A DNA stretch of 64,000 nucleotides from Pseudonocardiales bacterium. Its GTDB lineage: Bacteria; Actinomycetota; Actinomycetes; Mycobacteriales; Pseudonocardiaceae. A model generated the notes under the pieces. That model had not been told where the DNA came from and did no database searches. It saw nothing but the letters and a program-made list of their open reading frames with translations. Within the stretch, counting starts at the first letter, position 1. Each line of letters begins with the position of its first letter. Positions 1 through 64,000 of the stretch are shown one piece after another. The DNA lies in contig JAFAWY010000064.1 of the NCBI GenBank assembly GCA_019241525.1, positions 1 through 64,000 on the forward strand, given 5' to 3'. Position numbers and translations under genes: made by a program.

Positions 1-1642
1 CGACGTCCTCGGACCGCGTACCCATACCGATGCGGCCCTTCCCACCTCTTAACTGCCGGCTATAGGTATCCACGGAGGTCCGTTTGAGATAGCCACCACG
101 GGAAACGGTGACAGCCACGTCCTCCATCTGAACCAAGTCTTCGAGCCGGATCTCGCCCGTATCCTCGATGATCTGGGTCCGGCGCTCGTCTCCGAAATCC
201 TTTTGAACATCCCTGAGTTCTTTGACGATGAGGCCCCGCAAAACTTTTTCCGAGCCGAGAATCTCGACGTATTCAGCGATTTGGCGCTGAATCTCGGCCA
301 GATCCTTCAGGATCTGTTCCTGCTCCATGGCGGTGAGGCGCTGCAATTGCAGTTCGAGAATAGCCTTGGCCTGACGGTCAGAGAACTCGAACCGTTCGAC
401 CAGGCCGGAGTGCGCCTCTCTAACTGTTTTTGCGGAACGAATCAGCGTGATTACGGCATCCAGGTTATCGAGGGCCTTCTTGAACCCGAGCAGAATGTGC
501 TCTCGTTCGCGAGCCTTTCGCAACAGGTAATTCGTACGACGCCGCACGACATCGAGGCGGTGATCGATGAAGCGCTTGATCACGTCGATGATGCCGAGTT
601 CGCGGGGCTGCCCGTTGACGATCGACAGCATGATGACGCCGAAGTTCACCTGCATCTGCGTCTGCTTATACAGGTTGTTGAGGATCACCTCGGCGTTCTC
701 GCCGCGCTTGAGGTCAAATACGATGCGCATACCGTCGCGGTCACTCTCATCGCGCGCATCGGAGATTCCTTCGATCTTCTTTTCCGCAACCAGAGCAGCG
801 ACGTGCTCAATCAGCCGAGCCTTGTTTACCTGGAAGGGAAGCTCGGTCACAACGATTGCTTCCCTGTCCTTGCCGGTCTTTTCGGTTGCCGCCTTCGCAC
901 GGAGCTTGAGGCTGCCGCGACCCTTCAAGTAGTAGTCGAGGATACCCTGCCGTCCGAGGATGAACCCTCCTGTTGGAAAGTCCGGACCGGGCACGAGTTC
1001 GAGAATCTTGGCGATGGGGGTAGCAGGGTCGTTGACCAGCGCTATGGTCGCGTCGATGATTTCCCGTATATTGTGCGGCGGGATGTTGGTGGCCATCCCG
1101 ACGGCGATCCCGGAGCTGCCGTTAACCAGAAGGTTCGGGATTCGCGACGGCAGTACTACCGGCTGCTGGGTGCGTCCGTCATAGTTCGGCTCGAAATCGA
1201 CGGTTTCTTTGTCGATGTCGGCCAGCATTTCCATCGCCAGCGGGGTGAGCCGGCATTCGGTGTACCGCATCGCGGCGGCCGGGTCATTGCCCGGAGAGCC
1301 GAAGTTGCCCTGCCCGTCGACCAGCGGGTAACGCATGGACCACGGCTGGGCCAGCCGTACCAAGGTGTCGTAGATCGCGGAGTCGCCGTGCGGGTGGTAG
1401 TTGCCCATTACGTCGCCGACGACCCGCGCGCACTTAACGTAGCCGCGATCCGGGCGGAATCCCGAGTCGTACATCGAGTACAGCACCCGGCGGTGTACCG
1501 GCTTGAGCCCGTCCCGGACGTCCGGCAAGGCGCGTCCCACGATCACGCTCATCGCGTAGTCGATATAAGAACGCTGCATTTCCTGCTGGATGTCGACCGG
1601 CTCGACGCGGTCTCCGTCTGGCGGCAGGGTGATCTCCGTCAC
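1..1642 (-). CDS. gyrA: DNA gyrase subunit A, N-terminal part (3' end outside window)
   Basis: Reverse-strand translation from GTG at 1642 gives [52 protein letters not shown], the classic GyrA N-terminus; open to the window edge; follows gyrB. Confidence 0.96.
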
Positions 1643-1768
1643 TACCTTTGGTTCCCTTCAGCGGGCACTGACATGCCGCGCAACCTGGCCAGTCTACCGA
1701 TGACAGAGCGTGCACACTGCCCGGACGCGCACCCAGCCAGCAGGAGCACCGGTGGCTGGGCCGTGCGC

Positions 1769-1927
1769 TCAAGCAGGGAAAAGCTCATCTAATTTCACGT
1801 TGAGGGAAAAGGGCTCGGTTGTGCTGAATTCGATCTCCGAGCGGTAGCGGTCGTCCTCGCCGAGCGCGGCGTACACATCCGCGGTCAGCAGGGCGACCGG
1901 CGGCTCGGGCCCAGGCAACGCGGTCAC
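1769..1927 (-). CDS. small ORF (52 aa) between gyrB and gyrA; weak resemblance to the N-terminal strand region of SsgA-like proteins
   Basis: GTG start preceded by AAGGAG at 5-nt spacing; translation MTALPGPEPPVALLTADVYAALGEDDRYRSEIEFSTTEPFSLNVKLDELFPA. Not in the ORF track (short, GTG start). Confidence 0.5.
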   Translation of the reverse strand: MTALPGPEPPVALLTADVYAALGEDDRYRSEIEFSTTEPFSLNVKLDELFPA

Positions 1928-1947
1928 AACATCTCCTTGGCGACCGG

Positions 1948-4080
<2,133 letters not shown>

Positions 4081-4304
4081 TTATCATTCTACTGGTCCTC
4101 CTGGACTGGGGGGGCCCAGGGACACCCCTCATCTGCTCACAGCGCGGTTAATTCTTGTCGACGCAGGTCCGGACGGCCGGGACATGGTGCAGCCGCGGCT
4201 GCCGGGCTGTGAGTGGCTGTCCTGTGCACGCTTCGGCACAGCGTGTCGACACAGGTCGACACAGTGAGCACTGCGAGCGCGACATGCGGGCGCTGGGGGC
4301 GGCG

Positions 4305-4928
4305 TTAGCCGTAGGTGTCCCGAGGGCCACGGCCGCGGACGTGGCGGGGGCCCCGCACCCAAGTGGGCGCCGCTGGGCCCTGGACCCGTATTCGGGTGAC
4401 CACGCCTCGGCCGGCACCGGCAGAGATCCGGGCGATGAGCTGACGCTGCAGCAGCCGCAACTGGGTTGCCCAGGCCGTAGAACTGGCGCGGACCAGCAAT
4501 TCCCCCTCGTGCAAAGACACCGGCTGGGCATGCTCGGCGACGTCGCTACCGACCAGCTGCGTCCACCGCGCGAACACCACACCGGCTGAGACCCGATCAT
4601 TCCACCCACGCTCGGCGACCAGCCGGGACGCCAGAGCGCCCAGCAGCTGCGGATCCCGGTCATCCGGCCGGGGACCGGACCACCCGCGGCGCCGGCGGGG
4701 CGCTGGCCGCTGAGTGCCGGATCTGCTTGAGGTGCGCCGGGCGGCACGGGCAGATTCCAAGGCGGCGCGGGCTAGGTCGACGCCGCGCGGTGAGTCGGAG
4801 GGCGTCTGAGGTGGGCTCGCCGGTTCCTCGAACATCGACTTGTCCACACTATCCACAGGGTTATCCCCAGCTGGGGTTAGATCGCCATCGTCGCCGGCGT
4901 CATGAGGGCCATAGGGAGCATCAGACAC
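4305..4928 (-). CDS. dciA: DUF721 / DciA family protein (replicative helicase operator)
   Basis: C-terminal [47 protein letters not shown] is the DUF721 signature; GTG start overlaps the recF stop; position recF-dciA-gyrB is canonical. Confidence 0.9.
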
Positions 4929-6066
4929 GGCGTACCTCCCCGTTGTGCACGCCGAACCGCGCACCTTGCAGCTGAGCAGGGACGTCCTCTGGCACTGCGG
5001 CAGTGATCACAGCTTGTTCGGCGGCCTTCGCGACCTCGGCCAGCCGGGCCCGGCGGTAGGTGTCCAGCTCCGCGAACACGTCATCGAGCAGCAGCACCGG
5101 TTCCGCGCCGCCCGAGCGCAGCAACTGGTAGCTGGCCAGCCGCAAGGCGAGCGCGAACGACCACGATTCACCGTGGCTGGCGTAGCCCTTGGCGGGTAGC
5201 TGCCCGAGGCCCAACTCCAGGTCGTCGCGATGCGGCCCGACCAGACATACCCCGCGCTCCAGTTCAGCGCCGCGCACCCGACCCAGTTCGGCGAGCATTG
5301 CCACCTCCAGCGCTTCGACGTCGGCCTTGCCCGTCTCGTGCACCCCGGATTGCACCGCATCACCCAGGCTGCTGCGGTACTCCAGATGCGCCGCAGCCGA
5401 CTCCGGGGCCACCGCACGATAGGCCGCATCAACATACGGGGCCAGTTCGACGACGAGATCGAGCCGAGCGCCCAGCAGCTCCGCGCCGTGGCGGGCGAGA
5501 TGGCCATCCCAAACGTCCAGAGTGCGCAGATCAGCTGTGCCGCTCGAACGGCGGGACGCACCGGCGGATTTCAACAGCGCTACCCGCTGGCGCAACACCT
5601 TGTCGTAATCGGCGTGCACCCCGGCCAGCCGGGGCACACGCAGCACCAGCAGTTCGTCGAGGAACCGGCGGCGCTGCGCCGGGTCGCCGCGGACCAGTGC
5701 CAGGTCTTCCGGAGCGAACAGCACCGTTCGCAGCACACCCACGACGTCACGCAACCTGGGTACCGGGGAACGGTTGATCCTGGCCCGGTTCGGCCGGCCC
5801 GGGGTGATCTCCAGTTCCAGGGTCAGCTCCCGGCCGGCGTGGACCACGGCAGCGCGCACGACGGCCCGCGCCGCCCCTTGCCGCACCAGCGGCGCGTTGC
5901 TGGCCACCCGGTGCGAGCTCAAGGTGGACAGGTAGCCCAGCGCCTCGAGCAAGTTGGTCTTGCCCTGCCCGTTTGCCCCGATAAACACCGAGATGCCCGG
6001 TTCCAGCTCGAGTCTGGCGTGCTCCCAGGAGCGGAAATCGGTGACCTCAAGCTGGCGAGCGTACAT
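4921..6066 (-). CDS. recF: DNA replication/repair protein RecF
   Basis: [47 protein letters not shown] (Walker A) and [11 protein letters not shown]. Confidence 0.98.
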
Positions 6067-6106
6067 GGGGCGTGCTTAAGGCGTCCTCAGGCGCAGTCAG
6101 CGGCGA

Positions 6107-7006
6107 TTAACTCGCCGGGTCGGCACTGGCAGCTTGCACGGCGTGCCCGCCGAACTCCTGGCGCAACGCTGCCACCGCGCGCATGGCTGGCGAGTCAGGC
6201 TGCCGGGAGGTGAACCGGGCAAATAGTGCCGCGGAGATGACCGGTGCCGGCACGGCGTGGTTGATCGCTTCTTCCACCGTCCAACGGCCCTCGCCGGAGT
6301 CGGCCACCCACCCCCGTAGCTGGGCCAGTTGCGGATCCTTGTCCAGTGCTGCCACCAGCAGCTCCAGCAGCCAGGAGCGGACTACCGTGCCGCGCTGCCA
6401 TGCCTTGAACACTGCGGGCACGTCGGTAATCAGCTCGGCAGCGTCGAGCAGCTCGTAACCTTCGGCGTAGGCCTGCATCACGCCGTACTCGATGCCGTTG
6501 TGCACCATTTTGGCGAAGTGCCCGGCGCCGACACCGCCGGCGTGCACGAAGCCCTCCTCCCGGGGACCTTCCGGGCGTAGCGCGTCGAACACCGGCACCA
6601 GCCGGTCGACGTACTCGGCGGCGCCGCCGACCATCAGGCCGTAGCCGTTGGTCCGGCCCCATATCCCGCCCGAGACGCCGCAGTCCAGGTACCCGACACC
6701 ATGATCGGCAAGCAGCTGCGCGTTCGCCTGATCCTCGGTGTAGTGCGAGTTGCCGCCGTCGACGACCACGTCGTCACGGTCGAGCAAATCCGCGAGCTGC
6801 ATGACGGTGTTCCGGGTCGCCTCGCCGGCCGGAATCATGATCCATACCGACCGGGGCGGTGCCAGGCGCTCGGCCATCTCCGCCAGCGAGGTGACATCGC
6901 GGGTCGGCGAGGTCCGCGAGTAGCCGAAGACCTCGATGCCAGCGGCGCGCAGCCGGTCGCGCATGTGGCCGCCCATTCGGCCCAACCCGACGAGTCCGAG
7001 TTGCAC
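6107..7006 (-). CDS. gnd: 6-phosphogluconate dehydrogenase, decarboxylating (short ~300-aa type)
   Basis: MQLGLVGLGRMGGHM, VVDGGNSHYTED, GVSGGIWG, KMVHNGIEYGVMQAYAEGY. Confidence 0.96.
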   Translation of the reverse strand: MQLGLVGLGRMGGHMRDRLRAAGIEVFGYSRTSPTRDVTSLAEMAERLAPPRSVWIMIPAGEATRNTVMQLADLLDRDDVVVDGGNSHYTEDQANAQLLADHGVGYLDCGVSGGIWGRTNGYGLMVGGAAEYVDRLVPVFDALRPEGPREEGFVHAGGVGAGHFAKMVHNGIEYGVMQAYAEGYELLDAAELITDVPAVFKAWQRGTVVRSWLLELLVAALDKDPQLAQLRGWVADSGEGRWTVEEAINHAVPAPVISAALFARFTSRQPDSPAMRAVAALRQEFGGHAVQAASADPAS

Positions 7007-8168
7007 GGCGAAACCTCCCTGAGGTGAGTGCTTCTACCGTAGCGGCGCGGCGCTGCATGCAGATGCGTCGAGGGCGCATCCACTGCCCGGGTAGTAAGGG
7101 TTTCTCTTGATAAGAGAGAACTCCAGTAGCAGTAGTAAGTGCTGTGGGCAGTGTGGATGCACGCCATCGGTGCAGCTCCGGTGGCGCGGTGCGGTGTGCA
7201 CGCCTGCAGTGTGTCGGTCGCCGAGCGGCCGGCTGATGGTGGATCGCGGCGGACGCGGGCGCCGAGTACACAGCGTTGCCGGTTTATCCACAGAGTTGTC
7301 CTCAGATGTGGGTGGATCGCCGACTCAACAAGACGTGACGTGCGGTTCGCAATCCTTCGTTTACCCACGGTTCACCGCGCTGGACGCGATCGGCCCACAC
7401 GAGGTGCTGAGGTTGCTTTCCCCAGCCTGAGACGGCGTTCGTCGTCCAGCGGACCCTGGCTGATTCAATGACCATGGCAGCGTCTCCCTGGTCGCTGAAA
7501 CCACGCTCAGCGACGTACCAGGATGGATCTCGTGCTGGCGCCCGGTGGCCTGGGTCGAAACGAGCAGATGAGCGGTGCGCGCTGCCGACACCACCAGGAC
7601 CTGGACCACGTCGGTCTGTACTGGATCGCTGATCCTTGCTGCTGCGGGCCTGCTCACCGGCCGCCGGGCCACCTCGCACCGCGACCGGTGAAATGGTGGT
7701 GTTTGACGGTCAGGTACGTCACTGCGGCCGGCTGTTGCGCTTACCGCACGCATCACTGGCGAGGCGGCGGCGCAGGCGATCGAATGCGACCCGATCCGCC
7801 GTATGGCGCCGGGTCGCCGACAACGGGCACCACATAGTGGTGGAGTGCCTCCGAAGCCGTTTCCGTTCCTTGGCGGCGAGGGGATCGTGAGGCCCGCTCA
7901 TCCATCCTCCGCGGCGGCCACGGCGGTCAGTCTGGGCGTTCCGGCGCTACGTCCAGACTGACCGCCCCGGATACTCATAGAGTTTGCCGGACAGGGTGGT
8001 CTAGGACATGCGGGTTATCCCCGACCCGACCCTGATCTGGGACGGATTGCGCTTCGGCTGGGCGCGGTCAAGCAGCCTGGCAGTGCCCGAGCTCTGACCT
8101 GTCCATCGGCGAGTTCCCTGCTGACAGACGGCTCGCTGTAACCCCCATTCAGGGCTAGATCAGTGCGG
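7007..8168. other. oriC: candidate replication-origin interval between gnd and dnaA (no convincing CDS)
   Basis: ~1.16 kb with no recognisable protein; DnaA-box-like TTATCCACA (7284-7292) and TTGTCCTCA (7296-7304); TTATCCCCG (8015-8023). In related genomes this side of dnaA holds oriC and dnaN. Confidence 0.5.
7922..7966. repeat. perfect 14-bp inverted repeat (hairpin) in the dnaA-gnd interval
   Basis: GGCGGTCAGTCTGG - 17 nt - CCAGACTGACCGCC. Confidence 0.85.
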
Positions 8169-9689
8169 TTAGGAACGGGCACGTTGCTTGATGCGGGAGG
8201 TGAGTTCCTGCACTTGGTCATACGTGCGGCGGCGCTCAGCCATCTCCTTACGGATCTTGCGGTCTGCGTGCATGACCGTCGTGTGGTCGCGGCCACCAAA
8301 GGTCTGCCCGATCCGGGGTAACGACAGATCGGTCAGCTCGCGGCATAAGTACATGGCGATCTGGCGGGCTTGCGCGACATGTTTGGTCTTGCCCGGGCCG
8401 CACAGGTCTTCGATGGTGACGCCGAAGAACTCCGCGGTCACCGCCATGATGTTGGGTGCGCCGATCTCGTGCGCCGCCTCGTCGGGGATCAGGTCGCGCA
8501 GCACGATCTCGGCGAGCTGGTTGTCGACTGGTTGTCGGTTCAGCGAGGCAAACGCCGTCACCCGGATCAGCGCTCCTTCCAGCTCGCGGATGTTGCGCTC
8601 GATCCGAGCGGCGATGAACTCCAACACCTCATCTGGTGCGGCCAGCCGGTCCCCCACGGCCTTCTTGCGCAGGATGGCGATCCGGGTTTCCAGCTCGGGT
8701 GGCTGGATATCGGTGATCAAGCCCCACTCAAACCGGGTGCGTAACCGGTCTTCCAGGGTGCCCAGTCCCTTGGGCGGGCGGTCGGAGGAGATCACGATCT
8801 GCTTGTTGGCGTTATGCAGCGTGTTGAACGTGTGGAAGAACTCCTCCTGGGTGCCCTCCTTGCCTTCCAGGAACTGGATGTCGTCAACCAGTAGTACATC
8901 GACATCGCGGTACCGCCGCTGGAAGGCCACCTTGCGGTCGTCTCGCAGGGAGTTGATGAAGTCGTTGGTGAACTCCTCGGTGGACACGTAGCGCACCCGC
9001 ATCCCGGGGAACAGCCGCTGCGCGTAATGCCCGACGGCATGCAGCAAGTGAGTCTTGCCCAACCCGGACTCACCCCAGACGAACAGCGGGTTGTACGCCC
9101 GAGCGGGAGCTTCAGACACTGCCACCGCGGCCGCATGCGCGAACCGGTTCGAGGCGCCGATGACGAACGTGTCGAACGTGTACTTCTCGTTGAGCCTGGT
9201 CTGCGAGCTGCGAGCCCGGGTTGCTGCAGCGGCGGCCGGACCGACTGCTGCGCTGGTCCCGCCAGCCCAGACTTCATTGACAGTGGCCACTGCTGCCTCC
9301 TCCCCGCTGAGCCGCCCAGGCCCGCTGGCCGGAGGCCCGGTCATGGGCGTACCGCCCAGAGGGATGTCATCGGGCACCGCCGAGCATGGATCGGTGAACT
9401 GTGACGGCAACTGGGGTGGCACCGGCAGCGGGTGGTCGACCTTGACCGCCAAGGAGACCTGCCGTCCCAAGTGCCTGGACAAGGCGGCACTGATCGGCTC
9501 GCGCAGCGCGCGCTCGATGGCGTCTTTGGCGAAATCGCTGGGTGCGGCCAGCAGTGCAGTGCCATCCAGCAGGCCGATCGGGCGGGTGACCCGCATCCAG
9601 GCGCGCTGCTGCGGCGAGAGCGTTCCGCTGGAAAGCTCCCGAACGACCTCGTTCCACACCTGGCCGAGATCGGTTTGCCGCTCTGACAC
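8169..9689 (-). CDS. dnaA: chromosomal replication initiator DnaA
   Basis: [24 protein letters not shown] (Walker A), [41 protein letters not shown]; likely GTG start ([12 protein letters not shown]) at 9689. Confidence 0.98.
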
Positions 9690-9734
9690 CCGCTGACTCC
9701 CCTTCGGCCGGTGGTGGACTCTCACGAGCACCGT

Positions 9735-9766
9735 TCGTCCACAAGATTGTCCACAGCTGTGGATGA
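9735..9766. promoter_or_regulatory. DnaA-box cluster upstream of dnaA
   Basis: TCGTCCACA (9735-9743), TTGTCCACA (9747-9755) and reverse TGTGGATGA (9758-9766); the last two form the palindrome TCCACAGCTGTGGA. Confidence 0.75.
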
Positions 9767-10173
9767 CAGTGGTCCCCGCGCTCCCGGGTCCCCGACATAC
9801 CAGCTTGTCCCGCGGCTACCCGGCTGACTGCTAGCCCTGCTAGCCGCCGTCAGGCGCCACACGCGACCAAACGTGGGGTGCTGCCACAAGAACCCCGTGT
9901 AAGCAAGCACCACCGATGTAACGGCGTGTCGCCCGGACAGTAACGCCAGACGGCGGTTTTGACGGCGCGGCTACTCGCCGCATAGGCTCTGGTGGTCTCC
10001 CGTCTACCGGCGGGCATTCTTGCGTGCCCTCGCCCATGGCAGACCGGTCTGCTCACCGGGTGAGATGCCCTCGCAGCAATGCCGCCTGTGCTGGCAGGGG
10101 ACGCCCGACTACTGCGCAGTCCCGACGGCTGCGAGCCCGCAATGACAACCGAGCACCGGGAGAACGGACAGCC

Positions 10174-10317
10174 GTGACTAAGGGCAAGCGTACGTTCCAG
10201 CCGAACAACCGTCGCCGCGCGAAGACCCACGGGTTCCGGGTGCGCATGCGCACCCGTGCCGGGCGCGCCATCCTCGCGGCCCGGCGGCGCAAGGGCCGGG
10301 CTGAACTGTCAGCCTGA
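10174..10317 (+). CDS. rpmH: 50S ribosomal protein L34
   Basis: GTG start: [47 protein letters not shown]. Confidence 0.98.
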
Positions 10318-10345
10318 CGCTAGAGACGTTCGGGAACCTCTCACG

Positions 10346-10795
10346 TTGCTGCCTGCCGCTGCCCGTCTAACCCGTCGCGAGGACTTCGCGGCGGCAGTGC
10401 AGCGGGGACGCCGAGCTGGCCGGGGTTCGGTTGTGGTGCACCTCGGCCGGGGCACCGCGGTGCACCCGAAGGTCGGTTTTGTGGTCGGCCGCGCCGTTGG
10501 CGGCTCAGTAGTGCGGCACCGGGTGCAGCGGCGGCTGCGGCATCTGATGCGGTCGCGGCTGGCCGTTTTACCCGCTGCCGCGCTGGTCGTGGTGCGCGCG
10601 CTGCCGGCGGCGGCTGGTGCGAGTAGCGCGGCTTTGGGTGACGACCTCGATACGGCGCTGGAGCGGTTGATCGGCACCACAGCAGGCCGCCCCAAGATTT
10701 CTGGCAGCGCGCCGGTCCTCACCGCGGATGAGTCGAACGCGGATGAGTCCGGCCCAGTTGACGCGCTCCCGGCGAGCTTTGGTAGCCGGCCATGA
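10346..10795 (+). CDS. rnpA: ribonuclease P protein component
   Basis: [33 protein letters not shown]...[28 protein letters not shown]; start (TTG) uncertain. Confidence 0.93.
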
Positions 10796-11094
10796 CGGTT
10801 GACCGTCTTGACACCTCTCCGGCTCGGTCAACCCGTCCGGTGCTGTGGATGTTGGTGTCGGCGTTGGAGTTCTATCGCCGGTGGATTTCTCCAGTCCTGC
10901 CGCCTAGCTGCCGGTTCTCTCCCAGTTGCAGTGCTTACGCGATCGAGGCGCTGACTGTTCACGGGGTGCTGCGCGGATCGTGGTTGACCGTAAGGCGGCT
11001 GTTGCGCTGCGGACCCTGGCACCCTGGAGGCATGGACCCGGTGCCCCCCGCAAGACCTGCCCGCTCCCAGGCCGAGAGTGAGTCGATGTGCTGA
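10792..11094 (+). CDS. yidD: membrane protein insertion efficiency factor YidD
   Basis: [59 protein letters not shown]. Confidence 0.96.
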
Positions 11095-12284
11095 ACTTCA
11101 TCTACTACCCGGTGTCGGCCATCTTGTGGTTCTGGCACAAGGTCTTCGGCTACGTGTTCGGTGCGGGTAGCGGGTTCACCTGGGCGCTGGCGGTGGTGTT
11201 CCTGGTGTTCACCCTGCGCGCGGTGCTGTTCAAGCCGTTCGTCAGCCAGGTCCGCTCGATGCGCAAGATGCAGGAGTTCGCACCGGAAATCCAGAAGCTG
11301 AAAAAGAAATACGGGGACGACCGCCAGAAGATGGCGGTGGAAATGCAGAAGCTGCAGACCGAGCACGGGGTCAATCCGCTGGGTGGCTGCCTCCCGGTGC
11401 TGGTGCAGATCCCGGTGTTCATCGGTCTGTTCCACGTGCTGCGCTCGTTCAACCGGCCGTTCCTGTCCGCCGATGCGAACCGCCAGATCGGCAACTACGT
11501 GTTCAGCGCGGCCGACGTACGATCCTTCCTCGACGCGCACCTGTTCGGCGTGCCGCTGTCGGCGTACATCACCGAGCCGGCCGACCTGTTGGCCCGCTAC
11601 GGTGACATCTCCCGGTGGCAGATCGGTGTGGTTGCAGTGCCGCTGACCATCGTGGCGGGCATCCTCACCCATCTCACTGCAAAGCACTCGGTGGCGCGGC
11701 AGAATCCCGCGCAGATCGCCGCCAACCCGCAAGCGGCCATGATGAACAAACTCATGGTGTGGCTGTTCCCGCTGGGTGTGGTGGCCGGTGGTCCGTTCTT
11801 CCCGCTGGCGATCCTGCTGTACTGGTTGTCCAACAACTTGTGGACGCTGGCTCAGCAGCGGGTGGTCTACCAGTGGATCGATGCTGAGGACGAGGAAAAA
11901 AAGCAGGCCGCGATCGCGGCGCGACAGTCGTTGGCGCCCCGGCCCGGGCAGAAACCAGGCCGTCCGAAGAGGGATGGTGCGTCGACGCCCGCTAACCTTA
12001 CCGACAGTGACGAACCGGACAGCAGACTCGAGTCGGCTGCAGATACCAGCGGAGCGGAAGACACTGGCAGCAGATCGCGGGTTAGTTCCGCTGACAGGGA
12101 TCCAACCGCCGGCGCCGACGCTGATGGTCCAACTGCCGGCGGTGGCTCGGTGGTCGGACGAGCCGATGGTGCCACACCGTCCACCAATGGCCAGAGCTCG
12201 GCTCAGGTGGATGGTCCGGGGCGACCTGGCATGATTCAACAGCGGCCGCGGCCGCGGAAGAAGCCCAACCGGAAGCGTCGCTGA
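11088..12284 (+). CDS. yidC: membrane protein insertase YidC
   Basis: [24 protein letters not shown]..., [31 protein letters not shown]; long hydrophilic basic tail. Confidence 0.96.
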
Positions 12285-12312
12285 GGGCGCGATCGCCGGA
12301 GAGGAGACAGTT

Positions 12313-12891
12313 GTGGCGGACACGCTGGCGACTGATGCAGCAGTGACCGAGAGGACGTCGCCGACCGACGATGGTGGCACCGCGGATGCCGCCCGTGCGG
12401 CCAGCGAGGCGGCACCGGTCGTGAACGAGGAGCTTCTTGTTCAGGAAGGCGACGTCGCGGGCGACTACCTCGAACGACTGCTCGACCTCGTGGACTACGA
12501 CGGCGACATCGATCTCGACGTCGAGGCGGGCCGCGCCATGGTCAGTATCGACGGCGGGGACGATCTAGCGAAGCTGGTGGGTCCCCGAGGGGTGGTTCTG
12601 GAGGCTCTGCAAGAACTCACCCGGCTCGCGGTGCAGCAACAGACCGGTGCTCGCAGCCGGCTGATGCTCGACATCGCACAGTGGCGGTCTTCCCGGCGGA
12701 GCGATCTCAGTGCGCTCGGTCAGACCACGGCGCAGCGGGTCCTGGAAAGCGGTCAGCCGATCCGGCTGCAGCCGATGACGCCCTTCGAGCGGAAAATCGT
12801 GCATGACGCGGTGGCCATGGTGGACGGTGTGCACAGCGAGAGCGAGGGTGAAGAGCCCCAGCGCCGCGTCGTGGTGTTCCCCTCTGAGTGA
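12313..12891 (+). CDS. jag: Jag/KhpB family RNA-binding protein (KH-R3H)
   Basis: Position between yidC and rsmG; LVGPRGVVLEALQELTRLAVQQQTGARSRLMLDIAQWR and R3H MTPFERKIVHDAVAMVDGVHSESEGEEPQRRVVV. Confidence 0.93.
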   Translation: MADTLATDAAVTERTSPTDDGGTADAARAASEAAPVVNEELLVQEGDVAGDYLERLLDLVDYDGDIDLDVEAGRAMVSIDGGDDLAKLVGPRGVVLEALQELTRLAVQQQTGARSRLMLDIAQWRSSRRSDLSALGQTTAQRVLESGQPIRLQPMTPFERKIVHDAVAMVDGVHSESEGEEPQRRVVVFPSE

Positions 12892-12905
12892 CCTGTCCCT
12901 GCGCC

Positions 12906-12919
12906 GTTTCACGTGAAAC
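12906..12919. promoter_or_regulatory. parS: parS centromere site 1
   Basis: GTTTCACGTGAAAC, exact match to the conserved 14-bp parS core; overlaps the rsmG start codon. Confidence 0.92.
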
Positions 12920-13587
12920 ATCCGGTCGCAGCGGCTCATGCGCTGTTCGGTGATCGGTACCCGCTTGCCGAGCGATACGCCGAGATGCTTGCCGGCCGTG
13001 GTATCGACAGAGGAGTCATCGGTCCTCGCGAAGCGGACCGGTTATGGGACCGCCATCTGCTCAATTCCGCGGCGCTCGGCGAGCTCATCCCCGAGGGCGT
13101 TCGACTGCTCGACCTCGGCTCCGGTGCGGGTTTGCCAGGCATACCGCTGGCGATCGCTCGCCCGGACCTGACCATCGTCCTGCTGGAATCGATGGCGCGG
13201 CGGGTTGCCTGGTTACTGGAAGTGATCACCGAGCTGGATCTAGCTGTCTCCGTACATCACGGCCGTGCCGAGGATCCGGCGGTGCGAGTGGAACTCGGCG
13301 GTCAGGACATCGTCACCGCGCGGGCGGTGGCGCCCCTGGGCCGGTTGGTGGGGTGGGCGCTGCCGTTGGTGGTGCCCACTGGGCGGCTCCTGGCAGTCAA
13401 GGGTGCCACCGCCGAGCAGGAACTGGCGCGGGATATCGAGTCGGTGCGCGCTGCGGGAGGGGTGGCGATAGAGATCGTGCAGTGCGGTGTCACGATGGTG
13501 CACCCGCCGCCGACGGTCATCGTGGTGACTCGCGCCGCTCAGCGTGTCACGCGGCCCGGGAAGGCACGAAAGAGGAAGGATCGGTGA
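12913..13587 (+). CDS. rsmG: 16S rRNA (guanine527-N7)-methyltransferase RsmG
   Basis: LLDLGSGAGLPGIPLAIARPDLTIVLLESMARRVAWLLEV; position jag-rsmG-parA. Confidence 0.96.
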   Translation: MKHPVAAAHALFGDRYPLAERYAEMLAGRGIDRGVIGPREADRLWDRHLLNSAALGELIPEGVRLLDLGSGAGLPGIPLAIARPDLTIVLLESMARRVAWLLEVITELDLAVSVHHGRAEDPAVRVELGGQDIVTARAVAPLGRLVGWALPLVVPTGRLLAVKGATAEQELARDIESVRAAGGVAIEIVQCGVTMVHPPPTVIVVTRAAQRVTRPGKARKRKDR

Positions 13588-14771
13588 GCGTGAGCACCCC
13601 GAGGTGGTCCGAGAGGGCGTCCGGTCTGGACGACGCCGCACCGCGCAGTCTCCCTCCCCGCGCACCGAACCCGGCAGCCGTGTCACGGGTCGTCGTTTCA
13701 CGTGAAACCACACCGCGACACGCTCGCGTTCGACCTCCGCAGCCGAGTATCCCGAGCGCGGCGCCCGGGGTGGGTAGCACTGCAGGTATCGATCCACTCA
13801 TCGCTCCCGCCAGTTCGGGTGGGATGCCTTCCCCTGCCGTGTCCGCCTGGACTCCGATTGCGGAGGAGGCAGAGCGAGCGACCCGGGTGAAACATCCCAC
13901 CGATCAGCTACCCCGCCCATCCCAGCGCCGGGTGCTTGCGGTGGCCAACCAGAAAGGTGGTGTGGGGAAGACCACCAGCACGGTCAACCTGGCTGCCGGG
14001 CTGGCGTTGCAGGGCCTACGCACGCTCGTGGTCGACCTTGATCCGCAAGGTAATGCGTCGACGGCGCTCGGAGTGGAGCACCGCTCGGGTACACGGTCGG
14101 TTTACGAGGTACTGCTTGGTGAGCTCGAGATCACCGAGGTGGTCACGGCCAGCCCACAATCGTCGAACTTGCTGTGCGTACCGGCCACGATCGATCTTGC
14201 CGGTTCCGAGATCGAACTGGTGTCGATGGTGGCTCGGGAATCACGGTTGCGCCGGGCGCTGTCCAACGTCGCCCTCGACGCGCTGGGCGTCGACTATGTC
14301 TTCATCGACTGCCCGCCCTCGTTGGGGCTGCTCACGGTGAACGCCTTGGTCGCCGCGTTTGAAGTGCTGATCCCCATCCAGTGCGAGTACTACGCATTGG
14401 AGGGCCTCGGGCAGCTGCTCCGGAACATCGAGTTGGTCCAGGCCCATCTCAACCCTGCTCTGTCGGTCTCCACGATCCTGCTCACCATGTACGACGGGCG
14501 AACCAAGCTGGCCGACCAGGTCACTGCTGAGGTGCGCAACCACTTCGGTGACCAGGTGCTGCGCACGGTGATTCCGCGCAGCGTCAAAGTGTCTGAGGCT
14601 CCTGGTTTCGGGCAGACCGTGCTGGTCTACGACCCCGGCTCCCGCGGGGCCTTGAGCTACATAGACGCTGCCCGGGAGATCGCGCTCGATCGTCGCTACC
14701 TCAACCCGGGTACTCCGGCTCTGGGGCATCAGAGCACGGGCCCTTCGAGTGTTCGTGAGGGGAACCGCTGA
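13584..14771 (+). CDS. parA: chromosome partitioning ATPase ParA (Soj)
   Basis: [52 protein letters not shown] start overlapping the rsmG stop. Confidence 0.96.
13695..13708. promoter_or_regulatory. parS: parS centromere site 2 (inside parA 5' coding region)
   Basis: GTTTCACGTGAAAC exact core. Confidence 0.92.
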
Positions 14772-15721
14772 TGTCCACGGGAAGTGCGCTATCACAAAGC
14801 CCGGGCACCCAGCGCAAAGGCGGGCTCGGCCGCGGCCTGGCTGCCTTGATACCCACCGCACCGGCAGACGCCCGGGCCGGTGATCCGGCCCCGGAACCGG
14901 ATGCGCTGGCTAACCGGATCGTCGGCGCGGCGTACCAGGAACTGCCGATCACAGCCATCGTGCCCAACCCTCGCCAGCCGCGGCAGGTGTTCGACGAGGA
15001 GGCACTGGCCGAACTCGCGCACTCGATCCGGGAGTTCGGGCTCCTGCAGCCCATCGTGGTCCGGCCGTTAGGTAACGGCCGCTACGAGCTGATCATGGGT
15101 GAGCGGCGGTGGCGGGCGGCGCAGCAGGCCGAGCTGGACCGCATTCCCGCGATCGTGCGCAGTACCGCTGATGACGCGATGCTGCGCGATGCGCTACTGG
15201 AGAATATCCACCGGGTCCAACTCAACCCGCTGGAAGAGGCCGCGGCCTACCAGCAATTACTGGATGACTTCGGGGTGACCCACGAGCAGCTGGCGACCCG
15301 TATCGGGCGCAGCCGTCCGGTCATCACCAATACCATCCGGTTGCTCAAGTTGCCGGTGACGGTGCAGCGCCGGGTGGCGGTGGGGGTACTGTCCGCCGGG
15401 CATGCCCGCGCGCTGCTCAGCCTTGAGGAGTCGAACGCCCAGGAAGACCTGGCGGCGCGGATCGTCGCCGAAGGAATGTCAGTGCGGGCCACCGAGGAAG
15501 CGGTCACGCTCAGCCGTACGCAGCCGGTGAAGGCGCCAGCAAGACCGGCGGCGTCACGGCCGATGCGAGCGCCCGGCGTGCAACACCTCGCGGAGCGGTT
15601 GTCCGACACATTCGACACCCGGGTAAAGGTGGAGCTGGGCCGGCGCAAAGGCCGCATTGTCGTGGAGTTCGGCTCGCTCGACGATCTCGATCGGATCGTC
15701 GCTCTCATGACGCAGCACTAG
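14771..15721 (+). CDS. parB: chromosome partitioning protein ParB
   Basis: [71 protein letters not shown]. Confidence 0.97.
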
Positions 15722-15741
15722 CTGACGACCCAACCCAGCCC

Positions 15742-15805
15742 GCAGTCTGGATGCAGACTGCAGCTTTGCAGGCCCCGAAAACAGCAGTCTGCATCCAGAC
15801 TGCTG
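15742..15805. repeat. bipartite palindromic element (family 1, copy A) between convergent parB and ddl
   Basis: GCAGTCTGGATGCAGACTGC (15742-15761) ... ACAGCAGTCTGCATCCAGACTGCTG; the second half recurs at 48812-48834. Confidence 0.9.
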
Positions 15806-15812
15806 TTAGCTT

Positions 15813-16766
15813 CTACCAGGCGCGGGCGACGGCGCGTTCGATGAGGGTGGCGTAGACGGTGCCCAGGTCTGCGCCTGTGGATTCGATCGCCATGGGCAGC
15901 AGGGAGGTCTCGGTGAGGCCAGGCTCGACGTTGACCTCGAGGAAGTGGGCGACCCTGTCCGGGGACACCACAGCATCAGTCCGGGACACGTCGCGCAGTC
16001 CGAGTAGCCGGTGGGCATTCACCGCCAGTTCCGCCACCGCGGCGGTCGCTGCGGCGTCGAGCCGGGCTGGCGCGTGGAAGGTGGCCAGGCCGGCGGTGTA
16101 GCGAGCGGCATAGTCGTAGAAGCCCGAGGCCGCCTCGATCTCCACAGCCGGCAATGCCTGCGGCTCGCCGTCGGAGCCCTCCAGCACCGCAACCGCGACC
16201 TCGACTCCCTCGACGAAACGTTCAGCCAGCACGCTATCCCCGTAGGCCAGACACCCCACGATCGCCGCCGGCAACTCAGACGCGTCGCGCACCACGTGCA
16301 CACCCAGCGCCGAGCCGCCCTGCGGTGGTTTGAAGATCAGCGGCAGGCCGAGCCGGTCCACCAGCGCATCCAGCACGTCCTGTGGACCTAGATCACGGAA
16401 CGTGGCATGGGGAAGCACGATCCAATCGGGCGTGCTTACGCCGGCCCGGGCCAGTTCGTCTTTGGCGGTGGGCTTATCCCAGGCACGGCGGCAGGCCCGC
16501 GGGTCGGCTCCCACGTAGGGCACCCGCAACATCTCCAGGACGGATTGCACGGCGCCGTTCTCGCCTGCTCCGCCGTGCAGTGCCACCACGACGGCATCCG
16601 GGCGGCGGTGGGTGAGCCGGTCGATCAGGGTAGCGTCGACGTCCCATTCCTCAACGTGCAATCCGACGTCGCGCAAGGCGCTGGACAGCCTGCGCCCGGA
16701 GCGCAGCGACACGTCCCGCTCATGCGAGAGCCCACCGGCCAATACAGCCACCGTGCGGTCGGTCAC
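15813..16766 (-). CDS. ddl: D-alanine--D-alanine ligase family protein
   Basis: VAVLAGGLSHERDVSLRSGRRL, LPLIFKPPQGGSALGV, FLEVNVEPGLTETSLLPMA. Confidence 0.92.
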   Translation of the reverse strand: MTDRTVAVLAGGLSHERDVSLRSGRRLSSALRDVGLHVEEWDVDATLIDRLTHRRPDAVVVALHGGAGENGAVQSVLEMLRVPYVGADPRACRRAWDKPTAKDELARAGVSTPDWIVLPHATFRDLGPQDVLDALVDRLGLPLIFKPPQGGSALGVHVVRDASELPAAIVGCLAYGDSVLAERFVEGVEVAVAVLEGSDGEPQALPAVEIEAASGFYDYAARYTAGLATFHAPARLDAAATAAVAELAVNAHRLLGLRDVSRTDAVVSPDRVAHFLEVNVEPGLTETSLLPMAIESTGADLGTVYATLIERAVARAW

Positions 16767-16822
16767 CGCCCGCTCCTTTCACCCTAAAGGCCAGACAATG
16801 GGGCAGGGGGTACGCCTGCTAC

Positions 16823-16844
16823 CCCGATATGTCGCCATGTCGGG
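16823..16844. repeat. palindromic element (family 2) directly after the aminotransferase stop codon
   Basis: CCCGATATG TCGC CATGTCGGG. Confidence 0.75.
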
Positions 16845-16845
16845 C

Positions 16846-18177
16846 TTAGGCGGTGTCCGGCGACGGGGACTGCGGACCGAACACCGTGCGTGGACGCACG
16901 CTACCGAAGGTACGCTGCAGCTCCAGCTCCCCCTCCAGCACGGCGGCCAGCCGGCGCACGCCTTCGACGATACGTTCCGACGTCGGGTAGCAAAACGATA
17001 GCCGCATCTGCCGGCTGCCCAGGCCGTCGGCGTAAAAGGCCGTGCCCGGCACGTAAGCGACCCGCTCGGTCACCGCTCGGGGCAGCATTGCCTTGGTATC
17101 CAGTCCCTCCGGGACGGTCAGCCACACGTAGAACCCGCCAGTCGGATGGGTCCAGGTGCATCCCGGCGGTAGATGCTGCGCCAGCGCGGCCAGCATAGCG
17201 TCGCGACGTTCCCGGTAGACCTCCTGGTAGATCTTGACCTGGCCTTTCCAGTCATGCTGGGCCAGATAACGCGAGACCACGAACTGGGTGAACGCCGGCG
17301 GGCACAACGTGGCCGATTCCGCGGCCAACACCAGCTTTTCCCGGACGGCGTGCGGGGCCAGCGCCCAGCCAACCCGAAGTCCGGGAGCGAAGGTTTTGGA
17401 AAACGAGCCCAGATACACCACGTTGTCCGGGTCGGATGCCCGCATCGCCGGGTAGATCTTGCCCTCAAAACCCAGCAGGCCGTAGGGATTGTCCTCGACG
17501 ACCAGCACCCGGTGTTCGGCACACAGCCGCAACACCTCGCCACGGCGCTGCACCGCCATCGTCACGCCGGCCGGGTTGTGGAAGTTCGGAATGGTGTAAA
17601 GGAACTTCGGCGTCCGGCCCTGGGCAGCCAGGGCGTCCAGCGCAGCCTCCAACTTGCCGGGTACCAGGCCGTCGTCGTCCATGGCCACCTGCACCACCTG
17701 GGCCTGGTAGGAGGCGAAGGTGGTCAGTGCCCCGACGTAGGACGGTGCCTCGGCAAGCACCACGTCCCCCGGATCGCAGAAGATCCGGGTCACCATGTCC
17801 AGCGCCATCTGCGAGCCGACCGTCACCGTGACATCGTCGGCATGCGCCCGCACCCCTTCTAGGGCCATGACCTCGCAGATCTGCTCGCGAAGCTGTGCAG
17901 TGCCTTGCGCCGAGCCATACTGCAGCGCTGCCATTCCTTCGCTGCTCACCATCTGGGCCAGCTCATCGGCCAGCGAATCCAGCGGCAATGCGGGCAGGTA
18001 GGGCATGCCGCCGGCCAGCGAGACCACTTCAGGCCGGCTGGCCACCGCGAACAGCGCACGGATCTCCGATGCGGTCATGCCCACGGTGCGCTGCGCGTAA
18101 CGGCGCAGATGTGGATCGAGATCACGCTGGGTGGGAGGGCGGTTGCTGGGCAGGTTGTCGTTACCTCTAGTGTTCAT
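16846..18177 (-). CDS. PLP-dependent aminotransferase (class I/II, 2-aminoadipate-aminotransferase-like)
   Basis: SLAGGMPYLPALPLDSLA, YTIPNFHNPAGVTM, VVEDNPYGLLGFEG, YLGSFSKTFAPGLRVGW (PLP lysine). Confidence 0.92.
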   Translation of the reverse strand: MNTRGNDNLPSNRPPTQRDLDPHLRRYAQRTVGMTASEIRALFAVASRPEVVSLAGGMPYLPALPLDSLADELAQMVSSEGMAALQYGSAQGTAQLREQICEVMALEGVRAHADDVTVTVGSQMALDMVTRIFCDPGDVVLAEAPSYVGALTTFASYQAQVVQVAMDDDGLVPGKLEAALDALAAQGRTPKFLYTIPNFHNPAGVTMAVQRRGEVLRLCAEHRVLVVEDNPYGLLGFEGKIYPAMRASDPDNVVYLGSFSKTFAPGLRVGWALAPHAVREKLVLAAESATLCPPAFTQFVVSRYLAQHDWKGQVKIYQEVYRERRDAMLAALAQHLPPGCTWTHPTGGFYVWLTVPEGLDTKAMLPRAVTERVAYVPGTAFYADGLGSRQMRLSFCYPTSERIVEGVRRLAAVLEGELELQRTFGSVRPRTVFGPQSPSPDTA

Positions 18178-18317
18178 CCGGCGCCTCTGGTGGGGTTGCG
18201 GTCCCCTGGCAGTGTAAAAGCCGCACCCGGGAACATCCTGGCGCCTTCACTGATCGATGCTCATCGGCATATGCTGCGCCAGGCGCCTTCGCGCTGGGAA
18301 CTGTCAGGGAGGGTCCC

Positions 18318-18947
18318 TTGTCACGTCGAGTGGTGGGCGTCACCCTGGACAACCTCGACCTGCTGCCGAAGAAGTGTCGACGGTGCGTGTTCTGGGAGCT
18401 CGCGCCCCATATCCGGGAACAGGCCGAAGAGTTCGGGCAGACCGAACTGGAGAAGGAGTCCTGGGTATCCAGCGTGCTGCTGGAATGGGGTTCGTGCGGA
18501 CGAATCGTGCTGTCTGGCGATGTTCCCGCTGGTTATGTGCTCTACGCTCCCCCGGCTGCGGTACCCCGGGCGTCAGCATTTCCCACGTCGCCGGTCAGTG
18601 CCGATGCCGTGTTGCTCACCGCGTTGAAGGTGCTCCCGGAGTTCGGTGGCAGCGGTCTGGGCCGGATGCTGGTCCAAGCGGTGGCTAAGGATCTCACCCG
18701 GCGTGGGGTGAAAGCTGTCGAGGCCTTCGGTGATGCCCAGCCCACTGAGGACTCCACCTGCGTGGTACCCGCCGAGTTCCTGCAGCAGGTCGGGTTCAAG
18801 ACGGTGCACGCGCACCCCCGCTGGCCCCGCTTGCGCCTTGAGCTACGCACCGCGCTGACCTGGAAGGAAGACGTCGAAGCAGCGCTGGAACGCCTTCTCG
18901 GCTCGGTCACCATCCATGCCGTCGAACCCAGCCTGCGCCCGGCCTGA
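18318..18947 (+). CDS. GNAT family N-acetyltransferase
   Basis: PEFGGSGLGRMLVQAVAKDLTRRGVKAVEAFGD (acetyl-CoA binding region). Confidence 0.8.
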   Translation: MSRRVVGVTLDNLDLLPKKCRRCVFWELAPHIREQAEEFGQTELEKESWVSSVLLEWGSCGRIVLSGDVPAGYVLYAPPAAVPRASAFPTSPVSADAVLLTALKVLPEFGGSGLGRMLVQAVAKDLTRRGVKAVEAFGDAQPTEDSTCVVPAEFLQQVGFKTVHAHPRWPRLRLELRTALTWKEDVEAALERLLGSVTIHAVEPSLRPA

Positions 18948-19269
18948 CGCCGCATAAGCCCATTGCGCAAGTAGCAGCGGCATGGGGTTCGGTTCCCCGG
19001 CCGAATGGCGGTCGTGTTGTGCCCGGGCAGCCGCGTGATGACTGTGTGCCGCTTCATCCGCCACTCGACTGCGACATGATGATGAGCGCTGTGTGCGAGT
19101 TGGAGCGATTGCTGCCGCAGCGACCGTAGCCGCCGACTCCCCGACAAATCGCGCCCCATCGCTGAGCAAGGACTCACGACGCCGTCTTGACGAGCCGGCA
19201 TGCTTACGGCGTCTGGGGTTGTTTGCAGTCCCTCATACTCGCGACGTCACAGCCTGTCCTGCGCAGTGG

Positions 19270-20439
19270 TTACAGGGCAGGTTGCGCTATTTGGCCATGG
19301 AGCAAGTCTTCGCCGCGGAGCAGGTCGGCGAAGGTGAAGGTGCCGGTGGGCTGGTCGTTTTCGCCGAGGAGGTACAGGCGCTTGACGGCGACGAGCACAC
19401 CCTCGGCCATCACATCGCGGCACACCGGGTCCAGCAGTTTGCGGCGGTCCTCGGGATTGGTCAGGTAGCCGAGCTCGATGCGCACCGCCGGCATCCGGGT
19501 CAGCCGTAACAGTTCCCAGGTTTTGGGGTGGGCGCGGCAGTCCAGCATCCCGGTGCGAGCGGTCAGTTCGCGCTGCAGGATCTGGGCCAGTGCCTCCCCC
19601 ACGGTGGACGTCACGCCGTTGCCCGTCCCGAAGTGAAATGTCGCCACGCCGTGCGCCAGCGGGCTGGGATGGCTGTCGGTATGCAGCGACAGCACCAGAT
19701 CGGCGCCAGCGGTGTTGGCGAAGGTGGCTCGCTCTGCTTCGCTGGGGCAGGTGTCGGGGCGGCGAGACAGGATCGTTTGCATCCCCGTGGCGTCCATCCG
19801 CGCCGCCAGCCGTTGGGCCAGGTCCCACATCAACTCGGCCTCAACCGCGCCGTCCACCACGACGCCCCGCTCGGCGCCGCCGAGGCAGGGATCGATCAGG
19901 ATCCGCTTGCCCCGCAGCGCCGGCCCGGCCCGGCGGAGGTGTTCCTGCTCGCGCAGCAGGACCGGCCGGCCACCGCGAACCTTGGGTTGCAACTGGCGCA
20001 GTGCTCGCATGGTCGCCGGCCCGCACACCCCGTCCACGAACAAGCCGTAGTCACGTTGGAAGCTGCGCAGCGCCACCTCGGTCTGCACACCGAAGATGCC
20101 ATCCGCGCGGTAGGCGTCGTAGCCCAGCTCCAGCAGCCGTTCCTGCAGCGTGCATACGTCGTCGCCGCGCATGGGACGGCCGATGACATACCTGAGCACC
20201 CGGCAGCCGAGTTCTCGCCGCGCATCGCACAGTGCCTGATAGGTGGCGAATCCTACGATCCCATCGGTGATCAGGCCGCGACGCTGCTGGAAAGCCCGGA
20301 CCGCGTGTTCGAGCGCGAGGTCGAAGCAGTCGACAAGCCCTGCCGAATCCGGCACGGGTGGGAGCAGGCCCTGAGAGGTCAGCATTGCTCTGAGCTGCGC
20401 CACCGCTGGTCCGGTGTCGCCGCGGCGCAGCAGCTGCAT
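19270..20439 (-). CDS. cwlM: N-acetylmuramoyl-L-alanine amidase-type protein with two peptidoglycan-binding domains (CwlM-like)
   Basis: Two PG_binding_1-like repeats, then RILIDPCLGGAERGVV, DLVLSLHTDSHPSP, MPAVRIELGYLTNPEDRRKL; adjacent to trxA/trxB as in mycobacteria. Confidence 0.88.
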   Translation of the reverse strand: MQLLRRGDTGPAVAQLRAMLTSQGLLPPVPDSAGLVDCFDLALEHAVRAFQQRRGLITDGIVGFATYQALCDARRELGCRVLRYVIGRPMRGDDVCTLQERLLELGYDAYRADGIFGVQTEVALRSFQRDYGLFVDGVCGPATMRALRQLQPKVRGGRPVLLREQEHLRRAGPALRGKRILIDPCLGGAERGVVVDGAVEAELMWDLAQRLAARMDATGMQTILSRRPDTCPSEAERATFANTAGADLVLSLHTDSHPSPLAHGVATFHFGTGNGVTSTVGEALAQILQRELTARTGMLDCRAHPKTWELLRLTRMPAVRIELGYLTNPEDRRKLLDPVCRDVMAEGVLVAVKRLYLLGENDQPTGTFTFADLLRGEDLLHGQIAQPAL

Positions 20440-20651
20440 TCACCCTCACTTCACGGTTGTCTCGACCGGAGTCGACCTCAATGGACACCGCCGGAACTCA
20501 CCAGACAGCGATCGAGTGCGACGGTCTTCTCTACCTGTATGGAGGTTATGGGGCACGGCTGGCTAACGCACCCGCCGTGCAAGACGCGTCCTCAGGGTAA
20601 TCGGTTGCCTGCAAAGGGTGAAGCAGGCGGGGGGCAATCCCGAGATCCTGG

Positions 20652-20981
20652 TCAGTGCAGGTAATCCGCGAGGTCTTGCAGCAAAGCGGCCTTGGGCTTA
20701 GCGCCGACGATCTGCTTGACCGGCTCACCGCCCTTGAACACGATCATGGTCGGAATCGACATGATCTGGTAGTCGCGGGCGGTCTTGGGGTTGGCGTCGA
20801 TGTCCATCTTCGCGACGGTGATCCCGCTGTGCTCCGAGGCGATCTCCTCGAGCACCGGGGCCACCATCTTGCACGGGCCGCACCAGGACGCCCAGAAGTC
20901 CACCAGCACCGGCTTGTCGCTGCCAAGCACGTCGTCGGCGAACGACTGGTCGGTTACGGTCAAGGTCGACTTATCTGCCAT
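20652..20981 (-). CDS. trxA: thioredoxin
   Basis: KPVLVDFWASWCGPCKMVAPVLEEIASEH (WCGPC); start MADKSTLTV at 20981. Confidence 0.97.
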   Translation of the reverse strand: MADKSTLTVTDQSFADDVLGSDKPVLVDFWASWCGPCKMVAPVLEEIASEHSGITVAKMDIDANPKTARDYQIMSIPTMIVFKGGEPVKQIVGAKPKAALLQDLADYLH

Positions 20982-20982
20982 G

Positions 20983-21987
20983 TCATCTCCTGTGTGCGGA
21001 ATCTGTCTCGAACGTGCCGTAGCCGCCACCGACGAACTCAGCGGCCACCTGCGCGTGCTCATCGGCGGCGTGCTCGGCAAGCCAGCGTTCGGCGTCGATG
21101 GCCGCCGAACAACCGGTGCCGGCGGCGGTGACCGCCTGCCGGTATATCCGGTCGACCAGGTCGCCGGCGGCAAACACCCCATCGACGCTGGTATAGGTGG
21201 TCGGCGCAGCCACCTTGACGTAGCCGTCGTCGTCGGTGTCCACCTGGCCGCGGACCAGCTCGCTACGCGGATCGTGCCCGATGGCCACAAACATCCCGGT
21301 GACGTCCAGGGTCGAGCCGTCCGACAGCGCCAGGCCGCTCACCCCGCCGTCACCGAGCACTTTCTTGACCGTCACCCCGGTGCGCCATTTGATCTTCTCG
21401 TTGTTCCGGGCACGCTCGAGCATGATCTTGGATGCCCGGAACTGGTCACGCCGGTGGACCACGGTCACCGATTGCGCGAATTTGGTCAGGAAGGTCGCTT
21501 CCTCCATCGCCGAGTCACCGCCGCCGATGACCGCGATGTCCTGGTCCCGGAAGAAGAAGCCGTCGCAGGTCGCGCACGAGCTCACGCCCCGGCCGAGCAG
21601 TGCCTGCTCGCCGGGCACATCCAGGTAGCGGGCCTGCGCACCCATCGCCAGGATCACCGACCTGGCGAGGTAGACGGTGTCCTCCACCATCACCCGCTTG
21701 GGGCTCTCGAGCAGCTCCACCGACGTCACGTCTTTGGCAAGCAGTTCGGCACCGAACCGCTCGGCTTGCGCCCGAAACTGTTCCATCAGATCAGGACCCT
21801 GGATCCCGTCGCGGAAACCCGGGTAGTTCTCCACCTCGGTGGTGGTCATCAGCGCGCCGCCGTACCGGTGACCCTCGAAAACCAGCGGTTCCAACTGGGC
21901 GCGCGCGGTGTACAGCGCGGCGGTATAGCCCGCCGGACCTGAGCCGATGATGATGACGTCCCGGACCTGCTCACTCACGTTGGCCAC
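20983..21987 (-). CDS. trxB: thioredoxin-disulfide reductase
   Basis: [57 protein letters not shown]. Confidence 0.97.
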
Positions 21988-22190
21988 AACACGATCCTAC
22001 GGACTGATGTTCCCGCCGCAGTTTGGCGCTCTCCAACAGCTGCCAGCGTGGGCGATTGGTGCTGTTATGGACCGCCAACAAGCCGTGATGCGGACGGCGG
22101 GGGTTTGGCGAGTGCGCGCTAGCTCTGATCATTAGCGGCGTAACCTGATCTCGTGGCGTGCACCAGACGAGCGTCGCGGGAGCAGGGGTC

Positions 22191-22646
22191 ATGAGCATTG
22201 CCGTCGTTCGTCCCGCCGAAGGTGACCTGCTGTCTGCCGGTCCCATCCGGCTGCGCATCCTGGAGGCGGGTGACCGGACCTCGCATCGGCTGGGCATCGT
22301 CGAGGTCACCCTCGCGCCGCACACGCCAGGTCCGCCACAGCACGTCCACCGCGAGCATGATGAAACGTTTTATGTGGTCTCTGGGCGCCCGAGTTTCACC
22401 AGTGGTAATGACGAGTTCACCGCCAGCGTCGGCGAGTTGTTCATTGCTGGAGTTGGTACCCCGCATACCTTCGCCAATCCGGGTGACGAGAGGGCCGTCA
22501 TCTACTGCACGGTCACGCCAGACCGCTACATCGACTACTTCCGCGAGCTGGACCGGCTCCCGAAGGGATCTGGTGGGCTCGATCCGAAAGTGGTCGCCGA
22601 CATCATGACCCGCTACGCCACCGAGGTCGTCCAGCCCAGTGCCTAG
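22191..22646 (+). CDS. cupin domain-containing protein
   Basis: GPPQHVHREHDETFYVVSGRPSFTSGNDEFTASVGELFIAGVGTPHTFANPGDERAVI (cupin motifs 1 and 2); start choice uncertain (ORF opens at 22158). Confidence 0.85.
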   Translation: MSIAVVRPAEGDLLSAGPIRLRILEAGDRTSHRLGIVEVTLAPHTPGPPQHVHREHDETFYVVSGRPSFTSGNDEFTASVGELFIAGVGTPHTFANPGDERAVIYCTVTPDRYIDYFRELDRLPKGSGGLDPKVVADIMTRYATEVVQPSA

Positions 22647-22773
22647 CAGGCCGCAGGAGCGGTCGGTATTACGGGAGCCCGACGACAAGCCGGGCCGGGC
22701 GGGGATCCACCGGGTTGGTCGTGGTTTGAGATGCCGCGAAGTCGGGCTGGCCTGCCTTGAACAGGCCCAAACC

Positions 22774-24243
22774 TCAGGTGGCGCGCTGCTGAATCTGGAG
22801 ATCGCTGAGCTTGGACTGGTGGTGGCCGTCCGCGCCACCCAGCCCGGTGATCCAGACCAGCAGGTATCGCGCTGGGGGCCCGGCACGCAGCGGGATCTGG
22901 TTGCTGCCCGATCGCAGCGTTGCAGCACCGACCACAGTGGTCTGGTCCAGCCGCGCATTGGGAGACGTGGCGGTGCGAATCTCCAGAACGGTGCCTGAGC
23001 TGGGCGATACTACGGTCACCGAGGCTGGGGAGACGGCCGTTTCGAAGCTCAACATCACGCCGAGCCCCTTTTTGTAGACCGGGAATTGCTGGTAGTAGGA
23101 GTCGGTGGACCAGCCGGTGTTCGGGTTGCCGTCGAGCAGCTTCCCGACGTCGCGCTGGTGGTCGGGGCTGCCTAACCCGGACGGGTCGTACACCGTCACC
23201 GACCTGACTCGCACCGGCGCGAGCATCGCCGGTGGTGGTGGCGCCTGGCTGGCCGGTGCATTACCGGCGATCACGAAGGGTGCACTTCCGGTGTCGGTGA
23301 ACACCGAGATGACTTGCATCCCGGCGTAGCCGATGATCATCAAAGTGGCAGCACCCAGCACTGTCATCGCTATCCGGAACTTGATCTGGCGAAGGCGCTG
23401 GGCCCGTTGCGGGTCGATCGGCTTGGCACCGGAGATCAAGTCAGCTGTGCTGATCGCGTGGAACTCGAGCACCTGGCGCACGGCCGCCCCGGTGTGCACG
23501 CCGCCGTCACTGCCCGGGCCGGCGATGCTGCGCATTGCCAGCGTGGACAGCTCGACCGGGACCGCGGAGCGTAGCGTCGTGGGATTGATCGGCAAGCCTT
23601 CCGGGCCGAGTGGGGCGGGCGGCAGTCCCGGTGGCCCATCAGGCAGCGGCCAGCTTCCGGTGAGCAGCAGGTACAGCATCGCTCCCAGGCCGCGGATGTC
23701 GTCCCGGGAACTGGTGGTGCGGCCCGGCCCAGGAAAGGCCAGCCGCGCCTGCCGGTCCGGACCCACCCGGATCCGTTCAGGATGATCACAACCGAGGACC
23801 AGACCAGCGTTGTGGGCTACGTCGACTGCCTCAGCCAGCGGAACCAGGACTCGGGCCGCGGCGCCCGGGGGCAGTGGCCCGTCGTCCAGCAAATCGACCA
23901 GCGGCCCGCCCGGTGTCCACTCGGCGACCACGGCCGCGACACCGACGGTGCCGATGCGTTCAGTTTCCAGGACGTCCAGCACCCGTGCGGCGCCAACCGT
24001 GGCCAGACGGGCGGCGCGCAACGCGCGGGCAACGGCAGAACGGACTTCGGGGGCGCCAATGAACAACGTCAGGGCGACGTCGCGATCAAGCATGATGTCC
24101 CGGCCTCGCCACAGCCGCACTGCGCAGCGATCATCACGGCCGACCTCGGTGATGAGGCTGTACCGGCCCTGACCGAGAACGGACCCAGGGGTGAGCCCGG
24201 GAGCAGGGAACCGGTGTGCCCCCATCCCCGCCGACGCGCTCAC
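22774..24243 (-). CDS. MurJ-associated pseudokinase with C-terminal discoidin-like extracellular domain
   Basis: Kinase-fold N-lobe GSVLGQGRYSLITEVGR but DVALTLF lacks the catalytic Lys, and no HRD or DFG; one TM (IAMTVLGAATLMIIGYAGMQVI); C-terminal LLDGNPNTGWSTDSYY...VMLSFETAVSPASVTVVSP. Confidence 0.82.
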   Translation of the reverse strand: MSASAGMGAHRFPAPGLTPGSVLGQGRYSLITEVGRDDRCAVRLWRGRDIMLDRDVALTLFIGAPEVRSAVARALRAARLATVGAARVLDVLETERIGTVGVAAVVAEWTPGGPLVDLLDDGPLPPGAAARVLVPLAEAVDVAHNAGLVLGCDHPERIRVGPDRQARLAFPGPGRTTSSRDDIRGLGAMLYLLLTGSWPLPDGPPGLPPAPLGPEGLPINPTTLRSAVPVELSTLAMRSIAGPGSDGGVHTGAAVRQVLEFHAISTADLISGAKPIDPQRAQRLRQIKFRIAMTVLGAATLMIIGYAGMQVISVFTDTGSAPFVIAGNAPASQAPPPPAMLAPVRVRSVTVYDPSGLGSPDHQRDVGKLLDGNPNTGWSTDSYYQQFPVYKKGLGVMLSFETAVSPASVTVVSPSSGTVLEIRTATSPNARLDQTTVVGAATLRSGSNQIPLRAGPPARYLLVWITGLGGADGHHQSKLSDLQIQQRAT

Positions 24244-24300
24244 CGCGATGTCACCATCTGTGTCACCCTTTTTCGGGCTCCTCGCCGAGGATTGTCAACC

Positions 24301-25977
24301 TTACGGCTCCCGGGGGCCAGTCCAGCTGCTGCTGCGGACCAGGCGGTCCAGTACCGGTGCGCGCAGCGCCTCGGTGAGTTCTGGGGTGCGCAATAACACC
24401 AGAGCCAGGCCCATCACCACGGCCACGATCAAGGTGGTGGACACCAGGTCCAGCCAGGCCCCACTCACCCCGTCCCAATCGGTTGCGGCACGGAGCACCA
24501 GCACTGCGGCCACCGCCGGCACGGCACCGATCACGCAGTTACGGAAGGTGATCAGGCTGCGTTTGGTCTCCACCCGGCCCAGCCGCCGGCGCAGCCAGGT
24601 CTGCCCGACCATCGCGCCTACCGCCAGCGACAGCGAGTTGGCTGCGGTCAGGCCGAGCACCACGTCAGCGTCGTCGAGGTACACCGGGCAGGCCAGCAGC
24701 AGGGGCAGCTTCACCCCAACCATGATCACGTTGATCATGGTTGGGGTGCGGGCGTCGGCCATGGCGTAGAACACCCGAAGCTGCAGCATCGTCACCGCGT
24801 AGGGCAGCAGGCCAAAGGCGGACACCGCCAGCGCGGCACCGAGCCGCTCGGCGTTGCTGCCCGCCTTGCCCAGCGAGAACAGCGCGACGCCGATCGGTTC
24901 GCCGGCCAGCGTGAATACCACGGTGATGGGCACCAGCAGCACGATGAGGTAGCGGCTGGCCACCGACAGGTGCTCCACGACGCCTCGCCAGTCCGCGTCG
25001 GCTGCCGCTGCGCTCATCCGGGGCATGATCGCGGTAAGTAGCGAGTAGCCAAGCACGCCGTAGGGCAGTTGCAGCAGCAGCCACACCAGGCTGTAGATCA
25101 CTACTCCGCCGGGGTCGCCCTGGGCTGCCGATCGGGTGGTCACCACGAAGCCGAGCTGGCCCACCAGCACGTAGACGACGAACCAGGCCGCCATCCCACT
25201 GGCCTGGGTCAGCCGCGAATCCCATCCCCAGCGCCAGCCGAAATGGAAACCCGCCCGGCGCAGGCCGGGTAACTGCACCAGAGCCTGGGCGACGATGCCT
25301 GCCGTCGTCCCCAGGCCGAGCACCAGCAGTTTCGGGTCGCTCAGCCGGGCCGGGTTGACGCTGATCTCTCCGGGAACGAGGGCATAGGCGCCCAGCGATG
25401 CCAGCACGATGACGTTGTTGAGCACCGGCGCCCAGGCCGGTGGTCCGAACACGCTGCGCGCGTTGAGGATCGCGCCGAATAGCCCCGACAAGCCGTAAAA
25501 CAAGATCAGTGGCAGCAGCAGGAAACCGAAGACGGTGGCCAGCTGGGGATTGGCGTCCTCACCGGTGCCCAGGAACAGCACGGCGAGAAGCGGCGCGGCC
25601 ACGACGGCGAGCACGCTGGCGGCGGAAAGCACCACGAACGCGACGGTGACCAGCCGCTGCACGTAGGCCTCACCCCGGTCCGGGTCCTCTTTCGCAGCGC
25701 GCACCAGCAACGGCACGATCACGCTGGTCAGCACCCCGCCGAGGAGGATCTCGTAGAGCATCGCCGGCAAGGTGTTGGCCACCGTGTAGGAGTCGTTGAC
25801 CACACCGAGGCCCAGCACGGCGGCCAGCGCCAGCTGGCGGAGAAATCCGGTGATCCGGCTGACCAGGGTGGCCACCGCCATCGTGCGCGCCGCCACGGCC
25901 AGCGAGTACCGCTGCCGATGCTGATCTACGGGACTGGGCCGGCGGTCAGACTGTGGCGTGCAGTGTGCGGTATCCAA
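24301..25977 (-). CDS. murJ: lipid II flippase MurJ (MviN)
   Basis: SLAVAARTMAVATLVSRITGFLRQLALAAVLGLGVVNDSYTVANTLPAMLYEILLGGVLTSVIVPLLVRA; polytopic. Confidence 0.94.
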   Translation of the reverse strand: MDTAHCTPQSDRRPSPVDQHRQRYSLAVAARTMAVATLVSRITGFLRQLALAAVLGLGVVNDSYTVANTLPAMLYEILLGGVLTSVIVPLLVRAAKEDPDRGEAYVQRLVTVAFVVLSAASVLAVVAAPLLAVLFLGTGEDANPQLATVFGFLLLPLILFYGLSGLFGAILNARSVFGPPAWAPVLNNVIVLASLGAYALVPGEISVNPARLSDPKLLVLGLGTTAGIVAQALVQLPGLRRAGFHFGWRWGWDSRLTQASGMAAWFVVYVLVGQLGFVVTTRSAAQGDPGGVVIYSLVWLLLQLPYGVLGYSLLTAIMPRMSAAAADADWRGVVEHLSVASRYLIVLLVPITVVFTLAGEPIGVALFSLGKAGSNAERLGAALAVSAFGLLPYAVTMLQLRVFYAMADARTPTMINVIMVGVKLPLLLACPVYLDDADVVLGLTAANSLSLAVGAMVGQTWLRRRLGRVETKRSLITFRNCVIGAVPAVAAVLVLRAATDWDGVSGAWLDLVSTTLIVAVVMGLALVLLRTPELTEALRAPVLDRLVRSSSWTGPREP

Positions 25978-25980
25978 ACG

Positions 25981-28248
25981 TCACCCGGCTTCCGGTGTTC
26001 TGCGTAATCGCTGACGGACCTTGGGCACGATCCGGCGGGCCACCAGCAGCACGAGCAAGGCTCCGGCGCCCGCAGTGAGCGCGACTGTAACCCGGCCGAA
26101 GGCAGTGGACCTCAGCTGGAGGGTGCTTGGTTCGCCGAGCGGGGTGCCGCCGGGGGTGCTCAGCCGGGCATCGATGCTGAACTGCCCGGCTCTGCTGACC
26201 TTGGCCGGGATCACCAGTTGCCGGGTGCTGCGAGCTGGTACCAGCTGTAACCCGACGGCTCCGGCTCGCAACCCTGCGGTCTCCGACAGGTTCAACGCCA
26301 CCTGCACGCCGACCGGCAGCTCGTTGCTCACCGTGATCAGCAGGGGGGAATCGGACGCCGCCAGGCTGTACGGGCCGGGTGGTTGAACGATGCGCACCGA
26401 GCGGCGCAACTCGTCGAGCTGGATGCTCTGTTCCGCGGCCAGCTGGACGGCGCGGGTGGGTGCTTCGCGCCACGCGGTGGAGACCGCTCGCAGCAGCCCG
26501 AGACGCAGCGGATCGAGCAGGCTGGCCGGCCGGAGATTCGCCGCCGGATCCAGCACGGTGGCTCCCTGGAGGTCGCGCAGAACGTCCCGATCCCGCTGGA
26601 TTTCTGCGGTGACCGGCGAGGGGATCTCCTCGGCGCTGGCTTGTGGTGGGTAGGTTAGCCATACGGCGGCGGTGCCGGTGGCCGGCCGGGCGGTGGCCAG
26701 CGCCGGCAGCTCGCGGGCCGTGACGAAGCCGGCGTTGAGCAGCTCGCGGGCGGTGTCGATCAAGGCGATGGCGTCCGTTCCGCGGACCTGCCAGCGACGA
26801 GGAGGCACCAGCATGATCCCCCGGCCGCTTGCGGCCCGGTACACCAGCGTGCCGATCCCGTCTTGAGCCGGCAGCGATGTGGCTGCGGCAGGCGATGTGG
26901 TGCCGGCCAGAGCGCCGGTCAGCAGCGGGTCGACGACCAGCCCAATGGCGCTGTCCCGGTTGCCCGAGATCACCGTGCCGGGGTTGGGGGTACTTGATGA
27001 GCCACCTACCAGGCCGACGAGGTCAGCTTGGGCAGCCGGCGGTGGCGCGAGATCCCGGGGATCAACCAGTACGGCGCGGGTCTGGAGGGCGGTGAGGTCG
27101 GTCAGCGTGCGTTCATCGATGACCTCCCCGGCCGGCCAGATCACGCCGGTGAGTGGTTGTACCCCGAGCAGGTCGCTCACCAGGCGTGCCCCCGCACTGG
27201 TGGCTTGGGCCTCCAGGTCGGTCAGCCCGGCCCGGGACAGGGCCACCAGGTCAGCGTCGGCATAGGGCAGCGGCAGCACGCAGCGTCCTTGCACTGCAGC
27301 GCGCAGCCGATCGAGCCAGCTGCGCGCATCCTGGGCACCGGTGCCGTCGGTGATCCCGCGAGGATCGGACACCCGGTAGCCGTGGCTCATCCCGTCGAGG
27401 GTCTCCAGCAGCTGCGGGTCTACGGCCACGCACACTGCCGCGGCCAGCGGGGAGCCCGGTGGTACCGCCTGCTCGAGGGCGCCGAGCAAGCCATCCAACC
27501 GCCCTCCGGGGGCGATTTCGGCCGCTACCGGATCGGTCCCCGGACGGTCGGAGCGAATCAGTACCGGTTCCCCGGGCGCGCTTGGTAACCGTTGCGGCGC
27601 GGCGGTCAGCGGCCACATCACGGTCAGCGGTGCCGGTTGCGGGGGCGGTTGCCACCCTGGCCCGGCTGGGGCGCCCGTGGTGGAGGGCGGCAGTCCGAGC
27701 ACGGGCAGCAGCAGGCGTATCGACGACAGCCTAGTCGGCCCACCGACATCGGGCTTACCGTCGAGGCTTACCAGCAGCGGGTACACCCCTGGCTGGGTGA
27801 TCTGCAGGGAATCCGGGGCGCCGCGCAGCGGCATGTCAAATTGGAAGGGGCTGCTGCGCCCGGGAGGGAGATCGCCCGGCACCGGCTGGATCCGGGTGAT
27901 CAGTGGCGTCTCGGTATCCCCGCGCAGGGCGCGGGTGACGGCCGCATCCGAGTTCACCGCATCACCGCGCTGCAACCGGATGCCGAGCTGGCTGATCGAG
28001 TGGTCGCCGGCGTTGACCACGCGACCGGTCACCCGCAGAGAAGGTGCGCTGTTGACGGTCACCATCCGGGGTGTCAGATCGGACAGCTCAAGCCGGGCCA
28101 GCGGCGCGGGCGGGTGCGGCGGTGGTTGGCGGGCCTGCTCTACCGCGGCGGGCTCTCCCTGGGCGATGCCAGGAACGGCGAGGGAAAGCAGCACCCCCAG
28201 GACTGCCACCAGGACGGCTGCGGCGCCACGGGACAGCTGCGGGGTCAC
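25981..28248 (-). CDS. DUF6049 family secreted/membrane protein (Rv3909-like by synteny)
   Basis: Signal peptide LSRGAAAVLVAVLGVLLSLAVPGIAQG; C-terminal TM VALTAGAGALLVLLVARRIVPKVRQRLRR; lies between murJ and the nudix gene. Start set at GTG 28248. Confidence 0.8.
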   Translation of the reverse strand: MTPQLSRGAAAVLVAVLGVLLSLAVPGIAQGEPAAVEQARQPPPHPPAPLARLELSDLTPRMVTVNSAPSLRVTGRVVNAGDHSISQLGIRLQRGDAVNSDAAVTRALRGDTETPLITRIQPVPGDLPPGRSSPFQFDMPLRGAPDSLQITQPGVYPLLVSLDGKPDVGGPTRLSSIRLLLPVLGLPPSTTGAPAGPGWQPPPQPAPLTVMWPLTAAPQRLPSAPGEPVLIRSDRPGTDPVAAEIAPGGRLDGLLGALEQAVPPGSPLAAAVCVAVDPQLLETLDGMSHGYRVSDPRGITDGTGAQDARSWLDRLRAAVQGRCVLPLPYADADLVALSRAGLTDLEAQATSAGARLVSDLLGVQPLTGVIWPAGEVIDERTLTDLTALQTRAVLVDPRDLAPPPAAQADLVGLVGGSSSTPNPGTVISGNRDSAIGLVVDPLLTGALAGTTSPAAATSLPAQDGIGTLVYRAASGRGIMLVPPRRWQVRGTDAIALIDTARELLNAGFVTARELPALATARPATGTAAVWLTYPPQASAEEIPSPVTAEIQRDRDVLRDLQGATVLDPAANLRPASLLDPLRLGLLRAVSTAWREAPTRAVQLAAEQSIQLDELRRSVRIVQPPGPYSLAASDSPLLITVSNELPVGVQVALNLSETAGLRAGAVGLQLVPARSTRQLVIPAKVSRAGQFSIDARLSTPGGTPLGEPSTLQLRSTAFGRVTVALTAGAGALLVLLVARRIVPKVRQRLRRTPEAG

Positions 28249-28273
28249 GCGCGAGGCCTCAGGCCCGGGGTCG

Positions 28274-28819
28274 TCAAGCCGAGTCCGCCAGCATCGTGGT
28301 GGCGCGCTGCACGAGACGTCGCTCGTCGGCGTAGGCCAGTCGCGCTGGCAGGTCAGCCAGCGGAACCCAGGCGACCTCGGCCACTTCATAGTCGGCATCG
28401 GACAGCGTGCCGCCGACCGCGCGCAGCAGAAAATGGTGCACCGTCTTGTGGATGCGCCGGTCTTCGGCGACGAACCAGTAGTCGATGCTGCCCAGCGCGG
28501 CCACCACGGCGCTATCGATCCCGGTCTCCTCGGCCACTTCACGCACGGCAGCCTGCTCTACCGTCTCGCCATGCTCGACGTGACCCTTGGGTAGCGACCA
28601 CAACAACCGACCGCGCCGGTCCAGGCGGCCGATCACGGCAGCGTGCCCGGTCTCGGTGTCCACGACCAGACCACCCGCCGAGGTCTCGGCGACCGTGCGC
28701 ATCCGGGCCGCCCGGCGCTTGCTGTGACCTTCTGCCGATCCCTTCTGGATCGATCTCTTGCGGCTGCCCTTGTCACGGCTGCCCTTGTCCCGGCTTGACT
28801 TGCTGGATGACGAGGGCAT
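28274..28819 (-). CDS. NUDIX hydrolase
   Basis: [25 protein letters not shown] (Nudix box); basic low-complexity N-terminus [16 protein letters not shown]. Confidence 0.93.
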
Positions 28820-28931
28820 GGCTTCGATGGTATAGGCGACCGCGTTCTGGATGCAGAACACGGTAATCAGGGGGTCGCTAACCGCGTTGACCATCCTGCA
28901 ACGCGCAACAGAGGCGTTAGGCTCGGCCCCC

Positions 28932-30380
28932 GTGTCGACGATGGTGGGAAATCAGATGGGGCGGGCTCAGCAGAACGCTGTCGTGGAGTTGCTGCGCATC
29001 GCGCCGGTGACTGACCAGCTGGCCGCCCGGTTCAGTGCTGCCGGTCATTCGCTTTACCTGGTCGGCGGCAGCGTGCGGGACGCCTTGCTCGGCCGGTTGG
29101 GCAGTGATCTGGACTTCACCACCGACGCGCGGCCGGCCACCGTCGAGGCGATCCTGCGCGGCTGGGCGGACGCAGTGTGGGACACCGGTATCGCGTTCGG
29201 CACGATCGGTGCCTCCAAGAGCGGTATCCAGTGCGAGATCACCACCTACCGGGCCGACCGTTACGACCGGGTATCCCGCAATCCCGACGTGGTCTTCGGT
29301 GACAGCATCGAGGGTGACCTGGCGAGACGGGATTTCACGGTGAACGCCATGGCCGTGCAGCTGCCGTTACGCGACCACGGCCGGTTTGTCGACCCGTACG
29401 GCGGGATGGAGGCCCTGGCGCGTCGTGAGCTCGATACTCCTGCCACGCCGGCAGAATCCTTTGCCGACGACCCGCTGCGGATGCTGCGCGCGGCCCGGTT
29501 CGTGTCCCAGCTGGGCTTCACCGTCGCCCCACGGGTGCGTGAGGCGATGGTGGCGATGGCGGGCGAGATTGCCCGTATCACTGCCGAGCGGGTTGGCGCG
29601 GAGCTGTCCAAACTTATGCTCGGGACGAATCCGCGGGCCGGTATCGAGCTGATGGTGGACACCGGGCTGGGCGGGTACGTGCTGCCCGAAGTCCCCGCGA
29701 TGCGCTTGGAGATCGACGAGCACCACCAGCACAAGGACGTCTACACGCATTCGTTGACCGTGCTCGATCAAGCGATTGCATTGGAGCGCGGCGAGCCCGA
29801 TCTGGTGCTACGGCTCGCCGCCCTGCTCCATGACATCGGTAAGCCGGCCACCCGCCGGCTGGAGCCCAGCGGCGGGGTGAGCTTTCACCATCACGAGGTA
29901 GTGGGCGCCAAGATGGTGCGCAAGCGGCTGCGCGCGCTGCGCTACCCCAGCCAGGTGATCGAGGATGTCGCCCAGCTGGTGTTCCTGCACCTGCGGTTCC
30001 ACGGCTACGGTGGCGGTGAGTGGACCGATTCCGCGGTGCGCCGTTACGTCACCGACGCCGGTGCGCTGTTGCCGCGGCTGCACAAGCTGGTCCGCGCCGA
30101 CTGCACCACGCGCAACCGCCGCAAGGCAGCGGCGCTACAGCGCACGTATGACGATCTGGAACAGCGCATCGAGCGGATCCGCGCCGAGGAGGACCTGGCT
30201 GCGGTGCGACCGGACCTGGACGGCAACGAGATCATGTCGCTGCTGGGATTGAAGCCAGGCCCGGACGTGGGGCGCGCCTGGCGGTATCTCAAGGAGCTGC
30301 GCCTGGACCGGGGTCCGCTGTCCCGGGAGGAAGCCGAAGCCGAGTTACGCCGCTGGGCCGAGGAAAACCTCAGCCAGTAG
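28932..30380 (+). CDS. cca: CCA tRNA nucleotidyltransferase
   Basis: [55 protein letters not shown]; start approximate. Confidence 0.95.
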
Positions 30381-30523
30381 CAGCTGGCACTGCCTTGCAC
30401 GCCAAGACCGCAATTTGTCACTGAACTCAGCAAGCCGTGATCATGTGTGAGCAGACTGTCAGTGCATCGTCCTACGGTGATCAGCGTGCGACACTGGAGC
30501 CGAGGGTCGGGAGGTGAGCAGCC

Positions 30524-30808
30524 ATGTCCGCGCAACCGCTCGATGAGCTCTTCGCCAGGCATGCAGGAGCCTGGACCGAGCAGGAGTGGGCGGTGCTACC
30601 CGAAAGCATGGGCCGGGTTGAGCTGCTGGACGGAGCACTGATCGACCGCAACAGTGCAGAGCTGGATGCGACCGGCTATTCACTGGCCGCGGACCGATTC
30701 GTAGTCCCGGCTCGGGCCGCCGAGGGCCGACTCACGCTGAAAAAACAGTTCGACGCAGATTTGGATCTCGCTGCGCTCGCCACCGCAATCCGGTACACCG
30801 GGCTCTGA
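30524..30808 (+). pseudogene. Uma2-like (DUF820) remnant or miniature protein lacking the central nuclease region
   Basis: N-terminus WTEQEWAVLPESMGRVELLDGALI and C-terminus RLTLKKQFDADLDLAALA resemble the two ends of Uma2 proteins; only 94 aa, no D...ExK core. Confidence 0.55.
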
Positions 30809-30813
30809 TCGCC

Positions 30814-31377
30814 GTGACCACCCGGCCCGCGGACAACACACCCGTCGTGCTGCTCGACGAGGATCACCACCCGATCGGGCAACTGCCCAAGTCGCAGGTC
30901 CACCACGGCGAAACCCCGCTGCACCGGGGATTTTCGTGCTACGTCTTCGACGGCTCCGGCCGGGTGTTGATGACCCGGCGTGCGATCAGCAAGAAGACCT
31001 GGCCCGGGGTGTGGAGCAACACCTGCTGCGGCCATCCGCTGCCCGGCGAGTCCGACACCGACGCTGCAACCCGGCGGCTTGCCGACGAATTGGGGCTGCG
31101 ATTGACCCGCCCGGAGGTGATCCTGCCCGACTTCCGCTACCGGGCGGTGGCACCCGACGGCGTCGTGGAAAACGAGTTCTGCCCGGTGCTGGTGGCCAAC
31201 GCCGAAGGCGAGCCCGACCCCGACCCCACCGAGGTAGTCGAGTTCCACTGGGCGCCCTGGCCAGCCGTTGTCACGCTGGCCACCACCACACCCTGGCTCA
31301 TCTCCCCCTGGTCCGCCGCTCAGATCCCCCTCCTCGCCGCCCGGCTGTCGCCCCGATATACCTCCGTAACCGGCTGA
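30814..31377 (+). CDS. idi: isopentenyl-diphosphate delta-isomerase type 1
   Basis: LHRGFSCYVFDGSGRVLMTRRAISKKTWPGVWSNTCCGHPLPGE; ENEFCPVLVA. Confidence 0.96.
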   Translation: MTTRPADNTPVVLLDEDHHPIGQLPKSQVHHGETPLHRGFSCYVFDGSGRVLMTRRAISKKTWPGVWSNTCCGHPLPGESDTDAATRRLADELGLRLTRPEVILPDFRYRAVAPDGVVENEFCPVLVANAEGEPDPDPTEVVEFHWAPWPAVVTLATTTPWLISPWSAAQIPLLAARLSPRYTSVTG

Positions 31378-31415
31378 GACAGCCCGCATTAGCCGGTTAT
31401 GTCTCCAGATCGGGG
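31351..31415. terminator. large imperfect inverted repeat covering the stop codons of convergent idi and MFS genes (family 2-like)
   Basis: CCCCGATATACCTCCGTAACCGGCT - spacer - AGCCGGTTATGTCTCCAGATCGGGG. Confidence 0.7.
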
Positions 31416-32777
31416 TCGGCTGAGCGATGGGGACGCGGCGATGAGGGTGTGCACCACAGCGGCCGTGAGGTACAGGGCAGCAGGAACCAGCAGCAAGTCG
31501 GGGGCGTGGCCATTGAAGGGCACCGCGGTGGCGGCGATCGCGACAGCGAGCACGTAGCCAACGTTGAACACGGTGTCATACAGCGCGAAGACCCGACCCC
31601 GCGCGTCGTCGGACACATCGGCCTGCACGGTGGCATCCAGGCTCAGCTTCACCACCTGACCGGCGGTCGAGAGCACGAAGGCGGCAGCCAGGATCGTCGA
31701 CATCGTCATCGGTAGGCCCAGCACCAAGATCGCTAGCCCGGCCACCACCAGTGCGCCCCGAACCGTGCGCTCCCGGCCGAAGCGGGCTACCAGCGGCGGG
31801 CTCAGCAGTGCCGCGAGCAACAGGCCGGCCGCCCCGGCGACGAGTAGTTCGCAAACGCCGGACAGCCCCGCGCGCAGCAGCCCATGCGAAGCAAAGGAAT
31901 TGCGATACAGCAGCAGCGCCACCAAGCTCGCCACCCCGAACGACAGCCGATGGGCGAGCAACGCGGTCAGGCCGGCAGCAACACTCGGCACCCGAGCCGC
32001 GGCCAGCACACCGTCGCGCAGCCCATGGGATATCACGGCCGGCGCTGGTGCACTGGTCTGGTCAGGACCCAACTGGCCGCGCTGGAAACCGGCCGCGGCC
32101 ACCGCCGCGATCACCGAACCCAGCACGGCACTCGCCGTCACCCAAGCGGATCCGGTGTTGTCCGGCCCGATCACAGCGCGCAAGCCCAGAGCGCTCAGCC
32201 CGCCCGCAACAGTGACTGCCGAGCCAACGGTGGCTGCCAGCGCGTTGGCCGGAACCAGCTGCTGTCGTAGTGCCACATGGGGCAACGCCGTAGACAGCCC
32301 GGCCAGCACGAACCGGCTCAATCCGGTGACCAAAAGTGCGCCCAGGTACAACAGGGGGCCGGCTATCCCGACCCCGACTGCGATCGCCACCAGCAGGATC
32401 GGCACTGCACGCAGCAAGTTCGCCACGATCAGGATCCGGCGGCGATCCCAGCGGTCCAGCAGCGCCCCGGTAAAGGGACCCACCAGCGAGTACGGCAGGA
32501 ACAGCACGGCAAGCCCGGCCGCGATTGCCATCGGGGTAGCCGCCCGTTCCGGATTGAACAGCACGGCTCCACCCAGCCCAGCCTGGAAGGCTCCGTCGCC
32601 CCATTGCGCGGCGAACCGCGAGGTCAACAACCGCTTGAATCCGGCAGTACTCATCAGCTGCCGGAAACCGGGTTGGCCGGTCACCTCCGGGTGCGTTTCG
32701 ATGTGCGACGGCGTCACGAGGATGCAGGCTATCGGTCCCGCTCGCTCTGGTGTGATCCCTGTGATATGCGAGACCAT
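31389..32777 (-). CDS. MFS transporter
   Basis: Polytopic: FAAQWGDGAFQAGLGGAVLFNPERAATPMAIAAGLAVLFLPYSLVGPFTGALLDRWDRRRILI; true start probably near MSTAGFKRLL. Confidence 0.88.
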   Translation of the reverse strand: MVSHITGITPERAGPIACILVTPSHIETHPEVTGQPGFRQLMSTAGFKRLLTSRFAAQWGDGAFQAGLGGAVLFNPERAATPMAIAAGLAVLFLPYSLVGPFTGALLDRWDRRRILIVANLLRAVPILLVAIAVGVGIAGPLLYLGALLVTGLSRFVLAGLSTALPHVALRQQLVPANALAATVGSAVTVAGGLSALGLRAVIGPDNTGSAWVTASAVLGSVIAAVAAAGFQRGQLGPDQTSAPAPAVISHGLRDGVLAAARVPSVAAGLTALLAHRLSFGVASLVALLLYRNSFASHGLLRAGLSGVCELLVAGAAGLLLAALLSPPLVARFGRERTVRGALVVAGLAILVLGLPMTMSTILAAAFVLSTAGQVVKLSLDATVQADVSDDARGRVFALYDTVFNVGYVLAVAIAATAVPFNGHAPDLLLVPAALYLTAAVVHTLIAASPSLSRPRSGDITG

Positions 32778-32797
32778 GAACGCGTACCAGCAAGCGG

Positions 32798-33379
32798 GTG
32801 AGGGTGAAGACGGTGGACGTGGTGGAACCGGGTTCGGCGCTGGTCGCTGCGCCGGGGCTGCGGGATCCCAACTTTCACCGGACCGTCGTACTGATCATCG
32901 AGCACCAGCCTTCGGCGGGCACGGTCGGCGTGGTGCTCAACCGGCCTAGCGATGTGCCGGTGGGCGACGTGCTGCCCTTATGGGGAGCGCTTGCCACGGT
33001 GCCGCGGGCCCTGTACGTCGGAGGGCCGATGCAGCAACGTGCCGCGCTGTGCGTGGCCGCGCTGCCCGCTGGCGTAGACGCCGAGCACACCGAGGGCATG
33101 ATCAAGGTACATGGTTCGCTGGCCCTGGTTGACCTGGATGCCGACCCGGAGTTGATGGCATCGCGAGTGCGGGGATTGCGCGTGTTCGCCGGCTACGCGG
33201 GTTGGGTGCCAGGTCAGCTGCAAGCTGAGATCGACCGCGGGGACTGGGTGGTCGTCCCGGCTTTGCCCGACGATGTGCTCTCACCGCCGGGTACCGATTT
33301 GTGGAGCCGGATCCTGCGCCGTCAGGGCCTGCCGCTAGCACTGCTGGCCACCTACCCTGCTGATCCGGTCCTGAACTAG
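32798..33379 (+). CDS. YqgE/AlgH family protein
   Basis: PGSALVAAPGLRDPNFHRTVVLIIEHQPSAGTVGVVLNRPSDVPVGDVLP. Confidence 0.95.
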   Translation: MRVKTVDVVEPGSALVAAPGLRDPNFHRTVVLIIEHQPSAGTVGVVLNRPSDVPVGDVLPLWGALATVPRALYVGGPMQQRAALCVAALPAGVDAEHTEGMIKVHGSLALVDLDADPELMASRVRGLRVFAGYAGWVPGQLQAEIDRGDWVVVPALPDDVLSPPGTDLWSRILRRQGLPLALLATYPADPVLN

Positions 33380-33382
33380 AAG

Positions 33383-33790
33383 TCATTCGGTGGTCGGGTT
33401 CGACTTGGGAGCAAGCAGCGGGCGGGTTCCCGGCAGGTGGGCCAGCCCCCAGGTCGCCAACGCATCCACTACCGGGCTCAATGCCTGGCCGGCCGGGGTC
33501 AAGCGGTAATCCATCCGGACCGGGTGCTGGCTGTACGGTACGGCGGTGACCAGGCCTGCTTGTTCCAGCCGCTGCAACCGATCGGCGAGCAGGTTGGTGG
33601 AAATCCCCTCCGGCGAGGCGAGAAATTGCCCGTAGCGGCTCATGCCGCGCAGCAGGTCCCGAAGGATCAGCAGGGTCCACCGATCGCCCACCAGGTCGAG
33701 GGCACCGGCAACCGGGCACGGTGACCGCGGTCCCGCCTTGTTCGAGCCGGATCCGCGTTCGGCCGCGTCAGGTACGCGAGGCACGCACAT
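33383..33790 (-). CDS. HxlR family transcriptional regulator
   Basis: CPVAGALDLVGDRWTLLILRDLLRGMSRYGQFLASPEGISTNLLADRLQRLEQAGLV. Confidence 0.93.
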   Translation of the reverse strand: MCVPRVPDAAERGSGSNKAGPRSPCPVAGALDLVGDRWTLLILRDLLRGMSRYGQFLASPEGISTNLLADRLQRLEQAGLVTAVPYSQHPVRMDYRLTPAGQALSPVVDALATWGLAHLPGTRPLLAPKSNPTTE

Positions 33791-33883
33791 CCTCCTCCCG
33801 AGTGACTTGCTTTTTACAACTCTCTATGTCTACCGTGAACTCCAGTCACTTGCAAACTTCAAGTCACTGCCTGAGGAGCGACC

Positions 33884-34576
33884 ATGTCATCCACGCCATC
33901 TGATACTGCTGATACCTCTCTGTCGGGCACCCGGCTTGTGGTCATCGCCTGCCTGGCGGCATGGTTCGTGGCCGCATTCGGCGTGTCGCTGTTCGGCCTG
34001 TTGCGGGCGGGGCCTTCCGATTTGCCGCTCCCCATCGGGGTCGCCCTCATGGTGCCGTTGGTGGTGGGTGTGCTGGCCTACGTGCTGTCCAGCCAGTTCC
34101 GGCGGTTGCTGTTCAAGGCCGATTTGCGCTGGCTGATCGGCATCCAGCTCTGGCGGGTTGCCGGCGCGGAGTTCCTCATTTACTACGCCTACGACAAGCT
34201 GCCGGCCAGCTTCGCGTTGCCCGCCGGGGTCGGTGATGTGCTCGTTGGGCTTGCGGCGCCGTTCGTTGCCATGATTGCCGCATCCGGTACGCCCGCCGCC
34301 AGACGGATCGTGGTCGGGTGGTGCATTGCCGGTATCGCCGATCTCATCGTTGCGGTGACCATGGGCGTGCTCAGCGCACCCGGACGATTCGGCCTGCTTG
34401 CCGGTGCGGTCACCACCGCACCCATGTTGGAGCTACCGCTGAGCCTCATCCCGGCGTTCTTCGTGCCGCTGTCAATCCTGCTGCACCTCATCGTGCTTCG
34501 CCGGTCCGCCGAGATCGGTCATGCCCGCGGCGTCCCAGCGAGGTTGGGACTGGACACGCTGCCCCAGGGTTCCTAG
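33884..34576 (+). CDS. multi-pass membrane protein, function unknown
   Basis: 230 aa with several hydrophobic helices; divergent from the HxlR gene. Confidence 0.75.
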   Translation: MSSTPSDTADTSLSGTRLVVIACLAAWFVAAFGVSLFGLLRAGPSDLPLPIGVALMVPLVVGVLAYVLSSQFRRLLFKADLRWLIGIQLWRVAGAEFLIYYAYDKLPASFALPAGVGDVLVGLAAPFVAMIAASGTPAARRIVVGWCIAGIADLIVAVTMGVLSAPGRFGLLAGAVTTAPMLELPLSLIPAFFVPLSILLHLIVLRRSAEIGHARGVPARLGLDTLPQGS

Positions 34577-34644
34577 CCGTGTGGAGGGCGAGGTTGACGA
34601 CCGGCGCTTGGTCGGCAGCGGTAACCATCCGGCAGGATGCTCGC

Positions 34645-35226
34645 ATGCGCACCCATGTTGCGCTGCTGCGCGGCATCAACGTCGGTGGCCGCAACCGGAT
34701 CGCGATGGCCGACCTGCGCGCGGTCGTCACCTCGCTGGCACACACCGAGGTGGCCACCTACATCCAGAGTGGCAACGTGGTGTTCCGCACCGCCGACGCT
34801 GATACCGCCGCCATCGCCACCGCGCTGGAGCGGGCCATCGTCGAGACCCTCGGGGTGGCGACCAGAGTGGTGGTGCTGTCCCGGGACGAGCTGTCACAGG
34901 CGGTCGCGGATAACCCCTACCCCGACGAGACCAATCCCCGGCATCTGCACGCCGCATTCACCAGCGAGCAGATCGGGCCTGAGCAGCTTGCTGTCATCGC
35001 CGCGGCCCAGCAACGGGCAAGCGACAAGGGCAGTCGAGATGCGGCCACAGTCATCGGCCGCACCCTGTACTTGCATACTCCGGACGGCATCGGACGCAGC
35101 GAGCTGGCCGCCCAGCTGGCGCGGGGCGGTGGCCCGCTCGCCGCCACTGGGTCCGCCACCGTGCGCAACTGGGCCACCGTGACGACGTTGCTGTCCTTGT
35201 GTCGAGCTGAGGGGAACTTCAGATGA
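34645..35226 (+). CDS. DUF1697 domain-containing protein
   Basis: MRTHVALLRGINVGGRNRIAMADLRAVVTSLAHTEVATYIQSGNVVF. Confidence 0.93.
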   Translation: MRTHVALLRGINVGGRNRIAMADLRAVVTSLAHTEVATYIQSGNVVFRTADADTAAIATALERAIVETLGVATRVVVLSRDELSQAVADNPYPDETNPRHLHAAFTSEQIGPEQLAVIAAAQQRASDKGSRDAATVIGRTLYLHTPDGIGRSELAAQLARGGGPLAATGSATVRNWATVTTLLSLCRAEGNFR

Positions 35227-35810
35227 GTGACGCACCACCGCCTCCACCATCCGTCGAGCAACTCGGCCAGGCGCTGAGCGCCGTCGGCCAGCTGATCGCC
35301 AACGTGCGGGACGACCAGTGGTCAGCGCCGACCTCCTGCACCGAGTGGACCGTGCGTGACCTGGTCAACCATCTGGTCGTGGGAAACCTGGTCTTTGCCG
35401 CTCTCCTGCGAGATCAGCCCCCACCTGAACGGGGCGCCGACCATCTCGGTGACGACCCTGTGGGGGCGTACCGCGACACCGGTGCGGCGTTGCAGGCTGC
35501 GTTCGAGCAGCCCGGTGTCTTCGAGCGGGCATACCAGGGTCCGCTCGGGACTGCCTCGGGCGCGGATCGGCTGCAGATCCGCATCGCCGATCTTCTCGCT
35601 CACGGCTGGGACCTCGCCCAAGCGACCGGCCAGCCCACTGAGCTACCTGAGGAGCTGGCAGAACAGGCGTTGGCTTTCGTCTGCACCCAGCTGTCGTCCT
35701 CGTCCCGCGCCGGCCGGTTCGCCCCAGCCCAGCCGGTCGCCGAGGACGCCGCCGCCATCGACCGGCTGGTCGCCTTCCTCGGCCGACCTGTCCCAGCAGC
35801 GACGACCTAA
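35223..35810 (+). CDS. TIGR03086-type / mycothiol-dependent maleylpyruvate isomerase-like metal-binding protein
   Basis: WSAPTSCTEWTVRDLVNHLVVGNLVFAALL...RIADLLAHGWDLAQATGQ; start overlaps the DUF1697 stop. Confidence 0.88.
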   Translation: MSDAPPPPPSVEQLGQALSAVGQLIANVRDDQWSAPTSCTEWTVRDLVNHLVVGNLVFAALLRDQPPPERGADHLGDDPVGAYRDTGAALQAAFEQPGVFERAYQGPLGTASGADRLQIRIADLLAHGWDLAQATGQPTELPEELAEQALAFVCTQLSSSSRAGRFAPAQPVAEDAAAIDRLVAFLGRPVPAATT

Positions 35811-35996
35811 AGAATGTAGGGGCCGTTCTACGAGGAAACGAATGCCAGAAAGCGATGCCGGACGCCACGGTGCACGGCGCTATTTTCCATCAGGTCAAGC
35901 TGCACTCTGGCGCGCCGATTCGCCCGACGAAATCCCACCAACCGGACCCTGCTGACGATGCTCGCGCGTCGACAGATAGTCCGCGGTGCGCGGAGC

Positions 35997-36422
35997 TCAG
36001 ACTGCCGCGAGCGCGAAGGCGGCCACGTCGAGGTAAGCGTGCTCGACGGGCTCCCACAGCGCCAGCCGGTACTGCGCCGCCGCCAGCGGGTCATCCGAGT
36101 GCAGCAGCTCGGCTGCCGAACCTAGTCGGCGGGCTTCGGCTATCCGCTCGATCAAAACCAACAGCGCCTCAATGAAAGCCTCAGTGCCGGGCTGGGTGGC
36201 GTGGACAGGGCTACTGCGCACAGCCGGACCTCCGATCTGATCGGCCCCGGGACAGTTGCTCGCCACATTGCCGGGGCGCCCAATCACTGACAGTGTCCGT
36301 ATCGGCACCATGCCGGAAGCTGTTTCGGAAATCGTGATGAATCGCCCATACGGCCGCTCGGGGAGAGCGGACATACGCGCATCCGTAAGCTCGTGCCGTG
36401 CGCCGTAACCCGCTGAAGGCAA
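35997..36422 (-). CDS. hypothetical protein
   Basis: 141-aa ORF with a plausible helical C-terminus (PGTEAFIEALLVLIERIAEARRLGSAAELLHSDDPLAAAQYRLALWEPVEHAYLDVAAFALAAV); N-terminal half less convincing. Confidence 0.4.
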   Translation of the reverse strand: MPSAGYGARHELTDARMSALPERPYGRFITISETASGMVPIRTLSVIGRPGNVASNCPGADQIGGPAVRSSPVHATQPGTEAFIEALLVLIERIAEARRLGSAAELLHSDDPLAAAQYRLALWEPVEHAYLDVAAFALAAV

Positions 36423-36922
36423 AACCGGCAGGTCGGGAGCCTCGCTGGCCGGTGGGGCCGGGTCAGGAGTCGGTGTGGGACTACCCGCGGCCGCCCCGAG
36501 CGCAGCGGGTGTCGCGCCGGGTCCGGATCGTGCACGGCGGCGTCCTCATGGTCGACACCGATGATGTGGTCCGGGTGCTGGAGACCTCGCATCCCCCGAC
36601 TTACTACCTGCCTCGTGCGGAATTCCGGGTACCGCTGCTGCCGTCATCACGGCTGACGATGTGCGAGTGGAAGGGCGAGGCTTGCTACGTCGATGTCGAC
36701 GTGCCCGGCGTCGCAGTGCTGCGCGATGCCGGATGGTGGTACCCGCAGCCTGACCTGCGCTACCCGCAGCTCAACGACCGGGTCGCCGTGTACGCCGGCC
36801 CGTTCGACGAGGTGACCGTGGACGGCGAGCCCGTGACGCCGCAGCCTGGCGACTTCTATGGAGGCTGGATCACCACCGACGTCGTTGGCCCGTTCAAAGG
36901 CGGACCCGGCAGCCGGAGCTGA
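36398..36922 (+). CDS. DUF427 domain-containing protein
   Basis: VWDYPRPPRAQRVSRRVRIVHGGVLMVDTDDVVRVLETSHPPTYYLPRAEFR; WYYPQP-like and FYGGWIT motifs. Confidence 0.93.
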   Translation: MRRNPLKAKPAGREPRWPVGPGQESVWDYPRPPRAQRVSRRVRIVHGGVLMVDTDDVVRVLETSHPPTYYLPRAEFRVPLLPSSRLTMCEWKGEACYVDVDVPGVAVLRDAGWWYPQPDLRYPQLNDRVAVYAGPFDEVTVDGEPVTPQPGDFYGGWITTDVVGPFKGGPGSRS

Positions 36923-36992
36923 TCGCACCGAGGGCGAAACCGTATCGCTGCATGCCGGTATCACGATCGAAGCTGATGCCCGTGCTGGCAGC

Positions 36993-37403
36993 TCACGGTG
37001 CGGTGCAGCCTGCGCCGCCACAGCTGCAGCCGGCGCAACCACCCGGCCGTGGTGGCACGGTGGCGGCTGCAGCCCGGTGGCCCAGCAATCCGCCGGCCAG
37101 CAAGAGCCCTACCGCGCCGGCACCGGTCACCGACACGATGACGGTGAGCGCTGGACCAGCCGCCCCCGAGGCCAGCCCGCCTCCGACGGTGCACAGTGTG
37201 CCCGCTGCCAGCACCGGAGGCGCAGCCACCCGGTTCGCCGTCACGAACGCGGCGTCTGAGCGCAACGTCGCGGGAGTGCGGACGCCGGCGAAGCGGTTGC
37301 GTGGTAGCAGCTGGCGCCAGCCGAGCACGCCGACGGTGAGCAGCGCGACGCCGGCGATCACGAGGATTGCGGCAAGCAGGGTGGACGCCCGCACGAAGGC
37401 CAC
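36993..37403 (-). CDS. SdpI/YhfL-like membrane protein with Cys-rich C-terminal tail
   Basis: LLTVGVLGWRQLLPRNRFAGVRTPATLRSDAAFVTANRVAAPPVLAAG; tail GGCAGCSCGGAGCTAP. Start approximate. Confidence 0.7.
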   Translation of the reverse strand: MAFVRASTLLAAILVIAGVALLTVGVLGWRQLLPRNRFAGVRTPATLRSDAAFVTANRVAAPPVLAAGTLCTVGGGLASGAAGPALTVIVSVTGAGAVGLLLAGGLLGHRAAAATVPPRPGGCAGCSCGGAGCTAP

Positions 37404-37446
37404 AATAGCGCTGGCAGCGGCAGTGTCTGCCGATGCCTGGAGGCCG

Positions 37447-38484
37447 TCAGGCGGGTGGGTCAGTGATGTGGTGGCACAGCCACGCCAACGCCAGCGGGTA
37501 GCGGTAGTCGATCCGGCTGTGGCCAGCGTCGAACAGCTCGAAGCGCACTCGCTCATCGGGTAGCCCCGCATCGCGCAGTGCCGCGCGAAAGGCCTGCGCG
37601 CCCACGTCGAGGAACCACTCGTCCCGGGTGCCGGCGTCGAGCCACACGGCCCGCAGCGAACGCAGCGCCTCGGCATACCGCGGCGCCATCCGTACCGGAT
37701 CCCAGTCGAGCCAACGTTGCCACACCGACGGCCGCAGCATCCCGGTATGCGGGTCGAACGGCAGCTCGGGGGTGCCGTCGTCGCGGGCGGAAAAACATGC
37801 CGAGATGCCCAGCATCATCAGCAGATGCTCATCGGCTGACTTGGTGAACGGGGTCCGGGACTGGAACTCGGTCCACCAGGCAGAGATGTCGCCGTCATAG
37901 TCGCGAAGGTGGCGCACCGACTTGCCGAACTCGGCGAGGTAGCACAGCTCGTACAGCGCGTCCCCGGCGTGACTGGCCAGCGCTCCGAACAGGTCCGGCC
38001 GCAGCATTGGCGTGATCATGGCGCCGAAGCCGCCGGAGGACTTGCCGGTGATCGCCCGGTGCGCCCGGTCGGCCAGCGTCCGGTACCGCGCGTCGACGAA
38101 CGGCACGACCTCCTGGCAAAGGTAGCTGTGGTAGCGCCCGGTGCCGGGAGAGTCGACGAACTGGCTGCCCCCATATGCCGTCCATGCGTCGACGAACACC
38201 AGCACCGCCGGGGGGACGTCACCGGTGGCGAACAGCGCATCAGCGGCTTCCGGAAACGTCGGCCGGAAGGCGCTGCGGTTGGCCCACATGGCCAGCTGCC
38301 CGGTGTATCCCTGGATCACGTAGATGCTCGGGTAGCTCTGCTCCGAGTCGTCGTAACCGGGGGGCACGTACACCCACAACGGACGGCGCGCAGGATCGCC
38401 TAAATAGTTGTCCCGGAGTAACTCGCTGTCGATCACATGCTCGTCGATCCGGCCAGCAAGCTCGGTGCACCGCAGTTGGATCAC
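37447..38484 (-). CDS. alpha/beta-hydrolase esterase (esterase D / enterochelin-esterase-like)
   Basis: RPLWVYVPPGYDDSEQSYPSIYVIQGYTGQ; AITGKSSGGFGAMITPMLRP (nucleophile elbow). Confidence 0.9.
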   Translation of the reverse strand: MIQLRCTELAGRIDEHVIDSELLRDNYLGDPARRPLWVYVPPGYDDSEQSYPSIYVIQGYTGQLAMWANRSAFRPTFPEAADALFATGDVPPAVLVFVDAWTAYGGSQFVDSPGTGRYHSYLCQEVVPFVDARYRTLADRAHRAITGKSSGGFGAMITPMLRPDLFGALASHAGDALYELCYLAEFGKSVRHLRDYDGDISAWWTEFQSRTPFTKSADEHLLMMLGISACFSARDDGTPELPFDPHTGMLRPSVWQRWLDWDPVRMAPRYAEALRSLRAVWLDAGTRDEWFLDVGAQAFRAALRDAGLPDERVRFELFDAGHSRIDYRYPLALAWLCHHITDPPA

Positions 38485-38514
38485 GACATCACCTGGTCAG
38501 GAGAGAGCGACACG

Positions 38515-38595
38515 CCGGGCAGGAGCGCACGACACACCAGGCACAACTTACTGACACGCCCGGCATGAGGGAGCGACACGCCCGGAGGGAGCGGG
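38515..38595. repeat. three imperfect copies of a GAGCGACACGCCCGG-type motif 3' of ino1
   Basis: gagcgacacgccgggcaggagcg, ctgacacgcccggcatgagggagcg, gagcgacacgcccggagggagcgg. Confidence 0.7.
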
Positions 38596-38597
38596 GG

Positions 38598-39698
38598 TCA
38601 GCGGTCCAGGTCGCCGCGGATGAAGGCTTCGACGGCGGCGAACGCATCGGAGTCGGAACATTGCACCGGCGGTGACTTCATGAAATATGACGACGCGGAG
38701 ATGATCGGCCCGCCGACACCCCGGTCTGCGGCGATCTTCGCCGCCCGGATCGCGTCGATGATGACGCCGGCGGAGTTGGGCGAATCCCAGACCTCCAGCT
38801 TGTACTCCATGTTCAGCGGCACGTCGCCGAACGCCCGGCCCTCCAGCCGCACGTAGGCCCACTTGCGGTCGTCCAGCCACGGCACATGGTCCGACGGCCC
38901 GATGTGCACCGCCGCCTTCTCCATCTCGTGGGGCACCTGCGAGGTCACCGATTGGGTCTTGGAGATCTTCTTCGACTCGAGGCGCTTGCGCTCGAGCATG
39001 TTCATGAAATCCATGTTCCCGCCGAAGTTGAGCTGGTAGGTGCGCAGCAGCTCCACCCCACGGTCTTCGAACAGCTTGGCCAGCACCCGGTGCGTGATCG
39101 TCGCGCCCACCTGAGACTTGATGTCGTCGCCGATGATGGGCACCCCGGCCGCGGTGAACTTGTCGGCCCACACCGGGTCGGAGGCGATGAACACCGGAAG
39201 GGCGTTGACGAACGCCACGCCGGCGTCCAGCGCGCACTGGGCGTAGAACCGGTCCGCCTGTTCCGAGCCCACCGGTAGGTAGGACACCAGCACGTCAGCC
39301 CGCGACTCGCTCAGCACCTCCACCACATCGACCGGCTCTTCGTCGGACTCGGTGATGACGTCCCGGTAGTACTGCCCCAACCCATCCATCGTGTGGCCGC
39401 GCGAGACTGTGACGCCCAGCGGTGGCACATCGCAGATCGAGATGGTGTTGTTCGCGCTGGCGATGATGGCCTCGGAAAGATCCCGCCCTACCTTCTTGGC
39501 GTCGACATCAAATGCGGCGACGAACTGGAGATCGCCCACGTGGTAAGCGCCGAAACGGACATGCATCAGGCCGGGTACGCGGGCTTCCGGGTCGGCGTTG
39601 CGGTAGTAGTGCACCCCCTGGACCAGCGACGCAGCGCAGTTGCCGACGCCCACGACGGCGACCCGGATCGGGCAGCTGGCGTCACGGCTTGCGGTCAT
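38598..39698 (-). CDS. ino1: inositol-3-phosphate synthase
   Basis: [72 protein letters not shown]. Confidence 0.96.
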
Positions 39699-39709
39699 GA
39701 TCCGCCCTT

Positions 39710-40297
39710 TCAGTCGTCTTGTGACGGTGATGGGTTCGCCTGCTCATGGGCGATCAGTTCATTGAGCCAGCGCACCTCACGCTCGCTGGTTTCCAGACCC
39801 ATCCGGTGCAGTTCGAGCGTGTAGCGGTCGATCTGATCGCCGGTACGGGCCAGCGCGGTGCGCAATCCCTCGCGGCGTTCCTCGACGCGCCGGCGCCGGC
39901 CCTCCAGGATGCGCATCCGCACCTCGGCAGGGGTACGGGAGAAAAAGGCCAGGTGGACCCCGAACCCGTGGTCGTCCCAGGTTTGCGGGCCGGCATCGGA
40001 CAGCAGGGTGTCCAGGCGTTCTTTGCCGTCAGCGGTGAGCCGGTACACCCGCCGGCTGCGGCGCGACCAACTCGTCGGCCGTCCTGCGGGCAGCTCCGTG
40101 GCCGCCGCTTCGTCCTCGACGATAAAGCCGGAGCGCTGCAATCGGCGTAGCGTGGGGTACAGCGAGCCGAACGAGCAGGCCCGGAACGTTCCGAGTAGTC
40201 CGGTAAGTCGTTTGTGCAGCTCATAGCCATGCATGGGGGAGTCATGGAGCACCCCCAACACGGCTAGTTCCAGCACGCGGCCCCCCGGGAACCTCAT
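39710..40297 (-). CDS. PadR family transcriptional regulator
   Basis: [51 protein letters not shown]; start ATG at 40297. Confidence 0.93.
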
Positions 40298-40319
40298 TGG
40301 CCACTGACTCTGCTCGATG

Positions 40320-40344
40320 GCGATATATAGCCTCACTATATCGC
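40320..40344. promoter_or_regulatory. inverted-repeat candidate PadR operator upstream of padR
   Basis: GCGATATATAG-cctca-CTATATCGC immediately 5' of the padR start. Confidence 0.6.
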
Positions 40345-40432
40345 GGCGATACATCACCACGCAGATGATCAGCAGCGGTACCGCCCGAACGCCCGAACGG
40401 TGATCACCCATCGGGTGCGTACGCTGTGAAGC

Positions 40433-40837
40433 ATGCGGACCCAACGACAGGTGGTGGACTACGCGTTGCAGCGCCGTGCGCTGCTCGCCGAGGTCTACGC
40501 CGGCCGGATCGGCTTCGCGGAGGTCTGCGACGCGACCCCGTACCTGCTACGCGCGGCGAAGTTCCACGGCGAGCCCAGCTCGTTGACCTGCCCTATGTGC
40601 CGCAAAGAGTCTTTGACGCTGGTGTCGTGGGTCTACGGCGACGAGCTCAAGCACGCCGCTGGGTCGGCCCGGAGCGCCGACGAGCTCAACCGCATGGCGA
40701 CGCTGTACGAGGAGTTCAGCGTGTTTGTCGTCGAGGTGTGCCGCACGTGCACCTGGAACCATCTTGTGCAGTCGTACGTCCTGGGAACCAGCGGTGTAGG
40801 CAGTAGGCGGTCTCGCCGGCGAACCGCGGCGGAGTAA
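40433..40837 (+). CDS. DUF5318 family protein
   Basis: MRTQRQVVDYALQRRALLAEVYAGRIGFAEVCDATPYLLRAAKFHGEPSSLTCPMCRKESLTLVSWVYGDELKHAAGSAR. Confidence 0.85.
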   Translation: MRTQRQVVDYALQRRALLAEVYAGRIGFAEVCDATPYLLRAAKFHGEPSSLTCPMCRKESLTLVSWVYGDELKHAAGSARSADELNRMATLYEEFSVFVVEVCRTCTWNHLVQSYVLGTSGVGSRRSRRRTAAE

Positions 40838-40860
40838 CGCCGAGTAACGCCGAGTAACGC
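40831..40860. repeat. 3 x 10-bp tandem repeat (sGAGTAACGC) at the DUF5318 stop codon
   Basis: ggagtaacgc cgagtaacgc cgagtaacgc. Confidence 0.9.
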
Positions 40861-40983
40861 ACCGTAGCCGTTGGAGGCCCGGCTCAGCCGAAGCAACCCG
40901 CCGCCGGGCCGATGCGCCGCCCTGGCTAGCGTGGCCCCCTGCAGAACTCTCGCGACCCGAATACCGGTCTGGGAGGACAACGC

Positions 40984-43485
40984 GTGAGCAACCAGCGACA
41001 CGACGGGCGCCGACACCCCATCCCGGGTGGCGGTCCCTGGACTTCGGGATCTCCGGGGCAGGACTGGCCACCTGAACTATTTCCCCAAGGCCGGTCAGAC
41101 CAGCCCCGATCCACTCATTCCCGAGCCCACGAACGGATAGTGACGCCGCTGATGGCGCTCGACGGGGAACCCGAGCTGCTCACCCACCCCACCCCGCCAG
41201 CCGCCCCGTCGGTACAGCCTGGCTGGCCCGGACCGGCATACAGCCCTGGCCGGAGGTACGGCGGTGGCTCCACCAGCTCTGGGGGAGGCGGCGGGGGATG
41301 GCCACCGCGCTGGCCGTCGCACTGGCCCCCACGGTTGCGCCGGCCGGCCAAGATCGTGCTAGGTGGCCTGCTGTTGTGCATGCTGCTGCCGGTGCTGGCA
41401 TTTTTCGCTGGCTGGATGTTCCTCAGCGTGCCTTCGCCGGCGGCGTTGACGGCAGAGCGCAAGCAGGTCACCTCGATCATGGCCAGCGACGGGACCACCG
41501 AGGTCGGCCGATACGTCCCGGAGGACGGCAACCGGGTTCCGGTCAGCCTGTCGCAGGTGCCCATGCGGGTGCAGAATGCCGTGCTGGCGGCAGAGGACCG
41601 CAGCTTCCGATCCAATCCCGGCTTCGACATCGTGGGCATCGCGCGGGCAACCTGGCGCCAGGCCAACGGTGGCAGTGGTGGTGGCTCCACGATCACCCAG
41701 CAATACATCAAGGTGGCCACCGGGCACGACGAGTACAGCATCTTCCGCAAGTTCCGGGAGATGATCCTCGCGGCCAAACTCACCAAGCAAGAATCCAAGG
41801 ACCGGATCCTCGAGGACTACCTCAACACGATCTATTTCGGCCGCGGTGCCTACGGCATCCAGGCTGCCAGCCAGGCCTACTTCCACAAGGATGTGCAGAA
41901 TCTGACAGTCTCGGAGGCAGCAGTGCTTGCCGCCGTGATCAGATCACCGTCCGTGCTGGACCCGGCCAAGAACCTGGCACAGGCGCAGGCCCGGTGGAAT
42001 TTCGTGCTCGACGGCATGGTGGAGCAGGGTTGGCTGTCTCCGGCAGATCGCAGCGTCGGGATGTACCCGCAGACCGTGCCGCCCAGCGCAGCTCCCGGCC
42101 AACCGACCGACGATCGGGCGCACATCATCGACCGGGTGATGGACGAGCTGGACAAACAGGGCGTCGGCCGCGCGCAACTGGCCGTCAACGGCGGCAAGAT
42201 CATCACCACTATCGATCCGCGGGCCCAGCAACTGGCCCGCGACGCCGTCCGAACTGAACTGCGGGGGCAGCCGGCCAACCTCCACTCGTCACTGGTCGCG
42301 ATCGATCCGCGCAGCGGAGCGGTGATCGCTTATTACGGTGGATCGGACGGCAATGGCTTCGATCTGGCCGGTGGCCCGGCGTGGAGCCCGGGCTCGTCGT
42401 TCAAACCGTTCACCATGCTGGCGGCGCTGGAACGCGACATCGGGATGAACTCGAAGTACGACGGGAGCTCCCCGGTGATCATCGACGGCCGTTCGTACGC
42501 GAACTCGGAAAGCAAGAATTACCCCCAGCTGACGTTGAAAGACGCGATGACCAAGTCGGTCAACACCGCCTTCGTTCGGCTGGCCCAGGACGTCGGACCG
42601 CAAGCGATCCGGGACGCCGCGATCCAGGCAGGGATCCCGGAACAGATCAACGGCAAGCGCGCGATGTCCGAATCGGATACCGGAGCCCCCGGAGTCGGCA
42701 TCACCCTGGGCCAGTACCCGGTGCACACGTTCGATATGGCCAGCGCTTACGCGACCTTCGCCGCCGACGGGATGCGGCATGAACCGTTCTTTGTTCGCCA
42801 GTACACCAGCTCCCGGGGCACTGTCGAGTACCAGCACCTCGATAAGCCACGGCAGGCTTTCGACCAGGTCGACGTCGACCGCAACAGCCAGCTGGCCCGC
42901 AACGTCACCGCCACGCTGTCCGATGTCGCCCGCAGCTCGCAGATCCCGCTGACCGGTGGCCGGCAGGTGGCCGCCAAGACCGGTACCCAGCAGCGTGGTG
43001 AGACCACCAACAACTCCGCGGCCTGGACCGTCGGCTATACCCCGTCGATCTCCACTGCGGTCTGGGTTGGTGATCCGGCCAACACGGCGATCAAGACTGC
43101 CAACGGTGCCGATATCTTTGGCCGGGGAGTTCCGGGTTTGATCTGGCAGCGGTTCATGAATTCCTATCTGATGGGTACGCCGCTGGAAACCTTCCCACCG
43201 TTTAAGTTGATCGGTCCCGCGCCGCCACCGGTCGAGGAGCCTAAGCCGGCGCCGACGCGGGCCAAGCCGCGCGATGTCGCGCCGACGACTGCGCCGGATC
43301 CCAACGCCGAGGACTTCGTCCCGGTTCCGGTGGTGCCGACGGAAAAGCCAACCAGGACCACCAGACCGCAACGCAATTGCTTCCCGTTCTGCGATGGCGC
43401 CGCACCCGGTGATGACAATGCCGGATTCGGTAATGACAACGGGGGCGGGACAGATGACAACCAGGGCCGTCCGCGGCATTACTAA
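40984..43485 (+). CDS. bifunctional penicillin-binding protein (transglycosylase/transpeptidase)
   Basis: AVLAAEDRSFRSNPGFDIVGIARATWRQ, GSTITQQYIKVATG (GT51), GPAWSPGSSFKPFTMLAALE (SxxK), AAKTGTQQRGETTNNSAAW (KTG). Confidence 0.96.
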   Translation: MSNQRHDGRRHPIPGGGPWTSGSPGQDWPPELFPQGRSDQPRSTHSRAHERIVTPLMALDGEPELLTHPTPPAAPSVQPGWPGPAYSPGRRYGGGSTSSGGGGGGWPPRWPSHWPPRLRRPAKIVLGGLLLCMLLPVLAFFAGWMFLSVPSPAALTAERKQVTSIMASDGTTEVGRYVPEDGNRVPVSLSQVPMRVQNAVLAAEDRSFRSNPGFDIVGIARATWRQANGGSGGGSTITQQYIKVATGHDEYSIFRKFREMILAAKLTKQESKDRILEDYLNTIYFGRGAYGIQAASQAYFHKDVQNLTVSEAAVLAAVIRSPSVLDPAKNLAQAQARWNFVLDGMVEQGWLSPADRSVGMYPQTVPPSAAPGQPTDDRAHIIDRVMDELDKQGVGRAQLAVNGGKIITTIDPRAQQLARDAVRTELRGQPANLHSSLVAIDPRSGAVIAYYGGSDGNGFDLAGGPAWSPGSSFKPFTMLAALERDIGMNSKYDGSSPVIIDGRSYANSESKNYPQLTLKDAMTKSVNTAFVRLAQDVGPQAIRDAAIQAGIPEQINGKRAMSESDTGAPGVGITLGQYPVHTFDMASAYATFAADGMRHEPFFVRQYTSSRGTVEYQHLDKPRQAFDQVDVDRNSQLARNVTATLSDVARSSQIPLTGGRQVAAKTGTQQRGETTNNSAAWTVGYTPSISTAVWVGDPANTAIKTANGADIFGRGVPGLIWQRFMNSYLMGTPLETFPPFKLIGPAPPPVEEPKPAPTRAKPRDVAPTTAPDPNAEDFVPVPVVPTEKPTRTTRPQRNCFPFCDGAAPGDDNAGFGNDNGGGTDDNQGRPRHY

Positions 43486-43499
43486 CACCTGCTCGTCAC

Positions 43500-45149
43500 G
43501 TGACCATCCGAGCCCCGATCGCCGGCGACTTACCTGACTCGTCTGGTTCCTTCGCTGGTCGCGTCGATCGAGGCTCCCTGACGGCCATCGGACCGCGCGC
43601 CACCCTTGCTGTCCCTGTTGTCCCCGGTATGCAGACATATCGGGGAGGCGAGGGGGAGCCTGATGTGCAGGCCGGGTCAGCGGGGCAACGTGTGGTGCCC
43701 AGCTGGGCCGATCCGCTGCCGGCCCGCGCCAGCCGGATCGTCGGTGGCCCGCTGGGTCGCCACGCCGTCGTCGGCCGGCACTGGTTCTGGACCCCGCTTC
43801 GGGTGGTGCTGCTGTTCGCGACGATCACCTTGGCGTTGGGTTGGCTGGTCAAGGCTCCGTGCGCGCAGACCTACCGGGACAGCGCCGGTGCGCTCCAGGT
43901 GGACTGGCGGGACTGGCGCCAGTACAAGGCGATGTGCTACTCGGACACCATCCCGCTCTACACCGCCGAGCGGTTGGATCAACGCGGGCTGGCCGGGTTC
44001 CCCTACGCCGCCTCATGGGTCGAGCACCGAGGTGAACCCGATCAGCAGGTGCGGTACATGGAATATCCGGTGCTCACCGGCATGTACCAGTGGGTGGCGG
44101 CCAAGCTCGCACAGAGTTGGATAGCGATCAGTCGCAGTGGTTGGCTGCCCACCTCCGCCCCGGCCATCGTGTATTTCCACATCAGCGCGTTAGGTCTGAG
44201 CTTTGCCTGGCTGGTGACGGTATGGGCGCTGGTCAAGCTGTCCCCACGACGCCCCTGGGACGCCGCGCTGGCCGCATTGTCACCCCTGGTGATCGTGCAC
44301 GCGTTCACCAACTTCGATGTGTTGGCTACCGCGCTGGCCACCACGGGATTGCTGGCGTGGGCGCGGCGACGTCCGGTGCTTGCCGGCGTGCTGCTGGGAT
44401 GGGGCGCCGCCACCAAGGCCTACCCGGCATTGCTGCTGCTCCCGATCGTGCTGGTGGCGCTGCGTGCTGGGCGGCTACGGGCCGGATTGACCGCGGTTGC
44501 CGCGGCGGCAGTGTCCTGGTCCGTGGTCAACCTGCCGATCGCGTTGCTGTTCCCGCCCGGATGGGCGGAGTTCTTCCGGCTCAACAGCCGGCGCGGCGCC
44601 GACCCAGACACCCTGTACACCGTGCTGTCCGTGTTCACCGGCTGGCCTGGTTTTGCCCAGGTACGCACGCTGAACCTGGTCAGCGCAGCCCTGTTCGTGC
44701 TGGCCTGTGCAGCGATCATCTGGGTGGCTCTGACGGCGCCGCGTCCCCCTCGGCTGGCTGCGCTGTGCTTCCTGGTGGTGGCTGCGTTTCTGCTGGTGAA
44801 CAAGGTGTGGAGCCCGCAGTACTCGTTGTGGCTGGTCCCGCTGGCGGCGCTGGCGATACCGCGGTGGAAACCGGTGCTGGCTTGGATGGCAATCGATGCC
44901 CTGCTGTGGGTTCCGCGGATGGCCTACTACCTGACCCCCGCGCATAAGGGCCTGCCCATCGAGCCGTTCCTGGGTGCCGTCGTTGTCCGTGACGCCGCCG
45001 TCGTCGCACTCGCTGCCCTCATCCTGCACAGCATCTACCGCCCCCCAACCGGCCCTGACCCGGATATGCAGACATACCGGGATAAAACCCAGCCCGCTAA
45101 CCCGGATATGTCTCCCTATCAGCGTCGATATTGCGGTTACGCCAGTTGA
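43500..45149 (+). CDS. GT87-family / DUF2029 polytopic glycosyltransferase
   Basis: Polytopic; LGWGAATKAYPALLLLPIVLVALRAGR, VNKVWSPQYSLWLVPLAALAIPRWKP. N-terminal start unclear; both termini contain a family-2 palindrome. Confidence 0.85.
   Translation: MTIRAPIAGDLPDSSGSFAGRVDRGSLTAIGPRATLAVPVVPGMQTYRGGEGEPDVQAGSAGQRVVPSWADPLPARASRIVGGPLGRHAVVGRHWFWTPLRVVLLFATITLALGWLVKAPCAQTYRDSAGALQVDWRDWRQYKAMCYSDTIPLYTAERLDQRGLAGFPYAASWVEHRGEPDQQVRYMEYPVLTGMYQWVAAKLAQSWIAISRSGWLPTSAPAIVYFHISALGLSFAWLVTVWALVKLSPRRPWDAALAALSPLVIVHAFTNFDVLATALATTGLLAWARRRPVLAGVLLGWGAATKAYPALLLLPIVLVALRAGRLRAGLTAVAAAAVSWSVVNLPIALLFPPGWAEFFRLNSRRGADPDTLYTVLSVFTGWPGFAQVRTLNLVSAALFVLACAAIIWVALTAPRPPRLAALCFLVVAAFLLVNKVWSPQYSLWLVPLAALAIPRWKPVLAWMAIDALLWVPRMAYYLTPAHKGLPIEPFLGAVVVRDAAVVALAALILHSIYRPPTGPDPDMQTYRDKTQPANPDMSPYQRRYCGYAS
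43622..43645. repeat. palindromic element (family 2) near the GT87 5' end
   Basis: CCCCGGTATG CAGA CATATCGGGG. Confidence 0.8.
45059..45120. repeat. palindromic element (family 2) plus half copy at the GT87 3' end
   Basis: CCCGGATATGCAGACATACCGGG ... CCCGGATATGTCTCCCTAT. Confidence 0.8.
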
Positions 45150-45904
45150 GCGCGTAGCCAGGCGATGTCGTCGGCTTGGGTGGCCGGGTCGGTTTCGAGG
45201 ATGACGGGGGCATTGGCCGCTGCGCAGACTGCCACCAGCTGCTCGGGATCGATGGTGCCCTCGCGCAGCGGTGCGTGGCGGTCCCGTGCCGAGCCGAACT
45301 CGTCGCGGGAGTTGTTGCAGTGCACCAGATCAATCCGGCCGGTGATAGCCATGATCCGATCAACGGCATCGGACAGGTCTTCTCCGGCGGCGAATGCGTG
45401 GCAGGTGTCCAGGCAGAAGCCGACGTCGTAGCCACCGATTGCATCCCACAACCGCGCCAGCGAATCAAAGCGCCGAGCCATCGCGTTGTCGCCGCCGGCG
45501 GTGTTCTCCACCAGAATCTGGGTGGCGAAACCACCTTCCGCAGACTGCCGGTCGAACATCTTGCGCCAATTTTCAACCCCCTGCGCGGGATCCTCGTTCT
45601 TGGCGAGATGCCCACCGTGGACTACCAGACCACGTGCGCCGATCTCCGCAGCGGCGGTCGCATGCTGGATGACGAGCTTGCGAGAGGGAATTCGGATGCG
45701 GTTGTTCAACGACGCCACATTGAGCACATACGGTGAGTGGATGTAGACCGCCAGATCGGCGGCGAGTAGTTGCGCCGCTTGTGGATGGGGTTGCGGAGCG
45801 CGCCAATTCTGCGGATCGGAGAGGAAAAACTGCACCGCTGCAGCATTGCGCTGAGTAGCCGCGGTCACCGGGTCGTTGTCGCTGACGTGGGCACCGATTC
45901 GCAT
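45137..45904 (-). CDS. nfo: deoxyribonuclease IV (endonuclease IV family)
   Basis: MRIGAHVSDNDPV, YIHSPYVLNVAS, LVENTAGGDNAMARRFDSLARL, GFCLDTCHAFAAGEDL, LVHCNNSRDEFGSARDRHAPL. Confidence 0.95.
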   Translation of the reverse strand: MRIGAHVSDNDPVTAATQRNAAAVQFFLSDPQNWRAPQPHPQAAQLLAADLAVYIHSPYVLNVASLNNRIRIPSRKLVIQHATAAAEIGARGLVVHGGHLAKNEDPAQGVENWRKMFDRQSAEGGFATQILVENTAGGDNAMARRFDSLARLWDAIGGYDVGFCLDTCHAFAAGEDLSDAVDRIMAITGRIDLVHCNNSRDEFGSARDRHAPLREGTIDPEQLVAVCAAANAPVILETDPATQADDIAWLRAQLA

Positions 45905-46072
45905 ATCTATAGCCTAGAGGTGTCGCTTGAGGGCAATCGGCGTACCCGTAGCGTACACAGCGAGTGCATAGAGTAACCACGATGTGCTGAAAGTAGTGGT
46001 TATCGTCACAGAGAGCCTCTATTGTCGTTACTCTAAAGACACAGTCAGGCACACAGCGACACGGAGGCACCT

Positions 46073-46975
46073 ATGGGTACAGGGGCGAGGGTGACCACGG
46101 TTGCGGGGGCAGCCACGTTACTGTGCGCTGCTAGCGCATTTGCAGGGGGCCTCGCGGCCTTTGCTGCACCCTCTACCGTTTCCACCCCCCCACCTGTTCT
46201 CGCATCAGCACCTATGCCCATGCTGGTGGGCAGTTGTGGGGACACGGTACGTGGCGAACCTGGACAGCGAGTGGGCGTCCGGCTAGCCGATCTACGAGTG
46301 GCCGATGTGGGCGAGGTACCCGCCAGCGGGTCTCGCACCTACGACGCCACGCCAGCGTTGCGCAAGATGATGGGACCGATGGCTCCGGCATGCAAACTGA
46401 CCGCAGAGCCGTTGCCCGTCGCCAGTCCGGTTGACAAGATTATTTCGCCCGCTGTCGCGCCGCTGAAGGGCGCGCTGGGCCAGGTTCCGGTAATCGGCCA
46501 GCAGGTAGCGCCGGCACCGGCCGCGCCGCCAGCTGCGGCGCAGGCACAGCCCGGGGCGCAGCCCGGGCCAGCAGCGGCGCCGCCGCCTGCTCTGACCGCA
46601 CCGGCCCCGGGGCCGTTCTTCGGTCCCACGATGCCCACTGACTTCCCGTTCACGCTGGGCGCTTTCAACAGCGGCATGCCCCATTTCAACTACGCCGATC
46701 TGCTCGCGATTAGCCGTCCCGGCGCTGGGGGTATCGGGAAGCTGTCTGCCGGTGTGTTGACCGCTGATCTATTCGGCACTCCGTCAGTGAGCAATGGCAG
46801 TACGGGTCTGGGCAAGCAAAGTGCCGCTGCCAACGATGTCGCCGCCGCTGGTCGGGCGTCTGCGTTGCCGGCAAGCGGTGTGGAGCGCATTGCTCTGCCG
46901 ATCTTTGTGGCAGTACTGATGCTGGCCAGTGTGACCGCCGCTTTGCTGCGGAGCTGGGTTCTCGGGCGGCGATAG
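46073..46975 (+). CDS. secreted Pro/Ala-rich protein with N-terminal signal and C-terminal TM, function unknown
   Basis: VTTVAGAATLLCAASAFAGGLAAFAAPSTVS signal; C-terminal IALPIFVAVLMLASVTAALLRSWVLGRR. Confidence 0.8.
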   Translation: MGTGARVTTVAGAATLLCAASAFAGGLAAFAAPSTVSTPPPVLASAPMPMLVGSCGDTVRGEPGQRVGVRLADLRVADVGEVPASGSRTYDATPALRKMMGPMAPACKLTAEPLPVASPVDKIISPAVAPLKGALGQVPVIGQQVAPAPAAPPAAAQAQPGAQPGPAAAPPPALTAPAPGPFFGPTMPTDFPFTLGAFNSGMPHFNYADLLAISRPGAGGIGKLSAGVLTADLFGTPSVSNGSTGLGKQSAAANDVAAAGRASALPASGVERIALPIFVAVLMLASVTAALLRSWVLGRR

Positions 46976-47014
46976 GCCCCTTGAGCTACTAAGCTCGGTC
47001 GACGGCGGATTCTC

Positions 47015-47048
47015 AGACCGCCCCGCGATTGTTGTCGCGGGGCGGTCT
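47015..47048. terminator. strong hairpin between the secreted protein gene and rpsF
   Basis: Perfect 14-bp arms AGACCGCCCCGCGA - loop - TCGCGGGGCGGTCT. Confidence 0.85.
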
Positions 47049-47180
47049 GTTGCTATCCTGCTGCCCGTCGCCGCGCGGCTGTGTGCGGTGACGGTTAGAT
47101 CGCCGGCTGGTCGTTGGCGGGCCGGCTCCTCCTGCCACGGAGAGTCCGTGGCCGAATAGTCCACAGGAGGTCAGTGTTTT

Positions 47181-47477
47181 ATGCGTCGCTACGAGATGAT
47201 GGTGATCCTCGATCCCCAACTTGATGAACGCACTGTGGCGCCCTCGCTGGACCAGTATCTCAGCGTGGTGAAGACGCAGGGCGGCAGGATCGAGAAGGTT
47301 GACGTCTGGGGCAAGCGCCGGCTGTCCTATGAAATCAACAAGCACACCGAGGGCATCTATGCGGTACTCGACATGTCGTGTACCCCCGCCGTGGTAGCTG
47401 AGCTCGACCGACAACTATCGCTGAGCGAGTCGGTGTTGCGCACCAAGGTGTTGCGACGGGACGCGAGAAAGGGCTGA
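47181..47477 (+). CDS. rpsF: 30S ribosomal protein S6
   Basis: [64 protein letters not shown]. Confidence 0.98.
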
Positions 47478-47478
47478 C

Positions 47479-47967
47479 GTGGCGGGCGAAACCGTTATCA
47501 CGGTAATCGGAAACCTGACGGCTGACCCGGAGCTGCGGTTTACCCCTTCCGGTGCAGCGGTAGCCAACTTCACGGTGGCCTCCACACCGCGCACTTTCGA
47601 TCGCCAAACCGGCGAGTGGAAGGACGGCGAGGCGCTGTTCTTGCGGTGCAATATCTGGCGGCAAGCTGCGGAGAACACCGCTGAGTCGCTGACCCGGGGT
47701 ATGCGAGTCATCGTCAGCGGACGGTTGCGGCAACGCTCGTTCGAAACCCGAGAGGGCGAGAAGCGTACCGTGATGGAGATGGAGGTCGACGAAGTCGGCC
47801 CGTCGTTGCGTTATGCCACCGCGAAGGTGAATCGCGCTACCCGGCAGGGCAGTTCGTCGGGCGGCTACGGCGCCTCAGGTGGAGCTGCCGATGACCCGTG
47901 GAGTTCGGCACCTCAGGCTGGGTCCGGCAACGGAGCCGGTGGGTACGACGACGAGCCACCGTTTTAG
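47479..47967 (+). CDS. ssb: single-stranded DNA-binding protein
   Basis: [69 protein letters not shown]; acidic tail DDEPPF. Confidence 0.98.
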
Positions 47968-48039
47968 GTCTTCGTCACGTCGGTAGCTGTGTCAGCATTG
48001 TTTAAGACCATCTCGTAGCACCGTAGGAGCAGTTGAGTT

Positions 48040-48276
48040 ATGGCCAAGCCGCCAGTACGCAAGCCGAAGAAGAAGATTTGTGTCTTCTGCAAGGACAAGG
48101 GCGTCTACATCGATTACAAGGACACCGGCCTGCTGCGCAAGTACATCTCCGATCGCGGCAAGATCCGGGCTCGCCGAGTCACCGGCAACTGTAGTCAGCA
48201 CCAGCGTGATGTCGCGATCGCCGTGAAGAACGCTCGCGAAGTCGCGTTGCTGCCATATACCTCGACCGCACGTTGA
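48040..48276 (+). CDS. rpsR: 30S ribosomal protein S18
   Basis: [64 protein letters not shown]. Confidence 0.98.
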
Positions 48277-48297
48277 TCACGAGGAGGAGGAGATCAC

Positions 48298-48753
48298 GTG
48301 AAGATCATTCTCACTGCTGACGTCCCCCAACTCGGCGGACCCGGCGATCTCGTGCAGGTCAAGGACGGCTACGCACGCAACTACCTGCTGCCCCGGCACC
48401 TGGCCATCGTGGCGACCAAGGGTGCGGAGAAGCAGGTGGCCACCATCCGGCGGGCACAGCAGGCAAGGCAGATCCGGGATCTCGACCACGCTCGGGAAGT
48501 CGCCGGCTCGCTGTCGGGACTCGGGACCGTGACGGTGACCGCGAAGGCCGCGCGATCCGGCGGCAAGCTTTTCGGCTCGATCACCGCGGCCGATGTGGTG
48601 GATGCGGTGCGTGCTGCGGGTGGTCCCCCGCTGGACAAGCGCGCCGTCGACCTCGGTGGGCATATCAAGTCGGCTGGCACCTACCAGGCCACCGTCCGGC
48701 TCCACCCCGACGTCTCGGTCACCGTCCCCCTGAAGGTCACCACCGCCGACTGA
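48298..48753 (+). CDS. rplI: 50S ribosomal protein L9
   Basis: MKIILTADVPQLGGPGDLVQVKDGYARNYLLPRHLAIVATKGAEKQ. Confidence 0.98.
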   Translation: MKIILTADVPQLGGPGDLVQVKDGYARNYLLPRHLAIVATKGAEKQVATIRRAQQARQIRDLDHAREVAGSLSGLGTVTVTAKAARSGGKLFGSITAADVVDAVRAAGGPPLDKRAVDLGGHIKSAGTYQATVRLHPDVSVTVPLKVTTAD

Positions 48754-48768
48754 GCCCACGGCTCCTCG

Positions 48769-48838
48769 AAAAACCGCAGTCTGGATCCAGACTGCGGTTT
48801 TTTGTGCCTCAAAACAGCAGTCTGCATCCAGACTGTGG
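48769..48838. repeat. bipartite palindromic element (family 1, copy B) after rplI; first unit is a terminator-like 34-bp palindrome
   Basis: AAAAACCGCAGTCTGGATCCAGACTGCGGTTTTT then ACAGCAGTCTGCATCCAGACTG. Confidence 0.9.
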
Positions 48839-48903
48839 TCGTGGGTACCGACACGCCAGGGCAGAGTGCTTAATACGGACACGCCGCGCGGCGGCAGAAA
48901 AAC

Positions 48904-49044
48904 TTGTCCACAGCGGCACCTGGGCATCTGACCAGGGGTAATCGCACAATGTTGGCGAGCTTTCCCCAGACTGTCCCCAATGAGGTGCCCCGGCATGGGC
49001 AGCGGTGGACAAGCGGTCCGGAAGGCGTCCCCAGGCTGTCCCCA
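48904..49044. promoter_or_regulatory. DnaA-box-like cluster upstream of dnaB
   Basis: TTGTCCACA (48904-48912), CTGTCCCCA (48971-48979), GGTGGACAA (49004-49012), CTGTCCCCA (49036-49044). Confidence 0.5.
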
Positions 49045-49207
49045 GACAGCATCCCCACCGGTTTGCTCAACGCGCGAGACCGCCCCTAGCCTCCCTCGAC
49101 ACCCGAAGGAACGGTTACGCAACCGGTTCGAGCCGACACTGTCAGTGTCATCGGGTAGAACAAGCGTTCGAGGCAACGTTGGGGAGTCGGCGAAGGGGGA
49201 CGCAGGG

Positions 49208-51643
49208 GTGGCGCTGGTTGACGACCGCGGTGTCCGGTTCGACCGCGGCGAGCAAGTGGCCGGGCAGGCCTTCGATCGGCAGCCGCCGCAGGACATTACG
49301 GCTGAGCAGTCCGTACTCGGCGGAATGTTGCTGTCCAAAGACGCCATCGCCAGCGTCGTCGAGGTCTTGCGGAGTCAAGACTTCTACCGTCCCGCTCATC
49401 AAGTGGTCTTCGACAGCATCCTTGACCTCTACGGGCGTGGTGAGCCAGCCGATCCGATCACCGTGTCGGCTGAACTGGAACGCCGCGGTGAGTTGCTTCG
49501 CGTCGGCGGAGCGCCCTACCTGCATACCTTGATCTCAACTGTCCCCACCGCGGCAAACGCGGGGTATTACGCCGAGATCGTCGCCGGCAAGGCCGTGCTG
49601 CGACGTCTCGTGGAAGCCGGGACTCGGATCGTGCAGTTGGGCTACCACGGCTCGGACGGCGCCGACGTCGACGAGGTGGTCGACCGCGCGCAGGCTGCCG
49701 TCTACGAGGTCACCGAGCGGCGAATGAGTGAGGATTACATCGCGCTCGAGGAACTGCTCCAGCCCACCATGGATGAGATCGACGCGATCGCCTCGCGTGG
49801 TGGTGCTTCGGCGGGCGTTCCGACTGGTTTCGCGGATCTCGACGCGGTGACCAACGGGTTGCATCCCGGCCAGATGGTGATCATCGCGGCCCGGCCGGGT
49901 ATCGGAAAGGCGCTCGCGCTCGACACCCGGCTGCCGACGCCAACTGGCTGGACGACGATGGGTGATGTCGCGGTAGGCGACACATTGCTGGGCGCGGACG
50001 GGCACCCCACCACCGTGCTGGCAGCTACTGATGCGCTCCAAGGACGACCTTGTTATGAGGTCGAGTTCTCCGACGGTACGGTCATCGTCGCTGACGGGAA
50101 CCATCAATGGCTTACCCAGACTCAACCTTCGTGTCCTTCGGCGCAGCAAGCCGCAGCGGAGGTGCGTACTACCGAGGAGATCGCGGCAACACTTCGCTGC
50201 GCCACTCATCAGAGGCTCAATCACTCGGTGGTCAATTGCCGGCCGCTTGACCTACCTGAGCAGGAATTGCTCATTCCGCCCTACTCGCTTGGTGCATGGC
50301 TCGGTGACGGCGCCAGCTGCGCGGCGGATTTCATCGGCATTGATCCAGCGATCATCGTGCACATCGAAGCAGAGGGATTAGACGCCGTGCCGCAAGGCGG
50401 GATGCTGTACTCGTTGCAGCTTCCCGAAGCTGAGCAAAGCCATCGTGGGACTGTCCAGGCGCGGCTAGGTACGCTTGGGCTGCTCGGGAACAAGCACATC
50501 CCCCGGGCCTACTTGCGGGGTTCCCTCCCGCAGCGGCACGCTCTTCTCGCTGGCTTACTCGATACTGCTGGCACGGTCATATCCACTGGTCTCGTCCAGA
50601 TTTGCGTCGCCGCTGCCCAGCTTGCCCGTGATATCCGGGAACTCATTGTCAGTCTCGGTTACCGGGGCGAAATAGCGACGAGGCGGGTAGACCAGCAAGG
50701 CGATCAGCTGGCAGCTGGAGTGCCGGCCCAGCCGGCGGACACCGTTCATGTCCTGACCTTCAGCACTGAAGACGATGTCTTTCGCCTGGAGGGCAAGCGG
50801 TTGGCTCACAAGCAACGTCGGCGGCATTGCGCTGCCCAGGCAAGCCTGCGCTACATCGTTGACGTGCGGAAAATCCCCTCCGTGCCGGTGCGATGTGTGC
50901 AGGTGGACAATGCCGACCATCTGTACCTGGCCGGGGAATCGATGATCCCGACGCACAACTCCACTCTCGGATTGGACCTCGCGCGCTCCTGCTCGGTTGC
51001 TCACGGTATGACCAGCGTGATCTTTTCGCTGGAGATGAGCCGCACGGAGATCGTCATGCGGCTACTGTCGGCCGAGGCCAAAATCCGCTTGGCAGATATG
51101 CGATCCGGCCGGATGAGCGACGATGACTGGACCCGGTTGGCTCGGCGGATGGGCGAGATCAGCGAGGCTCCGCTTTTCATCGACGATTCGCCGAACATGA
51201 CGATGATGGAGATCCGCGCCAAGGCGCGGCGGCTCAAGCAGCGCCACGATTTACGTCTCATCGTCGTGGACTATATGCAGCTGATGACCTCGGGGAAGAA
51301 AGTCGAGTCCCGCCAACAGGAAGTCAGTGAGTTCTCCCGGCACCTCAAGCTGCTGGCCAAGGAGCTCGAGGTCCCCGTGGTCACCATCTCCCAGCTCAAC
51401 CGTGGTCCCGAGCAGCGCACCGACAAGAAACCGATGCTCGCCGACCTTCGCGAGTCGGGCAGTTTGGAACAGGATGCCGACATGGTGATGCTGATCCACC
51501 GACCGGATGCGTGGGAACGGGACGATCCGCGCGCCGGTGAGGCAGATCTGATCCTGGCCAAGCATCGAAACGGGCCGACCGCTACCGTGACGGTGGCCCA
51601 TCAGCTGCATTACAGCCGTTTTTATGATCTGGCCCGGGATTGA
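49208..51643 (+). CDS. dnaB: replicative DNA helicase DnaB containing an in-frame intein
   Basis: N-extein PPQDITAEQSVLGGMLLSKDAIASVVEVL...PGQMVIIAARPGIGK; C-extein STLGLDLARSCSVAHGMTSVIFSLEMSRTEIVMRLLSAEAKI. GTG start (VALVDDRGVRF) at 49208 inferred. Confidence 0.96.
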   Translation: MALVDDRGVRFDRGEQVAGQAFDRQPPQDITAEQSVLGGMLLSKDAIASVVEVLRSQDFYRPAHQVVFDSILDLYGRGEPADPITVSAELERRGELLRVGGAPYLHTLISTVPTAANAGYYAEIVAGKAVLRRLVEAGTRIVQLGYHGSDGADVDEVVDRAQAAVYEVTERRMSEDYIALEELLQPTMDEIDAIASRGGASAGVPTGFADLDAVTNGLHPGQMVIIAARPGIGKALALDTRLPTPTGWTTMGDVAVGDTLLGADGHPTTVLAATDALQGRPCYEVEFSDGTVIVADGNHQWLTQTQPSCPSAQQAAAEVRTTEEIAATLRCATHQRLNHSVVNCRPLDLPEQELLIPPYSLGAWLGDGASCAADFIGIDPAIIVHIEAEGLDAVPQGGMLYSLQLPEAEQSHRGTVQARLGTLGLLGNKHIPRAYLRGSLPQRHALLAGLLDTAGTVISTGLVQICVAAAQLARDIRELIVSLGYRGEIATRRVDQQGDQLAAGVPAQPADTVHVLTFSTEDDVFRLEGKRLAHKQRRRHCAAQASLRYIVDVRKIPSVPVRCVQVDNADHLYLAGESMIPTHNSTLGLDLARSCSVAHGMTSVIFSLEMSRTEIVMRLLSAEAKIRLADMRSGRMSDDDWTRLARRMGEISEAPLFIDDSPNMTMMEIRAKARRLKQRHDLRLIVVDYMQLMTSGKKVESRQQEVSEFSRHLKLLAKELEVPVVTISQLNRGPEQRTDKKPMLADLRESGSLEQDADMVMLIHRPDAWERDDPRAGEADLILAKHRNGPTATVTVAHQLHYSRFYDLARD
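49910..50959 (+). other. DnaB intein (~350 aa), class-3-like, inserted in Walker A (GIGK|S)
   Basis: Starts ALALDTRLPTPTGWTTMGDVAVGDTLLGADGHPTTV; ends DNADHLYLAGESMIPTHN|S; LAGLIDADG-type blocks YSLGAWLGDG and LLAGLLDTAG. Confidence 0.96.
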
Positions 51644-51665
51644 CGCGCACGGTTGGGCTGGTGGC

Positions 51666-51959
51666 TCAGCCCGGCTCACCACGACGTTTGCGATGGATTA
51701 CCCACGCAAGGTTCACCAGAGCGACTGCGGCGAGCACTGCCAGCGCCACGCCCAGCACCGTCAACCCGGCCATGATCACCAATGCTGCGGCGACTGCGCA
51801 AAACACCAACCCGAAGCTGGCCAGCACGGCGCGCAGGGTCAGCGCGCTGTACGCGGGGGGCGCACCGCCGAATCCAGCCGTCGGATCGTGATAGTCGGGC
51901 AGTCCCCGTTCGTAGTCTTCACGGCTGCGCTTGCGGCGCCGGTTTCCCTGCTGCGACAC
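51666..51959 (-). CDS. small membrane protein, two TM helices
   Basis: 97 aa: RAVLASFGLVFCAVAAALVIMAGLTVLGVALAVLAAVALVNLAWVIHRKRRGEPG. Confidence 0.7.
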   Translation of the reverse strand: MSQQGNRRRKRSREDYERGLPDYHDPTAGFGGAPPAYSALTLRAVLASFGLVFCAVAAALVIMAGLTVLGVALAVLAAVALVNLAWVIHRKRRGEPG

Positions 51960-52166
51960 AACTACCCTCCGGCTCGGTGCGGGCTACGGGCCCAGCACTT
52001 CATGGGGTACCTCAGCGCGACTGCAGTAAAACCTCATGTGGTATCGAGTAAGGCACTCACGAGGCCTACCCCACTCCTGAAACGATGTTCCAGTGGCCTG
52101 AGGGTGTGGGGTGAATGCGCTGGTCGCCGGCCACTCCACTGCTGCTGGTAGTGTCCGGCCTCACTT

Positions 52167-53030
52167 ATGTTGAGTCTCGCTCTGGCTGTTCTCGCCGCCC
52201 TGGGCAATGGCGCAGCGTCGGTACTGCAACGTAAAGCAAACCGGGACGAACCAGAAGGGAAAGCCACCGGCCTAACCCTGCTGTGGCGGCTGGTCCACCG
52301 TCCGGCGTGGCTGGGCGGGATCGGTGTGCTGGTGGTGGCCTTCTTACTGCAAGCCACCGCGCTGTCCACCGGGGCCATCGCGATCGTCCAGCCGATCCTG
52401 GTGCTGGAGCTGCCGTTCACGCTGCTGCTGGCCAGCATGGTCTTTCACAGCCGCCTTCATGCCCGGGAGTGGGTCGCCATTGTGGGGATGAGTGCCGGGC
52501 TCGCCGGCATGCTTTATGCACTGCAGCCCGGTGGCGGTGACCCGCACCGTGCGTCTGGAGTAAGTTGGGTCATCGGTATTACCGCCAGCCTTGTCGTCAC
52601 TGCCATATTTGTCGTGCTCGGTTACCGCGCCGAGGGTCTTCGCCGCGCCGCCTACCTCGGACTGGCCACAGGTATTGGTTTCGGTTTCATTGCCGCCCTC
52701 ATAGCCAGTATCGGGGCGGCTTACGGTGCATCGGGTATCGCTGGGGTGCTGCGGGCACCACAAACCTACCTGGCGATCGTGCTCGGCCCCGGTTTTTTCT
52801 TCCTGTTACAAAAGGCCTTGCAAGCTGGTCAACTGGTTGCCTCCCAACCTGCGCTGACGTTGGCCAACCCGGTGATATCGGTTGCCTTCGGGATCGTCGT
52901 GTTCGGTGAGTACGTCCGAGGCGGGATATGGTTGGTCCTGGCCTTCTTCGGTGCTGCGCTGATCGTCGTTTGCACCGTCATGCTGGCGCGCTCCCCATTA
53001 CTGCAAGGCTCGCAACGGGCGCAGCCGTAA
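52167..53030 (+). CDS. DMT/EamA-like transporter (paralogue of 57807-58739)
   Basis: Ten-TM-like; LAVLAALGNGAASVLQRKANRDEP...GAIAIVQPILVLELPFTLLLASM. Confidence 0.88.
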   Translation: MLSLALAVLAALGNGAASVLQRKANRDEPEGKATGLTLLWRLVHRPAWLGGIGVLVVAFLLQATALSTGAIAIVQPILVLELPFTLLLASMVFHSRLHAREWVAIVGMSAGLAGMLYALQPGGGDPHRASGVSWVIGITASLVVTAIFVVLGYRAEGLRRAAYLGLATGIGFGFIAALIASIGAAYGASGIAGVLRAPQTYLAIVLGPGFFFLLQKALQAGQLVASQPALTLANPVISVAFGIVVFGEYVRGGIWLVLAFFGAALIVVCTVMLARSPLLQGSQRAQP

Positions 53031-53078
53031 CCACTAACTCACGGGATCACCGCAGGCGGGTCGTACGGTAGGCGCTTC

Positions 53079-54038
53079 ATGAAGTCAATCCGTGGTCTGA
53101 GCGCGGTGTGGCCAGCCGTCGCGCCGGTTTTGGCCGTGCACGGCGGCGCCGGTCACATCGTGGCGGGTCAACTTCATGCGACGCGGGTCGCTGCGGCCAA
53201 CCACGGGCTGCACCAGAGCTTGCTGGCCGGCATGGCGGTGTTGCGCGATGGTGGGTCAGCAGTGGACGCCGTGGTAGCCGCCGTGGTGGTCCTGGAGGAC
53301 GACGAGCAGTTCAATGCCGGTAAGGGTGCTGTCCTCACCGTTGACGGCGGCGTGGAACACGACGCGGCGGTGGCTGACGGGGCGACGCGCCGCGCAGGTG
53401 CCGTGGCCTGCGTGAGTGGTATTCGTAATCCGGTGCGGGCAGCGCGGGTGGTGATGGACCGGACGCCCCATGTCTTGCTCAGCGGAGCCGCGGTGGTGGA
53501 ACTCGCCCGCAGCGAAGGCCTGGCGTTGGCACCAGGCCGCTGGTTTGTGACTCCTCGCCGGCAGGAGCAACTGGCCAGGCTACAGCGGGGCTGCCGAGCA
53601 GAATCCGAGATGACCGGTGGCACCGTGGGTGCCGTCGCCCTGGACGTCGAAGGCCACCTCGCAGCGGCGACCTCGACCGGCGGCAGCGCTGGACAGTTCG
53701 CCGGCCGGATCGGGGACGCCCCGCTCATCGGCGCCGGGACCTGGGCCGATGACCGATCCTGCGCGGTCTCGGCGACGGGTGACGGTGAGGCGTTCATTCT
53801 CAGCGCCTTCGCGCACGAGGTAGATGCGCTGGTTCGGATAGCGGCCCTGGACTTGGGCACCGCCTGCCACCAGGCGCTGCGGGTGGTCGGGGCCAGGACC
53901 GGGACGGGGGGCTGCATCGCCGTGGGACCCGATGGCACGGTCACGATGCCGTTTACCAGTGCGGGCATGTTCCGGGGCTGGATCGACGCCGCCGGGGATC
54001 CCCGGGTCGGGATGTTCGCCGAAGACCTATGCCAGTGA
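53079..54038 (+). CDS. isoaspartyl peptidase/L-asparaginase (Ntn hydrolase)
   Basis: VLAVHGGAGHI, DGGSAVDAVVAAVVVLEDDEQFNAGKGAVLT, GGTVGAVALDVEGHLAAATSTGG (nucleophile Thr). Confidence 0.92.
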   Translation: MKSIRGLSAVWPAVAPVLAVHGGAGHIVAGQLHATRVAAANHGLHQSLLAGMAVLRDGGSAVDAVVAAVVVLEDDEQFNAGKGAVLTVDGGVEHDAAVADGATRRAGAVACVSGIRNPVRAARVVMDRTPHVLLSGAAVVELARSEGLALAPGRWFVTPRRQEQLARLQRGCRAESEMTGGTVGAVALDVEGHLAAATSTGGSAGQFAGRIGDAPLIGAGTWADDRSCAVSATGDGEAFILSAFAHEVDALVRIAALDLGTACHQALRVVGARTGTGGCIAVGPDGTVTMPFTSAGMFRGWIDAAGDPRVGMFAEDLCQ

Positions 54039-54761
54039 CGGCCTATCGATTCCGGGCGGACAGGGTCAGGCAGGCGACCGCTGCGCCCGCCTCGCCTGCG
54101 TGGCCAGGAGCCGTTGACGTCTTCGCCGCCTCGGTTGCCCTACCGTGGTCGTAGACGCGGCTGACGGGTGCGGGTGCTCGACGGGTAACAGTGCCGGCAC
54201 GACTCCTACAGCGGCGATGATGGGTTTGTATGGCTGCCCGTCGCATGATGGCCAGGTAAATTCTCGTTGAGCCAGCGTGGCGACTCAAGTATGGGGCAAT
54301 GTGCAGTTAAGACGATGGTGAGATGCTCGCACTGCTCGTGGCGTCATGGTGACAGCGTGTGTAATTCATAAACTGTTAACCGGCGCGGCTTGGGTCATCT
54401 AGGTGATGACTTGTTGTGGACAGCCGAAGGTCGCATTACCGTCTAGCGAAGGACCATTGACTCGATCCGCTCTTCCGGAATAAGCACCGGATACCTCTCC
54501 CCCGTTCGGTGTGGCGGGGCCGCAGCTGGGTAGCGCCTCAGTCCAGCGGTGGCCGGCAATCCGCGAAAATGCGGTCCTTACGGTTATGTCGCGATGCCTG
54601 CCATTGCCGTCGCTGGCCTTAGGTCAATCAGCCGGTCGCGATTTATCCGTCGAGTTCCGTGGTTTTAAACCGGGACCGCACAGTCGATATCGTATCTTTG
54701 CATTCGTGGGGGCATCGTGATCAGGTAGCTGTGGGACGGTCGTTGCCTCGATGTCGGAGGG

Positions 54762-55049
54762 ATGTTTCGGATGATCGTGCGGATAATCGATGAGGGTCAG
54801 GTAGAGCTGGATGAGTCGGCCTTTGTCGAACTCAACGCGGTGTATGACGAGCTGCTGATCGAGATCGAGAGTGGCGACGAGATCGGCATTCGGCGCGTAC
54901 TGGGGACCCTGCTTGACGCAGTCCGTGATTTGGCGGTGCCCCTGCCCGATGACGCGCTCGCACCGAGTGGGTTGATCCTTCCGAGCATCGATGCCAGCCT
55001 GGAGGAGATCAGAAGCGTCGCGAGTTACTTTCCTTCGCTGGCTCCTTAG
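54762..55049 (+). CDS. PspAA-like (PspA-associated) small protein
   Basis: MIVRIIDEGQVELDESAFVELNAVYDELLIEIESGDEIGIRRVLGTLLDAVRDLAVPLPDDALAPSGLILPSIDASLEEIRSV matches the PspAA pattern (MIVRI..EGQ, PLPDD.L.PSD..LP..DASLEE). Confidence 0.78.
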   Translation: MFRMIVRIIDEGQVELDESAFVELNAVYDELLIEIESGDEIGIRRVLGTLLDAVRDLAVPLPDDALAPSGLILPSIDASLEEIRSVASYFPSLAP

Positions 55050-55744
55050 AGCGCAGGTGTGATTCCAACCTCGGTCCGGTACACCTGGTCACTTTCAATG
55101 TGCCCGTCGCGTAGCCGTACGACTCTTTTGGCAAACTGGGCGATCTCGTCTTCATGGGTGATGACCACGATCGTGCGACCAGCGTCGTTGAGCGCAGTCA
55201 ACAATTTCATGATTTCCATGCTCGACGCGGTGTCGAGATTGCCCGTGGGTTCATCGGCCAGGAGAAGTGCAGGATCGTTAATGAGTGCCCGCGCGATGGC
55301 AACCCGTTGCTGTTGACCTCCGGAAAGCTCATTCGGTAGGTGTTTTTGGCGCTCGTCCAAGCCGACCTGTTGCAGGGCTCGTCGAGCGAGATTACGCCGA
55401 GATCGTGCTCCAGCATAGATCAAAGGAAGCTCGACGTTACTGATTGCGTTGGTCCGGGGAACGAGGTTGAACGACTGGAACACGAACCCGATTTTACCGT
55501 TGCGAATCTTAGCCAGCCGGTTGTCAGACAGGCGGCTGACGTCGACACCGTCAAGCAGGTATCGACCGCCCGTCGGGACATCCAAGCAGCCTAAAATGTT
55601 CATGAGTGTGCTCTTGCCTGATCCGGACGGGCCCATGATGGCGACCATTTCGCCATCATCGATACTCAGGTCGATACCATGCAGTACCGGCACTGTGACC
55701 TTGCCCATCCGGTACACTTTACGAAGCTCTTCGAGCTGGATCAC
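55046..55744 (-). CDS. MacB/LolD-type ABC transporter ATP-binding protein
   Basis: MVAIMGPSGSGKSTLMNILGCLDVPTGG, LSGGQQQRVAIARALINDPALLLADEPTGNLD. Confidence 0.95.
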   Translation of the reverse strand: MIQLEELRKVYRMGKVTVPVLHGIDLSIDDGEMVAIMGPSGSGKSTLMNILGCLDVPTGGRYLLDGVDVSRLSDNRLAKIRNGKIGFVFQSFNLVPRTNAISNVELPLIYAGARSRRNLARRALQQVGLDERQKHLPNELSGGQQQRVAIARALINDPALLLADEPTGNLDTASSMEIMKLLTALNDAGRTIVVITHEDEIAQFAKRVVRLRDGHIESDQVYRTEVGITPAL

Positions 55745-55850
55745 GTTGTTTCTCGATCTAGATTTTAATTACCGTCGACGCGGATACTGATCAGATCCCC
55801 ACGGTTAGCACCCTGGGGCGCCGGTCCAGCACTTCGGCCTGTACCTGTGT

Positions 55851-56138
55851 TCACGAAACTGCGCAATAGGTATCTTCCAGCGACGTTTTCCGCGGCGTCA
55901 GCTCCTGAATGGGTATGTAATGCGCCGCAGCGGCCGAGGCAATGGTGCAGGAGTCCATGCCGGTCACCCACAGCCCACGGCCGGATTCTGCACGGACAGT
56001 TGCACCCAGGCCGCATAGCACCTTGGCCAGTCCGGTGCGACGAGGAGAGCGCACGAACACGCCGTAGCGAACCTGCTTGCTGCGTTCGGACACCTCAACC
56101 ATGCACTCAATGCTGCCGCGTGCCAGGCATGTGCGCAT
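55851..56138 (-). pseudogene. C-terminal fragment of an ABC-2-type ATP-binding protein
   Basis: VFVRSPRRTGLAKVLCGLGATVRAESGRGLWVTGMDSCTIASAAAAHYIPIQELTPRKTSLEDTYCAVS matches the C-terminal accessory domain of DrrA-like ATPases; no intact nucleotide-binding domain. Confidence 0.65.
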
Positions 56139-56393
56139 CGGAGCACGGTCCGAAGCTGGCCATCAGACCCTGCTCCGACGCGACGCCCACACGCTGGGTG
56201 CCCACGCCGGCAGGCCACCGCCGGGCCCGCTGGCCCGCAACGATCCCTGGTCGCGGGACGAACCCCTACGCGTGCGCCACCACGTCTCTGGGACCGGTCA
56301 CCAGGCCTGCCACCTCGCCTGCCGGTACCTCGAAAGCGTCGAAACCGGCACCGGAGTCGCGGGCCTCAGGGCGCCGATATACCCTCCTCCGCG

Positions 56394-57053
56394 ATGAATC
56401 CACGACCACAGGTCATCCATCTCGGCGAGCTGTCGGCTCGCCTGCGCCAGGCGGCCCGGCATTTGTTCGAGGTCGTGCTTGCCCCGCTGGGCTTGTTCTG
56501 GCTGATGCTGACCCTCACCAACCTCACCGGCGGGTTGATCGCCGCGTTGAGTTGGGCTCTCGGCGTGCTGCTTGGCCGCGTGCTGACCCGCACGCCGATC
56601 CCCGCCGTGCTGTGGCTCACCACTGGACTGCTGGTGATCCGCACCGTCATCGGTTACACCACCGGCAGCGTGTTCTTGTACTTCCTGCAACCCACCTTGC
56701 AGAACTTCGTGATCGCGTTCGTGCTGCTGGCCACCGTGGGGCTGCGTCGCCCGCTGATTGCGCGGCTTGCCGACGACTTCTGCGCTTTCCCGGCCGCCTT
56801 GACGAGCAACCAGCGGGTCCAGCGGTTCTTCCGGCGGGTGTCGTTGTTGTGGGCGATGGTGTTCCTGACCAACGGTATGACGACGCTGTGGGTGCTCGCT
56901 CGGGCCACACTCGGCAACTTCCTCATGGTCACCACCGCCGGATCGTTCTCCCTGGTGACAATCGCGGCGGCGGTCTCCCTACTGTGGTTCCGGCGTGAGC
57001 TGCGCTTCGAAGGCATCCGCCTGCGTTTCGGCACGGCAACCGCCGCCGTCTGA
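56394..57053 (+). CDS. multi-pass membrane protein, VC0807/DUF3159-like
   Basis: APLGLFWLMLTLTNLTGGLIAALSWALGVLLGRVLTRTPIPAVLWLTTGLLVIRTVIGYTTGSVFLYFLQPTL. Confidence 0.75.
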   Translation: MNPRPQVIHLGELSARLRQAARHLFEVVLAPLGLFWLMLTLTNLTGGLIAALSWALGVLLGRVLTRTPIPAVLWLTTGLLVIRTVIGYTTGSVFLYFLQPTLQNFVIAFVLLATVGLRRPLIARLADDFCAFPAALTSNQRVQRFFRRVSLLWAMVFLTNGMTTLWVLARATLGNFLMVTTAGSFSLVTIAAAVSLLWFRRELRFEGIRLRFGTATAAV

Positions 57054-57075
57054 GACCGCTATAAAAACCGCTCGG

Positions 57076-57810
57076 TCAGCCGAAGCGCTGTGCGAAGCGG
57101 TAAAACAGCTGGGGTGTCGCACCCCGGACCCGGGCGGCGACGCTGAGCCAGCGCGGCACGAAAACCTCCGCCTCCCCCTGCTCCAGCGCACCTACCAGGG
57201 CGGACGCGACGTCGGCGGCGTCAATCTGGCGGGGGAAATGCCGGTCGTAGGGCAGCCCGCGGTGGTCGAAGAACGGAGTGCGCACCGCACCGGGCAGTAC
57301 CGTGGTGACGCTGATCCCCTCGCCTGCCACCTCAAGACGGACGCTGTCGGCGAAGGCCCGCAGCCCGGCCTTTGTCGCGGCATACACCGATTCCCCGCCG
57401 ACGCCGACCGCCGCAATGGATGACACGTACACCAGCTGACCGCGCCCGCGGGCCCGCATTCCGGGCAGCGCAGCCCGGGTCAACCGCATGGGTGCGGTCA
57501 GGTTCAGCGCGACCAGCCGGTCGATGTCCGGCTCTCCCATGGTGGCCAGATCTCCGGCCCAGCCGACGCCTGCCGAGTTCACCAGGAGATCAACATCAGC
57601 AGTCTCGTCCGCTGCCCGGGCAAGGCCTTCGGGGGTGCAGAGGTCGGCCACGACAGCGCGCGCACCGGTCCGGCTTGCCACCGCATCAAGCCGATCGAAG
57701 TCCCGGCCGAGCACCACCAGCCGGCAACCCGCCGCGGCCAGCTTGTCCGCGACGGCTGCGCCGATGCCAGACGATCCGCCGGTGATCAGCGCCTGGCAGG
57801 GGGGCCTCAT
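57076..57810 (-). CDS. SDR family oxidoreductase
   Basis: ALITGGSSGIGAAVADKLAAAG, NSAGVGWAG, YAATKAGLRAFADSVRLEV. Confidence 0.95.
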   Translation of the reverse strand: MRPPCQALITGGSSGIGAAVADKLAAAGCRLVVLGRDFDRLDAVASRTGARAVVADLCTPEGLARAADETADVDLLVNSAGVGWAGDLATMGEPDIDRLVALNLTAPMRLTRAALPGMRARGRGQLVYVSSIAAVGVGGESVYAATKAGLRAFADSVRLEVAGEGISVTTVLPGAVRTPFFDHRGLPYDRHFPRQIDAADVASALVGALEQGEAEVFVPRWLSVAARVRGATPQLFYRFAQRFG

Positions 57811-58739
57811 CCCCAGGCGACCCGGCGCGATCCGCGCTGCGGTGCCCGCTCAATCTCGCGACGCAGCTGCGTGCCGCGGTGGGCCAGCAGCGCGACACTG
57901 CCGATGATGATCAGCGCTGCGATCAGCTCACCGGCGAGCACAGCGGGCGAGGTGTTCACTTCCTCTCCCAGCCAGCACACCCCGATCGCCACCCCGACCA
58001 GCGGGTCCACGATCGTGATGATGGCCAGCGCCGGGGCGATCAGGGTGCCCTGCTGGAAGGTGTTCTGGCTGAGCAGGAACCCCAGCGGACCGACCACGCA
58101 GACCACGTACAGCACCGGGTGGCTGAAGATTTCCGCGAAACCACCGGATCGCAACTGCCCGGTGACCACCTTCATCAGCCCAGCGGTCAGGCCGTAAAAC
58201 ACCCCGGTGGCCGCCGCGAGCGCGGCAACGCGCACGGACCCCTCGTACCGGCCGGCCACCGCCAGGCACACCACCACGGTGATGCCCAGCACGAGGGCCA
58301 GCGGCAGCAATCCCCAGCCGTCTTGCTCGAGTTCGGTGGAACCACCGGTGGGTTGGGCCAACACCAGGAACACGGACAGCCCGGCCACCGCTCCCAGCGA
58401 GCCCAGGATGACCAGGCGGTCCACCCGGCGACGGGCCAGCAATGCCGAGAACACCGCACCGAAGAGCACACCGGTCACCAGCAACGGCTGCACCAGCACC
58501 AGCGGGCCATAGGCCAGCGCGACGAGCTGCAGGCTCAGACCCACGATGACGGTGCCGATCCCCAACACCCATCCTGGATGGCGGATCAGGTCCAGCAGCA
58601 GCCGCGGGTTGAGGGTGCCGGTGGTCGGTACCTCTTTGGTGGCGCGCTGCTGGATCGCACTGGCCAGCCCGAAGCTCGCTGCTCCGGCCACCGCGGCCGG
58701 CACCGCGACGAAGAACGTTGTCGACGCCGACTGCGACAC
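57807..58739 (-). CDS. DMT/EamA-like transporter
   Basis: Polytopic; SFGLASAIQQRATKEVPTTGTLNPRLLLDLIRHPGWVLGIGTVIVGLSLQLVALAYGPLVLVQPLLVTGVLFGAVFSALL. Confidence 0.9.
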   Translation of the reverse strand: MSQSASTTFFVAVPAAVAGAASFGLASAIQQRATKEVPTTGTLNPRLLLDLIRHPGWVLGIGTVIVGLSLQLVALAYGPLVLVQPLLVTGVLFGAVFSALLARRRVDRLVILGSLGAVAGLSVFLVLAQPTGGSTELEQDGWGLLPLALVLGITVVVCLAVAGRYEGSVRVAALAAATGVFYGLTAGLMKVVTGQLRSGGFAEIFSHPVLYVVCVVGPLGFLLSQNTFQQGTLIAPALAIITIVDPLVGVAIGVCWLGEEVNTSPAVLAGELIAALIIIGSVALLAHRGTQLRREIERAPQRGSRRVAWG

Positions 58740-58742
58740 GAC

Positions 58743-61265
58743 TCACTCCCGCGCTGTCGTGGGCGCCCCGCGGGCGCCCCGTGGATGCGTTGTCAGGTCA
58801 TCGAAAGCCTGACGTAGCGCGTTAGCGAACTGGTCCGCGGCGCGGACCAGCCCGGTGTCCGTGGTGACCCCGACACCGATCATGTCTCCCCAGGCCAAGA
58901 ACCCCACCGCCAGCCCGACGCCGTCTGCCAGTGGGAGCACCGGGAACACCGATTCCACCCGGACCCCCCACATACAGTGTGCCTTCCGCGGCCCGGGCAA
59001 CACCGATGCGATGAGGGTGAAAAATCGGCGCCCGTACATGGCGCGGACCAGTCGCGCGTGCAGCGGGGCGGGCAGCCGGCCTAGTGCGCGGACCACCGCT
59101 TGGGCCGCCGCTGGCTGATCGGCACGCTCCCGTCTAGCCAGTTCGCGGGCCGCCGCAACCATCCGCCAGGCCTGCGGCATCGGCCCGACCGGGAGGTCCA
59201 GTGCCACTGCCGCGGTGTGGTTGCCCTGGTAAAGCCGGTCTCTGGAGCTAGCCCGGCGCAGTGCCTGGGTCGTCTGTGGCACCATCACCCGTAGCCGATC
59301 GTGCACCGCAGTGCCGGCCGGATCGATCCGGTGCAGCGCTTCGCCGATCAGAGTCAGCAGCAGGGCAGTGGTGCCCACGCCATGATCGCGTGCGGTGGAG
59401 CGCACTGCGGCCGCGGGCAGCGCTGCCATCGCGTACTCCCGTCCCGCCGTGCTCGGCCCCACCGGCCCACCCTCTGGTGCGCGCCCCGCGGTGGCCAGAC
59501 TCATCAGCCCGCGAGCCACCCGCCCGGCGCGGGCGGCCCGGCTACGCCAGTCTGCACTGCGCGCCCTACGTGGTGACTCGACCGGCGCTGCGGCAGGCTT
59601 CTCGCTGTCGGACAGCAGCGCGATGAGGGTGGCGGTGACGGCCAGCCCGTCACCCAAGCTGTGATGCATCTTCGCCATCACCGCGGTGCGCCCGGCGTCG
59701 ACGTCCTGAACCAGCTGCAACTGCCAGGGTGGCCGGTCCATCGGCACCGGGGTGGAGAAGAACTCCCGCACCGCCGCGGTGAAAGACATCCCGGCGGGGG
59801 AGCTGCTCGCGCCGACCGTCCGCGCCCGCAGGTGATCATGCGGGTCGAAGTCGTCAGCGAGGAGCCAGCGCGGCTGCCGGTGCGGGCGCAGGTCCAGCCG
59901 CCGGCGCAGCATCGGCAACGCCGGTACCCGCTCGGCGAAGCGCGTGGCGAGGTTCGCCAGGGGTTGCGTGAGCACACCATCGAGTAGCAGCACCGCGCCG
60001 ACCTGCTGGGCCACGGTGGAGGTGGCGGCGTGGGCGAAGAACGCGTCCGGTGCCGCGAGGGGCCGGGCACCGTGGTGGCGGGGCAATTCCGGCAGCGCCG
60101 CGATCTCGGCATCCAGGTCAAGTGCGCCGATATGGGTCAGCGCGCGTTGCTGCGCCGCGACCAGCTGCGCTGGCTGAGCGATCAGCATCCGTAGCGCGCT
60201 GGTCAGCTCCGCGGGCCCTTCGCACAGCGTTGCCAGCCCCGCCGCGGCCATCAGCGCGGCGTTGGCCTTTCCGTGCCCGGCGATCGGTTCGAACATCAAC
60301 ACCTCCCGGCCGCACGCAACCGCCTCCAGCGCGGTCGCACCGCCGGCATTGGTCACCACGACGTCGGCAGCTGACGTCAGAGCCGGCATCTGATCCGTCC
60401 AACCCAGCGGCATCAGGCGCTGCGGCGGTTCGTGGCGGCTGGTCAACCGAACGCGCAGGGCCTCGTTGCGGCCGCAAGCCACCACCACGCAGACCTCAGG
60501 ACCCGCAGCCAGCGCGGCATCGACCGCCCGTTCCACCGAGCCGAACCCAAGAGACCCGCAGGAGATCAGCACGATCAGCGCGTCGCCGGGCAACCCGCAG
60601 CGCCGCCTGGCGGTGTGGGGATCGGTCGGCGCGAACGCGGAAACCACCGGGGGCGCGCCGACGGCACCTCGAGCATCTGGCCGGGCCTGGTACATCGCGC
60701 GCAGGCTCGCCTCGCTGGCGACATAATGCAGGTCAATCTCTGGGTAGACCCAGAACGGGTGCGGCGCGAAATCCGAGATGATCGCCGCGGCGGGCACGTT
60801 CAGACCGCCGTGGCGCCGCATCCAGTCCAGGCCCCCGGTGCCCAGCGGGTAGGTCGACACCACCAGGTCGGGCTTGTACTCGGCGATGATCGGGACGAGC
60901 CGGACGCCGCTCCACACCCCGGTGAACCGGCAGGACGCCGTGGCGAACCACGGGTAGCGCCACAGCGCGCGGTAGAAGAAGTCGTACAGCCACGGGGTGG
61001 TGTCCACGTTCACCCGGTAGATCCAGCGGAAACCTGGGCCGACCCAGGAGCCCATCCGGTCCAGGGTGTCCACCCGCCGGATCTGGCAGTCCGGCCACAA
61101 CCAGCGGGCTCGCTCCTCCACCGCTCGGGCGGTGGCGTTGTGGCCTTCGCCGATGTTGGCGCTGATCACCAGCAACCGTTGCGGTGGCACGCCCGAAGAC
61201 CTGCTTGCAGGGTCGAGCATCGAACCCGAAGACCTGCTTGCAGGGTCGAGCATCGACTCGCTCAT
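58743..61265 (-). CDS. fusion: MGDG-synthase/UgtP-like glycosyltransferase (N-term) + WS/DGAT-like O-acyltransferase (C-term)
   Basis: N-term PQRLLVISANIGEGHNATARAVEERARWLWPDCQIRRVD and DVVVTNAGGATALEAVACGREVLMFEPIAGHGKANA; C-term KMHHSLGDGLAVTATLIALLSD (HHxxxDG) and DRLRVMVPQTTQ...YQGNHTAAVALDLPVG. Confidence 0.88.
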   Translation of the reverse strand: MSESMLDPASRSSGSMLDPASRSSGVPPQRLLVISANIGEGHNATARAVEERARWLWPDCQIRRVDTLDRMGSWVGPGFRWIYRVNVDTTPWLYDFFYRALWRYPWFATASCRFTGVWSGVRLVPIIAEYKPDLVVSTYPLGTGGLDWMRRHGGLNVPAAAIISDFAPHPFWVYPEIDLHYVASEASLRAMYQARPDARGAVGAPPVVSAFAPTDPHTARRRCGLPGDALIVLISCGSLGFGSVERAVDAALAAGPEVCVVVACGRNEALRVRLTSRHEPPQRLMPLGWTDQMPALTSAADVVVTNAGGATALEAVACGREVLMFEPIAGHGKANAALMAAAGLATLCEGPAELTSALRMLIAQPAQLVAAQQRALTHIGALDLDAEIAALPELPRHHGARPLAAPDAFFAHAATSTVAQQVGAVLLLDGVLTQPLANLATRFAERVPALPMLRRRLDLRPHRQPRWLLADDFDPHDHLRARTVGASSSPAGMSFTAAVREFFSTPVPMDRPPWQLQLVQDVDAGRTAVMAKMHHSLGDGLAVTATLIALLSDSEKPAAAPVESPRRARSADWRSRAARAGRVARGLMSLATAGRAPEGGPVGPSTAGREYAMAALPAAAVRSTARDHGVGTTALLLTLIGEALHRIDPAGTAVHDRLRVMVPQTTQALRRASSRDRLYQGNHTAAVALDLPVGPMPQAWRMVAAARELARRERADQPAAAQAVVRALGRLPAPLHARLVRAMYGRRFFTLIASVLPGPRKAHCMWGVRVESVFPVLPLADGVGLAVGFLAWGDMIGVGVTTDTGLVRAADQFANALRQAFDDLTTHPRGARGAPTTARE
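61192..61256. repeat. two tandem copies of a 33-bp direct repeat in the fusion gene 5' end
   Basis: cccgaagacctgcttgcagggtcgagcatcga x2; encodes SMLDPASRSSG twice. Confidence 0.92.
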
Positions 61266-62518
61266 CGGGGTTGCGCTAACGGGTCGGTTTCGGTGACTGC
61301 GGGCCCCCAGGCCAGCGCGAGCAGCAGCGCGGCGCGCGTTGCCGGATCGTCCAGTGCGGGGCCGAACAGCTCACGCAACTGATCTAACCGGTAGCGCACA
61401 GTCTGTGGATGTACGTGCAGTTCGTCAGCCACTGCCTTGCGGTTGCCCATGTTCATCAGCCATGACTTGAGCGTCTCGCAGAGACGGTCGCGGGTGCCTT
61501 CACGCAGCGACGCGAGCGGGGCCAGGTACTGCTGGCGCAGCGCGGCCAGCAGCCGGTCGTCGCGGTGCACCAGCATCGCGTCGAGGTGCTCGTCGACGAA
61601 CAGTGGATCGTCGGGCAGCAGGTGCTTGAGGCGCAACGCGTGCTCGGCCAGGCCGATGCTGGCCGGTAGCCGGTCCAGTGGCACGGTGACACCGACCACA
61701 GCTCCCGAACCGCGCAGCGCCGTGGCCAGCCGCTTGCGCCGCCCGGGACCCTCCGGGTCGGGCACGATGGTCACCAGCATCTTTGGCCGGCGCAGCTGCA
61801 GGCAGGACTCATCCAAGCGGTCCAGCAGCACCCGTCCCACCTCGTTGTCTGGATTGATCAGCACTACCGCGGCGTGGCGGGGCAACGTCCATCCCGCGCG
61901 TGCCGCGGCGATCCGCAGGGCGGCGGTGTCGCAGCGGTCCGACAGCAACAGTTCGGCCAGCTCCAGGCGTTGCTGTTCGTGCGCGTGTTCTGCGCCGGCC
62001 TGGGCCCGCTCGTAACCGCGCAACGACGACGCCGACAGCTGCTCGACGGCAGTGAAGATCACTGCAGCCAACCCCGCGATGGTTTCGACTGGTACACCCA
62101 GGTGCAGCGCGGTGTCGGAGACATGGCGCCATGCCACCGCAGCGCCAGTCCGGTAGGCGGCCAGCAGGTGCGTCACGTCCTGCTGCTGTTCGTAGTGGAT
62201 ACGGCCGATTTCTTCGAAGATGGCCTGTTCCACCCCGGATGCCAGCTGGGGCGCGATCGTTGACGGATCGCGCTGGGCTAAGCCGACCAGCCTGGCGATA
62301 AAGCCTTCCGACGCGGTAAGGACCTCGGCGAAATCCTCGGTGAGAAAGGCCGCGTAGTCGGGGCTTTGCTCGGCCAGCAGCTCCCGGACCTCAGCCAGAA
62401 TGATCGGCAGGCGGGCTACAATCTCCGGCACCAGGTCGTCGAGCTCGATAGGGCGTCCTCCTTCAGCCGCGTGCACTGACCGGCCTCCCCCTCTGCATCG
62501 TCGTGCCAGGCCCCGCAT
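61262..62518 (-). CDS. PucR/CdaR-type helix-turn-helix regulator
   Basis: C-terminal LCETLKSWLMNMGNRKAVADELHVHPQTVRYRLDQLRELFGPALDDPATRAALLLAL (HTH_30). Confidence 0.9.
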   Translation of the reverse strand: MRGLARRCRGGGRSVHAAEGGRPIELDDLVPEIVARLPIILAEVRELLAEQSPDYAAFLTEDFAEVLTASEGFIARLVGLAQRDPSTIAPQLASGVEQAIFEEIGRIHYEQQQDVTHLLAAYRTGAAVAWRHVSDTALHLGVPVETIAGLAAVIFTAVEQLSASSLRGYERAQAGAEHAHEQQRLELAELLLSDRCDTAALRIAAARAGWTLPRHAAVVLINPDNEVGRVLLDRLDESCLQLRRPKMLVTIVPDPEGPGRRKRLATALRGSGAVVGVTVPLDRLPASIGLAEHALRLKHLLPDDPLFVDEHLDAMLVHRDDRLLAALRQQYLAPLASLREGTRDRLCETLKSWLMNMGNRKAVADELHVHPQTVRYRLDQLRELFGPALDDPATRAALLLALAWGPAVTETDPLAQPR

Positions 62519-62595
62519 ACCCCAATCACACTCAGCTGATGCTTACTCGAATGTGACAATTCTAGGGGTGAAGAACTGTCCCGTCTGACGCAGAA

Positions 62596-63567
62596 ATGTC
62601 GGCTAAGCGACCAGAAGATGTCGTCATGGCGGCGATCTCAGATGGGCCAGTGGCGCCGCAGTACCCGCCCGAGCAGGTGCTGGAGCATAAGCGGCGCGCG
62701 GAGAACTTTCCGGTGGCACTGCGTCTGCTGCCCCGCACGCTACGCGCCGACCTGATCGCGGTGTACGGCGTGGTCCGGGTTATCGACGACCTTGGGGATT
62801 GCGCTCCTGGTGATCGGACCGCGCTGCTCGAGGCGTTCCGGGCAGACCTGGCATCGGTGTGGGAGACGGGCCGGCCGCAACACCCGGTGCTGCAGCAACT
62901 GGTGCCCACGGTGGCGGCGCGTGGGCTGGACCGGGAACCTTTTGACCGGGTGGTGCGGGCCAACCTGCTCGACCAGCGGGTGCACCGGTATGCCACCTAC
63001 AGTCAGCTCCGGGACTACTGCACGCTGTCGGCCGACCCCATCGGCCGGATCGTGCTGGCCCTGTTCGGCGTGGGCGATCCCGTCGCAATCGAGCTGTCCG
63101 ACCGGGTCTGCACCGCCTTGCAGCTGATCGAGCACTGGCAAGACATCGCCGAGGATCGTCGGGCCGGCCGGGTGTACCTGCCGCAGGAAGATCTCGCCGC
63201 TTACCGGGTCGTCGAAGCTGACCTCGACGCCTTGCCGGGTGAGGGGGTGTCCTCCCCGGCGTTGCGGGCACTGATGGCCTTCGAGATCACCCGTGCCGCA
63301 GAGCTGCTGGACTCGGGGGCGCCGTTGGTCAGGATGCTGCACGGGTGGGCGCGGCTGGCCGTCGCCGGGTACGTGGCCGGCGGCCGTGCCGCCGTCGATG
63401 CGCTGCGTCGCTCCGTCTCTGGCCGTGCCGCCGACATCCTGACCGGCCCACCACGTCCCCGTCGCCGCGACGTCCTGCGTCACCTGTTGGGGGCTCTGCA
63501 CGAGCCGCCAACCCGGCGTGGCGCGGTCTCTGACGCACACCAACCCGCAAGCGGGGAGGTCCAGTGA
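62596..63567 (+). CDS. hpnC: squalene synthase HpnC (hydroxysqualene synthase-type)
   Basis: QVLEHKRRAENFPVALRLLPRTLRADLIAVYGVVRVIDDLGD; IEHWQDIAEDRRAGRVYLPQEDL. Confidence 0.93.
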   Translation: MSAKRPEDVVMAAISDGPVAPQYPPEQVLEHKRRAENFPVALRLLPRTLRADLIAVYGVVRVIDDLGDCAPGDRTALLEAFRADLASVWETGRPQHPVLQQLVPTVAARGLDREPFDRVVRANLLDQRVHRYATYSQLRDYCTLSADPIGRIVLALFGVGDPVAIELSDRVCTALQLIEHWQDIAEDRRAGRVYLPQEDLAAYRVVEADLDALPGEGVSSPALRALMAFEITRAAELLDSGAPLVRMLHGWARLAVAGYVAGGRAAVDALRRSVSGRAADILTGPPRPRRRDVLRHLLGALHEPPTRRGAVSDAHQPASGEVQ

Positions 63568-63568
63568 G

Positions 63569-64000
63569 ATGACCAGTGTTGCGATCAGTCTGGACCAGGC
63601 GTTCGATCGGTGTGAGTCGATCACGCGGACGGAGGCGCGGAATTTCTACTACGGCATCCGGCTGCTGCGCCCGCGCAAGCGGGCCGCGCTGTGCGCGGTG
63701 TACGCGCTAGCCCGGCGGATCGACGACGTCGGAGATGGTGACCTGCCTCGGGCGGACAAACTCGTCGCGTTGGGCCAGCTGCGCGCCGAGATCGCGGCTC
63801 TGCGGGTTTCCGGCAGCCATTCCGGGGCTGACCCGGTATTCACCGCGATCGCGGACCTGGCCCAGCGCCTGCCCCTGCCGCTGGGTGCCTTCGAGGAGCT
63901 GGTCGACGGCGTGGAAATGGACGTGCGGGGGCGGCGCTACGCCAGCTTCGACGAACTGGTCCAGTACTGCCGGTGCGTCGCCGGAGCGGTCGGGCGGCTG
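63569..64000 (+). CDS. hpnD: presqualene diphosphate synthase HpnD, N-terminal part (truncated by window)
   Basis: CESITRTEARNFYYGIRLLRPRKRAALCAVYALARRIDDVGD...EELVDGVEMDVRGRRYASFDELVQYCRCVAGAVGRL. Confidence 0.92.
   Translation, partial: MTSVAISLDQAFDRCESITRTEARNFYYGIRLLRPRKRAALCAVYALARRIDDVGDGDLPRADKLVALGQLRAEIAALRVSGSHSGADPVFTAIADLAQRLPLPLGAFEELVDGVEMDVRGRRYASFDELVQYCRCVAGAVGRL

Follow-up and report, generated by a model that had tools for sequence, protein, structure and literature searches.

The window, by which we mean the whole 64,000-nucleotide stretch of contig JAFAWY010000064.1 from a Pseudonocardiales bacterium, carries four minus-strand genes and, divergent from them, the beginning of a hopanoid cluster. 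The features are the following:

56394 to 57053, plus strand: VC0807-family (DUF3159-like) membrane protein, convergent with the SDR gene (NF041646, 73 bits, above cut-off)
57076 to 57810, minus strand: classical SDR (adh_short) with TGGSSGIG and YxxxK motifs
57807 to 58739, minus strand: DMT/EamA-like membrane protein with a GTG start (NF038012, 119.5 bits, above cut-off)
58743 to 61265, minus strand: glycosyltransferase (GT)-WS/DGAT (WSD) fusion of 840 amino acids (ORF list; four domains in a single frame)
61262 to 62518, minus strand: PucR-family regulator (ORF list; Pfam PF13556 (HTH_30), 73 bits)
62543 to 62559, strand not applicable: putative operator/promoter element TTACTC-N5-TGACAA in the pucR/hpnC spacer, read by eye
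62596 to 63567, plus strand: hpnC, start of the hopanoid cluster (TIGR03464, 265 bits, above cut-off)
63569 to 64000, plus strand: 5' part of hpnD, from which the cluster runs on past the window (own contig 62000-80000, L043)

The earlier note had read the four minus-strand genes as a translationally coupled operon next to divergent hopanoid-type genes, and the ORF list bears out all four reading frames at the positions it gave. Read directly, the junctions are as it described them: the PucR gene ends in a 4-nt overlap with the ATG of the fusion (61262-61265), the transporter begins at a GTG (58739) that is separated by 3 nt from the fusion stop (58743), and the SDR gene opens with an ATG that shares another 4 nt with the transporter stop (57807-57810). 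Fusion/transporter overlaps of 4 nt were also found at Saccharopolyspora, Actinopolyspora and Intrasporangium loci, and because the relatives show the same tightness, the close spacing is not a matter of chance. The divergent neighbours are indeed hpnC and hpnD. Past the window, the contig continues with hpnE, a polyprenyl synthase gene, shc, an hpnG-ispH fusion, hpnH and dxs, and the operon is thus divergent from an hpnC-D-E-polyprenyl synthase-shc-hpnG/ispH-hpnH-dxs cluster. In this cluster shc, hpnH and the squalene-forming hpnCDE genes all score above cut-off (TIGR01507, 748 bits; TIGR03470, 491; TIGR03467, 443; TIGR03464, 265), and TIGR03465 only just passes (278.7 bits against a cut-off of 278.6). 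The HpnG-like phosphorylase domain and IspH form one ORF here (L043 6852-8312, about 68851-70311 of the contig), whereas HpnG is an ORF of about 200 amino acids in several relatives. The core genes and their order are those of the Streptomyces hopanoid cluster (hpnC-D-E-ggpps-shc-hpnG-hpnH-ispG-dxs-hpnO). However, the Streptomyces clusters examined are without the GT-WSD fusion, the DMT gene and the SDR gene, and have the aminotransferase HpnO in their place.

The glycosyltransferase-WS/DGAT fusion proposed from the letters alone is confirmed by its domains (Pfam MGDG_synth, Glyco_tran_28_C, WS_DGAT_cat and WS_DGAT_C in the one 840-residue ORF), and the active-site motifs of both halves are intact. 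The N-terminal half (about residues 28-380) is a UgtP/MGDG-type glycosyltransferase, with 55 bits for MGDG_synth and 32 bits for the GT28 C-terminal domain against gathering cut-offs of 25 and 22. The C-terminal half (about 403-826) is a WS/DGAT O-acyltransferase with HHxxxDG at 534-540, and it stays under the cut-off of the curated model TIGR02946 (177 against 310 bits). The GT core residues and HHxxxDG are invariant in an alignment of 12 fusions. By sequence, the GT half matches the processive DAG glucosyltransferase (diglucosyl-DAG synthase) and MGD1, with 9wde and 4wyi as best PDB relatives; it shares the MGDG_synth plus GT28 C-terminal architecture with UgtP/MGDG synthases (GT28) but differs from them in being fused to an acyltransferase, in being linked to hopanoid genes and in carrying PIAGHGxAN where 9wde has PVPGQEKEN. 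The predicted structure of the fusion (pLDDT 76) matches the WS/DGAT acyltransferases 6chj and 7nxg, which share its fold and HHxxxDG motif, whereas the WSD of the window is GT-fused. A perfect 33-bp tandem duplication (61192-61256), coding SMLDPASRSSG twice, lies at the 5' end of the fusion gene, upstream of its conserved domain. The genome holds a second UgtP-like GT separate from the operon (C83, 14263-15240). In the relative G009, such a second GT (L068 5710-8967) adjoins a DMT pair downstream of hpnH-dxs and may belong to a parallel system for hopanoids or glycolipids. A plasmid search with the fusion as query found none.

As for the transporter, which had been called EamA-like, the DMT family NF038012 is its best assignment and that part of the description stands, while EamA itself falls under the Pfam cut-off. 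Among the mapped relatives the DMT gene sits between fusion and SDR at nearly all loci; Saccharopolyspora rectivirgula has none at this position, and in one genome (G021, L051) it lies on the opposite side of the fusion. The protein is a candidate flippase or exporter. A second, diverged DMT gene (NF038012; 52167-53030) lies a few kb away in the window, outside the conserved unit. The VC0807-family gene that faces the operon belongs to the conserved neighbourhood and was seen in 20 loci.

The earlier note had also asked whether the genes keep company and order in relatives. A pattern search, run on a single genome for each species, returned full fusions from Saccharopolyspora, Actinopolyspora, Intrasporangium and one Pseudonocardiales MAG, and the proteins of these loci and of 18 further ones were mapped. 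Fusion, DMT and SDR genes were found together at loci of many genera, nearly always in that order, with hopanoid genes alongside and a VC0807-family gene usually facing them. The four-gene order holds less widely, the leading PucR gene being restricted to the genus of the window and to one further locus (L007); at another (L055) a PucR gene is close by without tight coupling. Several other families also have a PucR gene divergent from hpnC, and the pucR/hpnC spacers of other families contain TTGTAC-N5-TGAYAA-like elements, picked by eye and with no estimate of chance occurrence. The element in the 77-bp spacer of the window resembles these and is a possible PucR operator.

Within the family (121 genomes), the fusion was found in 40 genomes and HpnH in 47; 39 have both, eight have HpnH alone, and the single genome with the fusion alone (G411) is a 93%-complete assembly. 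All 16 fusion-bearing genera of the family have hpnH, and Fisher's test gives p = 1.4e-22 for genomes and 1e-10 for genera, although these values are optimistic given shared ancestry. Where both genes are on the same contig (36 genomes), they are at most 17 kb apart in 35, at most 3 kb apart in 29, and 124 kb apart in one. The linkage to hpn genes survives changes of order, the fusion being divergent from hpnC here and facing hpnH elsewhere, and it extends to the distant Intrasporangium and to another family (f47), the spread outside the family being drawn from the pattern search and individual mapped loci. The eight hpnH-positive genomes without the fusion come from two genera, and we looked at one genome of each: in G033 a WSD and an SDR gene adjoin hpnH, and in G035 PucR, WSD, VC0807 and SDR genes lie near the cluster with a GT (57% identical) and a DMT gene elsewhere. 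In a further family (f12), the cluster has a GT, two DMTs and the SDR without a nearby WSD. Because the same parts occur apart at hopanoid loci, the fusion looks like a joining of parts. Taken together, the co-occurrence with hpnH and the position beside hopanoid genes across many genera lead us to regard the operon as a hopanoid unit, and it almost certainly belongs to the hopanoid pathway.

No member of the operon is more constant than the SDR. Its TGxxxGxG motif and the Ser, Tyr and Lys of its active site are invariant in the alignment, a C-terminal signature (RRGxPYxRxFPR...PRWL...RRFG) is conserved, and its predicted structure (pLDDT 92) is nearest in fold to bulky-ketone SDRs and to 17-beta-HSD13 (HSD17B13), which would fit a bulky lipid substrate but is no proof of one. 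In 61 relatives, all SDR matches of at least 143 bits but one are in hpnH-positive genomes; the exception is an SDR fragment from an assembly that is 74% complete and in which hpnH was not detected, and otherwise the best match in an hpnH-negative genome reaches 119 bits. The gene adjoins hpnH in other families (f26, f29, f45, f47 and the genome G226) and lies directly upstream of hpnC in G092. A tree is compatible with one clean hopanoid-SDR clade but is no proof of it, a single-step split from the sampled paralogues appearing in only 52% of bootstrap trees. Among 60 hpnH-positive genomes, 41 have the SDR only, 10 HpnO only, seven both and two neither, so that one or the other is present in 58; the two with neither (G004 and G140) are fragmented assemblies. 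A strict mutual exclusion is ruled out by the seven genomes with both, and in three genomes (G072, G105 and G070) the two genes are adjacent. We take family f30 to be Frankia-like and f31 to be Streptomyces-like, in line with their cluster layout. HpnO is present in 10 of 10 Streptomyces-like genomes and the SDR is missing from nine of them (in the other it is 243 kb away from hpnH), and the pattern of SDR absence comes mostly from this one genus-level group. The co-occurrence is phylogenetically uneven. Frankia makes bacteriohopanetetrol (BHT). Streptomyces coelicolor has been reported to make aminobacteriohopanetriol (PMC8537080), and the enzyme that forms BHT has been stated as not established (PMC12583986). 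As far as gene content goes, the distribution of SDR and HpnO would fit a BHT reductase that is present in BHT-making producers of C35 hopanoids and dispensable where HpnO is the sole branch.

A likeness to other bacteria is also apparent. In the proteobacterial hpnH-hpnA-hpnB arrangement (and in HpnI-K-J), an SDR-superfamily enzyme and a GT likewise come directly after hpnH. However, HpnA is of the extended SDR type (TIGR03466), while HpnB belongs to another GT family (TIGR03469); the fusion matches neither, being hit by four NCBIfam models only, with neither HpnB nor HpnI among them, and HpnA does not appear among the best hits of the window's SDR. HpnA and HpnB hold the place after hpnH in the single betaproteobacterial cluster that we looked at (Mycetohabitans, L111 12001-15275), and for this reason an SDR of the type found here would not be the universal BHT enzyme. 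The Mycetohabitans order parallels the actinobacterial hpnH-SDR-GT order. By analogy, this suggests HpnA as a candidate for the missing BHT step in Proteobacteria.

Hopanoid synthesis proceeds from squalene, formed by HpnC, HpnD and HpnE, to hopene, formed by Shc; HpnH then attaches a deoxyadenosyl group, from which HpnG strips the adenine, giving ribosylhopane. Our main reading, to which we give a probability of about 0.57, is that the operon is a tailoring arm of this pathway. The SDR would use NAD(P)H to reduce the ring-opened aldehyde form of ribosylhopane to BHT, the GT half of the fusion would glycosylate a side-chain hydroxyl with a nucleotide sugar as donor, and the WS/DGAT half would use acyl-CoA to place a fatty acyl group on the hopanoid or on the added sugar; the DMT protein would flip or export the product and, in this genus, PucR would control both the operon and the divergent hpn operon. 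The membership in a hopanoid locus, the co-occurrence and the intact catalytic motifs are observed, whereas we infer each reaction, its substrate and the order of steps, and for the exact reactions of these enzymes we put the odds only slightly above even. Either half of the fusion might instead work on some other lipid that is produced together with hopanoids. An acylated hopanoid glycoside is a plausible product of the fusion, because glycosylated and acylated hopanoids are known from other bacteria (PMC8537080). The earlier note had foreseen an acyl-glycolipid, wax or terpenoid lipid pathway, and we retain its idea of a dedicated lipid pathway that includes a transporter and a redox step, the terpenoid being a hopanoid; a route to diacylglycerol-based lipids or waxes is less probable. 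More tentatively, and with somewhat less than an even chance, the SDR could be the actinobacterial BHT-forming reductase and the fusion the source of undescribed acylated glycosyl-hopanoids that are moved by the DMT protein, all under a hopanoid-specific PucR.

An SDR that is linked to hopanoids could also oxidise, reduce or epimerise an intermediate further along the pathway, at the sugar or at one of the side-chain hydroxyls for instance, with BHT coming from another enzyme. SDR chemistry is versatile, the closest folds act on ketones and the proteobacterial cluster has its own extended SDR after hpnH, all of which would suit such a role. Nevertheless, clusters with the SDR beside hpnH and no nearby GT-WSD exist (L070, L083, L086 and L088), so the SDR appears independent of later steps, and it complements HpnO, itself a user of ribosylhopane; we consider a later-acting SDR unlikely, though by some way the strongest of the alternatives.

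It is less probable still that the fusion makes acylated glyco-glycerolipids and is kept by the hopanoid genes since both lipids serve one membrane. Its nearest characterised GT relatives, diglucosyl-DAG synthase and MGDG synthase, use diacylglycerol and its nearest characterised WSD relatives are wax/DAG acyltransferases, but the similarity to them is low, the fusion tracks hpnH in 39 of its 40 genomes, and the separate UgtP-like GT of the genome could serve the glycerolipids. That the neighbourhood reflects descent only, with unrelated lipid genes lying beside the hpn cluster in one lineage, draws on the facts that one family supplies most loci and that gene order is heritable; we find this very improbable, as the linkage outlasts changes of orientation and of cluster side, is found in other lineages (Intrasporangium, f5, f12 and f47) and in unfused forms, and as presence and absence go together.

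Our search for a description of the operon (hopanoids with a wax ester synthase, with PucR, or with a GT, an acyltransferase and an SDR) found none in a literature in which subscription journals were thinly covered; within that scope the operon is a previously undescribed variant of the hopanoid cluster, its novelty not being proven. In bacteria, hopanoids are the chief equivalents of sterols, and fossil hopanoids are used to read Earth's history. Gram-positive bacteria lack an outer membrane that HpnN could serve, and the DMT protein would be a candidate hopanoid transporter for them. The fusion predicts new polar hopanoids in Pseudonocardiaceae, which screens for plain BHT may miss. Finally, with an SDR that tracks hpnH and complements HpnO, the question of the BHT-forming enzyme (PMC12583986) is now testable.
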